DNA from: Streptomyces pristinaespiralis
Lineage (GTDB): Bacteria > Actinomycetota > Actinomycetes > Streptomycetales > Streptomycetaceae
NCBI RefSeq assembly: GCF_001278075.1
Contig: NZ_CP011340.1
Location: 6,259,501 to 6,323,500 of the forward strand
Direction of reading: 5' to 3'
DNA: 64,000 bases
Made by a program: the position numbers and the translations under genes. Below the pieces are notes generated by a model, which was given only the letters and a program-made list of their open reading frames with translations, was not told where the DNA came from and searched no databases. This document shows positions 1 to 64,000 of this stretch, piece after piece (position 1 is the stretch's first letter; each line of letters starts with the position of its first letter).

Positions 1-1
1 G

Positions 2-214
2 AAGGCCGCCGCCCAGCCGGTCATCGAACGAAACCCGCAGGTCTTCGACCATCTCGCGGCCGCCGGCGGCGAACTGCTCGCCGCCTACCGGTCCGCCGTC
101 GAGGGCTCGGAGCGCCGCTGGACGCAGCGCCCCGCGGGCTCCGCGGACGCCAAGGAGAGCGACGACCCGCGTGACGAGGGCCCCGGCGGCAGCGAGCACA
201 TCGACCTGGACTGA
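2..214 (+). CDS. C-terminal end of DUF5304-type protein (partial)
   Basis: Only the last 70 codons are in the window, ending at TGA 212-214. The visible part has a short helical stretch (PVIERNPQVFDHLAAAGGELL, then AYRSAV) followed by a charged, disordered tail ending HIDLD. From memory this matches the conserved DUF5304 family found directly upstream of glkA in Streptomyces, whose function is unknown. The reading frame shows normal high-GC codon use. The gap to glkA is 65 bp, so cotranscription is possible. The identification rests on the tail and on position, because the N-terminus is missing. Confidence 0.7.
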   Translation, partial: KAAAQPVIERNPQVFDHLAAAGGELLAAYRSAVEGSERRWTQRPAGSADAKESDDPRDEGPGGSEHIDLD

Positions 215-279
215 CCAGGGCGTGCCCGCCCTCGGGTACGGTTGGCCTTAGCGGGGCTCGACCGAATACTGAGGGACAC

Positions 280-1221
280 ATGGGACTCACCATCGGCGTC
301 GACATCGGCGGCACGAAGATCGCGGCGGGCGTGGTCGACGAAGAGGGCACCATTCTCGAGACGCACACCGTGCCCACCCCGTCGACTGCCGAAGGCATCG
401 TCGACGCGATCTGTGCTGCCGTAGCGGGAGCCGGCCAGGGCCACGAGATCGAGGCCGTCGGTATCGGAGCCGCCGGTTACGTCGACGACAAGCGCGCCAC
501 GGTCCTCTTCGCGCCGAACATCGACTGGCGCCACGAGCCGCTCAAGGACAAGGTCGAACAGCGTGTCGGCCTTCCCGTCGTGGTCGAGAACGACGCCAAC
601 GCCGCCGCGTGGGGCGAGTACCGCTTCGGCGCCGGCCAGGGCCACGAGGACGTCATCTGCATCACGCTGGGCACCGGCCTCGGCGGCGGCATCATCATCG
701 GCAACAAGCTGCGCCGCGGACGGTTCGGCGTCGCCGCCGAGTTCGGTCACATCCGGGTCGTCCCCGACGGCCTCCTGTGCGGCTGCGGCAGCCAGGGCTG
801 CTGGGAGCAGTACGCCTCCGGCCGCGCCCTCGTCCGCTACGCCAAGCAGCGCGCCAACGCCACACCGGAGAACGCGACGATCCTGCTCGCCCTCGGCGAC
901 GGCACCGTCGACGGCATCCAGGGCAAGCACATCAGCGAGGCCGCCCGGCAGGGCTGCCCCGTCGCCGTCGACTCCTTCCGTGAGCTGGCGCGCTGGGCGG
1001 GAGCCGGTCTCGCGGACCTGGCCTCGCTCTTCGACCCCTCGGCGTTCATCGTCGGCGGCGGCGTCTCCGACGAGGGCGACCTCGTGCTCGACCCCATCCG
1101 CAAGTCCTTCCGCCGCTGGCTGATCGGCGGCCAGTGGCGGCCGCACGCCCAGGTGCTCGCCGCGCAACTGGGCGGCAAGGCGGGGCTGGTGGGCGCCGCG
1201 GACCTGGCACGCCAGGGCTGA
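280..1221 (+). CDS. glkA: ROK-family glucokinase GlkA
   Basis: Phosphorylates glucose with ATP in the cytoplasm. In Streptomyces this protein is also required for carbon catabolite repression. The 313-residue product starts MGLTIGVDIGGTKIAAG, with the ATP-phosphate loop at residues 8-17. The catalytic aspartate is D105 in VENDANAA, and the ROK zinc site is formed by H157 (EFGH) with C167, C169 and C174 in CGCGSQGC. A sugar-kinase GTGLGGG loop lies at 131-137. The length is typical for bacterial ROK glucokinases. The ATG at 280 begins the conserved N-terminus; the upstream Shine-Dalgarno is weak. It is followed by a hairpin at 1244-1313, which fits a monocistronic or 3'-terminal position. Confidence 0.95.
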   Translation: MGLTIGVDIGGTKIAAGVVDEEGTILETHTVPTPSTAEGIVDAICAAVAGAGQGHEIEAVGIGAAGYVDDKRATVLFAPNIDWRHEPLKDKVEQRVGLPVVVENDANAAAWGEYRFGAGQGHEDVICITLGTGLGGGIIIGNKLRRGRFGVAAEFGHIRVVPDGLLCGCGSQGCWEQYASGRALVRYAKQRANATPENATILLALGDGTVDGIQGKHISEAARQGCPVAVDSFRELARWAGAGLADLASLFDPSAFIVGGGVSDEGDLVLDPIRKSFRRWLIGGQWRPHAQVLAAQLGGKAGLVGAADLARQG

Positions 1222-1243
1222 CCCGCGGTATCCGTCTCCGGCA

Positions 1244-1313
1244 GGTGCCCGCCGCGCCCGCCGAGGGGTGCGGCCTTCCCGGCCGCGTCCTTCGCCGAAG
1301 CGCGGCGGGCACC
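1244..1313 (+). terminator. Cruciform-like inverted repeat after glkA
   Basis: A perfect 14-bp inverted repeat has arms at 1244-1257 and 1300-1313. It encloses a second perfect 6-bp hairpin (1270-1275 with 1281-1286, loop TTCCC). It begins 22 bp after the glkA stop. There is no T-run, but U-less GC-rich hairpins are common terminators in Streptomyces. The right arm ends 16 bp before the next start codon, so it could also affect expression of the downstream gene. Confidence 0.6.
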
Positions 1314-1329
1314 GTCGTATGTTGCTCCC

Positions 1330-2073
1330 ATGGCGATCACCGCACTGCCCAAGTCCCGCACCGAGCCGGACGGTTCGGCCGTGGTCCGGGTCCTCGGCTA
1401 CAACATCCGCTCCATGCGCGACGACGAGGAGGCGCTGGCCCGGGTCATCCGGGCCTGCGAACCCGACCTGGTGTTCGTCCAGGAAGCCCCGCGCTTCTTC
1501 CGCTGGCGCAAGCACGCTGCGCGGCTCGCCGCGAAGACCGACCTGGTGATGCTCTCCGGCGGCGCGACGGCGGCGGGACCGATGCTGCTGTGCTCGCTGC
1601 GGGCCACGGTGGAACGCACCGAGGACGTCCTGCTGCCCCGCACCCCCGGCCTGCACCGGCGCGGCTTCGCCACGGCCGTCGTCCGCTTCGCGGGCGCGCG
1701 GGTGGGACTGATCAGCTGCCATCTGAGCCTCGCGGCCGACGAGCGCCTCGCCCAGGCGGGACTGCTGCTGGACCGGCTGAAGGCGATGGACGTGCCGCAC
1801 GCGATCGTCGCGGGTGACATCAACGAACGGCCCGGAGGCCGGGCCTTCGGCCGCCTGGCGGGGGAGCTTCAGGACTGCTGGGCCGTGGCCCCGTGGGGCG
1901 GGGAGCACACGTCCACGGCCGCCGGACCGCACCAGCGGATCGACGCGGTCTTCGCGACGGAGGGGGTGGAGGTCCTGGGGTGCGGTGTGCCGGATCTGCC
2001 CCCCGCCGACCTGCGCGCGGCATCCGACCACCTCCCGGTCCTGGCGGCCCTCCGCATCCCCGCGACGGTGTGA
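1330..2073 (+). CDS. Endonuclease/exonuclease/phosphatase-fold protein
   Basis: This 247-residue protein has the EEP fold shared by exonuclease III, DNase I and sphingomyelinase-like phosphatases. Visible motifs in order are LGYNIRSM near residue 22 (metal-binding Asn), a FVQEAPRF segment with the metal-binding Glu near 54, LISCHLSL around 138, VAGDINERPGG with the DxN pair around 162, and a C-terminal SDHLPVLA with the catalytic His near 235. No signal peptide is evident, so it is probably cytoplasmic; the substrate cannot be deduced. There is no Shine-Dalgarno. A TATGTT hexamer at 1318-1323, 6 nt before the ATG, looks like a -10 box, so the mRNA may be leaderless. Confidence 0.85.
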   Translation: MAITALPKSRTEPDGSAVVRVLGYNIRSMRDDEEALARVIRACEPDLVFVQEAPRFFRWRKHAARLAAKTDLVMLSGGATAAGPMLLCSLRATVERTEDVLLPRTPGLHRRGFATAVVRFAGARVGLISCHLSLAADERLAQAGLLLDRLKAMDVPHAIVAGDINERPGGRAFGRLAGELQDCWAVAPWGGEHTSTAAGPHQRIDAVFATEGVEVLGCGVPDLPPADLRAASDHLPVLAALRIPATV

Positions 2074-2182
2074 CGCCATCCCCGCGACGGTGTCACGTCC
2101 GCGGCGGAACGGGGCCCGCGACGGTGTCACGTCGGCGGCGGGACGGGGCCCGCGACGGTGTCACGTCCGCGGCGGAGCGGGC
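2059..2182. repeat. 34-bp tandem repeat array in 3' region
   Basis: Three head-to-tail 34-bp units start at 2081, 2115 and 2149. Each begins CCCGCGACGGTGTCACGTC and the units differ at only a few positions. A shorter ancestral copy (22-bp period) at 2059-2080 contains the last codons and the stop of the upstream gene. Each unit can fold as a 7-bp stem with a 1-nt bulge (CGCGACG pairing with CGTCCGCG, loop GTGTCA). The array lies between two convergent genes. Confidence 0.85.
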
Positions 2183-2235
2183 CCGTGGCGGCCCCCCCCG
2201 GGCCCGGCGCCGCGGCCCCGGGCCCGGACCGGCTG

Positions 2236-2796
2236 TCAGACCACCGCGCCCCGTCCCGGATCGTCGTTCTCGTCGTCGCCGTGCGACATCCGCGCGACCA
2301 GCGTCGCGAAACCGCCCAGGAAACCGCCGATGCACAGCGTCGTCAGCCACCACGTCATGTCCCACCGCAGGATCACGGCGACCAGCATCAGTACCGGCCC
2401 GCCGATCACCGCCAGCCACGCGAACTTGGACGTGACGTCGGCCTCCGGCAGCGGCGGGGGCTCGGGCGGGACGAAGTGGCCCTCGTCGCCGTCGTCGAAG
2501 TCACCGTCGGACGGCTCGGCGACCTTGTAGTCGCGCGGCCCGCCGACGCCCGGGGCGAAGGTGACCGAGCTGCCCAGCGCCGGCTTGTCGTCGTCGGGCC
2601 GGCCCGCGGGCTCGGGCCCGGGGTCCGGAGTGTCGTTCATGTCGCTCTCGAGGAGCGCCAGGTCCTCCACCGACTTGAACGGCTTCGCGCCCGGCGGGTC
2701 GGCCGGTTCCTCGCCGTATCCGGCGACGATGGCCGCCCAGGCCGCGTCCTCGTCGATCGGCTGCGGCTCACGGTCCGCGTCGTGCTGGTCAGCCAC
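2236..2796 (-). CDS. Conserved two-TM membrane protein, acidic N-terminal half
   Basis: I do not recognise a named family. The product has 186 residues from the GTG at 2796, which is preceded by a GGGAGGGAGC Shine-Dalgarno. The first about 120 residues are acidic and Pro/Gly-rich (DEDAAWAAIVAGYGEEP near 17-33), with no predicted structure. Two transmembrane helices follow, near residues 125-145 (FAWLAVIGGPVLMLVAVIL) and 149-169. The C-terminal tail is short and acidic. Its start overlaps the stop of the upstream lipase gene by 8 bp, so the two are probably translationally coupled. Longer upstream starts would lie inside the lipase gene and lack a ribosome-binding site. Confidence 0.8.
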   Translation of the reverse strand: MADQHDADREPQPIDEDAAWAAIVAGYGEEPADPPGAKPFKSVEDLALLESDMNDTPDPGPEPAGRPDDDKPALGSSVTFAPGVGGPRDYKVAEPSDGDFDDGDEGHFVPPEPPPLPEADVTSKFAWLAVIGGPVLMLVAVILRWDMTWWLTTLCIGGFLGGFATLVARMSHGDDENDDPGRGAVV

Positions 2797-3595
2797 CGGT
2801 CGTGCTCCCTCCCAAGGTTTCCGGCGCGGGAGACCCCGTGGTCTCCGCGCTCGGAGCGAGCCGGCCGATGAACGCGTAACTCTCCTCGAAGATCCGCTCC
2901 GCATCGTGGTCCAACGTCGCGACGTGGTAGCTCTGTTCCAGCAGGATCTCGGTGACGTCCGTGGAGGAGACCCGGCTGAGGATCCGGGCCGAGTCGGCGG
3001 CCGGCACCACATGGTCCTCCGGGCTGTGGAGCAACAGCATCGGCTGCGTGACCTGCGGAAGCTCGCCGTCGACGAGGCGGAAGAACTGCCGCACCGAGTG
3101 CGCGGCGTGCAGCGGCACCCGGTCGTACCCCAGCTCCTCCACGCCCTGCTTGGCGATGTCGCTGGTCAGGCCCTTCGTGGAGGGCACCAGATGACGCACC
3201 ACGGGCAGCAGCGACGCCATCGCGCCGTGGACCTTGTTCGCCGGATTGACGACGACGACGCCGCGCACCGCGTCGCCGTGCTTGGCGGCGAGCCGCAGCG
3301 TCAGGGCGCCGCCCATGGAGAGGCCGAAGACGAACACGTGCCGGCAGCGCTCCAGCAGTGAGCGCAGCTCCCTGTCCACCTCCGCGTACCAGTCCTGCCA
3401 GCCGGTGACCTGCATGTCCTGCCAGCGGGTGCCGTGACCGGGCAGCAGCGGCAGGGACACCGTGAGGCCCCGCTCCGCCAGATACTCGGCCCAGGGCCGC
3501 AGCGACTGCGGGGAACCGGTGAATCCGTGACAGAGAAGGACGCCGACCTCGCCGCCGTCGTGGCGGTAGGGCTCGGCTCCAGGAAGGACCGGCAC
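2789..3595 (-). CDS. Alpha/beta hydrolase, monoacylglycerol lipase / carboxylesterase type
   Basis: A 268-residue serine hydrolase of the family that cleaves monoacylglycerols and short esters. The oxyanion-hole segment is LLCHGFTGSP (20-29). The nucleophile elbow GLSMGG places the catalytic serine at S93. A late HSPEDHVVP motif supplies the acid, and SYHVATLDHD near 238-247 the histidine. No signal peptide is seen, so it is likely cytoplasmic. The stop overlaps the start of the following membrane protein gene. The ATG at 3595 begins the conserved MPVLPGAEPY segment. The substrate is not determinable from sequence alone. Confidence 0.88.
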   Translation of the reverse strand: MPVLPGAEPYRHDGGEVGVLLCHGFTGSPQSLRPWAEYLAERGLTVSLPLLPGHGTRWQDMQVTGWQDWYAEVDRELRSLLERCRHVFVFGLSMGGALTLRLAAKHGDAVRGVVVVNPANKVHGAMASLLPVVRHLVPSTKGLTSDIAKQGVEELGYDRVPLHAAHSVRQFFRLVDGELPQVTQPMLLLHSPEDHVVPAADSARILSRVSSTDVTEILLEQSYHVATLDHDAERIFEESYAFIGRLAPSAETTGSPAPETLGGSTTGG

Positions 3596-3782
3596 CGGGG
3601 TCTCCTGTTCGTGAGGTACGCGGGCGTACGGGAGGGTCGAGGGTGTACTTCACGGTACGCGACCGGACCGACACCGACCAGGGCCGTTCGGACACGGGAG
3701 CACGGCGGCGACCCACCCGGCGCGGCGGACGGGGGCCGGCCTCGGGTTAAGGTCTGTTCGAAAGCAACAGGAGGCATTCGAG

Positions 3783-4544
3783 TTGATCTACGGCGCCATG
3801 AAGTTCTCCATCGGGGGTTCGCTGAAGCTTGCCTTCAGGCCCTGGGTGGAGGGTCTGGAGAACGTTCCGGCCGAGGGCCCCGCGATCCTCGCCAGCAACC
3901 ACCTGTCGTTCTCCGACTCGTTCTTCCTCCCCGCTGTCCTCGACCGCAAGGTCACCTTCATCGCCAAGGCGGAGTACTTCACCTCGCCGGGCGTGAAAGG
4001 CAGGCTGACGGCCGCCTTCTTCAAGGGCGTCGGCCAGCTGCCGGTGGACCGTTCGGGTGCCCGTGGAGCGGGTGAGGCGGCGATCAAGGCCGGGATCGAC
4101 GTGATCGAGTCCGGTGGCCTGTTCGGCATCTACCCGGAGGGCACCCGTTCCCCGGACGGCCGCCTCTACCGCGGCAAGCCGGGCGGCCTCGCCCGCGTGG
4201 CGCTGGCCACCGGCGCGCCGGTGATCCCGGTCGCGATGATCGACACCGAGAAGATCCAGCCGCCCGGCAAGGTGGTGCCGAAGCTGATGCGCCCGGGCAT
4301 CCGGATCGGGAAGCCGCTGGACTTCAGCCGCTATCACGGCATGGAGGGCGACCGCTTCATCCTGCGCTCGGTGACCGACGAGGTCATGTACGAGATCATG
4401 AAGCTGTCCGGCCAGGAGTACGTCGACATCTACGCGACGGCCGCCAAGCGCCAGATCGCCGACGCCGAGAAGGCGGAGAAGGCGGCCAGGGCCGAGGCGG
4501 AGAAGGCCGAGAAGGCCAAGAAGGCGCAGCGGCCCGCCGCCTGA
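3783..4544 (+). CDS. 1-acyl-sn-glycerol-3-phosphate acyltransferase family protein
   Basis: PlsC-type acyltransferase of 253 residues, expected to esterify lysophosphatidic acid at the membrane in phospholipid synthesis. Motif I NHLSFSD at 39-45 holds the catalytic His40/Asp45 pair. Motif III YPEGTRSPDG lies near residues 118-127, followed by a PVIPVAMIDT segment. The C-terminus (about 220-250) is an Ala/Glu/Lys-rich helical tail (AEKAEKAARAEAEKAEK). The TTG at 3783 is preferred because a CAGGAGG box ends 8 nt upstream; the ATG at 3798 would be too far from it. The specific substrate among PlsC relatives is an inference. Confidence 0.88.
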   Translation: MIYGAMKFSIGGSLKLAFRPWVEGLENVPAEGPAILASNHLSFSDSFFLPAVLDRKVTFIAKAEYFTSPGVKGRLTAAFFKGVGQLPVDRSGARGAGEAAIKAGIDVIESGGLFGIYPEGTRSPDGRLYRGKPGGLARVALATGAPVIPVAMIDTEKIQPPGKVVPKLMRPGIRIGKPLDFSRYHGMEGDRFILRSVTDEVMYEIMKLSGQEYVDIYATAAKRQIADAEKAEKAARAEAEKAEKAKKAQRPAA

Positions 4545-4566
4545 GCGGCGCGGCACTGCGACGGGG

Positions 4567-5784
4567 GTGGGGGAGATGGCCAGGCGCGAGCGTGTCGTGC
4601 GGATGTCGGTCGAGCTGCCGCTGTGGCGTGCGCTGACCGCCTACCGCGTGCTGACCATGGTCTACGCGGTGCTGCTCTTCGTCTTCACCCGGCAGAACTT
4701 CGAGCGCCCGCTGGTCGCGGCCGGCTTCCTCGCGGTGCTGGTCGTCTGGACCCTGGCCACCCTCCCCAAGGTCGCGAACGCGGCGCGCTGCACCAGGGGG
4801 TTCCTGGCCGCCGACCTGACCGTCGCCCTCACCGGCATACTCCTCACCCCGCTCGCCGACGCGCACGCCCAGACCCATGACGGTCCCACGCTGCCCTCGA
4901 TCTGGACGGCGGGTTCCGTCCTCGCCTTCGCCATCAAGGGCGGCTGGCGCTGGGCCGGTTTCGCCTCGTCGTTCGTCGCCGTCGCCAACATCGTCGAGCG
5001 GGGCGAGCCCAGCCGGGACACCTTCCACAACGTCCTGCTGGTGTGGGTCGCCTCGATAGCGATCGGCTACGTGGTCGAGGTCGCCCGCGCCTCGGAGCGC
5101 ACCCTCGCCCGGGCCCTGGAGATCGAGGCCGCGACCCGCGAGCGGGAGCGCCTGGCGCGAGACATCCACGACAGCGTCCTGCAGGTGCTGGCGATGGTGC
5201 AGCGGCGGGGCACGGCGCTGGGCGGCGAGGCGGCCGAGCTGGGCCGGATGGCCGGCGAGCAGGAGGTCGCGCTGCGCAGCCTGGTCGCCGGCGGCCTGGT
5301 GCCCGCGTCCCGGGTGTCGGAGGACGAGTCGCAGGGTGCGGTCGTACGGATCGTGGACGTACCGGACGACGACGGGCCCGCGCAGCCGTGCGACCTGCGG
5401 ACACTGCTCGCCCCGCACGCCGGGGCGAAGGTGACGCTGTCGGAGCCGGGCGCCCCCGTCCTGATGGACGCTCCGGCCGCCCGCGAACTGGCGGCGGCCG
5501 TCGGGGCCGCACTGGACAATGTGAACAGGCACGCGGGCCCTGACGCCCAGGCATGGATCCTGGTCGAGGACTGGCCCGACGAGGTGATCGTGACGGTCAG
5601 GGACGACGGCCCCGGCATCGCGGAGGGCCGGCTCGCGCAGGCGGAGGGGGAGGGCCGGCTCGGAGTCGCCCAGTCCATCCGCGGGCGGCTGCGGGATCTC
5701 GGCGGTACGGCCGAGCTGCTGTCGGTCCCCGGCCAGGGCACGGAAGTAGAGCTCAGGATCCCACGGGGGAAGGCAGCGGAATGA
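4567..5784 (+). CDS. macS: Sensor histidine kinase, MacS type
   Basis: A 405-residue membrane histidine kinase. The N-terminal half carries about five or six transmembrane helices (roughly 20-175, the DUF5931-like sensor region). A DHp segment RERLARDIHDSVLQVL has the phospho-accepting His at 201, and a C-terminal GHKL ATPase domain follows (N-box ALDNVNRHA, G1-box DDGPGI near 350). The H-D motif and the NarL-type partner place it in the HPK7 group. The gene overlaps the response regulator by 4 bp (ATGA). From memory, the S. coelicolor pair at this locus is MacRS, which regulates morphogenesis and membrane-protein genes. Start choice between GTG 4567 and ATG 4576 is uncertain. Confidence 0.88.
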   Translation: MGEMARRERVVRMSVELPLWRALTAYRVLTMVYAVLLFVFTRQNFERPLVAAGFLAVLVVWTLATLPKVANAARCTRGFLAADLTVALTGILLTPLADAHAQTHDGPTLPSIWTAGSVLAFAIKGGWRWAGFASSFVAVANIVERGEPSRDTFHNVLLVWVASIAIGYVVEVARASERTLARALEIEAATRERERLARDIHDSVLQVLAMVQRRGTALGGEAAELGRMAGEQEVALRSLVAGGLVPASRVSEDESQGAVVRIVDVPDDDGPAQPCDLRTLLAPHAGAKVTLSEPGAPVLMDAPAARELAAAVGAALDNVNRHAGPDAQAWILVEDWPDEVIVTVRDDGPGIAEGRLAQAEGEGRLGVAQSIRGRLRDLGGTAELLSVPGQGTEVELRIPRGKAAE

Positions 5785-6455
5785 CGGATCGGCAGACGCT
5801 CAAGGTGATGGTCGTCGACGACCACCCGATGTGGCGGGACGCGGTGGCACGCGACCTCACGGAGGCCGGGTTCGACGTGGTCGCCACGGCCGGCGACGGT
5901 GCGCAGGCCGTGCGCCGGGCCAAGGCGGTCGCGCCCGACGTGCTCGTGCTCGACCTCAACCTGCCCGAGATGCCGGGCGTGCAGGTGTGCAAGGAGCTCG
6001 TCGGGGCGCTGCCCGGACTGCGGGTCCTGGTGCTGTCGGCCAGCGGCGAGCACGCGGACGTCCTGGAGGCGGTGAAGTCGGGCGCCACCGGCTATCTGCT
6101 GAAGTCGGCCAGCACGGAGGAACTGACGGACGCGGTGCGCCGCACGGCTGTGGGCGATCCGGTCTTCACCCCGGGTCTCGCGGGCCTGGTGCTCGGCGAG
6201 TACCGCCGGCTCGCCTCCGAGCCCGGCCCGCCGGCCGGCGCGGACGAGCCGAAGGCCCCGCAGCTGACGGACCGGGAGACGGAGGTGCTGAGGCTGGTCG
6301 CCAAGGGGCTGTCGTACAAGCAGATCGCGGAGCGGTTGGTCATCTCCCACCGCACCGTCCAGAACCATGTGCAGAACACCCTGGGCAAGCTCCAGTTGCA
6401 CAACCGCGTCGAGCTGGTGCGGTACGCGATCGAGCGGGGCCTGGACGACGTGTGA
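5781..6455 (+). CDS. macR: NarL/LuxR-family response regulator, MacR type
   Basis: Response regulator of 224 residues and cognate partner of the overlapping kinase. The receiver domain has acidic residues D13/D14, phospho-acceptor D58 in LVLDLNLPEMPG, the conserved LSAS segment, and K in LLKSAS. A LuxR-type helix-turn-helix near 160-215 contains LTDRETEVLRLVAKGLSYKQIA and ISHRTVQNHVQN. The ATG at 5781 overlaps the kinase stop, indicating translational coupling. The family dimerises and binds promoter DNA on phosphorylation. The MacR identity rests on synteny recalled from S. coelicolor. Confidence 0.9.
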   Translation: MTDRQTLKVMVVDDHPMWRDAVARDLTEAGFDVVATAGDGAQAVRRAKAVAPDVLVLDLNLPEMPGVQVCKELVGALPGLRVLVLSASGEHADVLEAVKSGATGYLLKSASTEELTDAVRRTAVGDPVFTPGLAGLVLGEYRRLASEPGPPAGADEPKAPQLTDRETEVLRLVAKGLSYKQIAERLVISHRTVQNHVQNTLGKLQLHNRVELVRYAIERGLDDV

Positions 6456-6555
6456 CTGTATGTCGGACGCCTTTCGAGCTTTACCCGTTCGAGTGAACGG
6501 CGGACGGCCGGCGACACCGCCACGCAAAGGAATCGACCATTCGCCCCATCCCTGA

Positions 6556-6587
6556 GTGACCTGCGTCACCATTAGCGTGACGGTCAC
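6556..6587. promoter_or_regulatory. Inverted-repeat operator candidate upstream of pfkA
   Basis: GTGACCTGCGTCAC (6556-6569) and GTGACGGTCAC (6577-6587) form a two-part inverted repeat, TGACC-GTCAC against GTGAC-GGTCA, 29 bp before the pfkA start. The first half fits the Streptomyces Crp consensus GTG(N6)GNCAC as I recall it. The structure is visible; the regulator is a guess. Confidence 0.4.
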
Positions 6588-6615
6588 AGGGCTCATCAGG
6601 CGAAGGGAAGTTTCC

Positions 6616-7644
6616 ATGCGCGTCGGAGTACTGACCGGGGGCGGCGACTGCCCCGGCCTCAACGCGGTCATCCGCGGCCTCGTCCGCAAGGGTGTGCAGG
6701 AGTACGGCTACGAGTTCGTCGGCTACCGCGACGGCTGGCGCGGACCGCTGGAGGGCGACACCGTCCCGCTCGACATCCCGACCGTCCGCGGGATTCTGCC
6801 CCGCGGCGGCACGATCCTCGGTTCTTCGCGCACCAACCCGCTGAAGGAAGCGAACGGCATCCGCCGGATCAAGGAGAACCTCGCCAAGAACGAGGTGGAC
6901 GCCCTCGTCACGATCGGCGGCGAGGACACCCTCGGCGTCGCGGCGCGGCTCTGCGACGAGTACGGCATCAACTGTGTCGGCGTACCCAAGACCATCGACA
7001 ACGACCTGTCCGCCACCGACTACACCTTCGGCTTCGACACGGCGGTCGGCATCGCCACCGAGGCGATCGACCGGCTGCACACCACCGCCGAATCCCATAT
7101 GCGCGTCCTGGTGGTCGAGGTGATGGGGCGCCACGCGGGCTGGATCGCCCTCCACTCCGGTCTGGCGGGCGGCGCCAACGTCATCCTCATCCCCGAGCAG
7201 CGCTTCGACGTCGACCAGGTCTGCGCCTGGGTCACCTCCCGTTTCAAGGCGAGTTACGCGCCGATCGTGGTGATCGCCGAGGGCGCCATGCCCAAGGACG
7301 GCGAGGCGGTCCTCAAGGTCGGCACGCTCGACTCGTTCGGACATGTCCGCCTCTCCGGCGTCGGCGAGTGGCTGGCCAAGGAGATCGAGAGCCGTACGGG
7401 CAAGGAGGCCCGCACCACGGTGCTCGGCCACGTCCAGCGCGGAGGCACCCCGAGCGCCTTCGACCGCTGGCTCGCCACCCGGTTCGGACTGCACGCCATC
7501 GACGCGGTGCGTGACGGGGACTTCGGCAAGATGGTCGCGCTTCAGGGCACCGACATCGTGCGCGTGCCGATCGCGGAGGCGACCGCCAGACTCAAGACGG
7601 TCGACCCGAAGCTCTACGAGGAGGTCGGCGTCTTCTTCGGCTGA
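6616..7644 (+). CDS. pfkA: 6-phosphofructokinase with PPi-type active-site residues
   Basis: Phosphorylates fructose 6-phosphate at the committed step of glycolysis. The 342-residue protein has the PfkA fold: GVLTGGGDCPGLNAVIRG (4-21), PKTIDNDL (catalytic Asp128 and Asp130), MGRHAGWIAL, and GHVQRGGTPSAFDR near 273-286. At the phosphoryl-donor site it has GGEDT with Asp104 where ATP enzymes have Gly, and Lys125 (PKTIDND) where E. coli has Gly124. Both are signatures of pyrophosphate-dependent enzymes. The ATG at 6616 is preceded by GAAGGGA. An inverted repeat lies upstream. The cosubstrate is inferred from these two residues only. Confidence 0.9.
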   Translation: MRVGVLTGGGDCPGLNAVIRGLVRKGVQEYGYEFVGYRDGWRGPLEGDTVPLDIPTVRGILPRGGTILGSSRTNPLKEANGIRRIKENLAKNEVDALVTIGGEDTLGVAARLCDEYGINCVGVPKTIDNDLSATDYTFGFDTAVGIATEAIDRLHTTAESHMRVLVVEVMGRHAGWIALHSGLAGGANVILIPEQRFDVDQVCAWVTSRFKASYAPIVVIAEGAMPKDGEAVLKVGTLDSFGHVRLSGVGEWLAKEIESRTGKEARTTVLGHVQRGGTPSAFDRWLATRFGLHAIDAVRDGDFGKMVALQGTDIVRVPIAEATARLKTVDPKLYEEVGVFFG

Positions 7645-7651
7645 CGCGGCG

Positions 7652-7700
7652 GTGGGCCGTATATTCGCGGCATCCGGATATTCGCGGGTATCCGGCCCAC
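7652..7700. promoter_or_regulatory. Direct repeats within an inverted repeat before the dehydrogenase gene
   Basis: Two copies of ATATTCGCGG followed by an ATCCGG-like segment start at 7661 and 7678 (period 17). They are flanked by an 8-bp inverted repeat (GTGGGCCG 7652-7659, CGGCCCAC 7693-7700). The block occupies most of the 78-bp gap between pfkA and the next gene. It could be a terminator or an operator with two half-sites. Confidence 0.4.
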
Positions 7701-7722
7701 AGCTCGTGAACCGGGAGAGAAT

Positions 7723-8730
7723 GTGGAAATCCTCGCCTTCGGCGTCCAGGCCGACGAAAAGCCGCTCATCGAGAAGGCCTTCGCGGATCTCCCCGGGGGC
7801 GTCCGGTGCCTGGACGTGTTCCTCGACGCGGACACCGCCGCCATCGCCGCCGGCCACGAGGTGATCTCCACCAGCGTCAACGCCCAGTTGGACGCCGAGG
7901 TGCTGCGGACACTCGCCGTCGGCGGCACGAGGATGATCGCCCAGCGTTCCACCGGCTTCAACAACATCGACCTCGAGGTGGCCGAGCGGCTCGGACTCAC
8001 CGTCGCCAGGGTGTCGTACTACTCGCCGTACTCCGTCGCCGAGTTCGCCTGGACGCTGACCATGGCCGTCAACCGGCGAGTCGTGCGCGCCGCCAACCGC
8101 ACCCGCGACTTCGACTTCCGGCTCGACGGCCTGATGGGCCGGGACATGCGCGGCCGTACCGCCGGTGTGATCGGCACGGGCAAGATCGGAGAGGCCTTCA
8201 CCCGGATCGCCCACGGCTTCGGCATGCGTCTGCTCGGCCTGGACGTCGCGCCCAACCCCGTCTGCGTCGAACTGGGCATGGAGTACGTCGACAAGGACGA
8301 ACTGCTCGCCGCCGCGGACCTGGTCAGCCTGCACGTACCGCTGATGCCCGCCACCCGGCATCTGATCGGCGCCCGGGAGCTGCGCGCGATGAAGGACGAC
8401 GCGATCCTGGTGAACTCCAGCCGCGGCGGCCTGATCGACAGCGACGCCCTCGTCGGCGAACTGCGCAAGGGCCGCTTCTCGGGGGTGGGCCTCGACGTGT
8501 ACGAGGCGGAGGCCGGGCTGTTCTTCCTCGACAAATCCATGGAGGCGGTCGACGACGACACCCTGGCCCGGCTGATGACCTTCCCCAACGTCCTGGTCAC
8601 CTCCCACCAGGCGTACTACACCGCGGACGCGGTCACCCAGATCGTGGACACCACCGCCCGGAACATCAAGGCCCACCTCGAGGGCCGGCGCGGCGAGAAC
8701 GTGCTCGTCCCCACCGCGCCCGCCCCCTGA
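7723..8730 (+). CDS. D-2-hydroxyacid dehydrogenase, D-lactate dehydrogenase type
   Basis: NAD-dependent reductase of 335 residues, closest by eye to fermentative D-lactate dehydrogenase (opening EILAFGVQADEKPLIEKAF). The Rossmann motif GVIGTGKIGEAF lies near residues 147-158. The catalytic triad is visible as Arg in NSSRGGLID (near 230), Glu in YEAEAGLFF (near 260) and His in TSHQAYYTAD (near 291). GTG 7723 is chosen because CCGGGAGAGA sits just upstream. It ends 12 bp from the convergent anthranilate synthase gene. Expected role is pyruvate/D-lactate interconversion; relatives act on other 2-keto acids. Confidence 0.88.
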   Translation: MEILAFGVQADEKPLIEKAFADLPGGVRCLDVFLDADTAAIAAGHEVISTSVNAQLDAEVLRTLAVGGTRMIAQRSTGFNNIDLEVAERLGLTVARVSYYSPYSVAEFAWTLTMAVNRRVVRAANRTRDFDFRLDGLMGRDMRGRTAGVIGTGKIGEAFTRIAHGFGMRLLGLDVAPNPVCVELGMEYVDKDELLAAADLVSLHVPLMPATRHLIGARELRAMKDDAILVNSSRGGLIDSDALVGELRKGRFSGVGLDVYEAEAGLFFLDKSMEAVDDDTLARLMTFPNVLVTSHQAYYTADAVTQIVDTTARNIKAHLEGRRGENVLVPTAPAP

Positions 8731-8742
8731 CGGCCCCTCCCC

Positions 8743-10608
8743 TCAGCCGACCAGCACACCCGCCAGCAGCGACGCCGTCAGCGCCGCGCCGTTCATGGTC
8801 AGCACCGACTCCGGATGGAACTGCACGGACGCGAAGCCGCCGCCGCGCAGCGCGTGCACGTCCCCGGTCGCCTCGTCCCGGCTCAGCTCGATCCGGTGCA
8901 TCGCGAGCTCGGCGGCGGTCACCTCGTCGCACCGCGCGGTGAAGCTGTTGTAGAAGCCGACGGTCTCCGGGCGGCCGAAGAAGTCGATCCGCTCCTGCGC
9001 CCCCTGGTACGGCTCGTCCTTGCGGACGATCTCCAGCCCCAGCTCCGCGGCCAGCACCTCATGGCCGAGGCACACGCCGAGCAGACCGTGGCGGTGCCCC
9101 TTCAGCAGGTCGGCCGCGAGGGCCCGCAGGAAGCGCATCTTCGCATCGGACGCGTCGGCCGGATCCCCTGGGCCCGGACCGAGCACCACGGGCCCCTGGT
9201 GGGCGAGGGCCCGCTCCCGAAGCCCCGGCGCGTCGTACCGCACCACGGTCACCTCCAGGCCGGTCGAGCGCAGCAGATGCGCCAGCATGGCGGTGAAGGT
9301 GTCCTCCCCGTCGACGACCAGGGCGTGCCCGGCGAGTCTCGCGGCCTGTTCCTGCATCCGCAGCCAGAACGGGGCGAGGTCGGCGCGGCGGGAGTCCAGG
9401 GCCGCCCGCACGCGTGGATCGTCCGCCAGACGCGGCGCCGGGCCGCCGGCGTCGGGCCGCCCCGGCCGCACCCCCAGCGCGGCCAGCACGCCCGCCGCCT
9501 TGGCGTGTGTCTCCGCGACCTCGCCGGCCGGGTCGGAGTGCCGCACCAGCGTCGCCCCGACCGGCACCCGCAGCGTGCCCGTGGCGTCGATGTCGGCGGT
9601 CCGGATCAGGATGGGCGAGTCGAGCGTCTGGGCGCCCGAGGCGTCCCGGCCGATCAGCGCCAGGGCTCCCGCGTAGTAGCCGCGGCCGCCCACCTCGTGG
9701 CGTTCGATGACCCGGCAGGCGTTCTGCAGGGGGGAGCCCGTGACCGTGGCGGCGAACATCGTCTCCTTCAGCACCTCGCGCACGTCCAGGGACGAGCGTC
9801 CCCGCAACTCGTACTCGGTGTGGGCGAGATGGGCCATCTCCTTCAGCCGGGGCCCCACCACCACACCGCCCATGTCGCCGACCGTGCACATCATCTTCAG
9901 CTCCTCGTCGACCACCATGGAGAGCTCCTCGCGCTCCTTGCGGTCGTCGAGGAAGGTGAGCAGCGCCTCCGCGGTCGGCCCGCCGGGCGGATACCGGAAG
10001 GTCCCGCTGATCGGGTTCATGACGACCGTGCCGCCGCTCATCCGCACATGCACCTCCGGGCTGGCCCCGACCAGCGTGCGCCCGCCCGTATGGACGACGA
10101 AGGTCCAGTACGCGCCGCGCTCGCCGGTCAGCAGGCGCCGGAACAGGGCGAGCGCGTCGGCCCGGCCGAAGCCGTCGATCTGCCCGGTGAAGGTGCGCCG
10201 GATCACGAAGTTGGCGCCTTCGCCCTGCCCGATCTCGTCCTCGACGACCCGCCGCACGATGTCCGCGTACTCCTCGTCGCCGACGTCGAACGTGCCGCCC
10301 TCGACCCGCACCTCGTGCCGGGGGAGTTCCTCCAGGACCTTCTCCAGGGCGAGTTCATGGCTTTCGCGGGCGACCAGCACCGCGAGCGGCGTGCCGTCGT
10401 CGGTCACGTCGAAGCCGCGCTCCGCGATCTGGCGGAAGGGGACGAGCGCCAGGGAGGGCTGCTCGCCCACCGGGATGTCGGCCAGGCGCGCGGCCTCGTG
10501 GACGTCGCCGATCAGCACCTCGACGGTGCCGTGGTCGCGGCCCGGCGTACGGCGGTGCAGCAGGGCGAACGGGGGGCAGTCGTCGTCGAGCAGTCGTCCG
10601 ATGAGCAT
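8743..10608 (-). CDS. trpEG: Fused anthranilate synthase (TrpE-TrpG)
   Basis: Makes anthranilate from chorismate and glutamine, the first committed step of tryptophan synthesis. One 621-residue chain joins a chorismate-binding domain (about 95-390; PISGTFRYPPGG, then KERELSM-like and GSPLQNACRVIE segments) to a class I glutamine amidotransferase domain (about 430-621; GVCLGHEVLA with nucleophile C513, and VQFHPES). Size and layout resemble PhzE-type fusions more than the longer rhizobial TrpEG. I see no classical LLES-type tryptophan feedback motif at the N-terminus. A leader peptide with three consecutive Trp codons and an attenuator hairpin precede it, supporting a genuine tryptophan role. 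Confidence 0.9.
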   Translation of the reverse strand: MLIGRLLDDDCPPFALLHRRTPGRDHGTVEVLIGDVHEAARLADIPVGEQPSLALVPFRQIAERGFDVTDDGTPLAVLVARESHELALEKVLEELPRHEVRVEGGTFDVGDEEYADIVRRVVEDEIGQGEGANFVIRRTFTGQIDGFGRADALALFRRLLTGERGAYWTFVVHTGGRTLVGASPEVHVRMSGGTVVMNPISGTFRYPPGGPTAEALLTFLDDRKEREELSMVVDEELKMMCTVGDMGGVVVGPRLKEMAHLAHTEYELRGRSSLDVREVLKETMFAATVTGSPLQNACRVIERHEVGGRGYYAGALALIGRDASGAQTLDSPILIRTADIDATGTLRVPVGATLVRHSDPAGEVAETHAKAAGVLAALGVRPGRPDAGGPAPRLADDPRVRAALDSRRADLAPFWLRMQEQAARLAGHALVVDGEDTFTAMLAHLLRSTGLEVTVVRYDAPGLRERALAHQGPVVLGPGPGDPADASDAKMRFLRALAADLLKGHRHGLLGVCLGHEVLAAELGLEIVRKDEPYQGAQERIDFFGRPETVGFYNSFTARCDEVTAAELAMHRIELSRDEATGDVHALRGGGFASVQFHPESVLTMNGAALTASLLAGVLVG

Positions 10609-10659
10609 GCGGGGTGTTCCTTCCGGATGGGGAGGAACGGCCGCTGTCGGGAAAACAGT

Positions 10660-10684
10660 GAAGGCCGCCCCTCGGGCGGCCTTC
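10660..10684 (-). terminator. trp attenuator terminator
   Basis: Perfect 11-bp stem (10660-10670 with 10674-10684) and a 3-nt loop. Read on the minus strand it is followed by ACTGTTTTCCC. It lies between the Trp leader peptide stop (10705) and the trpEG start (10608), the position of a transcription attenuator. Alternative pairing with the leader coding region was not worked out in full. Confidence 0.85.
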
Positions 10685-10704
10685 GCGATCGGTGCTGCGC
10701 GCGA

Positions 10705-10767
10705 TCAGGAAGCAGTGGGCCGCCGGAGTGCGGTCCACCACCAGTTCTGGATCTGCTGCGCGAACAT
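10705..10767 (-). CDS. trpL: Tryptophan leader peptide
   Basis: A 20-residue reading frame with the core NWWWTA: three tandem TGG codons in the middle, ATG at 10767 and TGA at 10705. Ribosome stalling at these codons under tryptophan shortage is expected to prevent formation of the terminator hairpin at 10660-10684. The peptide itself has no expected function. The Shine-Dalgarno is weak (GTCGGCGAC directly upstream). The Trp run, the spacing and the downstream hairpin together make the assignment strong. It was identified by reading the short frame upstream of trpEG. Confidence 0.88.
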   Translation of the reverse strand: MFAQQIQNWWWTALRRPTAS

Positions 10768-10786
10768 GTCGCCGACGATAACGCAT

Positions 10787-10843
10787 CCGCCCGCGTCGGC
10801 GGGGCGCGTCCCACGATGAGGACGGCCCCGCCGACGCGGGCGG
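10787..10843. terminator. 19-bp perfect inverted repeat between amidase gene and trp leader
   Basis: Arms at 10787-10805 and 10825-10843 are perfectly complementary with a 19-nt loop. The element starts 19 bp downstream of the amidase stop and ends 19 bp before the leader start codon. It most likely terminates the amidase transcript. It overlaps the place where the trp promoter or 5' leader should be, so it may also sit in the trp transcript. Confidence 0.7.
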
Positions 10844-10862
10844 AGTGTGCGAGGTGCGCGGG

Positions 10863-13646
10863 TCAGATCAGCGTGTTGTAGATCTGCCAGCCGTTGCCGA
10901 CCGAGGTCCGGGCGGCGAAGGGAGACGTCGGGACGCCGGTGCCCTTGTAGAACCACAGCGCGCCGGACGGCTCACGGCCGACCATGTCGGCGATGCCGTC
11001 CTTGTTCAGGTCCCCGGTGGAGACCAGCATGTCGAACATGTTCCAGCCGCCGCCGACCCGGATGCGCGCGGCGAACGGCGCCGCCGAGTTGCCGGTACCC
11101 CGGTAGAACCACAGGTAGCCGGACTTGTCCCGGCCGACCGCGTCGGCCTTGCCGTCCTTGTCGAGGTCACCGGTGGCGACGAGCATGTTGTACGTCTGCC
11201 AGCCGTCGCCGACCTTGGTGCGGCGGGCGAAGGGGGCGGACGGGACGCCGGTGCCCTTGTAGAACCACAGGGCGCCGGACGGCTCACGGCCCAGCATGTC
11301 GGAGAGGCCGTCGCCGTCGAGGTCCTGCGAGCCGACGATCATGTTGAACATGTTCCAGCCGGGACCGACGTTGACGCGGGCCCGGAACGGCTGGTTCTTG
11401 TTGCCGCTGCCCTTGTAGTACCAGAGGTAGCCGGAGCTGTCCCTGGCCACCATGTCACCGGTGCCGTCGGCGCGGAGCGGCCCGAGGTCGGTGATCGCGT
11501 TGTAGCCCTGCCAGCCGCCGCCGATCCGGTAGCGGGTGTAGAACGGCGTCGTCGCGCTGCCCGTGCCCTGGTACTGGTACAGCGAGCCGCCGGTGTCGCG
11601 GGCGAGCACGTTGAACCGGGTGGTGCCGGGGTCGGGAGCGGTGGGGGTGGCCTCCACGACGTCGGCGGCCTTCACCCAGGTGATCTTGTGGTGGAAGCGG
11701 ATCGGCACGTAGAGCGTGTCGCCTATGACGTTCTTCTGCTTGGAGCCGAACCAGTCGTCGCCCTTCACCGCGGGGCCGGCCTTCACGTAGGCCTGGCCGG
11801 AGGCGAAGGTGAACTTCGTCAGGTGGGCGTTCTCGTCACCGGGCGCCTCGAGGCCCGCGGCGGTGTAGGCGGCGGTCTCCGGGAAGGAGCGCCCGTAGAC
11901 CTTGGCCGACGTCGCACCGGCCGTGACCTTGACGGTCGTGGCACCGGGCACCGGGGCGGTGTACTGGCCGCCCGGGTTGTAGAACCAGGCCTTCTTGCCC
12001 GCGTACCAGATCGCCGTCCAGTTGGTGCCGGCCTCGGCGACGACGTAGGTGCCACCGGCGCGGACCTTGTTCCCGTAGTTCGAGCCCTCGGACCAGAGGG
12101 ACGTGAAATACGGGTCGGTCAGCGTCGACGCGCTTGTCGAGGGCGACGTGTAGAGGTAGCCGAAGTTGGACGGGCGGGCGGTGACTGCGTTGCCGCCGAC
12201 GGTGAGCTTCGGCTGGTTCGCCGTGGTGAACGGGGGAACGACACGGACCACCTGGCCGGCCTTGAGCGGACCGCCCGCGCCCTGGTCGCCCTGCGGGGCG
12301 CCCATCAGGCCCATGTAGTGGTTCCAGTCCCAGTACGGGCCCGCGTCCCAGTGGAGATTGGCCATGCCGGCGTCCGTCTGGAGCGCCACCTCGTCATGGC
12401 CGATGATGTGTTCGCGGTCCAGCGGCACGTTGTACTTCGTGGCCAGGAACTTCACCAGGTCGGCGGAGGACTGGTACTGGGGCTCGGTGTACCACTTGCC
12501 TTCCTTGATCGCGTAGCCCTCGTGCTCCACGCCGATCGCGTGCATGTTGTGGGTCCAGTTGCCCGCGTGCCACGCCAGGTGCTTGTTCTCGATCATCTGG
12601 GTGACCAGACCGTCCGAGGCGCGGATCAGATAGTGCGCGCTGCCCGGGACGTCCGGGTTCGTGAGCGCCGCGAGCGAGCCGTCGTAGCCGCCCTCGGTGT
12701 CGTGGATGACGATCTGCCGGATGTCCACGCCCTGGTTCGGACGGTCGCCGAGCGTGTAGTTGCGCTTGCCCGTGCTCGACGTGCGGGACGGCACGAAGTT
12801 GCAGTACAGGCCGACGGGGCACTCGGGCGTCGGGTCCGCCGTGGTGGACGCGTAGCTCGCCGCCAGCGGGACGTTCGCGGGTTTGACCGGCTTGACCGAC
12901 GGGTCGGCCGGCAGGGAGACCTGCTCGCCGTCCAGGGTGAGCTCCCGCTCGCCCGTCTTGATCGACTCGAAGACGCGCTTGGCGAAGAGGTCCGCGCCCT
13001 TCTTCTCCGGCGACTGGCTGTAGCGAGCCACTGCCGGATACCAGGCGCCCGGGTCGTCGGACAGCTCCGCGCCGGCCTCCTTCTGGTATTCCGCGAGCAG
13101 CGCAGCGCCGGCCCGGATGGACTCGGAGGTGTCGCTCTGGACCGCCTCGGGAGAGCTGTCGATCAGCTCGGCGGCCTTGTCCACGGTGTGGAGCCGGGGA
13201 TCGTCGGTGTCGACGGTGGCCTCGGCCAGGATCCGACGGACCTTGGCAGGGTCGAAGGACTTCTCGATCTCCGGCTTGCCGCTGCCGTTGAAGTGGGCGA
13301 TGGCCTCCTCGCCGACCTCCTCCGTCTCGATGTCCTCCGGGTCGACGTCCGTCAGACCCATCACGTTGTACGCGCCGGTGACGCTCGGCTCGCCGTCGTG
13401 GGCCTCCCAGCGCGTCTGCCGGTACGAGACCGCCATCAGCACGCTCTGGGGTACGTCGAACTCGCGCGCCGCCTGGGCGAACTTGCTCTGGAGCGACTCG
13501 TTCCGGCTGCCCTTGTCGTCGCCGAGACCGACGAGGTCGGGTGATGCCACCGCGACCGTTCCGATCGTCGCGGTGGCGACGACCGCCGCCGCCACCCCGT
13601 AGAAGAGCCGTTTCTTCTTGCGATCTCTGCGGTGCCCCTGGCTCAC
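10863..13646 (-). CDS. Secreted N-acetylmuramoyl-L-alanine amidase with FG-GAP/VCBS repeats
   Basis: A 927-residue exported protein. A basic N-terminus (RRDRKKKR) and hydrophobic stretch (about 14-35) form a signal peptide or anchor. Residues about 50-220 resemble a lytic-transglycosylase fold (VPQSVLMAVSYRQTRW, then GAYNVMGL, then SIRAGAALLAEY), but Gln77 replaces the usual catalytic Glu. An Amidase_2 zinc domain (about 300-450) contains IVIHDTEGG, HYLIRASDG, WHAGNW and IGHDEV. The rest includes an SH3-like region and at least five repeats of about 52 residues (DLDKDGKAD-type, ending LWFYKGTG). Expected to cut peptide from glycan in peptidoglycan outside the cell. GTG 13646 has AGGGGTG upstream; GTG 13652 is an alternative. 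Confidence 0.87.
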   Translation of the reverse strand: MSQGHRRDRKKKRLFYGVAAAVVATATIGTVAVASPDLVGLGDDKGSRNESLQSKFAQAAREFDVPQSVLMAVSYRQTRWEAHDGEPSVTGAYNVMGLTDVDPEDIETEEVGEEAIAHFNGSGKPEIEKSFDPAKVRRILAEATVDTDDPRLHTVDKAAELIDSSPEAVQSDTSESIRAGAALLAEYQKEAGAELSDDPGAWYPAVARYSQSPEKKGADLFAKRVFESIKTGERELTLDGEQVSLPADPSVKPVKPANVPLAASYASTTADPTPECPVGLYCNFVPSRTSSTGKRNYTLGDRPNQGVDIRQIVIHDTEGGYDGSLAALTNPDVPGSAHYLIRASDGLVTQMIENKHLAWHAGNWTHNMHAIGVEHEGYAIKEGKWYTEPQYQSSADLVKFLATKYNVPLDREHIIGHDEVALQTDAGMANLHWDAGPYWDWNHYMGLMGAPQGDQGAGGPLKAGQVVRVVPPFTTANQPKLTVGGNAVTARPSNFGYLYTSPSTSASTLTDPYFTSLWSEGSNYGNKVRAGGTYVVAEAGTNWTAIWYAGKKAWFYNPGGQYTAPVPGATTVKVTAGATSAKVYGRSFPETAAYTAAGLEAPGDENAHLTKFTFASGQAYVKAGPAVKGDDWFGSKQKNVIGDTLYVPIRFHHKITWVKAADVVEATPTAPDPGTTRFNVLARDTGGSLYQYQGTGSATTPFYTRYRIGGGWQGYNAITDLGPLRADGTGDMVARDSSGYLWYYKGSGNKNQPFRARVNVGPGWNMFNMIVGSQDLDGDGLSDMLGREPSGALWFYKGTGVPSAPFARRTKVGDGWQTYNMLVATGDLDKDGKADAVGRDKSGYLWFYRGTGNSAAPFAARIRVGGGWNMFDMLVSTGDLNKDGIADMVGREPSGALWFYKGTGVPTSPFAARTSVGNGWQIYNTLI

Positions 13647-13803
13647 GCCCACCCCTGGTCTGTTTTGTGTGATCCGTTTCGAAAACGCGCCGCAGGGTAA
13701 CACCACTCGATCGGGTGAACGTCCTCGAGGGACATTTCGGACCGCTGTCTCAGTCGCTGGGCACCGGGCCGGACAGGTGGCGGGAAGCCGTAGGGTTGTG
13801 CTT

Positions 13804-15156
13804 GTGACCGTGAACGCTAAGACCACCGCTACCGGTGGCAACACCTGGCGAAACCTGCCCGCGGCGCAGCAGCCCGAGTACCCCGATGCCGAGGCTCTGC
13901 GCGATGTGATCGCGGACCTCGAGTCGTATCCGCCGCTCGTTTTCGCGGGCGAGTGCGACCAGCTGCGCGCCCGGATGGGAGCCGTCGCCAAGGGCGAGGC
14001 GTTCCTGCTCCAGGGCGGCGACTGCGCCGAGGCCTTCGACGCCGTCTCCGCCGACCACATCCGTAACAAGCTGAAGACCCTGCTCCAGATGGGCGCGGTC
14101 CTCACCTACGCCGCGTCGGTGCCCGTGGTGAAGGTCGGCCGTATCGCCGGCCAGTACTCGAAGCCGCGCTCCAAGCCGACCGAGACCCGCGACGGCGTGA
14201 CCCTGCCGACCTACCGCGGCGACTCCGTCAACGGCTTCGACTTCACCGAAGAGGCCCGCATCCCGGACCCCGAGCGCCTCAAGCGGATGTACAACGCCTC
14301 CGCGTCGACGCTCAACCTGGTGCGCGCCTTCACCACCGGCGGTTACGCGGACCTGCGACAGGTGCACGCCTGGAACCAGGACTTCGTGAAGTCGTCCCCG
14401 TCCGGCCAGCGCTACGAGCAGCTCGCCCGCGAGATCGACAACGCGCTGAACTTCATGAAGGCCTGTGGCACCGACCCGGCCGAGTTCCGCACGGTCGAGT
14501 TCTTCTCGTCCCACGAGGCCCTGCTGCTGGACTACGAGTCGGCCCTCACCCGTACCGACTCCCGCACCGGCCGGCTGTACAACACCTCGGGCCACATGGT
14601 CTGGATCGGTGAGCGCACCCGTCAGCTGGACGGCGCGCACATCGAGTTCGCCTCCAGGATCCGCAACCCGATCGGCATCAAGCTGGGGCCGACGACGACG
14701 GTGGACGAGGCGCTGACCTACATCGACCGTCTCGACCCCGACCGCGAGCCGGGCCGGCTGACCTTCATCGTCCGCATGGGCGCCGACAAGGTCCGCGACA
14801 AGCTCCCCGAGCTGGTCGAGAAGGTCACCGCCTCCGGCGCGACGGTGGCCTGGGTGACCGACCCGATGCACGGCAACACCTTCGAGGCGGCGTCCGGCCA
14901 CAAGACCCGCCGCTTCGACGACGTGCTCGACGAGGTCAAGGGCTTCTTCGAGGTCCACAAGGCGCTCGGCACCCACCCCGGCGGCATCCACGTCGAGCTC
15001 ACCGGTGACGACGTCACCGAGTGCGTGGGCGGCGGCGACGAGATCTTCGTCGACGACCTGCACCAGCGCTACGAGACGGCCTGTGACCCCCGGCTGAACC
15101 GCAGCCAGTCGCTGGACCTGGCGTTCCTCGTCGCGGAGATGTACCGCGACCAGTAG
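13804..15156 (+). CDS. aroH: Class II 3-deoxy-7-phosphoheptulonate (DAHP) synthase
   Basis: Condenses phosphoenolpyruvate and erythrose 4-phosphate in the first step of the shikimate pathway. The 450-residue sequence is a typical plant-like class II enzyme: TWRNLPAAQQPEYPD at the N-terminus, then FAGECDQLR, FLLQGGDCAE, RIAGQYSKPRS, WIGERTRQLDGAH, GIKLGPTTT and a C-terminal GGIHVELTGDDVTEC with metal and substrate residues. The start is GTG 13804 (V-T-V-N-A-K); GTG 13810 is the next option. It is divergent from the amidase gene and ends at a strong terminator, so it is a single-gene unit. Chorismate from this pathway feeds the nearby trpEG. Confidence 0.95.
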   Translation: MTVNAKTTATGGNTWRNLPAAQQPEYPDAEALRDVIADLESYPPLVFAGECDQLRARMGAVAKGEAFLLQGGDCAEAFDAVSADHIRNKLKTLLQMGAVLTYAASVPVVKVGRIAGQYSKPRSKPTETRDGVTLPTYRGDSVNGFDFTEEARIPDPERLKRMYNASASTLNLVRAFTTGGYADLRQVHAWNQDFVKSSPSGQRYEQLAREIDNALNFMKACGTDPAEFRTVEFFSSHEALLLDYESALTRTDSRTGRLYNTSGHMVWIGERTRQLDGAHIEFASRIRNPIGIKLGPTTTVDEALTYIDRLDPDREPGRLTFIVRMGADKVRDKLPELVEKVTASGATVAWVTDPMHGNTFEAASGHKTRRFDDVLDEVKGFFEVHKALGTHPGGIHVELTGDDVTECVGGGDEIFVDDLHQRYETACDPRLNRSQSLDLAFLVAEMYRDQ

Positions 15157-15173
15157 CAGGGGCGATGTGCCGA

Positions 15174-15204
15174 TGGGGCGTGGATCGATGTGATCCACGC
15201 CCCA
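15174..15204. terminator. Terminator after aroH
   Basis: Perfect 13-bp stem (15174-15186 with 15192-15204) with a 5-nt loop GATGT, starting 17 bp after the aroH stop. Confidence 0.8.
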
Positions 15205-15248
15205 CCTGCGTATTCGGGGCTTTTACCCGCCCGGCGCTGCGGGTAAGG

Positions 15249-15267
15249 TTAGGTTAGCCTCACCGAT
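15249..15267. promoter_or_regulatory. Iron box (DmdR/IdeR-type operator) upstream of bfd
   Basis: TTAGGTTAGCCTCACCGAT matches the actinobacterial iron-box consensus TTAGGTTAGGCTAACCTAA at about 15 of 19 positions. It lies 45 bp before the bfd start. In Streptomyces such boxes bind DmdR1, which represses when iron is replete. The match is by eye. Confidence 0.8.
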
Positions 15268-15311
15268 CATCGGAGGGGCCGACCCTTCGATCCCGCCGGG
15301 AGGTGAACCGC

Positions 15312-15569
15312 GTGTACGTCTGCTCATGCTTCGGCATCACGGAGAAGCAGGTCAAGGAGCACGCGGAAGCCGGCGCCTGCACGCCCCGGCAGATCGCGTC
15401 CGTCTCCAAGGCTGGCACCGACTGCGGCTCCTGCGTGCGGCGCATCCAGGGGATCCTGGGCCGTGGCGCCTGCCCCCGCCGTGAGCTGCTGGAGCAGGGG
15501 AACGGCGCTTCCGTCCTGGCCGCGGAGCCGGACACCGACACCGCGCCCGCACTCGGCGAAGCCGCCTAG
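15312..15569 (+). CDS. bfd: Bacterioferritin-associated ferredoxin
   Basis: An 85-residue [2Fe-2S] protein that donates electrons to release iron from bacterioferritin. The four cluster cysteines are visible as CSC at positions 4 and 6 and CGSC at 38 and 41. The GTG at 15312 is chosen because a GGGAGG box ends 8 nt upstream; the in-frame GTG at 15303 overlaps that box. The C-terminal third is a disordered acidic tail. An iron box precedes it and the bacterioferritin gene lies convergently downstream, consistent with a mobilisation role when iron is scarce. Confidence 0.92.
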   Translation: MYVCSCFGITEKQVKEHAEAGACTPRQIASVSKAGTDCGSCVRRIQGILGRGACPRRELLEQGNGASVLAAEPDTDTAPALGEAA

Positions 15570-15620
15570 CCGGGCACTCGGCCCGATTCCGTCGGTCAGT
15601 GGCCGGCCAGGGCTCGTCGC

Positions 15621-16100
15621 CTAGGACTCCGGCTGTTCGATCAGCTGGGCGATGTAGAGCGACTCACCGAGCTTGTTGACCAGCTCCAGCTGCGTGTCGA
15701 GGTAGTCGATGTGGTGCTCCTCGTCCGCGAGGATCGACTCGAAGATGTTCGCCGAGGTGACGTCCCCCTTGGCGCGCATGACGTCGATGCCGCGCTTGAG
15801 ACGGTCGATCGCCTCCACCTCGACCTGCCGGTCCGCCTGGAACATCTCGGTGACCGTCTGACCGACGCGCACGTGGAACAGCCGCTGGTAGTTCGGCAGG
15901 CCGTCCAGGAAGAGGATCCGGTCGGTCAGCACCTCCGCGTGCTTCATCTCGTCGAAGGACTCGGCCCGGGTGTACTTGGCGAGCTTCGTCCAGCCGAAGT
16001 TCTCCTGCATCTTCGCGTGCAGGAAGTACTGGTTGATCGCGGTCAGCTCGGCAGTCAGCTGCTCGTTGAGGAACTCGAGGACCTCGGGGTCGCCCTGCAT
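15621..16100 (-). CDS. bfr: Bacterioferritin
   Basis: A 159-residue subunit of the 24-mer haem-containing iron store. Di-iron ferroxidase ligands are visible: E18, E51 and H54 (ESFDEMKHAE, residues 47-56), then E in EVEAIDRL (near 94), and E127/H130 in LADEEHHIDYL. M52 is the expected haem ligand. The ATG at 16100 has GGAAGGAG upstream. It is convergent with bfd, its reductase partner, with 51 bp between the stops. I see no clear iron box on the bfr side. Confidence 0.94.
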   Translation of the reverse strand: MQGDPEVLEFLNEQLTAELTAINQYFLHAKMQENFGWTKLAKYTRAESFDEMKHAEVLTDRILFLDGLPNYQRLFHVRVGQTVTEMFQADRQVEVEAIDRLKRGIDVMRAKGDVTSANIFESILADEEHHIDYLDTQLELVNKLGESLYIAQLIEQPES

Positions 16101-16254
16101 CGCAGAGGCTCCTTCCGCGCGTAAGTCTTGGCAGGTTCGCGCATCCTTGCATCGCGACGGTGGAGCGTCCAGTAAGTGCACGCTTAGTAGGAGTTGCCCG
16201 AATCGGCCCAGACCTGGTCATGACCACCCCTCCCGGTCTGTCACCATTGAAGGC

Positions 16255-16887
16255 ATGGGTCAGCCGGAGAGCCGGGAATACCGCGCACCAGAGGAGTCCG
16301 AGCTTCCGCCGGGGCAGCGACTCCAGCGAGGCTGGCCCGTCACCCACTACGGTCCTGTACCCAAATTCAAGCCGGACCGCTGGGAATTCAGGGTTTTCGG
16401 CGCCACCGCCGACGGTGAGAAGCGCTGCTGGAACCACGAGGAGTTCTCCGCGCTGCCCTACTCGACCGTGGTCGGCGACCTGCACTGCGTGACGAAGTTC
16501 AGCATGCTGGGGGCCGAATGGGGTGGCGTGCCCGCCCGTACGATCGTGGAACTCGCCCCGCCGGCGCCCTCCGTCAGCCATGTGATGGTCTGGGCCGAGT
16601 ACGGCTTCAGCGCCAATCTGCGCCTCTCCGACTTCGTCTCGGAACGCACGATCTTCGCCACCCACAAGGACGGTGAACTGCTGACCGCGGAGCACGGCTT
16701 TCCGCTGCGTCTGGTGGTCCCGCACCTGTACGCCTGGAAGGGGCCCAAGTGGGTCCGGGGCGTGGAGTACATGACGACCGACCGCCGCGGCTTCTGGGAG
16801 GAGCGGGGCTATCACAACCTCGGCGACCCCTGGCGGGAGCAGCGGTACTCCTACCAGGAGGGACCGGGGGACGGCCCGGAGCTCTGA
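16255..16887 (+). CDS. Sulfite-oxidase-fold molybdopterin oxidoreductase
   Basis: A 210-residue protein of the sulfite oxidase / MsrP-catalytic-subunit family, which binds molybdopterin. The expected Mo-ligating cysteine is C78 in DLHCVTKFS. Other family segments are GWPVTHYGPVP, FRVFGA, WGGVPARTI, HGFPLRLVVPHLYAWKGPKW (near 140-160) and GYHNLGDPW. There is no signal peptide, so it appears cytoplasmic. The single-domain length fits the soluble family. The ATG at 16255 has only a weak GAAGG upstream. The physiological substrate is unknown. Confidence 0.88.
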   Translation: MGQPESREYRAPEESELPPGQRLQRGWPVTHYGPVPKFKPDRWEFRVFGATADGEKRCWNHEEFSALPYSTVVGDLHCVTKFSMLGAEWGGVPARTIVELAPPAPSVSHVMVWAEYGFSANLRLSDFVSERTIFATHKDGELLTAEHGFPLRLVVPHLYAWKGPKWVRGVEYMTTDRRGFWEERGYHNLGDPWREQRYSYQEGPGDGPEL

Positions 16888-16931
16888 AGCCCCGGGCCGT
16901 GAGGTCGCTCGTGCGGTCGTTGTTGCGGGTG

Positions 16932-17450
16932 TCAGTGGTACTGGTGGACCACGGCGTGGCCCTTGCCGCGGCCGATCATCCACTTGTTCACGGGTGTGGT
17001 GACCACGAACGCGACGAGGAACGCGAACGCGAGCGCGCCCCAGAAGAGGAAGTCGCCCAGGTGGGCGTCCATCGCGCCCGGCACCAGGAGCAGCACGCCG
17101 TTGTCGACGATCTCCATGACCGTGATGGAGATGGTGTCGGCGGCGAGGGCGACGCCGATCGCCGCCTTCAGGCTCAGGCCGGCCCGCAGGACCGCCCACA
17201 GGGTCAGTGAGTAGCCGAAGAAGAAGGCCAGCGCGATCGCGAGGACCATCGTGGGGGCGTTGCCCCAGCCCAGTGCGGTGCCGATGATCATGCCGAGCAC
17301 CTCGCCGATGGCGCAGCCGGTGAGGCAGTGCAGGGTGGCCTTGGCCGCCATGCCCCAGCTCGCTGCGCCCGGGCCCTGCGCGTGGCCGTGCCGGGCGTGG
17401 TGGTCGTGGTGCCCGTGTTCCGAGTGCTCCGTGTGCGTCTCGTGCTGCAT
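16932..17450 (-). CDS. DUF4396 membrane protein with His-rich N-terminus
   Basis: A 172-residue integral membrane protein of the DUF4396 family. The N-terminal 25 residues are extremely His-rich (about ten His in HTEHSEHGHHDHHARHGHA), a likely metal-binding tail. Four hydrophobic segments follow (about 38-60, 65-92, 100-125, 132-155), with the conserved motifs HCLTGCAIGEVLG near 41 and PVNKWMIGRGKGHAV at the C-terminus. A CsoR-like operator lies 52 bp upstream, so a copper-related role is inferred. It follows the AP endonuclease gene on the same strand but appears to have its own promoter. Confidence 0.85.
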   Translation of the reverse strand: MQHETHTEHSEHGHHDHHARHGHAQGPGAASWGMAAKATLHCLTGCAIGEVLGMIIGTALGWGNAPTMVLAIALAFFFGYSLTLWAVLRAGLSLKAAIGVALAADTISITVMEIVDNGVLLLVPGAMDAHLGDFLFWGALAFAFLVAFVVTTPVNKWMIGRGKGHAVVHQYH

Positions 17451-17501
17451 GGCGATGCCCCCAACATGCGGTAGCGGTTCCTGCCGACCACTAGGAACTG
17501 T

Positions 17502-17518
17502 ATACCCCCTAGGGGTAT
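17502..17518. promoter_or_regulatory. CsoR-like copper operator
   Basis: ATACCCCCTAGGGGTAT is a palindrome: ATACCCC and GGGGTAT arms around CTA. It matches the S. lividans CsoR site (TACCC-N-GGGTA type) as I recall it. It lies between the AP endonuclease stop and the DUF4396 start (17450) on the minus strand, where it would overlap a promoter for the latter. CsoR would release DNA on binding Cu(I). Confidence 0.75.
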
Positions 17519-17530
17519 TCCCGCAGGGTC

Positions 17531-18379
17531 TCAGCGAAGTTTTTTGAGCCGCGCGACGTCCGCGGCATGACCTTCCTTGCCCCCGGGCGTCTCGATGACC
17601 AGGGGCACGCCCTCGGTGGCGGGATGCGACATCAGCGCGCGGAACGGTTCCTCGCCGATGTGGCCCGAGCCGATGTTCTCGTGACGGTCCTTGTGTGCCC
17701 CGGTGACGTCCTTCGAGTCATTCGCGTGGATGAGCTTCAGCCGCCCCTGGCCCACCGTCCCCACCAGCAGATCCAGCGTCCGCGCCATCCCGTCGGGCGC
17801 CGCCAGGTCGTGCCCGGCCGCAAAGATGTGGCAGGTGTCCAGGCAGACGCCCAGCTTGGGATGCGCGTCGAGTGCCTCGAAGTAGGGGCCGAAGTCCCAG
17901 GTACGGGAGCAGAGCGAGGAGCCCTGGCCGGCCGTCGACTCCAGCAGCAGAAACGGATCGTCGTCGTGCGTCAGCTCGTCCAGCAGCGGCAGCATCCGCT
18001 CCCGCACCTGGGCCAGCGCCACCTCGCGGGCACGGCCTCCCGTCGCGGAACCGGTGTGCACCACCACGCCCTGTGCGCCGATCTCACGGGCCCGGCGCAG
18101 CGAATGCCTCAAGGAGAGGACCGACTGCTCGACGGTGGCCTCGGTGTGGGAACCGAAATTGATCAGATAGGGGGCGTGCACCCAGGCCGAGATGCCCTCG
18201 GCGGCGCACTCCGCCCGGAACTTCTCGTCCTGGGCCGGATTCCCCTTCGGCGTCGCCCAGCCGCGAGGATTGGCCACGAAGACCTGCACGGTCTCCGCCT
18301 CCAGCTCCCTCGCGTAGACGAGCCCGGTCGTGGCGAGGCCGCCGGCCACGGGAACGTGGCCGCCGACAGGGTTGCGCAT
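17531..18379 (-). CDS. nfo: Deoxyribonuclease IV / AP endonuclease (Nfo family)
   Basis: A 282-residue TIM-barrel endonuclease for abasic sites in DNA repair. Zinc-ligand segments in order are WVHAPYLINFGS (near 66-77), VVVHTGSATGG (near 105-115), LLLESTAGQG (near 144), VCLDTCHIFAAGHD, LIHANDSKD, RHENIGSGHIG and VIETPGG at the end. All the metal-binding His, Glu and Asp positions expected for endonuclease IV appear to be present. The ATG at 18379 is 5 bp after the stop of the PASTA kinase gene, so the two form an operon. Confidence 0.92.
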   Translation of the reverse strand: MRNPVGGHVPVAGGLATTGLVYARELEAETVQVFVANPRGWATPKGNPAQDEKFRAECAAEGISAWVHAPYLINFGSHTEATVEQSVLSLRHSLRRAREIGAQGVVVHTGSATGGRAREVALAQVRERMLPLLDELTHDDDPFLLLESTAGQGSSLCSRTWDFGPYFEALDAHPKLGVCLDTCHIFAAGHDLAAPDGMARTLDLLVGTVGQGRLKLIHANDSKDVTGAHKDRHENIGSGHIGEEPFRALMSHPATEGVPLVIETPGGKEGHAADVARLKKLR

Positions 18380-18384
18380 GAGAA

Positions 18385-20334
18385 CTAGAGCCCCTTGGTC
18401 TTGATCGTGATCGTGCTGCCCTCGGGCGCCTGGCCGCCGCCCTCTACGGACTGGCTCTCGACCTCGTCGCCCAGGTACGGGAAGTTCTTCTCGACCTTCA
18501 CCACGAAGCCCGCCTCCTCCAGCTCGGCGCGGGCGTCGTCCACCTTGTCGCCGACCACGTCCGGCACCTCCGCCATCCGCGGGCCCTTGGAGACCGTCAG
18601 CGTGACCGTGTCGCCGCCGGCCAGGCTGGTTCCTGCTGCGGCCGACTGGCGGGCGACGGAACCGGCCTCCTGCTCGGAGTGGATCCGCTCCTGGGCGACC
18701 TTCACCTTCAGACCGGCCTCCTCGAGCTCGGCCGTGGCGTCCTCGACGGAGTCACCCGTCACATCGGGCATGTCGATCGGCGCGCCCTTGCTGACGACGA
18801 TCGACACGGCGGTGTCGGGGCTCCGGCCGCTCTCGGCGGCCGGGTCGGTGCGGATCACCGAACCCTGTGCGACGCTCTCGTCGAACTCCCTGGTCACCAC
18901 ACCCGGCGCCAGCCCCACCTCGCGGAGCTCGCGCTTCGCCTCCGCCAGCGGCCGGCCCGACACATCGGGAACCTTCACGATCTCCGGACCGCGGGAGACC
19001 GTGATCGTCACGGAGTCGTTGCCCCGTATCCGCTCGTTCGTGCCCGGGTCGCTGCCGATGACGGTGCCGCGGGCCACCGTCTCGCTGAAGTCGTGCCTGA
19101 CGGCCTTCACGTCCAGGCCAGCCTTGTCGAGCGCCTCCCGGGCCTGCTGCTCGGTCTTGCCGATCAGCGGCGGCACACGGGTGAACTGGCCCGAGTTGAT
19201 GTACCAGACACCCGCACCCACACCGATCACGGCGATCACCGCGAGCAGCAGGGCGAACAGACCGCGTCGGGACAACGGCACGCGCCGGCCGGCCGGACGC
19301 ACCGGCTCGGGCTCCGGCCGCTCCGGAGGCGGCAGGATCAGCCGGGCCGTGTGGTGCACCCCGGACTCCGCGTCGGCCGGCTTCCGCACGATGACATCCG
19401 TACGGTCCTCGGCGGACGCGTCCCCGTCCGTGCCGCCCTCCGCCTGTTCCCCGGTGCGGGCCCGCGGCGGGACCGCGTCCAGCTGCTCGTCGCCGAGCGC
19501 CGCCCGCGCCTCACGTGCCTGGGCCAGCAGCGCCACCGCGTCGTGCGGGCGGACCTCGGGGTTGCGGGCCGTCGCGCTCGCCACCAGCTCGTCCAGCTCG
19601 ACGGCGAGCCCCGGGAAGAGCGCGGACGGCGCCGGGACGTCCGCGTTCAGGTGCTGGAACAGCACCTGGGCCGGAGTGTCGCCCCCGTGCGGCTTGGCGC
19701 CCGTCAGCATCTCGTAGAGCACGACCCCGCACGCGTACACGTCGGCACGGGTGTCCGCCGTGCCGTACTCGATCTGCTCCGGCGCGAGGTAGGAGACCGT
19801 GCCGAGGACCGTGCCCGAGGTGTTCGTCACGGAACCGACCGCGCGCACCAGGCCGAAGTCGGCGACCTTGACCCGGCCGTCGTCCCCTATCAGCACGTTC
19901 TCCGGCTTCATGTCCCGGTGCACGAACCCGGCCCGGTGCGCGGCGCCGAGCGCGGCCAGCACGGGCTCCAGGATGTCGAGCGCGGCCCGCGGCTGTAGCG
20001 CGCCGCGCTCACGCAGGACGTCACGGAGGGTGCAGCCCTCCACGTACTCCATCGCCAGATACACGTACGCGCCCTGCGCGCCCTGGTCGAAGACCCCGAC
20101 CACGTTCGGGTGCGCCAGCCGGGCGACGGACTTCGCCTCACGGATGAACCGCTCCACGAACGTGACGTCCGTGGCGAGATCCGGGTGCATCACCTTGAGG
20201 GCGAGCACCCGGTCGAGCCGGGTGTCGACGGCCCGGTAGACCGTGGCCATGCCGCCGACGGCGATGCGCGCATCGACGCGGTAGCGGCCGTCGAGCACCT
20301 GCCCGACGAGGGGGTCCTGGAGGGTCGTATCCAC
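18385..20334 (-). CDS. Ser/Thr protein kinase with PASTA domains (PknB type)
   Basis: A 649-residue membrane kinase that senses peptidoglycan fragments. The kinase domain spans 18-280: Gly-rich loop AVGGMATVYRAV (25-36), Lys47 in LALKVM, HRDMKPEN with catalytic D141, DFG at 159-161, and a Thr-rich activation loop (SVTNTSGTVLGTVSY). A disordered juxtamembrane region precedes one transmembrane helix near 355-378 (LFALLLAVIAVIGVGAGVWYI). Four extracellular PASTA repeats follow (about 383-649), each with a (I/V)(P/A)xVxG opening such as VPDVSGRPLAEAKREL. It probably regulates division and wall enzymes encoded elsewhere in the window. Upstream lies the structured repeat at 20448. Confidence 0.94.
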   Translation of the reverse strand: MDTTLQDPLVGQVLDGRYRVDARIAVGGMATVYRAVDTRLDRVLALKVMHPDLATDVTFVERFIREAKSVARLAHPNVVGVFDQGAQGAYVYLAMEYVEGCTLRDVLRERGALQPRAALDILEPVLAALGAAHRAGFVHRDMKPENVLIGDDGRVKVADFGLVRAVGSVTNTSGTVLGTVSYLAPEQIEYGTADTRADVYACGVVLYEMLTGAKPHGGDTPAQVLFQHLNADVPAPSALFPGLAVELDELVASATARNPEVRPHDAVALLAQAREARAALGDEQLDAVPPRARTGEQAEGGTDGDASAEDRTDVIVRKPADAESGVHHTARLILPPPERPEPEPVRPAGRRVPLSRRGLFALLLAVIAVIGVGAGVWYINSGQFTRVPPLIGKTEQQAREALDKAGLDVKAVRHDFSETVARGTVIGSDPGTNERIRGNDSVTITVSRGPEIVKVPDVSGRPLAEAKRELREVGLAPGVVTREFDESVAQGSVIRTDPAAESGRSPDTAVSIVVSKGAPIDMPDVTGDSVEDATAELEEAGLKVKVAQERIHSEQEAGSVARQSAAAGTSLAGGDTVTLTVSKGPRMAEVPDVVGDKVDDARAELEEAGFVVKVEKNFPYLGDEVESQSVEGGGQAPEGSTITIKTKGL

Positions 20335-20447
20335 GCGCCGATTCTACGAGCCGGACAGACGGGGTCCGACGGGTCGGGCGGGGCGGGGCGGGACTGCAGC
20401 CGAGCTGTGACGCGGTGGTGGCGGTGCGGGACCGCCGCGCGGGGGCG

Positions 20448-20696
20448 TTTTCCCCCGCCCGCCCCTTCCCGCTGCATCGTGTGCGGCTCCGCCGTGTGGC
20501 GGGCAGGCCTCGGGCCCGTGCCGCCCTGCGGGCGGCGTACCGCGCTTCGCGCGGTGCCCTCGAACGCCGGGCGGGCCGGAGTCGCCCGGCAACTCCGGCC
20601 TCGCCGGCGTTCCAGGCGCGGAGGGCCGGGGTGGAGCCCCCAGGCCGCCAGGCGGTCCGGGAAGGGGCGGGGTGGGGAACAGGCTCCGCGCAGCGG
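20448..20696. repeat. Structured dispersed intergenic element, copy 1
   Basis: This fills most of the 379-bp gap between the kinase start and the thiG stop. Outer arms CCCGCCCCTTCCCG (20458-20471) and its complement (20658-20671) enclose several hairpins: one near 20480-20495, GCCGCCC/GGGCGGC, ACCGCGC/GCGCGGT with loop TTC, a long stem 20559-20570 with 20604-20615 that itself carries GGCCGGAG/CTCCGGCC, and GGGG/CCCC. The layout and flanks match copy 2 at 60931-61124 in the same orientation. No protein-coding signal was seen. Confidence 0.85.
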
Positions 20697-20713
20697 ATCC
20701 GCACCCGCCCTCT

Positions 20714-21514
<801 letters not shown>

Positions 21515-21790
21515 TCAGCCTCCCTGCACTGCGGTGAGGATCTCGACACGGTCGCCGTCGCCGAGCCGGGTGGCGGCCCATTCGCCGCGCGGGACGACCG
21601 CCTCGTTGACGGCGGCGGCGACACCGGACGGCGCGGCGGAAAGCGTGGTGACGACCACGTCCAGCGTGGTGCCGGCCGCGACGTCACGGGCCTCGCCGTT
21701 GACGAGGACGCGGACCGGACCGTCGGCGACGGTCGAGGCGGCGGCAGCGGCGACTGCGGCGTCGGCGCTGTCGTTGACGGAGGCGTTCAT
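21515..21790 (-). CDS. thiS: Sulfur carrier protein ThiS
   Basis: Ubiquitin-like sulfur carrier of 91 residues, ending in the required Gly-Gly. The conserved core starts near residue 26 (VRVLVNGEARDVAAGTTL) and includes VAAAVNEAVVPRGEW and RLGDGDRVEILTAVQGG. The about 25-residue Ala-rich N-terminal extension is unusual, since ThiS proteins are normally about 66 residues. The ATG at 21790 overlaps the thiO stop as ATGA, supporting this start and translational coupling. It carries sulfur as a C-terminal thiocarboxylate to ThiG. Confidence 0.93.
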   Translation of the reverse strand: MNASVNDSADAAVAAAAASTVADGPVRVLVNGEARDVAAGTTLDVVVTTLSAAPSGVAAAVNEAVVPRGEWAATRLGDGDRVEILTAVQGG

Positions 21791-22950
21791 GCGGGCTGCT
21801 CCTGAAGGACGGACGAGAAGCGGCGTGGTGAGAAGGGCCGTGCCACGTCGGGCAGTTCACCGGTCGTCAGGGCGTCGGCCAGCACATCGCCGGTGACGGG
21901 CGTCAGCAGCACGCCGTTGCGGTAGTGGCCGGTCGCCAGCAGCAGACCCGGCAGCTCGGTGAAGCCCAGCAGCGGTGCGTTGTCGGGGGAGCCGGGGCGC
22001 AGTCCCGCCCGGGTCTCCACAAGGGGCAGTTCGGTGATCCCTGGCACCAACTCGTGCGCGTCGCGCAGCAGCTCGTAGACCCCGCCCGCCGTGACCGTCG
22101 TGTCCCAGCCGAGCTCCTCGCTGGTCGCGCCCACGACCAGCTCGCCGTCCTCGCGGGGCACGAGGTAGACCTCACTGCCACGGACCACGGCGCGCACCGT
22201 GCGGGAGAGGAACGGCGCGTAGGGGCGCGGCACGGTCAGTCGCAGGACCTGACCCTTCACCGGGCGCACGGGCGGGAGCACGTCCTGCGGTACGCCCTCC
22301 AGCCGTCCGCTCATGCTGCCGCCGGCCAGGACGACCTGCCCCGCGGACAGTTCGGCGCCGTCGGCGAGCACGGCCCCGGTCGCCCGGTCGCCCGTGACGA
22401 GCAGTCGCTCCGCCCAGCCGCGGCGGAATTCGACCCCGGCCCGCTCGCAGGCGGCGATCAGGGCCGCGGCCAGCCGGCGCGGGTCGACCTGATGGTCGCC
22501 GTCGACCCGCAGCCCGCCGCGGACGCCGGGGGCGAGCATCGGCTCGAGGCGACGGCACTCGCGGCCCGTGAGCCACTCGGACGTGAGCCCCGACCGGTGC
22601 TGGAGGGCGTGCAGTTCACGCAGATGCGCCCGATCGTCGGCGTCGAGGGCGACGGCGAGTGTGCCGCAGGAGCGGTAGCCCACCCGCCGGCCGGACGTCT
22701 CCTCCAGCTCGGCGACGAAGGCCGGATAGCGGTGCGCGGATTCGAGGTTGAGGCCGAGCAGCGTCTGCTCGCCGTAGTGCAGTTCGGTGACGGCGGCCAG
22801 CATCCCGGCGGCGACCTGCGCCGCCCCGCCGCCCGGTTCAGGGTCGGCGACGGCGACCCGCAGCCCCCGTTGCGCGGTGCGCCAGGCCGTGACCAGGCCG
22901 ATGATCCCGCCCCCGATGACGAGGACGTCTGGGCTCGGTGTACGAGACAT
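21787..22950 (-). CDS. thiO: Glycine oxidase ThiO
   Basis: FAD enzyme of 387 residues that oxidises glycine to the imine used in thiazole formation. The N-terminal dinucleotide motif VLVIGGGIIGLVTAW is at about 9-23, followed by the DAO-family segments GGGAAQVAAGMLAA, GGLRVDGDHQVDPRRLAAAL, PVKGQVLRL and a C-terminal TGHYRNGVLLTPVTG. The ATG at 22950 is 12-20 nt downstream of a GGGAGGGG sequence that lies at the 3' end of the TPP riboswitch, so translation initiation is the likely control point. First gene of thiO-thiS-thiG. Confidence 0.93.
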   Translation of the reverse strand: MSRTPSPDVLVIGGGIIGLVTAWRTAQRGLRVAVADPEPGGGAAQVAAGMLAAVTELHYGEQTLLGLNLESAHRYPAFVAELEETSGRRVGYRSCGTLAVALDADDRAHLRELHALQHRSGLTSEWLTGRECRRLEPMLAPGVRGGLRVDGDHQVDPRRLAAALIAACERAGVEFRRGWAERLLVTGDRATGAVLADGAELSAGQVVLAGGSMSGRLEGVPQDVLPPVRPVKGQVLRLTVPRPYAPFLSRTVRAVVRGSEVYLVPREDGELVVGATSEELGWDTTVTAGGVYELLRDAHELVPGITELPLVETRAGLRPGSPDNAPLLGFTELPGLLLATGHYRNGVLLTPVTGDVLADALTTGELPDVARPFSPRRFSSVLQEQPA

Positions 22951-22961
22951 GGGCGTCCAGC

Positions 22962-23054
22962 CCCTCCCTTCGCCGGCATGACCCGGATCAGGTTCGTACG
23001 GTCGGAGGCCGGCCAGCCTCCCTCTCAGCCCGGTGCGCCCGGGCTCCCGCGAGT
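22962..23054 (-). promoter_or_regulatory. TPP riboswitch (THI element)
   Basis: Read on the minus strand it contains the hallmark THI box segments in order: GGGAGCCC opening, CUGAGAGGGAGG, a variable hairpin, GACCGUACGAACCUGAUCCGGGUCAUGCCGG split by the pyrophosphate-sensing loop, and GCGAAGGGAGGGG at the 3' end. It ends 12 bp before the thiO start codon. The final segment contains the likely ribosome-binding site, so thiamine pyrophosphate binding should mask it. Confidence 0.96.
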
Positions 23055-23111
23055 GCCTTACGGTGGCCACCCTAACCGCACGCCCCGACGCGTTGTAAGG
23101 GAGCCGCAGCA

Positions 23112-23453
23112 GTGGCGAAGTCGCTCGACGGACTTGTCCTCTCCCCGGTCGCCGACCAGGCCCCGGGCCAGGTGGGCACCCGGACCCGGTTCACGTATCA
23201 CGAGGAGCGGGGCCGGATCTGGGCCGAGTACGAGGGGGGCGACGTGGTCCGCGGCCACCTGGTGGGCACCAGGGAGGGCGACCGGCTGGACTTCCGCTAT
23301 GTGCAGCTCAAGACGGACGGCGGGACGTCCTCCGGGCACTGCCTCTCCACGGTGGTGGACCTGCCGGACGGCCGGGTGCGGCTGGAGGAGAGCTGGAAGT
23401 GGGAGTCCCAGGAGGGCAGCGGGACGAGCGTGGTGGAGGAGCAGGCTTCCTGA
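23112..23453 (+). CDS. Small conserved protein of unknown function
   Basis: A 113-residue protein with no motif I can assign. It is dominated by alternating short beta strands (TRFTYHEERGRIWAEYEGGDVVRGHLVGTREGDRLDFRYVQLKTDGGTSSG; then RVRLEESWKWESQEG), suggesting a small beta-barrel. I recall relatives annotated loosely as an N-acetylglutamate synthase, but nothing here supports that. No signal peptide or membrane segment. The GTG at 23112 is preceded by AAGGGAG. It is divergent from the thi operon across the riboswitch region and 42 bp upstream of the flavoprotein gene. Confidence 0.75.
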   Translation: MAKSLDGLVLSPVADQAPGQVGTRTRFTYHEERGRIWAEYEGGDVVRGHLVGTREGDRLDFRYVQLKTDGGTSSGHCLSTVVDLPDGRVRLEESWKWESQEGSGTSVVEEQAS

Positions 23454-23495
23454 GCCGCACGTCCTGACCTCCGGTCAGGTACGTAAGGTGGGCGG

Positions 23496-24761
23496 GTGGA
23501 CGAACGGCAGGAGCAGACGCGGGTGGACGAGGGGCGTCGGACGGCGCCGCGACGGCGCGCGGTGATCGTCGGCGCCGGTATGGCCGGCGTGCAGACCGCG
23601 GTCGCCCTGCGCGAGCAGGGATTCACCGGCACCGTCACCCTGATCGGCGCGGAGCCGCACCAGCCGTACGACAGACCGCCGCTGTCCAAGGCGATCCTGC
23701 TCGGCAAGGCGGAGGACTCCGCCTTCGACATCGACTTCGAGGAACTCGGCGTCGACCTGCGCCTGGGCCTCGAGGTGACCCGGGTGCGCACAGGCGCGCA
23801 CGAGGTCGACACCACGGCCGGGCCCGTCCCGTACGACGTGCTGGTCCTGGCCACCGGCGCCGAGCCGGTCACCCTGCCCGGTGCGGTCGGCGTCCCCGGC
23901 GTCCACCTGCTGCGCACGCTCGACGACGCCGCCCGGCTGCGGCCGCTGCTCGCCGAGCAGCACGACGTCGTCGTGGTCGGCGCCGGGTGGATCGGCGCCG
24001 AGTTCGCGACCGCCGCCCGCGCGGCCGGGTGCCGCGTCACCGTCGTCGAGGCCGCGGGCCGTCCGCTCGCCGGCACCATGCCCGCCGAGGTCGCGAAGCC
24101 GATGGCCGCCTGGTACGGGCAGTACGGGGCCGAGCTGATCACCGGAGCCCGGGTGGAAGCCGTCGAGCCGGGCGCCGTCGTCCTCGCGGGAGGACGCAGG
24201 ATCCCGGCCGGCGCCGTGGTCGTCGGCATCGGCGCCAGGCCCGCCACCGCCCTGCTCGCGGACTCCGGCATCGAGCTCGGCCCGGACGGCGCGGTGATCG
24301 CCGACCGGTATCTGCGTACCTCCGCCCCGGACGTGTACGCCGTCGGGGACTGCGCGTCCTACCCGTCCGGCCGATACGGCGAACGGTTGCTCGTCCATCA
24401 CTGGGACAACGCGCTTCAGGGCCCGCGCACGGTCGCGGCGAACATCGTCGGCGCCCAGGAGCCCGAGCCGCGGGCCCCGGAGGCGTACGACCCGGTGCCG
24501 TACTTCTGGTCCGAGCAGTTCGGCCGGTTCGTCCAGTACGCGGGCCACCACGGCGCCGCCGACACGCTGCTGTGGCGCGGCAGTCCGGCGGAGGACACCT
24601 GGTCCGTGCTGTGGCTCCGCGACGGCGCCCTGGTGGCCCTGCTGACGGTGGGCAGGCCCCGTGATCTGGCACAAGGGCGCAAGCTGATCGTGTCCGGGGA
24701 CGAGCTGGATCCGGCGCGGGCGGCGGACCCTTCCGTACCTCTGAAGGCGGCGGCACGGTAG
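23496..24761 (+). CDS. NAD(P)/FAD-dependent reductase, ferredoxin/rubredoxin reductase-like
   Basis: A 421-residue pyridine nucleotide-disulfide-type flavoprotein, likely an electron-transfer reductase for a ferredoxin or rubredoxin partner. FAD motif VIVGAGMAGVQTAVAL near 24-39, then PYDRPPLSKAIL, the ATG motif LATGAEPVTLPG, the NAD(P) motif VVVVGAGWIGAEFATAA near 155-171, and YAVGDCASYP near 285. A C-terminal domain includes YFWSEQFG. No redox CxxC pair was seen. GTG 23496 is the first of several candidates; GTG 23523 is also possible because the first about 25 residues are not conserved-looking. The partner is not identified. Confidence 0.87.
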   Translation: MDERQEQTRVDEGRRTAPRRRAVIVGAGMAGVQTAVALREQGFTGTVTLIGAEPHQPYDRPPLSKAILLGKAEDSAFDIDFEELGVDLRLGLEVTRVRTGAHEVDTTAGPVPYDVLVLATGAEPVTLPGAVGVPGVHLLRTLDDAARLRPLLAEQHDVVVVGAGWIGAEFATAARAAGCRVTVVEAAGRPLAGTMPAEVAKPMAAWYGQYGAELITGARVEAVEPGAVVLAGGRRIPAGAVVVGIGARPATALLADSGIELGPDGAVIADRYLRTSAPDVYAVGDCASYPSGRYGERLLVHHWDNALQGPRTVAANIVGAQEPEPRAPEAYDPVPYFWSEQFGRFVQYAGHHGAADTLLWRGSPAEDTWSVLWLRDGALVALLTVGRPRDLAQGRKLIVSGDELDPARAADPSVPLKAAAR

Positions 24762-24805
24762 GTCCTGGCTACCGACTGTCGGTCCTGGATGGCAGGCTTG
24801 TCCCC

Positions 24806-25171
24806 GTGACCGAGATTGACGCAAAGATCGATGCCCTCGTCCCCGCCTGGCTGTACCTGCCGGACATCGCGGAAATGCTCGATGTCGAGGTGACGCGCGT
24901 GCGGCAGCTGGTCAAGGACGGCCAGCTGATCGCCGTGCGACGCGGTGAGAACAGGGCGCTCCAGGTGCCTGCCGCCTTCATCGACGGCAACAAGGTGGTC
25001 AAGGGCCTCTCCGGGACCCTGACCCTGCTGAGGGACGACGGCTTCACCGACGAAGAGATGCTCGAGTGGCTCTTCACCCCCGACCCGACCCTGCCGGGCA
25101 CGCCTGCCCAGGCGCTCAGCGAGAATCGCGGCACGGAGGTGAAGCGCCGGGCCCAGGCGCTCGCCGTCTGA
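24806..25171 (+). CDS. Rv2175c-family DNA-binding protein
   Basis: A 121-residue protein with an N-terminal winged-helix/MerR-like helix-turn-helix (LYLPDIAEMLDVEVTRVRQLVKDGQLIAVRRG, about 16-47) and a C-terminal helical segment (LTLLRDDGFTDEEMLEWLFTPD). From memory this resembles Mycobacterium tuberculosis Rv2175c, a DNA-binding substrate of the PknL kinase. Targets are unknown. The GTG at 24806 begins TEIDAKIDALVP. A large hairpin (25195-25233) follows and separates it from thiE. Confidence 0.85.
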   Translation: MTEIDAKIDALVPAWLYLPDIAEMLDVEVTRVRQLVKDGQLIAVRRGENRALQVPAAFIDGNKVVKGLSGTLTLLRDDGFTDEEMLEWLFTPDPTLPGTPAQALSENRGTEVKRRAQALAV

Positions 25172-25194
25172 ACCGACGGAAACCATCATCGCCG

Positions 25195-25233
25195 GCGGAT
25201 GCACGGTCCGGGCCGCCCGGCCCGTGCGTCCGC
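25195..25233. terminator. 18-bp hairpin between Rv2175c-like gene and thiE
   Basis: Arms 25195-25212 and 25216-25233 pair at 16 of 18 positions plus one G-U, with a 3-nt loop CCG. It begins 23 bp after the upstream stop and ends 22 bp before the thiE start codon. It may be a terminator, or a leader structure controlling thiE, which has no TPP riboswitch of its own. Confidence 0.55.
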
Positions 25234-25255
25234 CGCCCAACGGGGGGATCGCCTC

Positions 25256-25906
25256 ATGTCCACGGCTCGCGCGCTGCTGTCCGACGCCCGGCTCTATCTG
25301 TGCACGGACGCCCGCAAGCGGCAGGGGGACCTGCCCGAGTTCCTCGACGCCGTGCTGTCGTCCGGCGTGGACATCGTGCAGTTGCGTGACAAGGGCATGG
25401 AGGCCGGGGAGGAGCTGGAGCACCTCCAGGTCCTCGCCGACACCTGCCGCCGGCACGGCAAGCTCCTCGCGGTGAACGACCGCGCCGACGTGGCCCACGC
25501 CATCGGCGCCGACGTGCTCCACCTGGGACAGGGCGACCTGCCGGTGCCGGCCGCCCGCGCGATCCTCGGGGACGGCGTGCTGATCGGCCGCTCGACGCAC
25601 AGCGAGTCCGAGGCGGCCGCGGCCGCCGTCGAGCCGGGCGTGGACTACTTCTGCACCGGCCCCTGCTGGCCCACTCCCACCAAGCCCGGGCGGCACGCCC
25701 CCGGCCTCGCACTGGTGCGGTACACGGCGGGGCTGGCCGGCGAGCGGCCGTGGTTCGCGATCGGCGGTATCGACGCCGCCAACCTGGACGAGGTGCTGGA
25801 CGCCGGTGCGCGCAGGGTCGTCGTCGTGCGGGCGATCACCGAGGCCGACGACCCCGCCGCGGCCGCCGCCGGCCTGGCGAAGCGGGTCAGGGAGCGGACC
25901 GCGTGA
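25256..25906 (+). CDS. thiE: Thiamine phosphate synthase ThiE
   Basis: Joins HMP pyrophosphate and thiazole phosphate to make thiamine phosphate. The 216-residue TIM barrel shows [19 protein letters not shown] (near 38-48), [27 protein letters not shown] (substrate and Mg residues), IGRSTHS, and the flexible loop [15 protein letters not shown], then [18 protein letters not shown] at the phosphate site. The ATG at 25256 follows an ACGGGGGGA Shine-Dalgarno. It complements thiO-thiS-thiG located 2.3 kb upstream on the other strand; no THI element precedes it. Confidence 0.94.
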
Positions 25907-26017
25907 CGATGGCGGTGATCGTCCATCTCTGTCCAAGGGATGGACAAGACACCGGCAAATCAGACATATTTCCCTGATTCGGTTCGAGGACGCCTCCGGT
26001 CTGGCTAACCTGCCGGT

Positions 26018-26935
26018 ATGGCCCTCGGTACTGCTTCGACCAGAACGGATCGCGCACGCACGGTGCGCGACATGCTTGCGACGGGCAAGACGTCGTACTC
26101 GTTCGAGTTCTGGGCGCCCAAGACGGAAAAGGGCGAGCGGAACCTGTGGAACGCGCTGCGCAGGGTCGAGGCCGTCGCCCCGAACTTCGTCTCCGTGACC
26201 TACGGGGCCGGCGGCTCCACCCGCGCCGGCACGGTCAAGGCCACGCAGGAGATCGCCGCCGACACCACCCTCACACCGGTCGCGCACCTCACCGCGGTCA
26301 ACCACTCGATCGCCGAGCTGCGCAACATGGTCGGCCAGTACGCCGACGCGGGCATCCGCAACATCCTCGCCGTCCGCGGCGACCCGCCCGGCGACCCGAT
26401 GGGCGAGTGGGTCGAGCACCCCGAGGGCGTGCGCTACGCGGCCGACCTGGTCCGGCTCATCAAGGAGTCCGGCGACTTCTGCGTGGGCGTCGCGGCCTTC
26501 CCCGAGATGCACCCCCGCTCGACGGACTGGGACGAGGACACCCGGCACTTCGTGGACAAGTGCCGAGCCGGCGCCGACTACGCGATCACGCAGATGTTCT
26601 TCGTGCCGGAGGACTATCTGAGACTTCGTGACCGGGTCTCCGCAGCGGGTTGCGAAACCCCGATCATTCCCGAGATCATGCCCGTCACCAGCGTCAAGCA
26701 GATCGAACGCTTCGCCACTCTCAGCAACGCGCACTTCCCGGCCGAGCTGAAAGAGCGCATCCTCGCGGTCAAGGACGATCCGGCCGCTGTACGCTCCATT
26801 GGCATCGAGTTCGCGACGGAGTTCTGCGCAAGGCTGCTCGCCGAGGGTGTCCCGGGGCTGCACTTCATTACGCTCAACAACTCCACCGCGACGCTCGAAA
26901 TCTACGAGAATCTCGGACTGCACGAGCAGTCGTGA
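26018..26935 (+). CDS. metF: 5,10-methylenetetrahydrofolate reductase
   Basis: FAD-dependent reductase of 305 residues that makes 5-methyl-THF for methionine synthesis. The catalytic Glu is in [15 protein letters not shown] (near residue 30). Further family segments are [12 protein letters not shown] (near 57-68), [22 protein letters not shown] (near 118), [13 protein letters not shown] and [11 protein letters not shown]. Length is normal for bacterial MetF. ATG 26018 is the first start of the conserved frame. I found no B12 or SAM riboswitch in the 111-bp upstream gap. Confidence 0.95.
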
Positions 26936-26986
26936 CCGGTCGTACCCGCCCCGCCCCGGGGCGGCGGCCGCAGGAGAGGGGCGGAC

Positions 26987-27853
26987 ATGGGCTGGACGGT
27001 CCTCTATATCGCGTTCGGCATCGTCGCGCTGTGGCTGCTCGGTGAGGTGCTGCTGCAGTACAAGGCGCGGCTTCGCTGGCGACTGCTGGCGTTCGGCGGC
27101 TTCCTGGGCGTCGTCATAGGCGTGCTGCTGCCCTCCGTGGTGGTGATCGCCCTCGGCGCCATGGCGTTCGCGGTCGGCCAGACCTATGTGACCCTCTCCT
27201 TCCGGCGCGGCTTCTCCACCGGCTGGGCCATCGGCGGCAGCCCCGGCGTCAGCAGACGGCGCCGTTCCGGCGCGGACCGGGAAGCGACGAGGGAGCCCAC
27301 GCTCGAGGTCACCGACCTCTCCTACGACTCGGCCGAGCAGCCCTACGACACGGCCGCCCCGGCTGCGGACGGCACGGGCCCCGCCGTCTACGAGCCGCAG
27401 CCGCTGCCGGACGACACCGGTCAGTACGGCATCTACACCGAAGAGGCCTACGCCGCCCGGCCCGACGCGGAGGAGGCGAGGGCCCGCGACGAGAGCTACG
27501 CCGCACAGGGCCCGGGCTACGGCGCCTACGACGCCTACGACAGCCACGGCTACGCACAGCAGCAGCCGGCGGAAGCGGCGACCTACGCCGGCCAGTACGA
27601 CTACGGCACCGGCGGTCAGCAGTACGCCACCTACTCCGACCCCTACGTGGGCGGCCAGCAGTACAGCACCTACGACACGTACGGCGGCGGTTACGGCGAC
27701 CAGCAGTACGCCGGCTACGGGCAGCAGGAGGGCTACAGCGACACCCCGCCCGGTGGCGTGTGGGTGCCGCAGCAGCGTGAGGGCGAGCAGCAGGAGCAGC
27801 CGCCCACGTACTACGACAACGGGTACAACGACCAGCAGCAGTACCGCTACTGA
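26987..27853 (+). CDS. Two-TM membrane protein with long Tyr/Gln/Gly-rich tail
   Basis: A 288-residue protein of no recognised family. Two transmembrane helices lie at about 4-24 and 32-62 (the second long, possibly two), followed by a basic stretch (SRRRRSGADRE). The remaining about 190 residues are low complexity, first acidic and then rich in Tyr, Gln, Gly, Asp and Ala, with many QQY and YG pairs (for example GGQQYATYSDPYVGGQQY). The tail is predicted cytoplasmic by the positive-inside rule. ATG 26987 follows GGAGAGGGGC. It starts 51 bp after metF, so cotranscription is possible. Function unknown. Confidence 0.82.
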   Translation: MGWTVLYIAFGIVALWLLGEVLLQYKARLRWRLLAFGGFLGVVIGVLLPSVVVIALGAMAFAVGQTYVTLSFRRGFSTGWAIGGSPGVSRRRRSGADREATREPTLEVTDLSYDSAEQPYDTAAPAADGTGPAVYEPQPLPDDTGQYGIYTEEAYAARPDAEEARARDESYAAQGPGYGAYDAYDSHGYAQQQPAEAATYAGQYDYGTGGQQYATYSDPYVGGQQYSTYDTYGGGYGDQQYAGYGQQEGYSDTPPGGVWVPQQREGEQQEQPPTYYDNGYNDQQQYRY

Positions 27854-27889
27854 GCTGCTCCGGCCCGCCGCCGCGCCCGGCGCGGCCGC

Positions 27890-29386
27890 TCAGCGGGAGC
27901 CGCGGAAGTCCGCGCCCTCCACGATCAGCCCGGCCACCAGCGCACCGGACATGCCCGAGTGCGCCAGCCCGCCTCCCGGATGTGCCCAGCCGCCGGCGAG
28001 ATACAGCCCCTCGAGGGGGCAGGTGTTCATCGCCGGCAGGAACGCCCCGGACGACCCGGCGAGCGCGGGGGCCGGGACCGCGGCCGAAGCCGTGTCGTGG
28101 CGGGTGTCCTCCGGAGTGCGCACCACGCGCCACAGGATCCGCTCACGCAGCCCGGGGACAGCGGCCTCCGCCGCCGCGACCATCCTGTCGGCGGCCTCTT
28201 CCGCGATCCGGGCCCACGTCTGCCCGCCGGCCGGCTCTGCCGGCACCGTGGCCGTCAGCGTGATGGTCTCGTGGTCGTCGTCGGGCCGCAGCAGCGGGTC
28301 GTCGGGCCGCATCACGACCACGGTGGGCCGCGGGCCGGTCCGCCCGGAACTCACCGCGTCCCACTCCGCGGCCGGGTCCGGAGCGTGCACCACGGTGCGG
28401 TGCACGGTGCCCGCCGGGCGGGCGCCGCGCAGCGCGAGGTGGACCGTCAGCCGGCCGGTGCCGGTCCGTAGCCGCCCGTCCGGTCGCTCACCGGGACCGG
28501 CCCACGTCACGACGCGGTTCTCGAACAGCGACGGCACCGGGGCCCCGGAGACCACCATGTCCGCCTCCACCGGCCCGCCCCGGTCCAGTTCCAGGCCGGC
28601 GGCACGGCCGTCCTTCTCCAGCACGCCCGTCACGGCGGCACCGAAGACGAACTCCACCTTCCGGGCCAGGCAGCGCTCGTACACCGCGTCGGCCAGGGCG
28701 CGCAGGCCGCCCTTCACGTACCAGGAGCCGAAGGTCTGCTCCATGTACGGCAGCACCGCGGCGGACGGGGGAGCGCTGCGGGGGTCGAGGCCGTACGCCA
28801 CGGCGTGGCTGTCGAGCAGTGCGGCGAGGCGCGGGTCGCGCAGCTCGCGCGTGCCGATTTCGGCGAGGGTGCGGGCGGGCCGCCGCAACAGGCCCTGCCG
28901 CAACGCCGGGTAGGGGTCCTTCGACAGGAAGGCGGTGTCCGCGGGCAGCGGCTCCTCCAGCAGCGGACGGCGTGAGCGCTCCCAGGCGTCCCGGGCGCGG
29001 CCCAGGAACTCGCCCCAGCGTTCGCCGGAACCCGGCCCGAGCGCCGCTTCCAGCGCGGCGAGGGTGCCGGCCCTCGACGCGTTGGGGAGGCTGACGTCCG
29101 TGCCGTCGGCGAAGACGTGCCGGCTCGCCGGATCCACCTGCGTCAGCTCGACGCACTTCTCCAGCGGCTCCTTGCCGGTCTTGACGAACAGGTCCCGCCA
29201 GACCGCCGGGAGATGCAGCAGACCGGGCCCGGTGTCGAAGGCGAAGCCGTCCCGCTCGAAGCGGCCCACCGAGCCGCCGTGGGTCTCGAGACGCTCGTAC
29301 ACCGTCACCCGGTGGCCTGCCACGGCCAGCCGGGCGGCAGCCGCCATGGCGCCCATCCCGGCGCCGATCACCGCAATCCGTGCCAT
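27890..29386 (-). CDS. CrtI-like FAD-dependent oxidoreductase
   Basis: A 498-residue member of the phytoene desaturase / carotenoid isomerase-like flavoproteins. The N-terminal FAD motif ARIAVIGAGMGAMAAAARLAVAGHRVTVYE (2-31) is followed by GGSVGRFERDGFAFDTGP, the usual CrtI second motif. Late in the protein, NTCPLEGLYLAGGWAHPGGGLAHSGMSGALVAG is the C-terminal FAD site. There are no carotenoid genes nearby, so the substrate is open. Start ATG 29386 begins the dinucleotide-binding strand. No Shine-Dalgarno is seen; TAGAGT lies just upstream, so the transcript may be leaderless. Confidence 0.85.
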   Translation of the reverse strand: MARIAVIGAGMGAMAAAARLAVAGHRVTVYERLETHGGSVGRFERDGFAFDTGPGLLHLPAVWRDLFVKTGKEPLEKCVELTQVDPASRHVFADGTDVSLPNASRAGTLAALEAALGPGSGERWGEFLGRARDAWERSRRPLLEEPLPADTAFLSKDPYPALRQGLLRRPARTLAEIGTRELRDPRLAALLDSHAVAYGLDPRSAPPSAAVLPYMEQTFGSWYVKGGLRALADAVYERCLARKVEFVFGAAVTGVLEKDGRAAGLELDRGGPVEADMVVSGAPVPSLFENRVVTWAGPGERPDGRLRTGTGRLTVHLALRGARPAGTVHRTVVHAPDPAAEWDAVSSGRTGPRPTVVVMRPDDPLLRPDDDHETITLTATVPAEPAGGQTWARIAEEAADRMVAAAEAAVPGLRERILWRVVRTPEDTRHDTASAAVPAPALAGSSGAFLPAMNTCPLEGLYLAGGWAHPGGGLAHSGMSGALVAGLIVEGADFRGSR

Positions 29387-29458
29387 GAGCGCGACTCTAT
29401 TACCCGCGGCCACCGCTCCCCGTGGCCGGGTGCGCGCGCGGCCCGGCGGCCTCCCGGC

Positions 29459-30082
29459 TCACCAGTCCGGCGGTCGGTGGAGGCCCACCGCGACGCCCGT
29501 GCGTCTCTCCTCCCGGCGCTGCGCCCTGCGCCGGATGAACCGCCGGATCCTCGAGGCGAGGAACAGCACCGTGACGATGCCCAGCACGAGGAGCGTGCCG
29601 GCGATGGCGGCGGCGGCCCACGGGTTGAAGACGGCGAAGGAGATGATGCCGGCGACCCCGAGGTCCTCCGCGACGCTCACGGCGATGTTGCTGAAGGGCT
29701 CGGGCGAGGTGTTGACCGCCATCCGGGTCCCCGCCTTGACCAGGTGGCTGATCAGCGCCGTCGAGCCGCCCACGGCCCCCGCCGCGAGCTCCGGCAGCGA
29801 ACCGCTCTCACCCGCCAGCAGCGCCGCGACCACGGCGCCGGCGACGGGCCGGATCACGGTGTGGACCGAGTCCCATACCGAGTCGACGTACGGAACCTTG
29901 TCCGCCACCGCCTCGCACAGGAAGAGCACCCCGGCGGCGATCAGGACGTCGGGGCGCTGAAGCGCCTGGGGCACCTGGTCGGAGACGCCGGTCGCGCCGA
30001 GCACGCCGAACACGAGGACCACCGCGTAGGCGTTGATCCCGCTGGCCCAGCCGCTGGTGAAGACGAGAGGGAGTACGGACAC
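29459..30082 (-). CDS. DUF4126 membrane protein
   Basis: A 207-residue integral membrane protein of the DUF4126 family, function unknown. Starting at GTG 30082 it reads VSVLPLVFTSGWASGINAYAVVLVFG, and the family sequences I recall begin this way. GTG 30100, six residues upstream, is an alternative. About five hydrophobic helices span 5-165, with conserved IPYVDSVWDSVHT-like (KVPYVDSVWDSVHTVIRPVAG) and STALISHLVKAGTRMAVNTSPEP segments. The C-terminus is strongly basic (RIRRFIRRRAQRREERR). Confidence 0.85.
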   Translation of the reverse strand: MSVLPLVFTSGWASGINAYAVVLVFGVLGATGVSDQVPQALQRPDVLIAAGVLFLCEAVADKVPYVDSVWDSVHTVIRPVAGAVVAALLAGESGSLPELAAGAVGGSTALISHLVKAGTRMAVNTSPEPFSNIAVSVAEDLGVAGIISFAVFNPWAAAAIAGTLLVLGIVTVLFLASRIRRFIRRRAQRREERRTGVAVGLHRPPDW

Positions 30083-30509
30083 GGACGCGATCGTAACCAC
30101 CCCGGCGCGGCCGCGGGTGGGGTTGAGCACGGAGTGCTGAGTATCCGTACCTACGCGCCGAGATGAGTATCCGCGCGGATGGGGCCGGGCCCGCCCGGAC
30201 GGAAGAGTGGGGACCACGGAAGGGGCGCGGCACCGGCACCGACGACACGGGGCGGCGGAGCGGTGCGGCTCCCCTGACGGAACGGGGGTTGCAGGACGGA
30301 GGGCCCACGACCACGGGGGACAACGGGGGTCGGGCTCTCCGGACCACGGGGGTGGCGGGGGAGCGGGGAACGCAGACGCCGGGCGGCTGGAAAACCAGCC
30401 GCCCGGCGTTTCGTGTCCGCGCTCCGGTGCCGGAGCCGAAGCCGGCCGGGGCGTCCGGGCGCGGCCTCCATGAGGCCCGTTCGCGGCGCCTGTCGCGGCA
30501 GAGCCGGGC
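30083..30509. other. Intergenic region with direct repeat and terminator
   Basis: This 427-bp gap between DUF4126 and tetR (both minus strand) holds a direct repeat TGAGTATCCG (30138-30147 and 30164-30173), the palindrome ATCCGCGCGGAT (30169-30180), G-run-rich sequence at about 30290-30370 and a strong hairpin at 30377-30408. The repeat lies where the DUF4126 promoter should be. No protein-coding frame with convincing codon use or a ribosome-binding site was seen. Confidence 0.6.
30377..30408. terminator. 14-bp terminator hairpin, loop AAAA
   Basis: Perfect stem CGCCGGGCGGCTGG (30377-30390) with 30395-30408 and loop AAAA. On the plus strand it is followed by TTTCG. It is about 100 bp beyond the tetR stop (minus strand) and may end that operon, or end an unannotated plus-strand transcript. 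Confidence 0.8.
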
Positions 30510-31121
30510 TCAGTCGCGGCGGCCGCTCACCCGGCCGTGCAGCAGCAGCGACAGTGCCCCGTGGACGTCGTCGAGGGACCGCTCCCGCTGGAAGGCCTGC
30601 CAGTCCAGTGCCGCCACCAGCACCATGCCGACCAACGCGGCGGCGGTGAGCGGAATGTCGACCTCCTCGCTCAGCTCGCCCGCTTCCACGCCCTCGCGCA
30701 GCACGGTCTCCACAACGGCCACCGCCTGCTGCCGCACGACCAGGAGGGTGGACTGCCAGGCCCGGTTGGTGCGCCACAGCTCCGCGACGTACAGCTGGGT
30801 GAAGGCCGGATAGCGGTCGATGAACACCAGACCGGCCCGGATCATGGCGTCCAGCGCCTCGACCTTGGTGCCGCCGCGCTCGGCCGTACGGTCCGCGGCC
30901 TCCTGGAGCGAAGCCGTGAGGAGGCCGACGCCGAAGCGCAGCAGCTCCTCGAAGAGTTCGGTCTTGCTCTTGAAGTTGTAGTAGACCGTGCCCTTGGCGA
31001 CCCCGGCACGCTCGGCGATCTCGTCGACCGTGGTGGCCGAGAAGCCCTGCTCCGCGATGAGCGTCACGGCTGCCTCGTAGAGCTTCGCGCGCGTCGCCCG
31101 GCGTCTGCTGCTGCTGTCCAT
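30510..31121 (-). CDS. TetR-family transcriptional regulator
   Basis: A 203-residue repressor. The N-terminal helix-turn-helix is clear: RATRAKLYEAAVTLIAEQGFSATTVDEIAERAGVAKGTVYYNFKSKTELFEELL (8-61). The C-terminal ligand domain is variable. ATG 31121. It starts 29 bp after the YhgE-like gene stop and is the last gene of a three-gene operon (ATPase, permease, regulator). The palindrome ACTGACCAGTCAGT at 34161-34174 upstream of the first gene is a likely autoregulatory operator. The inducer is unknown. Confidence 0.93.
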   Translation of the reverse strand: MDSSSRRRATRAKLYEAAVTLIAEQGFSATTVDEIAERAGVAKGTVYYNFKSKTELFEELLRFGVGLLTASLQEAADRTAERGGTKVEALDAMIRAGLVFIDRYPAFTQLYVAELWRTNRAWQSTLLVVRQQAVAVVETVLREGVEAGELSEEVDIPLTAAALVGMVLVAALDWQAFQRERSLDDVHGALSLLLHGRVSGRRD

Positions 31122-31150
31122 GACCTCGATTCTCACAGGTCCGGGCGCGG

Positions 31151-33238
31151 TCACAGACTCAGCTCCGGGTGAAGCCGGTCCAGTGTCCAGACCTGCTTGC
31201 GCCTGGCCGAGAGGGCGGTCAGGGCCAGCGCACCGGCCGAAAAGGCCAGCAGCACGGCGCACGCCTGCCACACCGGACCGAGTCCGCCGCCCGTGATGAG
31301 CCTGCGCAGGGCCTCGACGACGTAGGTCATCGGCAGGAACGGGTGGATCGCGTTGAAGAAGCCGGGACTCGTCTGGACGGGGTAGGTGCCGCCCGCGGAC
31401 GTGAGCTGGAGCATCAGGGCCGCGAGGACCAGGATCCGGCCGGCGGCGCCGAAGCGGGCGTTGAGCCACTGGATGATCGCCGCGAAGCAGCAGGTGACCA
31501 GGGCGAGGAAGGCCACGGTGCCGGCCGCGTGGGCCGTCTTCAGCCCGAGGCCCCAGTGCAGGACGGACATCAGCGCCGCGACCTGGAGCAGGCCGATCGC
31601 CGCCACGGGGAGCAGACCCGCGAGGGCGATCCGCCAGGCGGACGCCCCGGTGGACAGGGCCCGGCGGTTGAGCGGCTGAATGATCATGTAGGCGACCATC
31701 GCGCCGACCCAGAGGGAGAGCGGGATGAAGTACGGGGCGAATCCGGTGCCGTAATTGGGCGCCGAGTGCAGGGACTTGCCGGCCAGCCGGACCGGGTCGG
31801 CCATCACCTCGGTGCGGCGGTCACGGTCCTTCTTGTCGTAGTCCGGGATCTTGTGGACGCCGTCGTTCAGCCCGACCGCCAGCTCCGCGGACCCGTCGGC
31901 GAGGCGGAACAGCCCGCCGTCCAGCTCGCCGGCGCCCTTCTTGAGCTTGCCGACACCCGAGTCGAGGTCGGTGGACCCCTTCTTGGCGGTGGTGAGACCG
32001 GTGTGCAGCCGGTCCGCGCCCTTGGCGACCTTGTGGGCGGCCGTGTTGAGCTCGTTGATCTTGCCGACCGCGTACTCCAGGTTCTCGTCCAGCTTCGGAG
32101 CGCCCCGGGCCAGGTCGTCGGCCTTCTTCTCGAGGTCGACGAGGTGCTTCTTCAGCGACGTGAGGTCACCGTCGCTGTTGCTGATCAGCACATTGAGGTC
32201 GTCGGCGATCTTGGCGACGTCCGCCGCGGTGTCCTTGGCGCGCTCGAGCTCGGGGCACGCCTTCGGGTCGGGGAGCAGAGCCTGCTCGCACTGCGTCCGG
32301 TGGATCTCGCCCAGCGCGTCGGCGGCCTTGTGCGCGCGGAGCGCGGCGCCGGGGGCGCGCTCGGTCAGCAGGCCGAGATTGCGCTGCACGGCCCGGGAGG
32401 AGTCGGCCACCAGCCGGGCGGTGTCACCGATCGACTTCCCGTTGTCCTTCAGGTACGGACGGGCCTTGTCGGCGTAGCCGTTGACCTTGTCGGCGAGCAC
32501 CTGTGTGCCGTCCGCGACCTGCCGGGAACCGTTCTCCAGCTCGCCGGCGCCCTTGTGGAGCTTCGTGATGCCTCCGGCGAGCTTGCCGCTGCCGTCCTTG
32601 GCGTCCTTCAGACCGTCCGCGAGGTCCTCGGAACCCTTCTTGGCCTTCCCGACCCCGCTCTTGAGCTTGTCGGCACCCTTCGCCGCCTTCTCCGTCGCCT
32701 CGTGGATGTCGGAGAAGGAGATGAAGATGCGGTCGAGGAACGACCGGGAGGCGTCGGTCGACGCGGCGGTGCGCACCTCGGAGAAGACCGTGCGGGAGAT
32801 CTGCCCGACGATGTAGTTGTTCGCGTCGTTCGTGCGGACCTGGAGTGCGCCGGTCTCTGGGGAGTCGCCCGAACTGGAGGCGATGCGCCGGCTGAAGTCC
32901 TCCGGCATGGTCAGCGAGAGGTAGTACGTGCCGTCCTCGACACCCCGGCGGGCCTCCGCGTCGTCGACCTCGTGCCAGTCGAAGACGTCGCTGTCGAGCA
33001 GGCCCTTGGTGATCTCGTCACCGGCGGCGATCCGCTTGCCGGACGCGGTGGCGCCCTTGTCGTCGTTGACGAGGGCGACGGGGATCCTGTCGAGCCTGCC
33101 GTACGGGTCCCAGAAGGACCACAGGTACAGGGCGCCGTAGAGCAGCGGCAGCAGCATGACCGCGACGATCGCGGCGGCCGGCAGCTTCCCCCGCCCGAAG
33201 CGCTTCAGCTCAAGCGCGGCCAGTTTCGGCGATCGCAT
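31151..33238 (-). CDS. YhgE/Pip-type ABC-2 membrane protein
   Basis: A 695-residue membrane protein of the YhgE/Pip family, related to ABC-2 permeases and ESX-associated exporters. One N-terminal transmembrane helix (about 22-42, AAIVAVMLLPLLYGALYLWSFWDPYGRL) precedes an about 450-residue extracellular region. That region opens with the family signature IPVALVNDDKGA and contains long Ala/Lys/Asp-rich helical repeats (LKSGVGKAKKGSEDLADGL type). About five or six helices form the C-terminus (about 500-680). ATG 33238 has GGAGGGGAAGG upstream and overlaps the ATPase stop by 29 bp. Probably an export or envelope function; cargo unknown. Confidence 0.9.
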   Translation of the reverse strand: MRSPKLAALELKRFGRGKLPAAAIVAVMLLPLLYGALYLWSFWDPYGRLDRIPVALVNDDKGATASGKRIAAGDEITKGLLDSDVFDWHEVDDAEARRGVEDGTYYLSLTMPEDFSRRIASSSGDSPETGALQVRTNDANNYIVGQISRTVFSEVRTAASTDASRSFLDRIFISFSDIHEATEKAAKGADKLKSGVGKAKKGSEDLADGLKDAKDGSGKLAGGITKLHKGAGELENGSRQVADGTQVLADKVNGYADKARPYLKDNGKSIGDTARLVADSSRAVQRNLGLLTERAPGAALRAHKAADALGEIHRTQCEQALLPDPKACPELERAKDTAADVAKIADDLNVLISNSDGDLTSLKKHLVDLEKKADDLARGAPKLDENLEYAVGKINELNTAAHKVAKGADRLHTGLTTAKKGSTDLDSGVGKLKKGAGELDGGLFRLADGSAELAVGLNDGVHKIPDYDKKDRDRRTEVMADPVRLAGKSLHSAPNYGTGFAPYFIPLSLWVGAMVAYMIIQPLNRRALSTGASAWRIALAGLLPVAAIGLLQVAALMSVLHWGLGLKTAHAAGTVAFLALVTCCFAAIIQWLNARFGAAGRILVLAALMLQLTSAGGTYPVQTSPGFFNAIHPFLPMTYVVEALRRLITGGGLGPVWQACAVLLAFSAGALALTALSARRKQVWTLDRLHPELSL

Positions 33239-34136
33239 CGGCCTTCCCCTCCTCGGCGGTGTCCTCGTCGTTGTGCTTGGCGGTGGCGGTGGCGGCGTCC
33301 TGGTCGGCGTCCGGGCCGGCGTCGGCGTCGTGGTCGTGGCCGGTGTCCTGGCCGGTGTCTTCGGCGGTCCCCTCACCGGTGGTCGCGAGGAGGCCGTCGT
33401 CGCTGTCCGAGCCGGTGGCGGTGGCCCGGGTCCGTACGACGACGGCGTCTTCCGGCGCCTCGGCGCACACCGCGAGCACGGTCGTCCCGCTGTCCGCGAC
33501 CGAGCGCAACAGCCCCCAGGCGGCGGTCCGTTCCGTGTCGGAGAGCTTGAGTCCCACGTCGTCGACGGCGAGCAGCCGGGGGCGGCCGATCAGCGCGAGA
33601 GCCACGGAGAGCCGCAGCTCCTCGAGCCGCTCGAGGTCGCGCACGGCCGTGCGTTCCCTCTTGGGCAGCGTCGCGAGATCGAGCCCTGCGGCTGCCAGTG
33701 CCTTCTCGACGCGTTCGGCGGCAGCGGCCGCCCGCTCCGCACGCGGCCGGAACAGTGCGCGGAGGGAACCGTCGAAACGTCGCTGCAGCAGGGCCCGTTC
33801 GCGCAGGTGCTCCGCGACGGTGAGCGCCGGGTCGAGATCGCTGACCCCCGGCACCGGGCCGAGCGCGCTGATCCGGCGCACCGCGGCCATCTTGCGCGGC
33901 AGTTGGAGACCGGCGACCTCCGCACGGCCTTCCGTGGGGCGCATGCGTCCGGTGAGCGCGAGCAGCAGGCAGGTACGTCCGGAGCCCGACGGGCCCTCGA
34001 TCGCGACGAGCGCGCCCGGCTCCGCGTCGACGGTGACCGAGCGGAAGGCCCAGCCGCGCGGGCCCTTCAGCCCGAAATCCTCGACGCTCATGGCCGCACC
34101 CTGCGGGCCGTCCACCTGCCCCACCCCGATTTCCAT
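33210..34136 (-). CDS. ABC-transporter-like ATPase with degenerate catalytic motifs
   Basis: A 308-residue protein with the ABC ATPase fold, encoded with the YhgE-type permease. The Walker A segment is GPSGSGRTCLL (48-58) with Arg54 in place of the essential Lys. The LSGGQ signature position reads LERLEELRLS (168-177), and Walker B is LLAVDDVGLKL with Asp193 where Glu is expected. Residues from about 235 form a disordered tail rich in Asp, Thr, Ala and Gly. It may bind nucleotide weakly or act structurally. ATG 34136 has GAAGGGA 6 nt upstream; ATG 34091 is an alternative. A TetR operator lies just upstream. Confidence 0.83.
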   Translation of the reverse strand: MEIGVGQVDGPQGAAMSVEDFGLKGPRGWAFRSVTVDAEPGALVAIEGPSGSGRTCLLLALTGRMRPTEGRAEVAGLQLPRKMAAVRRISALGPVPGVSDLDPALTVAEHLRERALLQRRFDGSLRALFRPRAERAAAAAERVEKALAAAGLDLATLPKRERTAVRDLERLEELRLSVALALIGRPRLLAVDDVGLKLSDTERTAAWGLLRSVADSGTTVLAVCAEAPEDAVVVRTRATATGSDSDDGLLATTGEGTAEDTGQDTGHDHDADAGPDADQDAATATAKHNDEDTAEEGKADAIAETGRA

Positions 34137-34160
34137 CCCGGTCCCTTCGCCAGTTTTTAG

Positions 34161-34174
34161 ACTGACCAGTCAGT
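34161..34174. promoter_or_regulatory. TetR-type operator
   Basis: ACTGACCAGTCAGT is a perfect palindrome (arms ACTGAC and GTCAGT around CA), 25 bp upstream of the ATPase start codon and next to the T-rich stretch GTTTTTAG. It is a typical TetR/AcrR-class operator and probably binds the TetR protein encoded last in this operon. Confidence 0.8.
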
Positions 34175-34297
34175 GCAAAAGCTACCCCCGAACCCTTGAT
34201 CGAGGCAAAAGGCCAGGTCAGAGCCGATTGTCAGTGGGTGCCTCCACGATGGACACATACGGCCACAGCGCCGTCACACGACGACAGGAGGCTCGTC

Positions 34298-34870
34298 ATG
34301 GCCAGCTACTCAGCAGCCGCCGCTCACCGGCGCCGCGCCACCGGCCCTGCCCCCTCATCGACCGGCCCGGCGCACGACGTGCACCCCGTCCTGCGCCGGT
34401 CCTCCGCACCACCCGCCGCCCTCGATCTGCTCGCCCAGGCCCGCAGCGGACTCGACGAGGCCGCGACCTTCGACCAGCCGAACGAGCGGTACGCCACGGC
34501 CCATCTGGCCGCGCTGCGCACCGCGGCCGCGGTGCTCGCCGCCCGTGGGCGCCCCGAGACGGGCGCACGCCGCAGGCAGCGCATCCGCAGCGCCTGGGAG
34601 GTGCTGCCCGAGATAGCGCCGGAGCTGTCCGAATGGAGCCTGCTGTTCGCCTCGGGGGCCGAGCGCAGGGCCCGCGCCGAGGCGGGCATACGGGGCGCTG
34701 CCAGCCGGCGCGACGCCGACGACCTCCTCAGGGACGCGGCCATGTTCCTGCGCCTGGTGGAGCGCCTGCTGGTGCTCCAGCCGGCCCTGCCGCGGCCCAG
34801 GGCGACCCAGGCGGACCAGGAACCGCCCGGGGGCGGAACGACGCCGCGGCGTGGGGATGCCGCGGGCTGA
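34298..34870 (+). CDS. SAV_6107-family HEPN-like protein
   Basis: A 190-residue, mostly helical protein. The central part (about 35-155) has the look of the SAV_6107-type HEPN family: ALDLLAQARSGLDEAATFDQPNERYATAHLAALRTAAAVLAARGRP, then IRSAWEVLPEIAPELSEWSLLFASGAERRARAEAG. HEPN proteins are often RNases or nucleotide-binding partners; the RxxxxH catalytic motif is not evident here. ATG 34298 is preceded by CAGGAGG. The C-terminus is disordered. Function unknown. Confidence 0.8.
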   Translation: MASYSAAAAHRRRATGPAPSSTGPAHDVHPVLRRSSAPPAALDLLAQARSGLDEAATFDQPNERYATAHLAALRTAAAVLAARGRPETGARRRQRIRSAWEVLPEIAPELSEWSLLFASGAERRARAEAGIRGAASRRDADDLLRDAAMFLRLVERLLVLQPALPRPRATQADQEPPGGGTTPRRGDAAG

Positions 34871-35065
34871 GCGGGGCCGAGGGGCGCCCGGGCGGGGGAC
34901 CGGCAGTGACCGGCCGGTTCCGGGTCACGAGGGCCCGCCGGGGCCGTGCAGGGGCGGGCACGGACCGGCGGGACGCCGGGCGATGAGACGGAACGGCGGC
35001 CCGGACGGCGGAGGCAATAGGGTGGGAGCAGGCCAGCAAGTACATCGCCCGAGGAGCCAACTGCC

Positions 35066-35851
35066 GTGTCGGAACCGTCCCCCACCGGTGGGGAGACCCC
35101 ACCGCGCCCCTCTCGCGCCTCTCTGCGTACCGCCGTGGTCTGGGAGGTCCTCAGGGATGCCCTGGACCGCCGGGTCAAGGCGACCGGGACGGACTCGCTG
35201 GACATCCTCGACACCGGCGGCGGCACCGGGAACTTCGCCGTGCCCGCCGCCCAGCTCGGTCACCGGGTCACCGTCGTCGACCCCAGCCCGAACGCCCTCT
35301 TCGCGCTCGAGCGCCGGGCGGCGGAGGCAGGGGTCGCCGAGCGGGTGCGCGGCGTTCAGGGCGACATCCACGGCCTCTTCGACGTGGTCGAGCGCGGCGG
35401 CTACGACGCGGTCCTCTGCCACGGCGTGCTCGAATACGTCGACGACCCGGCCGAGGGCGTGCGCAACGCCGTGGAGGCGCTCAGGCCCGCCGGGGCGCTC
35501 AGCCTGCTCGCCGCCGGGCTGGGCGGCGCCGTCCTCGCCCGCGCCCTCGCAGGGCACTTCAGCGAGGCCCGCCAGGCGCTGAGCGACCCCGACGGCCGCT
35601 GGGGCACGGGCGACCCGGTGCCGCGCCGCTTCACCGCCGAGCAGCTCACCGAGCTCGTCGCCCAGGCCGGTGTCGAGGTCGGCGCGGTGCACGGAGTCAG
35701 GGTCTTCGCCGACCTCGTTCCCGGGGTTCTCGTGGACACCGAACCGGGCGCGCTGGACGCGCTGCTGAAGCTGGAGGCCGCCGCAGCCGAACTGCCGGCC
35801 TTCCATTCCGTCGCGACCCAGCTGCACGTCCTGGGCGAGAAGCGCGGCTGA
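35066..35851 (+). CDS. SAM-dependent class I methyltransferase
   Basis: A 261-residue methyltransferase. The SAM-binding motif I is DILDTGGGTGNFAVPAAQLG (about 46-65), motif II VTVVDPSPNALFALE, then GVQGDIHGL and the post-motif YDAVLCHGVLEYVDDP (near 110-125). The substrate is not apparent; UbiE-like and mycothiol-region enzymes share this layout. The GTG at 35066 lies 8-9 nt after GAGGAG. A 195-bp gap upstream separates it from the HEPN-like gene and shows no structure that I could assign. Confidence 0.88.
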   Translation: MSEPSPTGGETPPRPSRASLRTAVVWEVLRDALDRRVKATGTDSLDILDTGGGTGNFAVPAAQLGHRVTVVDPSPNALFALERRAAEAGVAERVRGVQGDIHGLFDVVERGGYDAVLCHGVLEYVDDPAEGVRNAVEALRPAGALSLLAAGLGGAVLARALAGHFSEARQALSDPDGRWGTGDPVPRRFTAEQLTELVAQAGVEVGAVHGVRVFADLVPGVLVDTEPGALDALLKLEAAAAELPAFHSVATQLHVLGEKRG

Positions 35852-36098
35852 TCAGCGGCGCAGCCGCAGATGGAGTACGCCACAGACCCTCCGTCGTCGG
35901 GCTTCGCACCGTATGATCGGGGGACACCATCCGGCATGACGGATCGGAGGTTGGGGAATCTACGCCTCAGCACCCCGATCGGGCATGGCGGCCCGGAAGG
36001 CGTTTTGCGAGAGGGCGGGTTTCACGGGGGCGAATCCCTGCCTATCCTGAAAGGGCCGCATACCGGTCGCCCCCGCGACCGACGACGAGGAGGACTCC

Positions 36099-36494
36099 GT
36101 GCCGCTCTCGGAGCACGAGCAGCGAATGCTCGAGCAAATGGAGCGAGCGCTGTACGCCGAAGATCCCAAGTTCGCGACAGCGCTCGAGGGAAGCGGGCTG
36201 CGTACGTACACCCGGCGACGGGTCTACCAGGCGGTCGCAGGCTTCCTGGTGGGTATCGCGCTCCTCATGGCCGGAATGGTCGCCCAGCAGATCTGGATCA
36301 GTGTGGTGGGCTTCCTTGTGATGCTCGGCTGTGCGGTTCTCGCGGTCACGGGCTGGCGCAAGGCGCCGAAGCCGGGTGAACAACAGCAGACATCCGGTGG
36401 CCACGGTCGCCGGCAATCGCACCAGCGCAGATCGGTGATGAACCGGATCGAGGAGCGGTGGCAGCGCCGCCGCGACGAGCAGGGCGGCCACTGA
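36099..36494 (+). CDS. DUF3040 membrane protein
   Basis: A 131-residue protein of the actinobacterial DUF3040 family. It opens with the signature PLSEHEQRMLEQMERALYAEDPKFA (2-26). Two transmembrane helices lie near 43-63 and 66-86, followed by a basic, Gln/His/Arg-rich cytoplasmic tail. The function is unknown; members are frequent near the dcw cluster. The GTG at 36099 has GACGAGGAGG upstream. It ends 71 bp before a strong bidirectional terminator. Confidence 0.88.
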   Translation: MPLSEHEQRMLEQMERALYAEDPKFATALEGSGLRTYTRRRVYQAVAGFLVGIALLMAGMVAQQIWISVVGFLVMLGCAVLAVTGWRKAPKPGEQQQTSGGHGRRQSHQRRSVMNRIEERWQRRRDEQGGH

Positions 36495-36564
36495 GCCGTC
36501 CGGCCACGGAGCAGTCCGGTCCCGGCCGGACGACGAGTGGACATCCGGCCCATGAGTTCGGAGT

Positions 36565-36605
36565 ACGAGTGAGGGGCGACGCTTTAAGCGTCGCCCCTCA
36601 CTCGT
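36565..36605. terminator. Bidirectional terminator after DUF3040 gene
   Basis: Perfect 19-bp stem (36565-36583 with 36587-36605) and a 3-nt loop TTA. One of the longest perfect hairpins in the window, placed between convergent genes. Confidence 0.85.
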
Positions 36606-36794
36606 GTTCGCGGGGCGTATCCGGGCGAACTCCCGGGCCGACTCCCAGGCAGTGCTCCCGGCGCTTGGCCACGCTCTCACCACCGCCTCGTGGTCGGCGC
36701 CTCGTTGCGAGCCCGGCGCGCCGGGCCCGTGGCCGGTCGAGGCGTCGCCGGGCCCGGATGCACCACCGCCCCGTCCGGGCCCGTGGTGGACGGG

Positions 36795-36832
36795 CGCGGA
36801 CGGGGCGGACGGGTGCGGACGGGGCGGACGGG
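36795..36832. repeat. Two 19-bp tandem repeats
   Basis: GCGGACGGGGCGGACGGGT occurs twice head to tail (36795-36813, 36814-36832), within G-rich sequence that continues to 36845, just downstream of the transglutaminase stop. Confidence 0.8.
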
Positions 36833-36848
36833 TGCGGGACGGGCGGGG

Positions 36849-39383
36849 TCAGCCGCGCTGACGGGTCGGGCGGCGCAGGAAGCCCGTCCACCGGTCGAGC
36901 CGCAGCCGCCGCACGTTCCACCGGTCCGTGAAGGCCGACCAGCGTTCCGTCAGGGCCCAGACGACCCGGACGGAGGAGCGGGGCAGCAGCAGCGCCCGCA
37001 TCCGGGTCCGGAAGCCCACCCCACGGATCAGACCGGCCTGGATCCGCCGCGCGTCGTCGGCGAGGCCCGTACCGGCCCTGGGGACCGGTGCGTACAGGAC
37101 CTGCTCCACGGAGCGGGCCACCCGGTGCACGGCCGCCGCCGGCTCGTCCTCCAGCTTGCCGAGCCTGACGATGCGTGCCGCCGCCTTGCGCGGCGTCAGC
37201 GACTCGTCGGGGAGGATGCCGACGTCCCACGCGGAGTCGGTGACCTCCTGCCAGGCGGCCAGGGTGCGGCCCGGATCGTCCACGGCCGTACGGCCGGCGA
37301 CCGCCGCGCCCTCCGCGTCCAAGGACACGGCGGACGCTCCGGGTGAGCCCGGACCCGGACCCGGCGAACGCGCCTCACCCTTGGAAGCCCGGCGCACCGG
37401 CACGCCCAGTCGCCGGGACCTGGTCACGAGCCGCCACAGCAGCGGCACGGCCAGCAGCAACAGCCCGCCCACGACCCCGGTGGTCACCAGCAGCACCGTG
37501 CCCAGCGACGAGTCGTCGGCCGTCGGCGGTCGCACGTCACGAGGGTCGGCCGCGCCGCACTCGCCGAGCTGCCGCTCGTGGCGCGGACACGCGTCGTTCT
37601 CGGGCCGGTTCGACGCGTCGGGGGCCGCGGAGCTGCCCTCCTCCGGCCGCGCCGGGTCCGTGGCGCCGCCCGAAGGCGTCTGCTCCTGCGTGTACTCGGG
37701 CCGGAAACCACGGCTCGGCGTCGGCTCGAAGCGGGTCCACCCCACACCCTCGAAATACAGCTCGGGCCAGGCGTGGGCGTCCCGCAGGCCGACCGACACC
37801 GTCCCGTCCGACTGGATGGTGCCCGGCTGGAAGCCCACCGCCACCCGGGCCGGGATGCCGAGCGTGCGGGCCATCGCCGCCATCGAGAAGGAGAAGTGGA
37901 CGCAGAAGCCCTCCTTCTGCTTCAGGAACCGGCTGATCGCGGTGACGCCCGTACCCGACCGGACATCGGTGTTGTACGTGAAGCCGCCGGTGTCCGCGAA
38001 CCACTCCTCGAGCTTCTCCGCGCGCTCGTAGTCGTTCGCCGCGCCCCGGGTCACCGTGGCCGCGGTCCGCCCGACATCGCCCGGCAGCGCGTCGGGGACG
38101 CGGGTGTACTCCTGGAGGAGCGCCGCGGGGGGTGCGGGAGCGTCCGCCAGCTGCTCCTGGGTCGGCTTCACGATCAGGCTGTTGACGGAGTACTGGGCGC
38201 CCGCGGTCGTCTGCCCGCGGTCGCCGACCAGCGTCCGGCCCGCGGGCTCGTAGCGCCAGCGGCCGTCGATGGCGACCGCCGTCGCCGGATAGGGCATCGG
38301 CAGCCAGTCCTGCTTGTACGACCCGGCCGCCGACAGGTTCGTCTTGACCTCGGTGACCTGGACGGAGGGGCTCAGCCCGGTCGGCTCCGGCAGCCGCTCC
38401 GGCACACCGGTGACCTTGCGCTGCGACGAGCGCCACGACGTGCCGTCGAACCGGTCCAGGGACAGGATCCGCAGATACATGTCCTGGTTGTCCGGCGCGT
38501 TGCTGCGGTAGCGCAGCACCTCGCGGTTCTGGGGCTGGTTCAGGTTGTCCTGGAGCGAGACCAGCGGATTGACGGCCGAGATCGTGCCTCCGCCGCCACC
38601 GGGGCCGCTGCCGGGGCCGTTGCCCACCCCGCCGATCAGTCCGCCGTCCAGGGCGGGCAGTGCCGCCGGCACGGCGAGGGCGACACCGAGCGCGAGGACA
38701 CCGATCCTGCGGCCCGCCCTGACCGGTGCCTGCGGACGGCCCCCGGTCGGGTCGAAGCCGCCCGTGGAGCGGTTGCGGGTGCCCGGGCCGCCGCCGAACA
38801 CGCGTCCCCACTGGGACAGCCGGTCACGGCCCTCCGCGAGGAGCAGCAGCAGATAGCCGGACGCGGCCAGCAGGAACCACAGCCAGCTCGCCTCGCCGCC
38901 GGAGAGTCCGGCGGCCACGGAGTAGAGCGCCAGCAGCGGCAGACCGGCCGGGGCGGCGCTGCGGAACGTCACCGCGAGCGCGTCCACGGCGAGACCGATC
39001 ACCAGGACGCCGCCGATCACCATCAGCCTGATGCCGTCGGTGGCCGGGGCGGGGATCGCGTACTTGCCGACGTCGTCCGCGCCGGCGCTCAGCAGCTCCC
39101 CGAAGTGGGCGAAGGCGTCAGGTCCGGGCAGCACACCGAGGAACGCCTGGCCCCGGGCGAAGACCACGGTGAGCAGCAGCAGCGTGACCAGCGTCTGCGC
39201 CGCCACGGTCAGCGGCCTGGGCAGCGGGACCCGGCGGGCGAGCGCGCCCACCCCGGTCTGTATCGCCAGCAGGAAGCCGGCCTGGAACAGCCAGTTGGGC
39301 GGATCGACCAGCGGCAGCAGGGCCCCCGACGCCATCAGCGTGGCGGCGAAGGCGCACACCGCGAGCCGTGCGCGACCGCTCAT
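36849..39383 (-). CDS. TgpA-type membrane transglutaminase-like protein
   Basis: An 844-residue membrane protein with about six N-terminal helices (about 8-215), an extracellular transglutaminase-like domain and another helix near 660-682, then a cytoplasmic DUF4129-like tail. The Cys-His-Asp protease/transglutaminase site is visible: KEGFCVHFSFSMAAMARTLGIPARVAVGF (Cys), VGLRDAHAWPELYFEGVGWTRFEPTPS (His and acid). ATG 39383 overlaps the stop of the DUF58 gene (ATGA) and lies 7 nt after GGGAGG. With DUF58 and MoxR it forms a conserved operon thought to assemble or process envelope proteins. Substrate unknown. Confidence 0.9.
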   Translation of the reverse strand: MSGRARLAVCAFAATLMASGALLPLVDPPNWLFQAGFLLAIQTGVGALARRVPLPRPLTVAAQTLVTLLLLTVVFARGQAFLGVLPGPDAFAHFGELLSAGADDVGKYAIPAPATDGIRLMVIGGVLVIGLAVDALAVTFRSAAPAGLPLLALYSVAAGLSGGEASWLWFLLAASGYLLLLLAEGRDRLSQWGRVFGGGPGTRNRSTGGFDPTGGRPQAPVRAGRRIGVLALGVALAVPAALPALDGGLIGGVGNGPGSGPGGGGGTISAVNPLVSLQDNLNQPQNREVLRYRSNAPDNQDMYLRILSLDRFDGTSWRSSQRKVTGVPERLPEPTGLSPSVQVTEVKTNLSAAGSYKQDWLPMPYPATAVAIDGRWRYEPAGRTLVGDRGQTTAGAQYSVNSLIVKPTQEQLADAPAPPAALLQEYTRVPDALPGDVGRTAATVTRGAANDYERAEKLEEWFADTGGFTYNTDVRSGTGVTAISRFLKQKEGFCVHFSFSMAAMARTLGIPARVAVGFQPGTIQSDGTVSVGLRDAHAWPELYFEGVGWTRFEPTPSRGFRPEYTQEQTPSGGATDPARPEEGSSAAPDASNRPENDACPRHERQLGECGAADPRDVRPPTADDSSLGTVLLVTTGVVGGLLLLAVPLLWRLVTRSRRLGVPVRRASKGEARSPGPGPGSPGASAVSLDAEGAAVAGRTAVDDPGRTLAAWQEVTDSAWDVGILPDESLTPRKAAARIVRLGKLEDEPAAAVHRVARSVEQVLYAPVPRAGTGLADDARRIQAGLIRGVGFRTRMRALLLPRSSVRVVWALTERWSAFTDRWNVRRLRLDRWTGFLRRPTRQRG

Positions 39384-40738
39384 GACCATCCTCCCGGCGA
39401 ACCGTACGTGCCTGCGCCGGACGCCTCGACGCGTTCCCGTGCCGCCTGCTGCCACAGGTCCGTGAGCCGGGCGCCGGGTGTCACCGCGAGGGCCGTCCAG
39501 CCCGACTCGCGCAGCTGCCGGACCCGCTTCTCGAGCGGTCCCGGGGCGGCGCCGCCGGTCACCCATGTGCCGCTGTCCAGCACGAACGCCACCGCTGAGC
39601 CGCTGCGCTGACGCATCCGGGCCGTCAGCGCGGCCTGTTCGTCGTCCAGATCACCGAGGAAGGCGATCAGCAGACCCTCGCTCCCGCCGCGCAGCGCGTC
39701 GAACGAACGGGACAGGCCTGCTCCGTCGGAGTGGTCGACGACGGCGAGCGTGTCCATCATCAGACCCGCGGAGTCGGCGGACTCCTGCGAGGAACCGGCG
39801 AACCCGTCCGCGCCCTCGCCGGGCACGGACGTACCGGTGTCGGTCAACAGCCGCACGGCGAAGTTGCGTTCCAGCAGGTGCATCAGCGCGGAGGCGGCGC
39901 CGGACACCGCCCACTCGAACGCCGAGTCGGGGCCGGCGCCCTGATAGGCCACCCGCCGGGTGTCCAGCAGCACCGTGCACCGGGGCCGCTGGGGCTGCTC
40001 CTCGCGCCGGACCATCAGCTCGCCGTAGCGGGCGGTGGAGCGCCAGTGGACCCTGCGCAGGTCGTCGCCGTAGCGGTAGGCGCGGGGGATGATGTCGTCG
40101 TCGCCGGCCAGGGCGAGCGAGCGCTGGCGGCCGTCGCCGTAGCCGGAGGCCTCGCCGGCCAGCCGCACCGCGGGCAGCGACTCGGTGCGCGGAATGACCG
40201 TGAGGGTGTCGAACGCGCTGAAGGAACGGGTGAGCTCGCACATGCCGAACGGATCCGTCAGCCGCAGCTGGAGCGGCCCGAGCGGATAGCGGCCCCGCAG
40301 GTCCGAGCGCACCCGGTAGGAGACCTCGCGGCGGCCGCCCGCCTCGACCCGGTCCAGCACGAAACGGGGCCGCGGCCCCAGTACGTACGGCACGTGGTCC
40401 TGGAGCATCAGCAGTCCCGTCGGCATCCGCGAGACGTTGTCCATCCGCAGGTGGACGCGGGCCTCGGAACCGGCGGGCACCCTGGCGGGCGACAGCCTGC
40501 GGCTCGCGGCCACCCGGTAGCGGGTGCGGTAGAGGACGGCCACACAGATCAGCGGCAGCCCGGCGAGCAGCAGACCGACCCGCAGCAGGTCGCTCTGGCC
40601 GAGCACATAGGCGCAGGCGGCGGCCGCCACGCCGGCCGCCAGGAAGGAGCGGCCGCGCGTGGTGAGCCCGCCGAGCGCCGCGCGCACCCCGCCGCCGCCC
40701 TTGGCCTCCGGGCCCGTAGAGGCGGCTCCGGCCGACAT
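39380..40738 (-). CDS. DUF58 protein
   Basis: A 452-residue protein with two N-terminal transmembrane helices (about 32-72) and a C-terminal DUF58/von Willebrand A-like region. The family signature is visible: YRYGDDLRRVHWRSTARYGELMVRREEQPQ (near 225-255), then CTVLLDTRRVAYQG as the vWA-like strand. DUF58 proteins act with MoxR ATPases. Its ATG overlaps the moxR stop as TGATG, and its stop overlaps the next start, so all three genes are coupled. Confidence 0.9.
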   Translation of the reverse strand: MSAGAASTGPEAKGGGGVRAALGGLTTRGRSFLAAGVAAAACAYVLGQSDLLRVGLLLAGLPLICVAVLYRTRYRVAASRRLSPARVPAGSEARVHLRMDNVSRMPTGLLMLQDHVPYVLGPRPRFVLDRVEAGGRREVSYRVRSDLRGRYPLGPLQLRLTDPFGMCELTRSFSAFDTLTVIPRTESLPAVRLAGEASGYGDGRQRSLALAGDDDIIPRAYRYGDDLRRVHWRSTARYGELMVRREEQPQRPRCTVLLDTRRVAYQGAGPDSAFEWAVSGAASALMHLLERNFAVRLLTDTGTSVPGEGADGFAGSSQESADSAGLMMDTLAVVDHSDGAGLSRSFDALRGGSEGLLIAFLGDLDDEQAALTARMRQRSGSAVAFVLDSGTWVTGGAAPGPLEKRVRQLRESGWTALAVTPGARLTDLWQQAARERVEASGAGTYGSPGGWS

Positions 40739-41784
40739 CACAGCCGCCGGGCGCCGGGCTGCTGGCCGTAGAGCGGCGGCTGGGCCGACCGGCCGGCCGT
40801 GTACGAACCGTCGGAGGTGCCGCTCGTGGGCACCGCGGTGCGCTGGACGATGTCCAGGACGACCTGCTCGGCGGTGCGGCGGTTCAGCTGGGCCTGCGCC
40901 GTGGGCAGCAGCCGGTGGGCGAGCACCTGCACGGCCAGTGCCTGCACGTCGTCCGGCAGGGCGTACTCGCGGCCGCTGAGCGCGGCGGACGCCTTCGCGG
41001 CGCGCAGCAGGTGCAGCGTGGCGCGGGGGGACGCGCCGAGGCGCAGGTCCGGGTGGGTCCGGGTCGCCGACACCAGCTCCACCGCGTAACGCCGCACGGA
41101 CTCGGCGACGTGCACCGCGCGCACGGCCTCGATCAGCTTCACGATGTCGTGGGCGTGCGCCACGGGCTGCAGATCGTCGAGCGGCGAGACACCGCCGTGG
41201 ACGTCGAGCATCTGGAGCTCCGCGGCGGCGCTGGGGTAGCCGATGGAGACGCGCGCCATGAAGCGGTCGCGCTGTGCCTCCGGCAGCGGGTAGGTGCCCT
41301 CCATCTCCACCGGGTTCTGGGTGGCCACCACCATGAAGGGGTTGGGCAGTTCGTAGCTGTGCCCGTCGATGGTGACCTGGCGCTCCTCCATCGACTCCAG
41401 CAGCGCCGACTGCGTCTTGGGCGACGCGCGGTTGATCTCGTCGCCGATCACGATCTGGGCGAAGATCGCGCCCGGCTTGAACTCGAACTCGCGCCGCTGC
41501 TGATCGAAGATCGACACACCGGTGATGTCCGACGGCAGCAGGTCCGGCGTGAACTGGATACGCCGCACGGAGCAGTCGATGGATCTCGCCAGCGCCTTGG
41601 CCAGCATCGTCTTGCCCACGCCGGGAACGTCCTCGATGAGGAGATGTCCCTCCGCGAGCAACACGGTCAGCGAAAGCCGTACGACCTCTGGCTTGCCCTC
41701 GATCACGCTCTCGACCGACCTGCGGACATGATCCGCTGTGGTGGTCAGATCCGTGAGGCTCGCTCGATCGTCATAGGTCGTCAC
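40738..41784 (-). CDS. MoxR-family AAA+ ATPase
   Basis: A 348-residue AAA+ chaperone-like ATPase. Walker A is EDVPGVGKTMLAKALA (about 52-67), Walker B IVIGDEINRASPKTQSALLE (near 113-132), sensor 1 VVATQNPVEMEGTYPLPEAQRDRF, and sensor 2 in the lid (RATLHLLRAAKA). GTG 41784 follows GAGGAGGGC. First gene of the MoxR-DUF58-transglutaminase operon. MoxR proteins are thought to insert metals or remodel vWA partners; the exact target here is unknown. Confidence 0.92.
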   Translation of the reverse strand: MTTYDDRASLTDLTTTADHVRRSVESVIEGKPEVVRLSLTVLLAEGHLLIEDVPGVGKTMLAKALARSIDCSVRRIQFTPDLLPSDITGVSIFDQQRREFEFKPGAIFAQIVIGDEINRASPKTQSALLESMEERQVTIDGHSYELPNPFMVVATQNPVEMEGTYPLPEAQRDRFMARVSIGYPSAAAELQMLDVHGGVSPLDDLQPVAHAHDIVKLIEAVRAVHVAESVRRYAVELVSATRTHPDLRLGASPRATLHLLRAAKASAALSGREYALPDDVQALAVQVLAHRLLPTAQAQLNRRTAEQVVLDIVQRTAVPTSGTSDGSYTAGRSAQPPLYGQQPGARRL

Positions 41785-41935
41785 CCGGCCCTCCTCGGCC
41801 CGTTCATAGGGCCGGCGCACTTGAGAAGGCACGGCCCAACCCCGAAACATGGACGCCGCCTCCGGAAGGTCCGGAAGGGGTCACACCCGCATTCTTGTTG
41901 GCGTTGCCGCGTCGTGTCACTCGCCTGTGGATAAG

Positions 41936-41944
41936 TGGGCGGGA
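41936..41944. promoter_or_regulatory. Single DnaA-box-like 9-mer
   Basis: TGTGGATAA is the reverse complement of TTATCCACA, the classic DnaA box. It stands alone in the gap between the moxR start and the carbonic anhydrase stop. A chance match is possible. Confidence 0.35.
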
Positions 41945-41983
41945 TATGTCGGGGTTGAGGTGCTATATCGCGTGCTCAGCTGC

Positions 41984-42529
41984 TCACTCAGCGGGGTCGA
42001 TCTCCCGGAGCAGACCCGTGGTGACGTCGAAGACGAAGCCGCGTACATCGTCGGCATGCAGCAGGAACGGCGAGGTGCGCACCCGCTGCATCGACTGCCG
42101 GACGTCCTGGTCGACGTCGCGGAACGCCTCGACCGCCCACGCGGGCCGCTGCCCGACCTCTTCCTCCAGCTCGATGCGGAACTCCTCCGTGATCGTCTCC
42201 AGGCCGCAGCCGGTGTGGTGCACGAGGATCACGCTGCGGGTGCCGAGCGCGCGCTGGCTGATGGTGAGGGAGCGGATCACGTCGTCGGTGACCACTCCGC
42301 CGGCGTTGCGGATCGTGTGGCAGTCGCCGAGCTCCAGGCCGAGCGCCGCGTGCAGGTCGAGACGGGCGTCCATGCAGGCGACCACGGCCACCTTCAGAAC
42401 CGGGCGGGCGTCCATCCCCGGGTCCCGGAATTCTGCGGCGTAGCGCTGGTTCGCTTCGACGAGGCGATCAGTGACGGTGCCACCCGTGCGTGCGGAGTCG
42501 GTGGCGGGCTGGTACGCAGAAGTCGACAT
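41984..42529 (-). CDS. Beta-class carbonic anhydrase
   Basis: A 181-residue zinc enzyme that interconverts CO2 and bicarbonate. Zinc ligands are C52 in ACMDARLD (with D54 and R56), H105 and C108 in VHHTGCG. TIRNAGGVVTDD and the C-terminal FVFDVTTGLLREI are family segments. The length is close to the small actinobacterial beta class. ATG 42529 begins STSAYQPATDS. It is divergent from rsmH across a 272-bp gap. Likely supplies bicarbonate for carboxylases. Confidence 0.92.
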   Translation of the reverse strand: MSTSAYQPATDSARTGGTVTDRLVEANQRYAAEFRDPGMDARPVLKVAVVACMDARLDLHAALGLELGDCHTIRNAGGVVTDDVIRSLTISQRALGTRSVILVHHTGCGLETITEEFRIELEEEVGQRPAWAVEAFRDVDQDVRQSMQRVRTSPFLLHADDVRGFVFDVTTGLLREIDPAE

Positions 42530-42801
42530 GCTTCGAAGGTAACGGTCACCGGCCTCGCCGTCCCGGTGTGAGAGCGGACAAAAGAACGTCAACGACCCGT
42601 GCTGTGAGGTAACCCACAAGCCTGACACGGTGGGCCGCGCGACGCGCTGGCCGGTTGATTGACCGGCCGGACCAGTGGACTAAAGTGACGCGAAGTTCAC
42701 GGAGGCCGACCGCACACCCCCCGGCCCCCCGCACATTCCCCGCGTGCGCGGCGTACGCACGGCCCGGCCATGACCCGCCCGCGCCGGATCTGAGAGGGCG
42801 C

Positions 42802-43758
42802 ATGAGCCAGACCCGACACGTCCCGGTGATGCTCCAGCGGTGCCTGGACATGCTGGCCCCCGCCCTCCGGACGCCCGGCGGAGTCGTCGTCGACTGCACC
42901 CTCGGCCTCGGCGGCCACAGCGAGGCCCTGCTCGAGCAGTTCCCGCAGACCCGCCTCGTCGCACTCGACCGGGACACGGAGGCCCTGCGCCTGTCCGGCG
43001 AGCGGCTCGCCAGGTTCGGCGAGCGCGCGACCCTGGTGCACGCCGTCTACGACGAGCTCCCCGACGTCCTCGACCGCCTCGGCATCCCTCGCGTCCAGGG
43101 CGTGCTGTTCGACCTCGGCGTCTCCTCCATGCAGCTCGACGAGGCCGACCGCGGCTTCGCCTACGCCCAGGACGCCCCCCTCGACATGCGGATGGACCAG
43201 ACGACGGGCATGAGCGCCGCCGAGGTCCTCAACACCTATCCGCCCGGCGAGCTGGTGCGGATCCTGCGCGCCTACGGCGAGGAGAAGCAGGCCAAGCGGA
43301 TCGTGTCCGCCATCGTGCGGGAGCGGGAGAAGGAACCGTTCACCAACAGCGCCCGGCTCGTCGAGCTCATCCGCGACGCACTGCCGCAGGCCGCCAAGCG
43401 CACCGGCGGCAACCCGGCCAAGCGCACCTTCCAGGCTCTGCGCATCGAGGTGAACGGAGAGCTGGCGGTGCTCGAGCGGGCCGTCCCCGCCGCGGTGTCC
43501 GCGCTCGCCGTCGGCGGACGGATCGCCGTGCTGTCGTACCACTCCCTCGAGGACCGGCTGGTCAAGCAGGTCTTCGCGGCCGGCGCGGCGAACACCGCCC
43601 CGCCCGGCCTGCCCGTGGTGCCCGAGCAGTACCAGCCGCGGCTGAAGCTGCTGACCCGCGGGGCGGAGCTGCCCACCGACGAAGAGATCGCGGAGAACCG
43701 CCGGGCCGCCCCGGCCCGTCTGAGAGGGGCGGAGCGCATCCGGGAGGACGTGGCGTGA
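42802..43758 (+). CDS. rsmH: 16S rRNA (cytosine-N4)-methyltransferase RsmH (MraW)
   Basis: Methylates C1402 of 16S rRNA. It is conventionally the first gene of the dcw cluster. The 318-residue sequence has [13 protein letters not shown], the SAM motif [16 protein letters not shown] (about 31-46), [45 protein letters not shown] and [13 protein letters not shown] 42802 follows TGAGAGGGC. I see no mraZ between the carbonic anhydrase and rsmH. The promoter for the cluster probably lies in the 272-bp gap upstream. Confidence 0.95.
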
Positions 43759-43813
43759 GCACAGCGCGCGGGCGACTGCGCACGGCCGGCGGAGAAGCGA
43801 ACCGGAGGACACC

Positions 43814-44404
43814 TTGAGCACAGCGGCCAAGCAGCTGAAGGGAAGAGCCGTACGGCTGACGCGGCTGATGCCGTCGGGGCCGAGCACCGCGGCCCGTACC
43901 CCTTTCGTCCTGCTGGTCGTGCTCCTGCTGTCCGGTGGGCTGATCACACTCCTGCTGCTGAACTCCTCGCTCAGCCAGGGCTCCTTCGAGCTGAGTGAAC
44001 TGAAGAAGAAGACCACCGAACTCACCGACGAGCAGCAGGCGCTCCAACGGGACGTGGACCGTCACTCGGCCCCCGACGCCCTCGAGCGGCGCGCCCGTGA
44101 GCTCGGTATGGTCCCCGGCGGCGGCCCCGCCTTCCTCGGCCCGGACGGCAAGGTGCTCGGCGTACCGCGCGAGGCCACCGCCGAACCCCTGCCGCCGACG
44201 CCGGCGCAGCCCTCCGGCACGGCCGGCGGCGGTTCCTCCACCACGCCGTCGCCGTCCGTGCAGGCCCCGCCCCCGGCCGCCGCGCCGACCGCCTCCGGCG
44301 GGACGCAGGGACTCTCCGGACCGCCCGCCGCTCCCGAGGACCCCGGCTCCGCCCCCTCCGTCCGTACGTCCCCGCAGCCGAACCCGACGATCCCCGGCAG
44401 GTGA
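43814..44404 (+). CDS. ftsL: Cell division protein FtsL
   Basis: A 196-residue bitopic division protein of the FtsQLB complex. A short basic cytoplasmic part is followed by one transmembrane helix (about 30-51, FVLLVVLLLSGGLITLLLLNSS) and a coiled coil (about 55-95, FELSELKKKTTELTDEQQALQRDVDRHSAPDALERRARELGMV). The last about 85 residues form a Pro/Ala/Ser/Gly-rich extracellular tail, much longer than in enteric FtsL. The TTG at 43814 has GGAGG 8 nt upstream. The stop is 4 bp before the ftsI start. Confidence 0.9.
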   Translation: MSTAAKQLKGRAVRLTRLMPSGPSTAARTPFVLLVVLLLSGGLITLLLLNSSLSQGSFELSELKKKTTELTDEQQALQRDVDRHSAPDALERRARELGMVPGGGPAFLGPDGKVLGVPREATAEPLPPTPAQPSGTAGGGSSTTPSPSVQAPPPAAAPTASGGTQGLSGPPAAPEDPGSAPSVRTSPQPNPTIPGR

Positions 44405-44408
44405 CGCA

Positions 44409-46388
44409 GTGCCCAGCAAGGAACCACCGCGGCGCCGGGTGCCCGGCCCCGCCCGGCGGCCCTCCGCGCCGGCCCCCCAGCGCTCCGGACAGCGGCCGGG
44501 GCAGCGCCCCGCCGCCCGTCGGCCGCGCCCCGGTCAGCGCCCGGCGCCCCGGCGCGTACGGCTCGGCAATCCGCGCCCCCGGCTGAGACTGGTCAGCCTG
44601 GGCCTCACGCTGGTCATGCTCGCCTTCGTGGTCCGGCTGCTCCAGGTGCAGGCCGTCGACGCGAGCGCCTACGCGGCCAAGGCGGAGAAGAACCGCTACC
44701 TCAGCCGCAAACTCGCCGCGGAGCGCGGCGAGATCACCGACCGCGCCGGAGTCGCCCTCGCCACGAGCGTGGACGCCTACGACATCACGGCCGACCCGAA
44801 GATGTTCACGCCGGAGGACAGCAAGGCCCCCGACGCGCCGGAACAGGCGGCCCAGCTGCTCGCCCCCATCCTCGGCAAGGAACCGGCCGAGCTCGCCGCG
44901 AAGCTCAAGAAGCCCGGCTCCCGCTACGCCGTGCTGGCCCGCCGCCAGACACCGCAGGTGTGGAACCAGATCAAGGACCTCAAGAGCGTCTACGCGCAGA
45001 AGGCCTCCGCCGACAAGAGCAAGGGCGGCCCCGGGGCGAACGTGCTGGCGGGCGTCTTCCAGGAGCCGAGCAGCAAACGCGTCTACCCCAACGGTGATCT
45101 CGCCGCCGGGATACTGGGATTCGTCAACGCCTCCAACCGGGGCGGTGGCGGCATCGAGTCCATGCTCGACGAGACGCTCGCGGGCAAGGACGGCACCGTC
45201 ACCTACACCCAGTCCGGCGGCCGCCGGGTTCCCACCGCCACCTCGCGCGAGGTCCCCGCGGTCCCCGGGTCCGACGTGGAACTGACCATCGACCGCGACA
45301 TCCAGTGGGCCGCCCAGAAGGCCATCGAGGACCAGGTCGGCAAGTCGAACGCCGACCGTGGCTACGTGATCGTGCAGAACACCCGCACCGGCGAGATCCT
45401 CGCCATGGCCAACGCCCCCGGCTACGACCCCAACGACCTCGGCCAGGCCACCTCGGCCTCCCTCGGCAACGCCGCCCTCCAGGACGCGTTCGAACCGGGC
45501 TCCACCGCCAAGGTGGTGTCCATGGCCGCCGTGCTCGAGGAGAAGAAGGCCACCCCCGCCACGCACGTCGTCGTCCCCAACCGGCTCCACCGCGGGGACC
45601 GGCTCTTCAAGGACGACATCGACCACCCCACCTGGTACCTGACGCTCAACGGCGTCCTCGCCAAGTCCAGCAACATCGGCACGATCCTCGCCACCGGACA
45701 GCTCGGCAAGTCGCAGCCGGAGGCCAACAAGGTGCTCCACTCCTACCTGCGCAAGTTCGGCCTCGGCAGCCCCACCGGGCTCGGTTACCCGGGCGAGACC
45801 CCGGGCATCCTCGCCCCGCCGCAGAACTGGTCCACCTCGCAGCAGTACACGATCCCCTTCGGGCAGGGGCTGTCCGTCAACGCCGTACAGGCGGCCTCCG
45901 TGTACTCCACCGTCGCCAACGGCGGCGTACGCATCGAACCCACGCTGGTGCGCGGCACCAAGGGCCCCGACGGCCGGTTCACCCCGGCGGCGGAGCCGGA
46001 GAGGACCCGGGTCGTCAGCGAGAAGACCGCCGACACCCTGGCGACGATGCTCGAGTCCGTCGTCGACGACGAGGAGGGCACCGGAACCAAGGCCCGCATC
46101 CCCGGCTACCGCGTCGCCGGCAAGACCGGAACCGCGAACCGGGTCGACCCCGAACTCGGCGTCTACAAGGGCTACACCGCCTCGTTCGCCGGGTTCGCCC
46201 CGGCCGACGACCCGCAGATCACCGTCTACTGCGCCATCCAGAACCCCACCAGGGGGAGCTACTTCGGCGGCCAGATCTGCGGCCCCATCTATCAAAAGGT
46301 CATGGCGTTCGCGCTGAAGACCCTGCAGGTCGCCCCGACCGGCAAGGGCCCGGCCCGGCTGCCCGTGACCTTCGAACCCGGCGAGTGA
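44409..46388 (+). CDS. ftsI: Septal peptidoglycan transpeptidase FtsI (PBP3)
   Basis: Class B penicillin-binding protein of 659 residues that crosslinks septal peptidoglycan. A basic, Pro/Arg-rich cytoplasmic leader (1-58) precedes one transmembrane helix (about 60-80). The pedestal domain includes RGEITDRAGVALATSV. The transpeptidase motifs are SxxK with active S365 (GSTAKVV), SSN at 420-422 and KTGTAN with K572. GTG 44409 begins PSKEPPRRR and follows the ftsL stop by 4 bp. Partner of FtsW, encoded downstream. Confidence 0.95.
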   Translation: MPSKEPPRRRVPGPARRPSAPAPQRSGQRPGQRPAARRPRPGQRPAPRRVRLGNPRPRLRLVSLGLTLVMLAFVVRLLQVQAVDASAYAAKAEKNRYLSRKLAAERGEITDRAGVALATSVDAYDITADPKMFTPEDSKAPDAPEQAAQLLAPILGKEPAELAAKLKKPGSRYAVLARRQTPQVWNQIKDLKSVYAQKASADKSKGGPGANVLAGVFQEPSSKRVYPNGDLAAGILGFVNASNRGGGGIESMLDETLAGKDGTVTYTQSGGRRVPTATSREVPAVPGSDVELTIDRDIQWAAQKAIEDQVGKSNADRGYVIVQNTRTGEILAMANAPGYDPNDLGQATSASLGNAALQDAFEPGSTAKVVSMAAVLEEKKATPATHVVVPNRLHRGDRLFKDDIDHPTWYLTLNGVLAKSSNIGTILATGQLGKSQPEANKVLHSYLRKFGLGSPTGLGYPGETPGILAPPQNWSTSQQYTIPFGQGLSVNAVQAASVYSTVANGGVRIEPTLVRGTKGPDGRFTPAAEPERTRVVSEKTADTLATMLESVVDDEEGTGTKARIPGYRVAGKTGTANRVDPELGVYKGYTASFAGFAPADDPQITVYCAIQNPTRGSYFGGQICGPIYQKVMAFALKTLQVAPTGKGPARLPVTFEPGE

Positions 46389-46401
46389 CCGGAGGTACCC
46401 A

Positions 46402-48084
46402 GTGACGACGATCACCCCCGATCCCGGGAACCGGCCAGGGGAGCGCCCCTCATTTTCGCCCGGGCCCGGTGCGCCCGGTACGCTCACCGCCGTGCCACAA
46501 GCTGATCAGTACCGAACCGCCCAGCCGGACGCCCCCGCGAAACAGACGGGAGCGCCCCGTCCGGAACGGCCCCGCCCGACGCAGCTCGGGGAGCTCGCGG
46601 CCCGGTTGGGGGTGCAGACGCCGGGTGCCGCGGAGATCACCGGCATCACCCATGACTCACGGGCGGTACGCCCGGGCGATCTCTACGCAGCCCTGCCCGG
46701 TGCCCGTTTCCACGGCGCCGACTTCGCCGCCCAGGCCGCCGACCTCGGCGCGGCCGCGGTCCTCACCGACGAGAGCGGCGCGGAACGCGCCGCCGCGACC
46801 GGCCTGCCGGTCCTCGTCACGGAGAATCCGCGCGGCCGGATGGGCGAACTGGCCACCGAGATCTACGGTCATCCCGGCGACGACCTGCTGCAGATCGGCA
46901 TCACCGGCACCTCGGGCAAGACCACGACCGCCTACCTCGTCGAGGGCGGCCTCAAGGCTGCCGGCCGTTCCACGGGCCTGATCGGCACGGTCGAGATGCG
47001 GATCGGCGACGAGCGCATCAAGTCCGAGCGCACCACCCCGGAGGCCACCGACCTTCAGGCGCTGTTCGCGGTCATGCGCGAGCGCGGCGCCGACGCGGTC
47101 GCCATGGAGGTCTCCAGCCACGCGCTGGTGCTCGGCCGGGTCGACGGCTGTGTCTTCGACATCGCCGTCTTCAACAACCTCAGCCCCGAGCACATGGAAT
47201 TCCACTCCGACATGGAGGACTACTTCCAGGCGAAGGCGCAGCTGTTCACGCCGCGGCGCAGCCGGGAAGCGGTCGTCAACTTCGACGACGAGTACGGCCG
47301 CAGGCTCGTCGACGAGGCCACCGTGCCGGTCACCACCTTCTCCGCGGAGGGCCACCCGGACGCCGACTGGCGGGCCGAGGACGTCGAAGTCGGCACCCAC
47401 GGCTCGACGTTCACCGCGGTCGGCCCGGCGGGGGAGCGGGTGCGCGCCCAGGCGCCGCTGCCCGGCCCCTTCAACGTCGCCAACACCCTGGCCGCCGTCG
47501 TCACGCTCGCCGTCGCCGGGCTCGACCCGCAGACCGCGGCTGACGGCATCGCCGCGGTACCCGGTGTGCCGGGCAGGCTCGAACGCGTCGACGCGGGCCA
47601 GCCGTACCTCGCGGTCGTGGACTACGCCCACAAGACCGACGCCGTGGAGTCGGTGCTGCGCTCGCTGCGCAAGGTCACCAAGGGCAAGGTGCACATCGTG
47701 CTCGGCTGCGGCGGCGACCGTGACCGGACCAAGCGCGGCCCCATGGGCGCGGCCGCCGCGAGGCTGGCCGACACCGCCGTGCTGACCTCCGACAACCCGC
47801 GCGGTGAGGACCCCCTCGCGATCCTCGCCACGATGCTGGCGGGCGCCGCGGAGGTGCCGATCCACGAGCGCGGTGACGTGATGGTCTACGAGGACCGGGC
47901 AGAGGCGATCGCCGCGGCGGTCGCCCGTGCCGAGGCCGGCGACACCGTACTCGTCGCGGGCAAGGGCCACGAGCAGGGCCAGGACATCGCCGGTGTGGTC
48001 CGCGCGTTCGACGACCGTCAGGTACTGCGCGCCGCCATCGAACGCGCCGTCGGCGGCGCGGCCGCCAAGAAGAATCAGGGATGA
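46402..48084 (+). CDS. murE: UDP-MurNAc-tripeptide synthetase MurE
   Basis: Adds diaminopimelate to UDP-MurNAc-L-Ala-D-Glu; Streptomyces walls use LL-DAP. The 560-residue protein carries an about 60-residue disordered N-terminal extension (Pro/Gly/Ala-rich) before the Mur core. The ATP loop is GITGTSGKTTTAYL (near 170-183), followed by ERTTPEATDLQ, VSSHALVLGRV and the carbamylated-lysine region, then LGCGGDRDRTKRGPM and the DAP-recognition motif SDNPRGEDP (near 460). GTG 46402 has CCGGAGG upstream. The murF start lies 4 bp after its stop. Confidence 0.95.
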   Translation: MTTITPDPGNRPGERPSFSPGPGAPGTLTAVPQADQYRTAQPDAPAKQTGAPRPERPRPTQLGELAARLGVQTPGAAEITGITHDSRAVRPGDLYAALPGARFHGADFAAQAADLGAAAVLTDESGAERAAATGLPVLVTENPRGRMGELATEIYGHPGDDLLQIGITGTSGKTTTAYLVEGGLKAAGRSTGLIGTVEMRIGDERIKSERTTPEATDLQALFAVMRERGADAVAMEVSSHALVLGRVDGCVFDIAVFNNLSPEHMEFHSDMEDYFQAKAQLFTPRRSREAVVNFDDEYGRRLVDEATVPVTTFSAEGHPDADWRAEDVEVGTHGSTFTAVGPAGERVRAQAPLPGPFNVANTLAAVVTLAVAGLDPQTAADGIAAVPGVPGRLERVDAGQPYLAVVDYAHKTDAVESVLRSLRKVTKGKVHIVLGCGGDRDRTKRGPMGAAAARLADTAVLTSDNPRGEDPLAILATMLAGAAEVPIHERGDVMVYEDRAEAIAAAVARAEAGDTVLVAGKGHEQGQDIAGVVRAFDDRQVLRAAIERAVGGAAAKKNQG

Positions 48085-48088
48085 CCAA

Positions 48089-49504
48089 GTGATCGCCCTC
48101 TCCCTCGCCGAGATCGCCGAAATCGTCGGCGGGCAGTCGCACGACATACCGGATCCGGCCACACCGGTCACCGGCCCCGTCGTCATCGACTCCCGGGCGG
48201 TCGAGCCCGGCAGCCTCTTCGCCGCCTTCCGGGGCGATCGGGTCGACGGACACGACTACGCCGAGCAGGCGGTGGCGGCAGGCGCGGCAGCCGTGCTGGC
48301 CACCCGCCCCCTCGGGGTGCCCGCCATCGTCGTCGACGACGTGCAGAGCGCCTTGGGGCGCCTGGCGCGTTTCGTCGTCGAGCGCCTCGGTACCAAGGTC
48401 GTCGCGCTGACCGGCTCGGCCGGAAAGACCAGCACCAAGGACCTGATCGCGCAGGTGCTCCAGCGCAAGGGACCCACGGTCTGGACGCCCGGATCCCTCA
48501 ACAACGAGATCGGACTGCCCCTCACCGCACTCCGCGCCACCGAGGAGACCGAGCACCTGGTGCTCGAAATGGGAGCGCGCGGAATCGGCCACATCCGCTA
48601 CCTCACCGAGCTGACCCCGCCCCGGATCGGTCTCGTCCTGAACGTCGGCACCGCCCACATCGGCGAGTTCGGCGGCCGCGAGCAGATCGCGCAGGCCAAG
48701 GGCGAGATGGTCGAGTCGCTTCCCCCGGCGGGAGAGGACGGCGGAGTCGCGGTCCTCAACGCCGACGACCCGCTGGTCCGCGCCATGGCTTCCCGTACAA
48801 AAGCCCGCGTGCTGCTGTTCGGTGAGGCCGACGACGCCGCCGTACGCGCCGAGAATGTCCGTCTCACCGAACTCGGACAACCCACTTTCACGCTCCACAC
48901 ACCCACCGGGTGCAGCGATGTGACCATGCGGCTGTACGGTGAGCACCACGTGTCGAACGCGCTCGCCGCGGCCGCCGTCGCCCATGAGCTGGACATGTCC
49001 GCCAGTGAGATCGCCCTCGCGCTCTCGGAGGCGGACACCCTCTCCCGCTGGCGTATGGAGGTCACCGAGCGTCCGGACGGCGTGACGGTCGTCAACGACG
49101 CCTACAACGCGAACCCCGAGTCCATGCGCGCCGCGCTGCGAGCGCTGGCCGCCATGGGCAAGGGACGTCGTACGTGGGCGGTGCTCGGGCAGATGGCCGA
49201 GCTCGGTGACGAGGCACTCGTCGAGCACGACGCGGTCGGGCGGCTTGCCGTCCGGCTCAATGTCGGCAAGCTCGTCGCGGTCGGGGGCAGGGAAGCGTCC
49301 TGGTTGCAGCTGGGCGCATACAACGAGGGTTCGTGGGGTGAGGAGTCGGTGCACGTGTCCGACGCGCAGGCGGCGGTCGACCTGTTGCGCAGAGAGCTGC
49401 GCCCGGGAGACGTCGTGCTGGTGAAGGCTTCCAGGTCGGTCGGTCTGGAGCGGATCGCACAAGCGCTGCTCGAGGGTCCCGAGGGTGAGGGTGCCGTCCG
49501 ATGA
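48089..49504 (+). CDS. murF: UDP-MurNAc-tripeptide--D-Ala-D-Ala ligase MurF
   Basis: Completes the cytoplasmic pentapeptide precursor. A 471-residue Mur ligase with N-terminal MurF domain (VIDSRAVEPGSLFAAFRGDRVDGHDY), ATP loop LTGSAGKTSTKDL (near 108-120), NNEIGLPLTAL, EMGARGIGHI and VVNDAYNANPESMRAAL (near 332-348). GTG 48089 begins IALSLAEIAEIVGGQS, 4 bp after the murE stop. The stop overlaps the mraY start by 4 bp (ATGA). Confidence 0.95.
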   Translation: MIALSLAEIAEIVGGQSHDIPDPATPVTGPVVIDSRAVEPGSLFAAFRGDRVDGHDYAEQAVAAGAAAVLATRPLGVPAIVVDDVQSALGRLARFVVERLGTKVVALTGSAGKTSTKDLIAQVLQRKGPTVWTPGSLNNEIGLPLTALRATEETEHLVLEMGARGIGHIRYLTELTPPRIGLVLNVGTAHIGEFGGREQIAQAKGEMVESLPPAGEDGGVAVLNADDPLVRAMASRTKARVLLFGEADDAAVRAENVRLTELGQPTFTLHTPTGCSDVTMRLYGEHHVSNALAAAAVAHELDMSASEIALALSEADTLSRWRMEVTERPDGVTVVNDAYNANPESMRAALRALAAMGKGRRTWAVLGQMAELGDEALVEHDAVGRLAVRLNVGKLVAVGGREASWLQLGAYNEGSWGEESVHVSDAQAAVDLLRRELRPGDVVLVKASRSVGLERIAQALLEGPEGEGAVR

Positions 49505-50571
49505 GGCAGATCCTCTTCGCGGGAGCCATCGGTCTCTTCCTGACCCTGATCGGTACCCCGCTGCTGATCAAGCTCCTGGCCCGCAAGGGATACGGGCAGT
49601 TCATCCGCGACGACGGCCCGCGCGGCCACGCCGGGAAGAAGGGCACGCCCACCATGGGCGGTATCTCCTTCATCCTGGCCACGCTGATCGCCTATGCGCT
49701 CGCCAAGGTGATCACCGGTGAGGACCCGACCTTCTCGGGTGTCCTGGTGCTCTTCCTGATGGCCGGCATGGGCCTGGTCGGCTTCCTCGACGACTACATC
49801 AAGATCGTCAAGCAGCGTTCGCTCGGTCTGCGGGCCAAGGCGAAGATGGCCGGCCAGCTGATCGTCGGCATCGCCTTCGCCGTGCTGTCACTGCAGTTCG
49901 CCGACCAGCGCGGCAACACCCCGGCCTCGACCAAGCTGTCGTTCATCACGGACTTCGGCTGGTCCATCGGCCCGGTGCTGTTCGTCGTCTGGGCGCTGTT
50001 CATGATCCTCGCGATGTCGAACGGCGTGAACCTGACGGACGGTCTCGACGGCCTCGCCACCGGCGCGTCGGTGATGGTCTTCGGCGCCTACACGTTCATC
50101 GGGCTGTGGCAGTTCCAGGAGTCCTGCGCCAACGCGGTGACCCTGACCAACCCCAGCGCCTGTTTCGAAGTGCGCGATCCGCTCGACCTCGCGGTCGTCG
50201 CCTCCGCGCTGATGGGTTCCTGCTTCGGCTTCCTGTGGTGGAACACCTCTCCCGCCAAGATCTTCATGGGTGACACCGGCTCACTCGCACTCGGCGGCGC
50301 ACTCGCGGGCCTGGCGATCTGCTCCCGCACCGAATTCCTGCTCGCCCTCCTCGGCGGCCTGTTCGTCCTCATCACCATGTCCGTGGTGATCCAGGTCGGT
50401 TCGTTCAAGATGACGGGCAAGCGGGTCTTCCGGATGGCGCCGCTCCAGCACCACTTCGAACTCAAGGGGTGGTCCGAAGTCCTTGTGGTGGTCCGGTTCT
50501 GGATCATCCAGGGCATGTGCGTCATCGTGGGCCTCGGTCTCTTCTACGCGGGATGGGCAGCCGACAAGTGA
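49501..50571 (+). CDS. mraY: Phospho-MurNAc-pentapeptide transferase MraY
   Basis: Membrane enzyme of 356 residues that makes lipid I on undecaprenyl phosphate. About ten transmembrane helices. Catalytic segments are visible: FLDDYIKI (near 95-102), NLTDGLDGLATG (near 178-189), and the HHFELKGW motif near 319 with the conserved His cluster. KKGTPTMGG is at 42-50. ATG 49501 overlaps murF. The stop overlaps the murD GTG start. Confidence 0.96.
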   Translation: MRQILFAGAIGLFLTLIGTPLLIKLLARKGYGQFIRDDGPRGHAGKKGTPTMGGISFILATLIAYALAKVITGEDPTFSGVLVLFLMAGMGLVGFLDDYIKIVKQRSLGLRAKAKMAGQLIVGIAFAVLSLQFADQRGNTPASTKLSFITDFGWSIGPVLFVVWALFMILAMSNGVNLTDGLDGLATGASVMVFGAYTFIGLWQFQESCANAVTLTNPSACFEVRDPLDLAVVASALMGSCFGFLWWNTSPAKIFMGDTGSLALGGALAGLAICSRTEFLLALLGGLFVLITMSVVIQVGSFKMTGKRVFRMAPLQHHFELKGWSEVLVVVRFWIIQGMCVIVGLGLFYAGWAADK

Positions 50572-51980
50572 GCGACTGGCAGGGCAGGAACGTCACCGTC
50601 GCCGGCCTCGGCGTGAGCGGCGTCAGCGCCGCCCGCGCCCTGGCCGGACTCGGCGCGCGGGTCACCGTCGTGGACGGCGGATCCGGCGGGACGCACGAGG
50701 CGCGCGCGGCCGAACTGGCCGAAGCGGGCGTCGCCGTGCGGCTCGGTGACGCGGAGACCCTGCCGGAGGGCACCGACCTGGTGGTCACCTCGCCCGGCTG
50801 GAAGCCGTCCAGCCCGCTGTTCGCCGCCGCGGCGGCCGCCGGTGTCGACGTCGTGGGCGACGTGGAGATCGCGTGGCTGCTGCGCGGCCCGGACGCACCG
50901 CCCTGGCTGGCGATCACCGGCACCAACGGCAAGACCACCACGACGCGGATGCTCGCCTCGATCCTCACGGCGGCCGGCCTGCGGACCGCCGCGATCGGCA
51001 ACATCGGCACACCGATCATCGACGTCGTCCTCGGCGACGAGCCGTACGACGTGCTCGCCGTCGAGCTCTCCAGCTACCAGCTGCACTGGGCCCCCTCGCT
51101 GCGCGCGCACTCCGCCGCGGTGCTCAACCTCGCGCCCGACCACCTCGACTGGCACGGCTCGATGGAGGCGTACGCCGCCGACAAGGGCCGCATCTACGAG
51201 GGCAACAAGGTCGCCTGCGTCTACAACGCCGCCGACCCCGCCACGGAGGAACTGGTACGCGCCGCGGACGTCGAAGAGGGCTGCCGGGCCATCGGCTTCA
51301 CCCTCGGGACGCCTGGACCGTCCCAACTGGGCGTGGTGGAAGGCATCCTGGTGGACCGCGCGTTCGTCGCCGACCGCCACAAGCAGGCGCAGGAACTGGC
51401 CGAGGTCGCGGACGTGAACCCGCCGGCGCCGCACAACATCGCCAACGCCCTCGCGGCGGCGGCGCTGGCCCGCGCGTTCGGCGTCGAGCCGGCGGCCGTG
51501 AGGGACGGGCTGCGCGCCTTCCGGCCCGACGCGCACCGCATCGAACACGTCGCCGAGGTCGAGGGGGTCGCGTACATCGACGACTCCAAGGCGACCAACA
51601 CCCATGCGGCGGAGGCCTCTTTGGCCGCCTACGAACCGATCGTGTGGATCGCGGGGGGACTTGCCAAGGGCGCCACCTTCGACGAACTGGTCACCGCGTC
51701 GGCGAAGCGGCTGCGGGGCGTCGTCCTCATCGGCGCCGACCGCGCCCTGATCCGCGAAGCCCTGGCGCGACACGCGCCCGAGGTCCCGGTCGTCGACCTC
51801 GAGCGGACCGACACTGGGGCGATGTCCGCGGCGGTACGGGAGGCGGCCTCGCTCGCCCGGCCCGGAGACACGGTTCTGCTGGCACCGGCCTGCGCCTCGA
51901 TGGACATGTTCACCAACTACAACGAGCGGGGCGAGGCCTTCGCGGAAGCGGTCCGGGCCCTCGCCGACGAGCACGCCTGA
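50568..51980 (+). CDS. murD: UDP-MurNAc-L-alanine--D-glutamate ligase MurD
   Basis: Adds D-Glu to UDP-MurNAc-L-Ala. A 470-residue Mur ligase with Rossmann-like N-terminal domain (VTVAGLGVSGVSAARALAGLGA), ATP loop ITGTNGKTTTTRML (near 119-132), VELSSYQL, NLAPDHLDWHGSMEAY, and IDDSKATNTHAAEASL in the C-terminal domain. GTG 50568 overlaps the mraY stop as GTGA. ATG 50553 is a less likely alternative because it would extend the overlap. Confidence 0.95.
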   Translation: MSDWQGRNVTVAGLGVSGVSAARALAGLGARVTVVDGGSGGTHEARAAELAEAGVAVRLGDAETLPEGTDLVVTSPGWKPSSPLFAAAAAAGVDVVGDVEIAWLLRGPDAPPWLAITGTNGKTTTTRMLASILTAAGLRTAAIGNIGTPIIDVVLGDEPYDVLAVELSSYQLHWAPSLRAHSAAVLNLAPDHLDWHGSMEAYAADKGRIYEGNKVACVYNAADPATEELVRAADVEEGCRAIGFTLGTPGPSQLGVVEGILVDRAFVADRHKQAQELAEVADVNPPAPHNIANALAAAALARAFGVEPAAVRDGLRAFRPDAHRIEHVAEVEGVAYIDDSKATNTHAAEASLAAYEPIVWIAGGLAKGATFDELVTASAKRLRGVVLIGADRALIREALARHAPEVPVVDLERTDTGAMSAAVREAASLARPGDTVLLAPACASMDMFTNYNERGEAFAEAVRALADEHA

Positions 51981-52030
51981 CAGCCGCGAGATCCGGCTGC
52001 CGCCGGGCACGACTGGAGGGGACAGCGACC

Positions 52031-53674
52031 ATGCCGGCCACCGAGGGGCCCTCCGGCCCCGCCCAGCCCGCTCCTGCGCCGCCCACAGGCGGCGCCGGGT
52101 CCCCGCCGTCTTCCCCGCGCCCCTTCGGCGCTCCGGGCCGCCCTGGCCCGCTGTCCGGCCACGGCGCCGGGTCCCCGGACCACGTGACGCCGCGGAGCGC
52201 GGCCGGCGCGTTCCGGGCCGTGGCCGGGGACGGTGAACGGGCCCCGGGGCTCGTGGACGTCGTGCGCGCCGTACGGGGCCGGCTCGCCGCTCTCGTGCCG
52301 GCCGGGCCCCTGCCGGCGCCGGCCGGCGCCGCCGGTCCCGGAATCGCGCTGCGGAGCCGGGTGGGCGCGGACGTCCGGCGGACGCCCCGTGTGCGCGGCG
52401 GCGGGGCACGAACCCCGCGTACTCCCCGCGGCGACGGGCCCCGCGGACCCCGGCGGCTGTACGAGCAGGCCCGCAGGGCATGGGACCGGCCGCTCACCGC
52501 CTACTACCTGATCCTCGGCAGCAGCCTGCTGATCACCGTGCTCGGACTGGTCATGGTCTACTCCGCGTCGATGATCCAGGCGCTGGAGTACTCGCTGCCC
52601 GCCTCGTACTTCTTCCAGAAGCAGTTCGTCGCCGCGGTCATCGGCACCGTGCTGCTCCTGGTCGCCTCACGGATGCCGGTCAAGCTGCACCGGGCGCTGT
52701 CCTACCCCCTCCTGGTGATCACCGTCTTCCTGATGGTGCTGGTGCAGGTCCCCGGGATAGGGCACGCGGTCAACGGCAACCAGAACTGGATCTACCTCGG
52801 CGGCCCCTTCCAGCTCCAGCCCAGCGAGTTCGGCAAGCTGGCGCTCATCCTTTGGGGCGCGGACCTGCTGGCGCGCAAGCAGGACCGGCGGCTGCTGACC
52901 CAGTGGAAGCACCTGCTGGTGCCGCTGGTCCCGGTGGCCTTCCTCCTCCTCGGCCTGATCATGCTGGGCGGGGACATGGGCACGGCGATCATTCTCACCG
53001 CGATCCTCTTCGGTCTGCTGTGGCTGGCGGGGGCTCCGACCCGTCTCTTCGCGGGGGTGCTCGGCATCGCCGGTTTCGTCGGTCTGCTGCTGATCAGGAC
53101 CAACGAGAACCGGATGTCCCGGCTGTCCTGCATCGGTGCGATCGACCTCGGACCGGAAGGCGAGTGCTGGCAGGCCGTGCACGGCATCTATGCTCTTGCG
53201 TCTGGCGGATGGTTCGGTTCCGGCCTCGGCGCAAGTGTGGAAAAATGGGGCCAACTACCTGAACCGCACACCGACTTCATCTTCGCCATCGCCGGGGAGG
53301 AACTGGGCCTGGCGGGGACGCTGTCGGTGCTCGCCCTGTTCGCGGCTCTAGGCTATGCGGGTATCCGCGTCGCCGGACGCACGGAGGACCCCTTCGTGAG
53401 GTACGCCGCGGGAGGCGTCACCACGTGGATCACGGCCCAGGCCGTGGTCAACATCGGTGCGGTGCTCGGTCTGCTGCCGATCGCCGGCGTCCCGCTGCCG
53501 CTCTTCTCCTACGGAGGGTCCGCGCTGCTGCCGACGATGTTCGCCGTCGGGCTGCTGATCGCCTTCGCGCGAGAGGATCCCGCGGCAAAGGCGGCCCTGG
53601 CCGTGCGGAGGCCCGGGGTGAGATGGAAGACGATGAGACGGCGCGTCAAGAAGCGTCCGTCCGGAGAGCGGTGA
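52031..53674 (+). CDS. ftsW: Septal peptidoglycan polymerase FtsW
   Basis: SEDS-family glycosyltransferase of 547 residues that polymerises lipid II at septa with FtsI. About ten helices begin near residue 157 (TAYYLILGSSLLITVLGLVMVYSAS). Family motifs include GNQNWIYLGGPFQLQPSEFGKLALIL, GGDMGTAIIL and LPEPHTDFIFAIAGEELG. The first about 150 residues are Pro/Gly/Arg-rich and disordered, far longer than the about 50 I recall for S. coelicolor FtsW. ATG 52031 has TGGAGGGG upstream, supporting the long form. In S. venezuelae ftsW is a known WhiA/WhiB sporulation target. Confidence 0.94.
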   Translation: MPATEGPSGPAQPAPAPPTGGAGSPPSSPRPFGAPGRPGPLSGHGAGSPDHVTPRSAAGAFRAVAGDGERAPGLVDVVRAVRGRLAALVPAGPLPAPAGAAGPGIALRSRVGADVRRTPRVRGGGARTPRTPRGDGPRGPRRLYEQARRAWDRPLTAYYLILGSSLLITVLGLVMVYSASMIQALEYSLPASYFFQKQFVAAVIGTVLLLVASRMPVKLHRALSYPLLVITVFLMVLVQVPGIGHAVNGNQNWIYLGGPFQLQPSEFGKLALILWGADLLARKQDRRLLTQWKHLLVPLVPVAFLLLGLIMLGGDMGTAIILTAILFGLLWLAGAPTRLFAGVLGIAGFVGLLLIRTNENRMSRLSCIGAIDLGPEGECWQAVHGIYALASGGWFGSGLGASVEKWGQLPEPHTDFIFAIAGEELGLAGTLSVLALFAALGYAGIRVAGRTEDPFVRYAAGGVTTWITAQAVVNIGAVLGLLPIAGVPLPLFSYGGSALLPTMFAVGLLIAFAREDPAAKAALAVRRPGVRWKTMRRRVKKRPSGER

Positions 53675-53680
53675 ATTTCG

Positions 53681-54775
53681 GTGCATGTCGTACTCGCCGG
53701 TGGGGGGACCGCCGGCCACATCGAGCCCGCGCTCGCCCTCGCGGACGCCCTGCGCAGGCAGGACCCGAGCGTGGGCATCACAGCCCTCGGCACGGAGCGC
53801 GGTCTCGAGACCAGGCTTGTGCCCGAGCGCGGCTACGAGCTGGCGCTCATCCCCGCCGTTCCGCTGCCGCGCAAACCCACCCCTGAGCTGATCACCGTCC
53901 CGGGACGGCTCCGGGGGACCATCAAGGCGGCCGAGCAGATCCTCGAGCGGACGAAGGCCGACTGCGTCGTCGGCTTCGGCGGTTACGTCGCGCTGCCCGG
54001 CTACCTCGCGGCCAAGCGACTCGGGGTGCCGATCGTCATCCACGAGGCCAACGCCCGCCCCGGCCTCGCCAACAAGATCGGCTCGCGGTACGCCGCCGGG
54101 GTGGCCGTCGCCACGCCCGACAGCAAGCTCCGCAACGCCCGGTACATCGGCATCCCGCTGCGCCACACCATCGCGACGCTCGACCGCGCGAGGGTGCGCC
54201 CCGAGGCGCGCGCCGCCTTCGGTCTCGACCCGAACCTGCCGACGCTGCTGGTCTCCGGCGGCTCGCAGGGCGCCCGCCGCCTCAACGAGGTGATTCAGCA
54301 GATCGCTCCGGTGCTCCAGCGCTCCGGGATCCAGATCCTGCACGCGGTCGGCCCGAAGAACGAACTGCCGCGCGTGGACAACATGCCCGGAATGCCGCCC
54401 TATGTGCCGGTACCGTACGTGGACCGGATGGATCTCGCGTACGCCGCGGCCGACATGATGCTGTGCCGCGCGGGCGCGATGACCGTCGCCGAACTCTCCG
54501 CCGTGGGCCTGCCCGCCGCTTACGTACCGCTGCCGATCGGCAACGGCGAACAGCGGCTCAATGCCCAGCCGGTGGTCAAGGCGGGCGGCGGACTGCTGGT
54601 GGACGACGCCGAACTGACCCCCGAGTGGGTCCAGGGCAACGTCCTCCCGGTGCTCGCCGATCCGCACCGGCTGTACGAGATGTCGCGTGCGGCCGCCGAG
54701 TTCGGCCGCAGGGACGCCGACGATCTGCTCGTCGGCATGGTGTACGAGGCGATTGCTGCACGCCGCCAGGCGTGA
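53681..54775 (+). CDS. murG: UDP-GlcNAc transferase MurG
   Basis: Converts lipid I to lipid II on the inner membrane face. A 364-residue GT-B enzyme with [23 protein letters not shown] (2-24), [16 protein letters not shown] (near 95), [33 protein letters not shown] (near 187) and the donor-binding [24 protein letters not shown] (near 265). GTG 53681 is 6 bp after the ftsW stop with GGAGAGCGG upstream. Confidence 0.96.
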
Positions 54776-54788
54776 GAAGGCAGGGAGC

Positions 54789-55604
54789 GTGGCCGGACCG
54801 ACCACCGCGGAACGCGGTGCGCGCAAGCCCCCGGACGGACCGGAAGGACCGGACGGCAAGGCCCGCCCGCGCCGCGAGGACACTCCCGCCGGCCGTTTCC
54901 GGCGGCCCGGCCCCCGCTCCCTGCTGATCGCCCTCGGCGCACTCGCCCTGGTCGCCGGCGTGGCCTGGCTGCTCTACGGCTCCGCCTGGCTGCGCACCGA
55001 ACATGTGACGACCAGGGGCACCGAGGTCCTGACGCCCGGCGAGGTCCGGGCCGCGGCGGCGGTACCGATCGGCTCGCCGCTCATCTCCGTCGACACCGAC
55101 GCCATCGAAGTCAGGCTCCGGCAGAAACTGCCGCGTATCGACTCCATTGCGGTCGAACGGTCGTGGCCGGACGGTATCGAACTGGTCGTGACCGAACGAA
55201 AGCCGGTCCTGTTGCTCGAAAAGGGAGCAAAGTTCGTCGAAGTGGACGCGGACGGAGTGCGGTTCGCCACGGTCGGCAAGGCGCCCGCCGGTGTTCCCCT
55301 GCTGCGGCTGGAAGTTGACGAATCGCCAAGTCTGGACCGATTCGGTGCGGACCGGCTGGTCGCGGAAGCGGTCCGCGTCAGAAGTGAACTTCCCGCGAAA
55401 GCCGCAGCCGATCTGCAGAGCATGAAAGTAGTCTCATACGACTACATCTCCCTGGAGTTGAGCGGCAATCGCACCGTGGTGTGGGGCAGCTCGGGGGAGG
55501 GCGGGGCGAAGGCGCGGGCGCTCGAGGCACTCATGAAAGCAGCCCCCGAGGCCGGGCACTTCGATGTGAGCGCGCCCAGCGCCCCTGCCGCTTCGGGGAG
55601 TTGA
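54789..55604 (+). CDS. ftsQ: Cell division protein FtsQ
   Basis: Bitopic divisome protein of 271 residues. A charged disordered cytoplasmic region (1-40) precedes one transmembrane helix (about 42-62, LLIALGALALVAGVAWLLYGS). A POTRA domain follows (VTTRGTEVLTPGEVRAAAAVPIGSPLISVDTDAIEVRL), then the FtsQ domain (IDSIAVERSWPDGIELVVTERKPVLLLEKG). GTG 54789 has CAGGGAGC immediately upstream. It starts 13 bp after murG and ends before the ftsZ promoter region. Confidence 0.94.
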   Translation: MAGPTTAERGARKPPDGPEGPDGKARPRREDTPAGRFRRPGPRSLLIALGALALVAGVAWLLYGSAWLRTEHVTTRGTEVLTPGEVRAAAAVPIGSPLISVDTDAIEVRLRQKLPRIDSIAVERSWPDGIELVVTERKPVLLLEKGAKFVEVDADGVRFATVGKAPAGVPLLRLEVDESPSLDRFGADRLVAEAVRVRSELPAKAAADLQSMKVVSYDYISLELSGNRTVVWGSSGEGGAKARALEALMKAAPEAGHFDVSAPSAPAASGS

Positions 55605-55888
55605 CGCGCATCTGCGCTGGCCAGCACCCTGGTTGGTCATTGCTGTGCGTGATCACATAGGGTGAAAAGAAAAACGGGAGGTTCGGCGTGTTCGTTGAAC
55701 GGGCGCCACTTGTCGACTTAGTGTCCTGTTCGGAAGAGTCCAGGGAACAGACACACTGGTAACCCTAAACTTCAGCGTTAGGGTTCGGGTCGGCAGCCGG
55801 CTGGTCGGGCCGTCCCAATTCGACATCAGTCGTCGCAGCGCGGCCCCGCGAGGCGGCGACACGTAACTCGAGGCGAGAGGCCTTCGAC
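55605..55888 (+). promoter_or_regulatory. ftsZ promoter region
   Basis: The 284-bp gap before ftsZ is the most AT-rich stretch of the dcw block. It holds GTGATCAC (55650-55657), a GAAAAGAAAAA tract, GACAC at 55750-55754 (the WhiA motif as I recall it) and an inverted repeat AACCCTAA / TTAGGGTT (55761-55768 and 55778-55785, 9-nt spacer). Streptomyces ftsZ has several promoters, one sporulation-specific. The exact start sites cannot be placed from sequence. Confidence 0.7.
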
Positions 55889-57097
55889 GTGGCAGCACCG
55901 CAGAACTACCTCGCAGTCATCAAGGTCATCGGTGTCGGCGGCGGTGGTGTCAATGCCATCAACCGAATGATCGAGGTCGGTCTCAAGGGCGTCGAGTTCA
56001 TCGCTATCAACACGGACGCTCAGGCGCTGTTGATGAGCGACGCCGACGTCAAACTCGACGTCGGCCGCGAACTCACGCGAGGCCTCGGTGCCGGAGCGAA
56101 TCCGGCAGTCGGTCGCAAGGCGGCAGAGGATCACCGCGAGGAGATCGAGGAGGTCCTCAAGGGGGCCGACATGGTCTTCGTCACCGCCGGCGAAGGCGGC
56201 GGCACGGGCACCGGCGGCGCACCCGTCGTCGCCAACATCGCCCGCTCGCTGGGCGCCCTCACGATCGGCGTGGTCACCCGCCCGTTCACCTTCGAGGGCC
56301 GGCGGCGCGCGAACCAGGCGGAGGACGGCATCGCCGAACTCCGCGAAGAGGTCGACACCCTCATCGTCATCCCGAACGACCGGCTGCTGTCCATCTCGGA
56401 CCGGCAGGTCAGCGTTCTGGACGCCTTCAAGTCGGCGGACCAGGTACTGCTGTCCGGTGTCCAGGGCATCACCGACCTCATCACCACCCCGGGTCTGATC
56501 AACCTCGACTTCGCCGACGTCAAGTCCGTCATGTCCGAGGCCGGCTCCGCCCTCATGGGCATCGGCTCGGCCCGCGGCGACGACCGGGCCGTGGCCGCGG
56601 CGGAGATGGCCATCTCCTCGCCGCTCCTCGAGGCGTCCATCGACGGCGCACGTGGCGTACTGCTCTCCATCTCCGGCGGCTCCGACCTCGGCCTGTTCGA
56701 GATCAACGAGGCGGCCCAGCTGGTCAGCGAGGCGGCCCACCCCGAGGCGAACATCATCTTCGGCGCCGTCATCGACGACGCGCTCGGCGACGAGGTCCGG
56801 GTCACGGTCATCGCGGCCGGCTTCGACGGCGGCCAGCCGCCGACCCGCCGGGAGAACGTGATCGGCTCCGCCTCCAACAAGCGCGACGATCAGGCCCCGA
56901 CCCCGCCCCGCGCTACGGACAGCCCCCGCTCCACCGGGCTCGGCACCGTGCCCGTACGCGAGGAGCCCGCGCCCGCCGAGCCCGCTCCGGTCGCGAGCGA
57001 CCTGGGATCGCCGGCCGGCCCGGCGCAGGTTCCGACGGCCCGTCCGTACCCGGACAGCCAGGCGGAAGAGCTGGATGTTCCGGACTTCCTGAAGTGA
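55889..57097 (+). CDS. ftsZ: Cell division GTPase FtsZ
   Basis: Tubulin-like GTPase of 402 residues that forms the Z-ring and, in aerial hyphae, ladders of Z-rings. [13 protein letters not shown] (15-27), the GTP signature [12 protein letters not shown] (near 104-115), and the T7 loop [11 protein letters not shown] (near 206) are intact. An about 75-residue disordered linker (Pro/Ala/Glu) ends in the conserved C-terminal peptide ELDVPDFLK, which binds SepF and other partners. GTG 55889 follows GCGAGAGG. The stop overlaps the pgeF start by 4 bp. Confidence 0.97.
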
Positions 57098-57843
57098 CGG
57101 TGCAGCACGACGCGATACACGAGAGCGGCGCGCACTTCGCCTTCACCGACCGGTGGGGCGGGGTGAGCGCCGTTCCGTACGAGGAGCTCAACCTCGGCGG
57201 CGCGGTCGGCGACGACCCCGAAGCCGTGCTGGCCAACCGGGAGATCGCGGCCAGGTCCCTGGGGCTCGCCCCTGAGTCGGTGGTCTGGATGAACCAGGTG
57301 CACGGCAACGACGTCGCCCAGGTCGACGGACCGTGGCCGACCCCGGACGTGCCGGCGGTCGACGCGCTGGTCACCGCGCGGCGCGGCCTCGCCCTCGCCG
57401 TGCTCACCGCCGACTGCACACCGGTCCTGCTCGCGGACCCGGTCGCCGGGGTGGTCGGGGCGGCGCACGCGGGACGCCCCGGGATGATCGCCGGCGTCGT
57501 GCCCGCCGCCGTCGAGGCGATGCGCAAGCTCGGCGCGGAACCGGAGCGCATCATCGCCCGTACCGGACCGGCCGTCTGCGGTCGCTGCTACGAAGTACCC
57601 GAGCAGATGCGGTCGCAAGTGGCCGCCGTCGAGCCGGCCGCCTGGTCGGAGACGAGCTGGGGAACACCGGCCGTCGACGTCACGGCCGGGGTGCACGCGC
57701 AGCTCGAGGCACTCGGGGTGCGCGACCGCCGGCAGTCCGGTGTCTGCACACTGGAATCGAGCGACCACTATTCCTACCGGCGTGACCGCACGACCGGGCG
57801 GCTCGCCGGATACGTCTGGCTGGAGAACCGGAAGACCCCATGA
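57094..57843 (+). CDS. pgeF: Peptidoglycan editing factor PgeF (YfiH/LACC1 family)
   Basis: A 249-residue member of the multicopper-polyphenol-oxidase-like family. E. coli YfiH removes wrongly inserted L-Ser from UDP-MurNAc, and other members have purine nucleosidase-type activities. The zinc/active-site residues are H70 (NQVHGND), C108 (TADCTPVLL) and H125 (AAHAGRPG), with [12 protein letters not shown] near 164-175. GTG 57094 overlaps the ftsZ stop (GTGA), and its stop overlaps the yggS start. Confidence 0.92.
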
Positions 57844-58559
57844 CCGACCGCAGAACCGAACTCGCCGGCAATCTGGCGGCGGTGGAGGAACGTATCGCCT
57901 CCGCCTGCGCGGCAGCGGGCCGGGAGCGGGACGAGGTGACCCTCATCGTGGTCACCAAGACCTACCCGGCGAGCGATGTGCGACTCCTCCACGAACTCGG
58001 TGTGCGTCATGTGGCGGAGAACCGTGATCAGGACGCTGCCCCCAAGGCCGCCGCTTGCGCGGATCTGAACCTTCGCTGGCACTTCGTCGGCCAGTTGCAG
58101 ACCAACAAGGTCCGTTCTGTCGCGAGTTATGCCGATGTGGTGCAGTCCGTCGACCGCCCGAAGCTCGTTTCCGCCCTCTCCGCCGCCGCGGTCCGGGCGG
58201 AACGCGAACTCGGCTGCCTGATCCAGGTCGCGCTGGACGCCGAGTCGGGCCGGCAGGGGGAGCGCGGCGGCGTCGCGCCGGACGGGATCGAGGAGTTGGC
58301 GGCGGCGGTCGCCGGCGCACCAGGACTGCGGCTCGACGGACTGATGACCGTCGCGCCGCTGGCCGGACCGTACGCGGGACGGCAACAGGCGGCGTTCGAG
58401 CGGCTGATGGAATTCTCATCAAGCCTGCGCGCAGCCCATCCGGCTGCGAACATGGTGTCAGCAGGGATGAGTGCGGACCTCGAGCAGGCCGTCGCGGCCG
58501 GAGCGACACATGTGCGCGTCGGTACGGCGGTACTCGGAGTCCGTCCCCGGCTCGGGTAA
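57840..58559 (+). CDS. yggS: YggS-family pyridoxal phosphate homeostasis protein
   Basis: A 239-residue PLP-binding protein with a single alanine-racemase-like barrel. The PLP lysine is K40 in LIVVTKTYPASDV. Further segments are GVRHVAENRDQDA, WHFVGQLQTNKV, QSVDRPKL, GLMTVAPLA and the C-terminal ATHVRVGTAVLGVR phosphate site. It regulates free PLP and amino-acid balance. ATG 57840 overlaps the pgeF stop (ATGA). Conserved between ftsZ and sepF in actinobacteria. Confidence 0.94.
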   Translation: MTDRRTELAGNLAAVEERIASACAAAGRERDEVTLIVVTKTYPASDVRLLHELGVRHVAENRDQDAAPKAAACADLNLRWHFVGQLQTNKVRSVASYADVVQSVDRPKLVSALSAAAVRAERELGCLIQVALDAESGRQGERGGVAPDGIEELAAAVAGAPGLRLDGLMTVAPLAGPYAGRQQAAFERLMEFSSSLRAAHPAANMVSAGMSADLEQAVAAGATHVRVGTAVLGVRPRLG

Positions 58560-58683
58560 CGTCGCGAAGCAAGTCGGACCACAGTAGAAAATATGGTCAT
58601 TCCCGCCCAAAGCGGGCAGACCGAGTGGATCGCGGGCACTTGGTGACGAATGCCGATCCACCACAGAGCGGAGGACTCAGAGA

Positions 58684-59289
58684 ATGGCCGGCGCGATGCG
58701 CAAGATGGCGGTCTACCTCGGCCTCGTGGAGGACGATGGGTACGACGGCCGGGGTTTCGACCCCGATGACGACTTCGAACCCGAGCCGGAGCCCGAGCGG
58801 GAGCACCGGCGGCACCAGCCTCCCCGCCAGATCGAGCGTGAGGAGCCGGTGCGGGTGGCTGCGCCACCTGCGCCGCGCGAGCCGGTCGCCCTCCCCGTCG
58901 ACAGTGGACGCCCGGCGCGGATCGCCCCCGTGGCATCCATCACACCTGAACGCCCGAGCATGGAGAAGAGTGCACCGGTGATCATGCCCAAGGTCGTGTC
59001 CGAGCGGGAGCCCTACCGCATCACCACGCTGCATCCGCGGACCTACAACGAGGCCCGTACCATCGGGGAACACTTCCGCGAGGGCACCCCCGTGATCATG
59101 AATCTCACGGAGATGGACGACACCGATGCGAAGCGACTTGTCGACTTTGCCGCGGGACTCGTCTTCGGTCTGCATGGCAGCATTGAGCGGGTGACGCAGA
59201 AGGTGTTCCTGTTGTCGCCTGCTAACGTCGATGTCACGGCGGAAGACAAGGCCCGCATCGCAGAGGGCGGGTTCTTCAACCAGAGCTGA
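58684..59289 (+). CDS. sepF: Cell division protein SepF
   Basis: A 201-residue Z-ring membrane anchor. The N-terminal amphipathic helix ([18 protein letters not shown]) is intact. An acidic, Pro-rich linker (about 19-105) precedes the SepF core ([58 protein letters not shown]), which binds the FtsZ C-terminal peptide. ATG 58684 follows GGAGGACTC. The 124-bp gap from yggS may hold a separate promoter. Confidence 0.95.
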
Positions 59290-59359
59290 GAAAAGACACC
59301 GGGAACGACCCGGCCGAACGGCCGGCGAAGACGAGAGTCAGGGGAGAGGGAAGCGCGGG

Positions 59360-59656
59360 ATGGGCGTCGCACTGGATGTGGTCTACATCGCGCTGATGTG
59401 CTTCCTTGTCGTGCTGATCTTCCGGCTCGTCATGGACTACGTCTTCCAGTTCGCCCGTTCATGGCAACCCGGCAAGGCGATGGTGGTCGTTCTGGAGGCC
59501 ACCTACACTGTCACCGATCCACCGCTCAAGCTTCTGCGGCGATTCATCCCGCCGTTGCGTCTCGGGGGCGTGGCACTCGACCTGTCCTTCTTCGTTCTGA
59601 TGATCATCGTCTACATCCTGATCTCCATCGTGCGCGGCTTGGGGAACTCGATGTGA
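59360..59656 (+). CDS. ylmG: YggT-family membrane protein YlmG
   Basis: A 98-residue membrane protein with two transmembrane helices (about 5-27 and 70-92) around the conserved [28 protein letters not shown] segment typical of YggT/YlmG. Members sit beside sepF in Gram-positive and cyanobacterial genomes and affect division or nucleoid placement. ATG 59360 has GGGAAGCGCGG upstream. It lies 70 bp after sepF and 49 bp before divIVA. Confidence 0.93.
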
Positions 59657-59705
59657 GCGATACGGTCCTGCCGACTGCCGACGACTACGTAGAGGTGAAG
59701 AAGAG

Positions 59706-60806
59706 ATGCCGCTGACTCCCGAGGACGTGCGGAACAAGCAGTTCACGACCGTCCGCCTCCGAGAAGGCTATGACGAGGACGAGGTCGATGCCTTCCTCGA
59801 CGAGGTCGAGTCCGAGCTGACCCGTCTGCTCCGCGAGAACGAGGACCTGCGCGCGAAGCTGGCCGCGGCGACGCGTGCCGCCGCGCAGAACCAGCAGCAG
59901 CAACAACAGGGCATGCGCAAACCGCCGGAGCCCCAGGACGGCCGCGGCCCGGGCGGTCCCGGTGCCCCCGTGCCCGCCGCCATATCAGGACCGCCGGTCC
60001 AGCAGCAGCCCCCGCAGATGGGTCCGCCCCAGCTGCCGGGTGGAGCACCGCAGTTGCCGGCCGGTCCCAGCCACGGCGGCCCCCAGGGTCCTGGCGGCCC
60101 GATGGGCCCCGGCCCGATGCAGGGCGGACCCATGGGTGGCCCGATGGGCGGTCCCATGGGCGGACACGGCGGCCCGCAGGGCCCCGGTCCGATGGGTCAG
60201 GGCCCCGGTGGAGACAGCGCCGCGCGCGTGCTCTCGCTGGCCCAGCAGACCGCTGACCAGGCGATCGCGGAGGCCCGTTCCGAGGCCAACAAGATCGTCG
60301 GCGAGGCGCGTTCGCGCGCCGAGGGCCTGGAGCGGGACGCCCGCGCCAAGGCCGACGCCCTCGAGCGGGACGCCCAGGAGAAGCACCGCGTCGCCATGGG
60401 CTCCCTCGAGTCCGCGCGCGCCACGCTGGAGCGCAAGGTCGAGGACCTGCGCGGCTTCGAGCGCGAGTACCGGACCAGGCTGAAGTCCTACCTGGAGAGC
60501 CAGCTGCGTCAGCTGGAGACCCAGGCGGACGACTCCCTGGCCCCGCCGCGCCAGCCCGCGGCCGCGTCGCTGCCGCCGTCCCCGGCGCCTTCCATGGCAC
60601 CGGCCGGCGCGAGCGCCCCGTCCTACGGCAACCAGACGATGGGCGGCCACGGGCCGTCGCCGTCCGGCCCGTCGTACGGCGGCCAGCAGCAGATGTCGCC
60701 GGCGATGACCCAGCCGATGGCACCGGTGCGGCCGCAGGCGCCGCAGCCGATGCAGCAGGCGCCGTCGCCGATGCGCGGTTTCCTGATCGACGAGGACGAC
60801 AACTGA
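59706..60806 (+). CDS. divIVA: Polar growth protein DivIVA
   Basis: Coiled-coil tip-growth organiser of 366 residues, essential in Streptomyces. The N-terminal membrane-binding DivIVA domain ([43 protein letters not shown]) and first coiled coil cover about 1-60. A long linker rich in Pro, Gly, Gln and Met (about 61-170, with [14 protein letters not shown] repeats) follows. The second coiled coil (about 172-280, heptad-rich [26 protein letters not shown]) precedes a disordered Pro/Gln tail ending [11 protein letters not shown] 59706. It ends at a strong terminator. Confidence 0.96.
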
Positions 60807-60849
60807 CGGGGTTGCGCGCGCAGCGCGCTTAGCCGTCGGCAGACTGCGG

Positions 60850-60893
60850 GGCCGGGCCCGGGACGTGACACACGTCCCGGGCCCGGCCTTTTT
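60850..60893 (+). terminator. Rho-independent terminator of divIVA
   Basis: Perfect 18-bp stem (60850-60867 with 60871-60888), 3-nt loop ACA, followed directly by TTTTT (60889-60893). Textbook intrinsic terminator, 43 bp after the divIVA stop. Confidence 0.95.
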
Positions 60894-60930
60894 GCGCGGT
60901 GGGGGGTGCGTGGCGCCTGCGGCGGGCTTG

Positions 60931-61124
60931 TTCCCCTACCCGCCCCTTCCCGTAACCGGGCTCCGCCCGGACCCGTACCGCGCTTCGCGCGGTGCCCTCA
61001 ATCGCCGGGCGGGCTGGATTTCGCTCCGCGAAATCAGCCCCGCCGGCGATTGAGGCGCGGGGGTCCGGGGGCGGAGCCCCCGGCTACGGGAAGGGGCGGG
61101 GTGGGGAAGAGCTCCGCGCAGCGG
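60931..61124. repeat. Structured dispersed intergenic element, copy 2
   Basis: Outer arms CCCGCCCCTTCCCG (60939-60952) and its complement (61087-61100), extended by TTCCCC/GGGGAA. They enclose CCGGGC-TCC-GCCCGG, ACCGCGC-TTC-GCGCGGT, a 12-bp stem (60997-61008 with 61043-61054) topped by ATTTCGC-TCC-GCGAAAT, and CGGGGGC-GGA-GCCCCCG. The order of hairpins is as in copy 1 at 20448-20696. Both copies end with CTCCGCGCAGCGG. Confidence 0.88.
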
Positions 61125-61170
61125 CCTCCCCGGGCCGCCCCCACCCCGCACCCGCCCCCCGGAAACGCCC

Positions 61171-61202
61171 GCGGGCCCGGTCACAAGCGTGACCGGGCCC
61201 GC
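61171..61202. terminator. Terminator of ileS
   Basis: Perfect 14-bp stem (61171-61184 with 61189-61202) and a 4-nt loop AAGC, beginning 15 bp downstream of the ileS stop on the minus strand. Confidence 0.85.
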
Positions 61203-61216
61203 AGGGGCAGGGCGTG

Positions 61217-64000
<2,784 letters not shown>

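What the first reader, a model, noticed from the sequence alone, without database searches (positions are those of the whole stretch)
60931..61124. Multi-hairpin intergenic element with compensatory changes between two copies
Two intergenic segments (20448-20696 and 60931-61124) share outer arms, the order of internal hairpins and the terminal CTCCGCGCAGCGG, though much of the inner sequence differs. In the central stem, copy 1 reads CTCGAACGCCGG with CCGGCGTTCCAG, and copy 2 reads CTCAATCGCCGG with CCGGCGATTGAG. Two pairs change on both sides (G-C to A-T and A-T to T-A), while one pair is lost in copy 1. The hairpin inside that stem also keeps pairing with different sequence. This suggests selection on a folded RNA or DNA cruciform rather than simple duplication. 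Function is unknown: it could be a 3' end or processing element, a protein-binding cruciform, or a non-autonomous mobile repeat.
Basis: partly seen in the sequence, partly recalled or inferred. Interest (0 to 1): 0.72.

Follow-up and report, generated by a model that had tools for sequence, protein, structure and literature searches.

The report
Streptomyces mosaic hairpin repeats between genes
The two folded segments belong to a large family of repeated DNA hairpins that many Streptomyces genomes carry next to the ends of genes, and one small hairpin in them has kept its pairing through many sequence changes; what the family does is not yet known.

Summary
The arm pattern occurs in 57 of 150 same-genus genomes (own included), up to 244 matches in one, and in 1 of 287 other-genus genomes of a phylum sample. 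The 80 listed of 119 named hits are Streptomyces, Embleya or Streptantibioticus.

Two paired features are supported. A small "head" hairpin, NNCC-TCAANCGCC-GGNN, keeps both variable stem pairs (280 and 277 of 293 heads; shuffle maxima 201 and 200; neighbouring columns show nothing). The loop base N of two facing heads matches in 60 of 76 (shuffled mean 31). The long arms do not covary among 18 recent copies of one genome.

Clusters lie in convergent (120), tandem (109) or divergent (14) spacers; background 60/222/144. One-sided heads show no strand preference (41/38). No Rfam family reaches its cut-off; no Y1 transposase was found in this genome.

Best reading: a mosaic REP/BIME-like repeat family of Streptomycetaceae, probably a strand-neutral 3'-end hairpin barrier (function inferred), partly maintained by DNA template switching. 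It fails two REP defining tests, so it is not filed as a REP.

The parts
60914..60924 (.). Copy 2, left terminal small hairpin CGCC-TGC-GGCG, outside the coordinates given
   Evidence: Read; this motif or CGCTGCGCGG flanks many own-genome copies printed (by eye)
60931..60952 (.). Copy 2, left outer arm
   Evidence: pairs with 61087-61108 in the minimum-energy fold
60956..60970 (.). Copy 2, hairpin 1 (CCGGGCTCCGCCCGG)
   Evidence: Read; module also in own copies aligned
60977..60993 (.). Copy 2, hairpin 2 (ACCGCGCTTCGCGCGGT)
60994..61010 (+). Copy 2, left head hairpin GCCC-TCAATCGCC-GGGC (class GC..GC)
   Evidence: covariation of this hairpin across 293 heads
61017..61035 (.). Copy 2, apical hairpin GATTTCGC-TCC-GCGAAATC; other copies have other sequences here
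61041..61057 (-). Copy 2, right head hairpin (class CG..CG on the minus strand), inverted partner of the left head; loops complementary
61065..61083 (.). Copy 2, right hairpin 1 (CCGGGGGCGGAGCCCCCGG)
61087..61108 (.). Copy 2, right outer arm
61114..61124 (.). Copy 2, right terminal small hairpin CCGC-GCA-GCGG
   Evidence: folds
60850..60893 (+). Terminator-like hairpin with T run of the divIVA gene, between the gene and the element
   Evidence: Read; an equivalent hairpin is visible by eye in the 29 orthologous spacers printed
61171..61202 (-). GC-rich hairpin at the 3' end of ileS, between gene and element
   Evidence: Read; equivalents visible by eye in most spacers printed (not in L102)
20450..20471 (.). 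Copy 1, left outer arm
20556..20572 (+). Copy 1, left head hairpin GCCC-TCGAACGCC-GGGC
   Evidence: double change at loop position 3 listed (L013)
20602..20618 (-).
20658..20679 (.). Copy 1, right outer arm
59706..60806 (+). divIVA (PF05103), gene to the left of copy 2, 3' end facing it
61217..64000 (-). ileS-type tRNA synthetase (PF00133, PF08264, PF19302), open at the window edge; 3' end facing copy 2
20714..21508 (-). thiG (PF05690), 3' end facing copy 1
18385..20334 (-). PASTA protein kinase gene (PF00069, PF03793), 5' end facing copy 1

Best explanation
Both segments are members of a family of mosaic palindromic repeats found in Streptomyces and, in single listed cases, other Streptomycetaceae. 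A full element is an inverted pair of units. A unit consists of a small terminal hairpin, a G/C-tract arm, one or two GC hairpins and a head hairpin NNCC-TCAANCGCC-GGNN followed by GGGCTG. The two heads face each other and their 9-base loops are complementary, so the core can form either two small hairpins or one long stem. Shown: the family, its spread, its seat mostly at gene 3' ends, the paired changes in the head stem and at the facing loop base, no strand preference of one-sided heads in tandem spacers, and fast turnover of modules at fixed sites. Inferred: the elements work as strand-neutral hairpin barriers at gene ends, stopping RNA polymerase or protecting transcript 3' ends from either side, which would explain why they gather between convergent genes and avoid divergent promoters. 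Also inferred: they are renewed and copied by replication template switching and by recombination between inverted arms and between copies. The family identity is close to certain; the barrier function is my best guess at about 0.4.
For: Copies: 57 of 150 same-genus genomes, own included; own 23+27 matches; G096 115+129; G085 86+94; reversed-pattern control 0-2 per strand; head motif up to 181+201 in G002, control 9+6. Head covariation: 280 and 277 of 293 Watson-Crick, shuffle maxima 201 and 200; the next column pairs show no association, with or without G-U; after collapsing at 70% identity 110 and 112 of 120 against maxima 78 and 87. Facing loop base. At the same divIVA-ileS site the head stem switches between CT..AG, CG..CG and GC..GC within one supported 14-genome clade; over 30 genomes 21 have a divIVA-side head, 18 of them fully paired. 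Place: 120 convergent / 109 tandem / 14 divergent clusters against 60/222/144; tandem clusters nearer the upstream stop in 83 of 110; 19 of 26 G051 elements have an edge within 25 bases of a facing stop codon. Strand: 41 sense, 38 antisense. Turnover with site conservation: G460 shows arm or head matches (loose patterns) at 10 of 13 mapped sites, usually with different content. Literature: U-poor structured 3' ends likened to I-shaped terminators, and bidirectional ends, in S. clavuligerus (PMC8269248, passages seen); overlapping convergent 3' UTRs in three Streptomyces species (PMC3765725, passages seen).
Against: No transcript data were available. At divIVA-ileS both genes have hairpins of their own outside the element, the divIVA one with a T run, so the element is not needed as the primary terminator there. 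The consensus scan found no T-tract terminator in 60780-61260 (it did not report the divIVA hairpin either, so it is weak). A near-invariant 9-base loop is more than a plain terminator needs. Outer arms do not covary among recent copies. The preference for convergent spacers could be mere tolerance of insertions away from promoters. Many same-genus genomes have no arm match (93 of 150) and head counts at or below control, so the family is dispensable for the genus.
Confidence: 0.55

Rival explanations
1. The head is a single-stranded DNA hairpin recognised by an unknown enzyme, as REP hairpins are by RAYT, and the elements are non-autonomous mobile repeats; their place at 3' ends is only where insertions are tolerated.
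For: Conserved loop with covarying stem, equal on both strands relative to transcription. A one-sided foot GGGCTG is conserved while the other side varies. Inverted doublets with two alternative folds resemble the two REPIN folds of PMC3116915 (passages seen). G051 holds many similar copies in both orientations with the same ends. Patchy copy number. G-type heads in G091 lie 14 clusters to 1 on one strand left of the estimated origin (counted by hand).
Against: No Y1_Tnp in the own genome or in G096, the genome with most arm matches; present in 3 of the 10 arm-bearing genomes tested (G085, G055 and G149, all high-copy) and 5 of the 10 without arm matches. No clean empty site against the relative G460. 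No GT[AG]G foot. The strand polarity is not seen in G096, and was 8 to 4 (p 0.39) over four genomes when degenerate partner heads were allowed.
Confidence: 0.25
2. The pairing is kept by mutation, not by function: replication template switching between the inverted arms keeps making palindromes more perfect and inverts their centres.
For: PMC8794818 (abstract and start of introduction seen); PMC8604942 (start of abstract in a listing: arm homogenisation and spacer inversion). No excess of G-U over A-C. Own and G460 cores at divIVA-ileS carry the CG-type head on opposite sides (read). L047 has a perfectly matched but altered core (read).
Against: The head class is not shared between the two arms outside G051 (15 of 48 against 16.8 expected), so arm-to-arm copying of the whole head is rare. 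Pairing is confined to the 4-bp stem; the neighbouring columns are free. Outer arms of recent copies carry many uncorrected mismatches.
Confidence: 0.25
3. A binding site for a DNA-level protein such as gyrase or a nucleoid protein, relieving supercoils where convergent transcripts meet, as proposed for BIMEs.
For: Convergent bias, no strand preference, and the exact arm matches keep off the chromosome ends. REP/BIME sequences bind IHF and gyrase (PMC6006769, passages seen; IHF also in PMC2817692, passages seen).
Against: No binding data; arms and hairpins differ between lineages, which a fixed DNA-binding site would not allow except at the head.
Confidence: 0.1

Closest known systems
BIMEs / REPs of enterobacteria and Pseudomonas (PMC2817692, PMC1525189, PMC6006769, passages seen)
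   Same: Many intergenic imperfect palindromes per genome; inverted doublets and mosaics of units; frequent between convergent genes; species-specific versions
   Different: No GT[AG]G foot; different sequence; larger nested elements with several hairpin modules; 9-base conserved loop; no Y1 transposase in the own genome
REPINs (PMC3116915, passages seen)
   Same: Two inverted units that can fold as one long hairpin or as two small ones
   Different: No RAYT in the own genome or in G096; mosaics with extra modules; at the 13 sites mapped in G460 the content turns over without a clean empty site
I-shaped or bidirectional terminators of GC-rich bacteria (PMC8269248, passages seen)
   Same: GC-rich stem-loops without U tract at 3' ends, possible on both strands
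   Different: Those are defined by transcript ends; here there are repeated sequence families with a conserved loop, and no transcript evidence
cutoRNAs, overlapping 3' UTRs of convergent Streptomyces genes (PMC3765725, passages seen)
   Same: Same genomic setting
   Different: A transcript class, not a repeat

Membership tests
REP/BIME | Many intergenic imperfect palindromes in one genome | tested here: met
   293 of 318 heads in the set are non-coding by the gene finder
REP/BIME | GT[AG]G foot at the 5' base of the hairpin | tested here: not met
   The conserved flank is GGGCTG on one side (CAGCC 5' of the hairpin on the other strand); the other side varies
REP/BIME | Associated RAYT (Y1_Tnp) in the genome | tested here: not met
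   PF01797: none in the own genome or G096; 8 of 20 genomes have one, 3 of 10 with arm matches and 5 of 10 without
REP/BIME | Inverted doublets / mosaic clusters | tested here: met
   76 facing head pairs; tandem and nested modules
REP/BIME | Preference for gene 3' ends and convergent spacers | tested here: met
Structured RNA family | Match to a described Rfam family | tested here: not met
   No gathering match at the elements; best permissive matches 18 of 40 bits and 23.8 of 77.5 bits
Structured RNA family | RNA-sense bias (G-U tolerated more than A-C, or fixed strand to transcription) | tested here: inconclusive
   6/6, 84/67 with control 44/33, strand 41/38
MITE / transposon-mobilised repeat | Target-site duplication and empty site in a relative | tested here: inconclusive
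   13 of 23 own sites mapped in G460 by flanks: 10 with arm or head matches by loose pattern, 2 degenerate or changed by eye, 1 nearly empty but with a remnant; duplications were not scored
Intrinsic terminator | Transcript 3' ends at the hairpin | not testable with these tools
   No transcript data held

The most novel reading that the evidence does not exclude
A Streptomycetaceae repeat system whose unit is a bistable pair of hairpins with mutually complementary 9-base loops. It is recognised as folded single-stranded DNA by an unidentified, non-RAYT enzyme, and spreads with a replication-strand preference while serving as a two-way 3'-end barrier between convergent genes.
Probability: 0.15. 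Interest if true: 0.8.

Novelty: new variant of a known kind. Interest (0 to 1): 0.58.

Why it matters
If right, many Streptomyces intergenic spacers, especially between convergent genes, are built from one repeat family. I saw no paper naming it in the listings, which cover one open-access library only. It would give the genus a REP/BIME counterpart without the known transposase in at least two genomes that carry it, a concrete candidate for two-way 3'-end formation in genomes with many U-poor transcript ends, and a natural test set for separating selection on hairpins from template-switch mutation.

Tried and rejected
Rejected: a simple two-copy duplication. A known Rfam RNA. A RAYT-driven REPIN in the own genome. 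Selection on the whole long stem as shown by covariation: tested on 18 G051 copies and not above shuffles. Whole-structure folding of 9 own copies gave a covariation term of +1.02 kcal/mol, with 6 of 65 pairs changed on both sides in some sequence. A strand-sensitive RNA reading: 41 to 38. A G-U excess: inconclusive. A 10-base head piece as a copy counter: below its own control.

Replication polarity: strong in the G-type heads of G091 (18 clusters with the fork, 4 against, counted by hand, origin only estimated), 12 to 4 in the right arm of G051 (p 0.077), and not held up when degenerate partner heads were allowed (8 to 4, p 0.39). I leave it as a lead. DnaA-box clusters (5 and 6 in 1 kb) were found in the stretches fetched for G051 and G093 but not in those for the own genome and G091, so for these two, and for G096, the origin was placed from the ileS distance, whose size I first recalled from S. 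coelicolor.

The terminator scan was uninformative.

Limits: the gene finder is my own codon-usage script. One-sided means one exact head match; with a looser match 77 of 89 elements counted have a partner. The loci come from several differently chosen sets. The ileS set was left out of the context counts but not. Outside-genus loci L161-L170, the transposase loci L129-L130 and duplicate loci were left out. Searches used loci up to L300 only. In one search, 8 of the 26 full-length G051 elements were left out because of insertions, truncation or a shifted boundary. Shuffles do not model relatedness; collapsing at 90, 80 and 70% identity is the only guard.

Full report
WHAT IS THERE. They fold much better than 200 shuffles each. 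Copy 2 lies between divIVA and an ileS-type gene, two 3' ends facing each other; copy 1 lies between thiG (3' end) and a PASTA kinase gene (5' end). Copy 2 is flanked by small hairpins at 60914-60924 and 61114-61124.

A GENOME-WIDE, GENUS-LEVEL FAMILY. Copy 2 gives 143 BLAST matches in its own 8.53 Mb genome with only 40 of 154 candidate spots scored. The 14-base arm gives 100 matches against 35 for the reversed control, and all 46 exact ones lie between 0.97 and 7.32 Mb, none near the ends. A 20-base arm pattern occurs in 57 of 150 same-genus genomes, own included, with 1 to 244 matches and a control of 0-2 per strand; 93 of 150 have none. In a phylum sample of 296 it occurs in 2 of 9 same-genus genomes (one is the own) and in 1 of 287 others, there as one match with one mismatch. 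The head motif CCTCAANCGCCGG reaches 382 matches in one genome against 15 in the control, but many same-genus genomes are at or below control. In a class sample of 246, 152 genomes have some match, as expected for so short a motif; outside the genus no genome exceeds 7.

ANATOMY. Across loci the full element is an inverted pair of units: small terminal hairpin, arm, GC hairpin(s), head, short spacer, then the mirror image. Arms differ by lineage: TTCCCCTACCCGCCCCTTCCCG in the own genome, TGCCCCGGTCCCGCCCTTTCACCGTTTC in G051, TCGCCCCCGCCGCCCCTACCCGTCCCGTCC in several named species. Each type has a complementary partner arm. Other hairpin modules are inserted inside, and units can be repeated in tandem.

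WHAT COVARIES. In 293 non-coding heads the stem NNCC/GGNN has four main classes, GT..AC 166, CT..AG 49, CG..CG 35, GC..GC 20, together 270 of 293. The two variable pairs are Watson-Crick in 280 and 277; shuffles give means of 181 and 161 and maxima of 201 and 200. The next columns out show no association: 75 Watson-Crick with 81 expected, and 176 with 175.5 expected if G-U is allowed. Collapsing similar heads to 120 clusters leaves 110 and 112 paired. The variable loop base matches between facing heads in 60 of 76 elements, mean of shuffles 31.4; after collapsing at 70% identity 27 of 31, and 14 of 16 where the two heads are of different stem class. The stem class itself is not shared between facing heads outside G051: 15 of 48, 16.8 expected. 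So each head keeps its own stem while the two loops stay complementary. At the orthologous divIVA-ileS site of 30 genomes, 21 have a head on the divIVA side by a relaxed pattern; 18 have both variable pairs intact and 3 do not. The class changes within a well supported clade of 14 genomes: CT..AG 8, CG..CG 4, GC..GC 1, none 1.

WHAT DOES NOT. In 18 full-length copies of G051 the whole structure shows 3 pairs changed on both sides against a shuffled mean of 3.4, and a score of 0.028 against 0.024 (28 of 500 shuffles as high). One outer pair is unpaired in 10 of 15 sequences; the facing loop base is the exception, with 5 double changes and 2 unpaired of 18. The pairing itself is real: 95.8% of cells, against 38-52% when one side is slid. 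Nine own copies give a covariation term of +1.02 kcal/mol. Among loop positions other than N, on 59 collapsed pairs, position 3 shows 3 matched double changes, 3 single ones and 1 unmatched double; position 4 shows 6 single and no double.

RNA OR DNA. Mismatch types do not favour RNA: 6 G-U and 6 A-C in the head stem, 84 and 67 in local hairpins read in the sense of the facing gene, with 44 and 33 in ordinary 3' regions. The second test lacks power, since ordinary 3' regions show no clearer bias. In tandem spacers with one exact head orientation, 41 are sense and 38 antisense.

WHERE THEY SIT. Excluding the ileS set, 243 non-coding clusters lie in 120 convergent, 109 tandem and 14 divergent spacers; 27 further clusters fell in predicted genes. 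Spacers of at least 100 bp without heads in the same loci: 60, 222 and 144 (chi-square p 8e-28; divergent Fisher p 1.6e-18). In tandem spacers 83 of 110 are nearer the upstream stop. In G051, 19 of 26 elements have an edge within 25 bases of a facing stop codon. At divIVA-ileS both genes have hairpins of their own outside the element.

TURNOVER AT FIXED SITES. Against G460, whose flanking genes are about 89-97% identical, 23 own loci were tried and 13 could be mapped by their flanks (a fourteenth, L006, matched through the element itself and is not counted; 9 were not mapped). Ten show arm or head matches by loose patterns (up to 2 mismatches), usually with other modules or other order; L013 and L046 are the weakest of them. 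L023 and L029 show altered remnants by eye (L029 keeps arms around a different centre). L045 is almost empty but keeps an end remnant. For L002, unmapped by flanks, one 231-base match at 94% covers the element. This speaks for old sites with rapid internal change, not for recent clean insertions, though G051 shows many similar copies.

HOW IT PROBABLY WORKS. Strand-neutral hairpins at facing gene ends fit a two-way barrier for transcription or for 3' exonucleases; the conserved loop and the facing-loop match suggest an added recognition or switching role. Template switching would explain why paired changes, core inversions and module swaps are frequent. Only the distribution and pairing are shown; function is inferred.

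COMPARISON. It works like BIMEs/REPINs in place, mosaic build and two alternative folds, but fails two defining tests, the GT[AG]G foot and an associated RAYT in the own genome (PMC2817692, PMC6006769 and PMC3116915, passages seen). I therefore do not file it as a REP.

Counts for the phylum and class samples, the named scan, the transposase split, the G460 identities and the orthologous-site heads were made exact, and results and one search were added.

Noticed in passing
window 22948-23060, minus strand: TPP riboswitch (RF00059, 60.9 bits) upstream of the gene predicted at 21787-22950, in the same gene group as thiG.
   Followed up: no
G091, positions 1.84-4.98 Mb: G-type heads lie almost all on one strand (14 clusters to 1) left of the estimated origin; weaker in G051, not seen in G096. 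Possible replication polarity.
   Followed up: partly
own genome: All 46 exact arm matches lie between 0.97 and 7.32 Mb of 8.53 Mb; the chromosome ends are free of them.
   Followed up: no
L245, L274, L262, L264, L266; own L009, L011, L018-L020, L022, L023: A second short hairpin repeat (GGGGGTGCCCCCTCTGGGGGAG in G051; variants of CTCCCCCTACGGCCTGGCGGCCGTGGGAGGTGCCCCC in the own genome) sits inside the elements at several places, as nested insertions (by eye).
   Followed up: partly
L001 and L100, divIVA-ileS spacer: Own and G460 carry the CG-type head on opposite sides of the core, as if the core had been inverted or replaced between relatives.
   Followed up: partly
L109, divIVA-ileS spacer of G571: Only a terminal hairpin and an arm end remain (CGCCTGCGGCGGGCTTGGGGGAAAGC), looking like the scar of a lost element.
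   Followed up: no
L108 and L023: Long tandem arrays of about 40-60 base hairpin units in the same kind of spacer.
   Followed up: no
L088: Another repeat-like sequence with a GGGGCGCGGGGAACTGCGCG-like core occurs twice near an arm; I recall it as common in Streptomyces, not checked.
   Followed up: no
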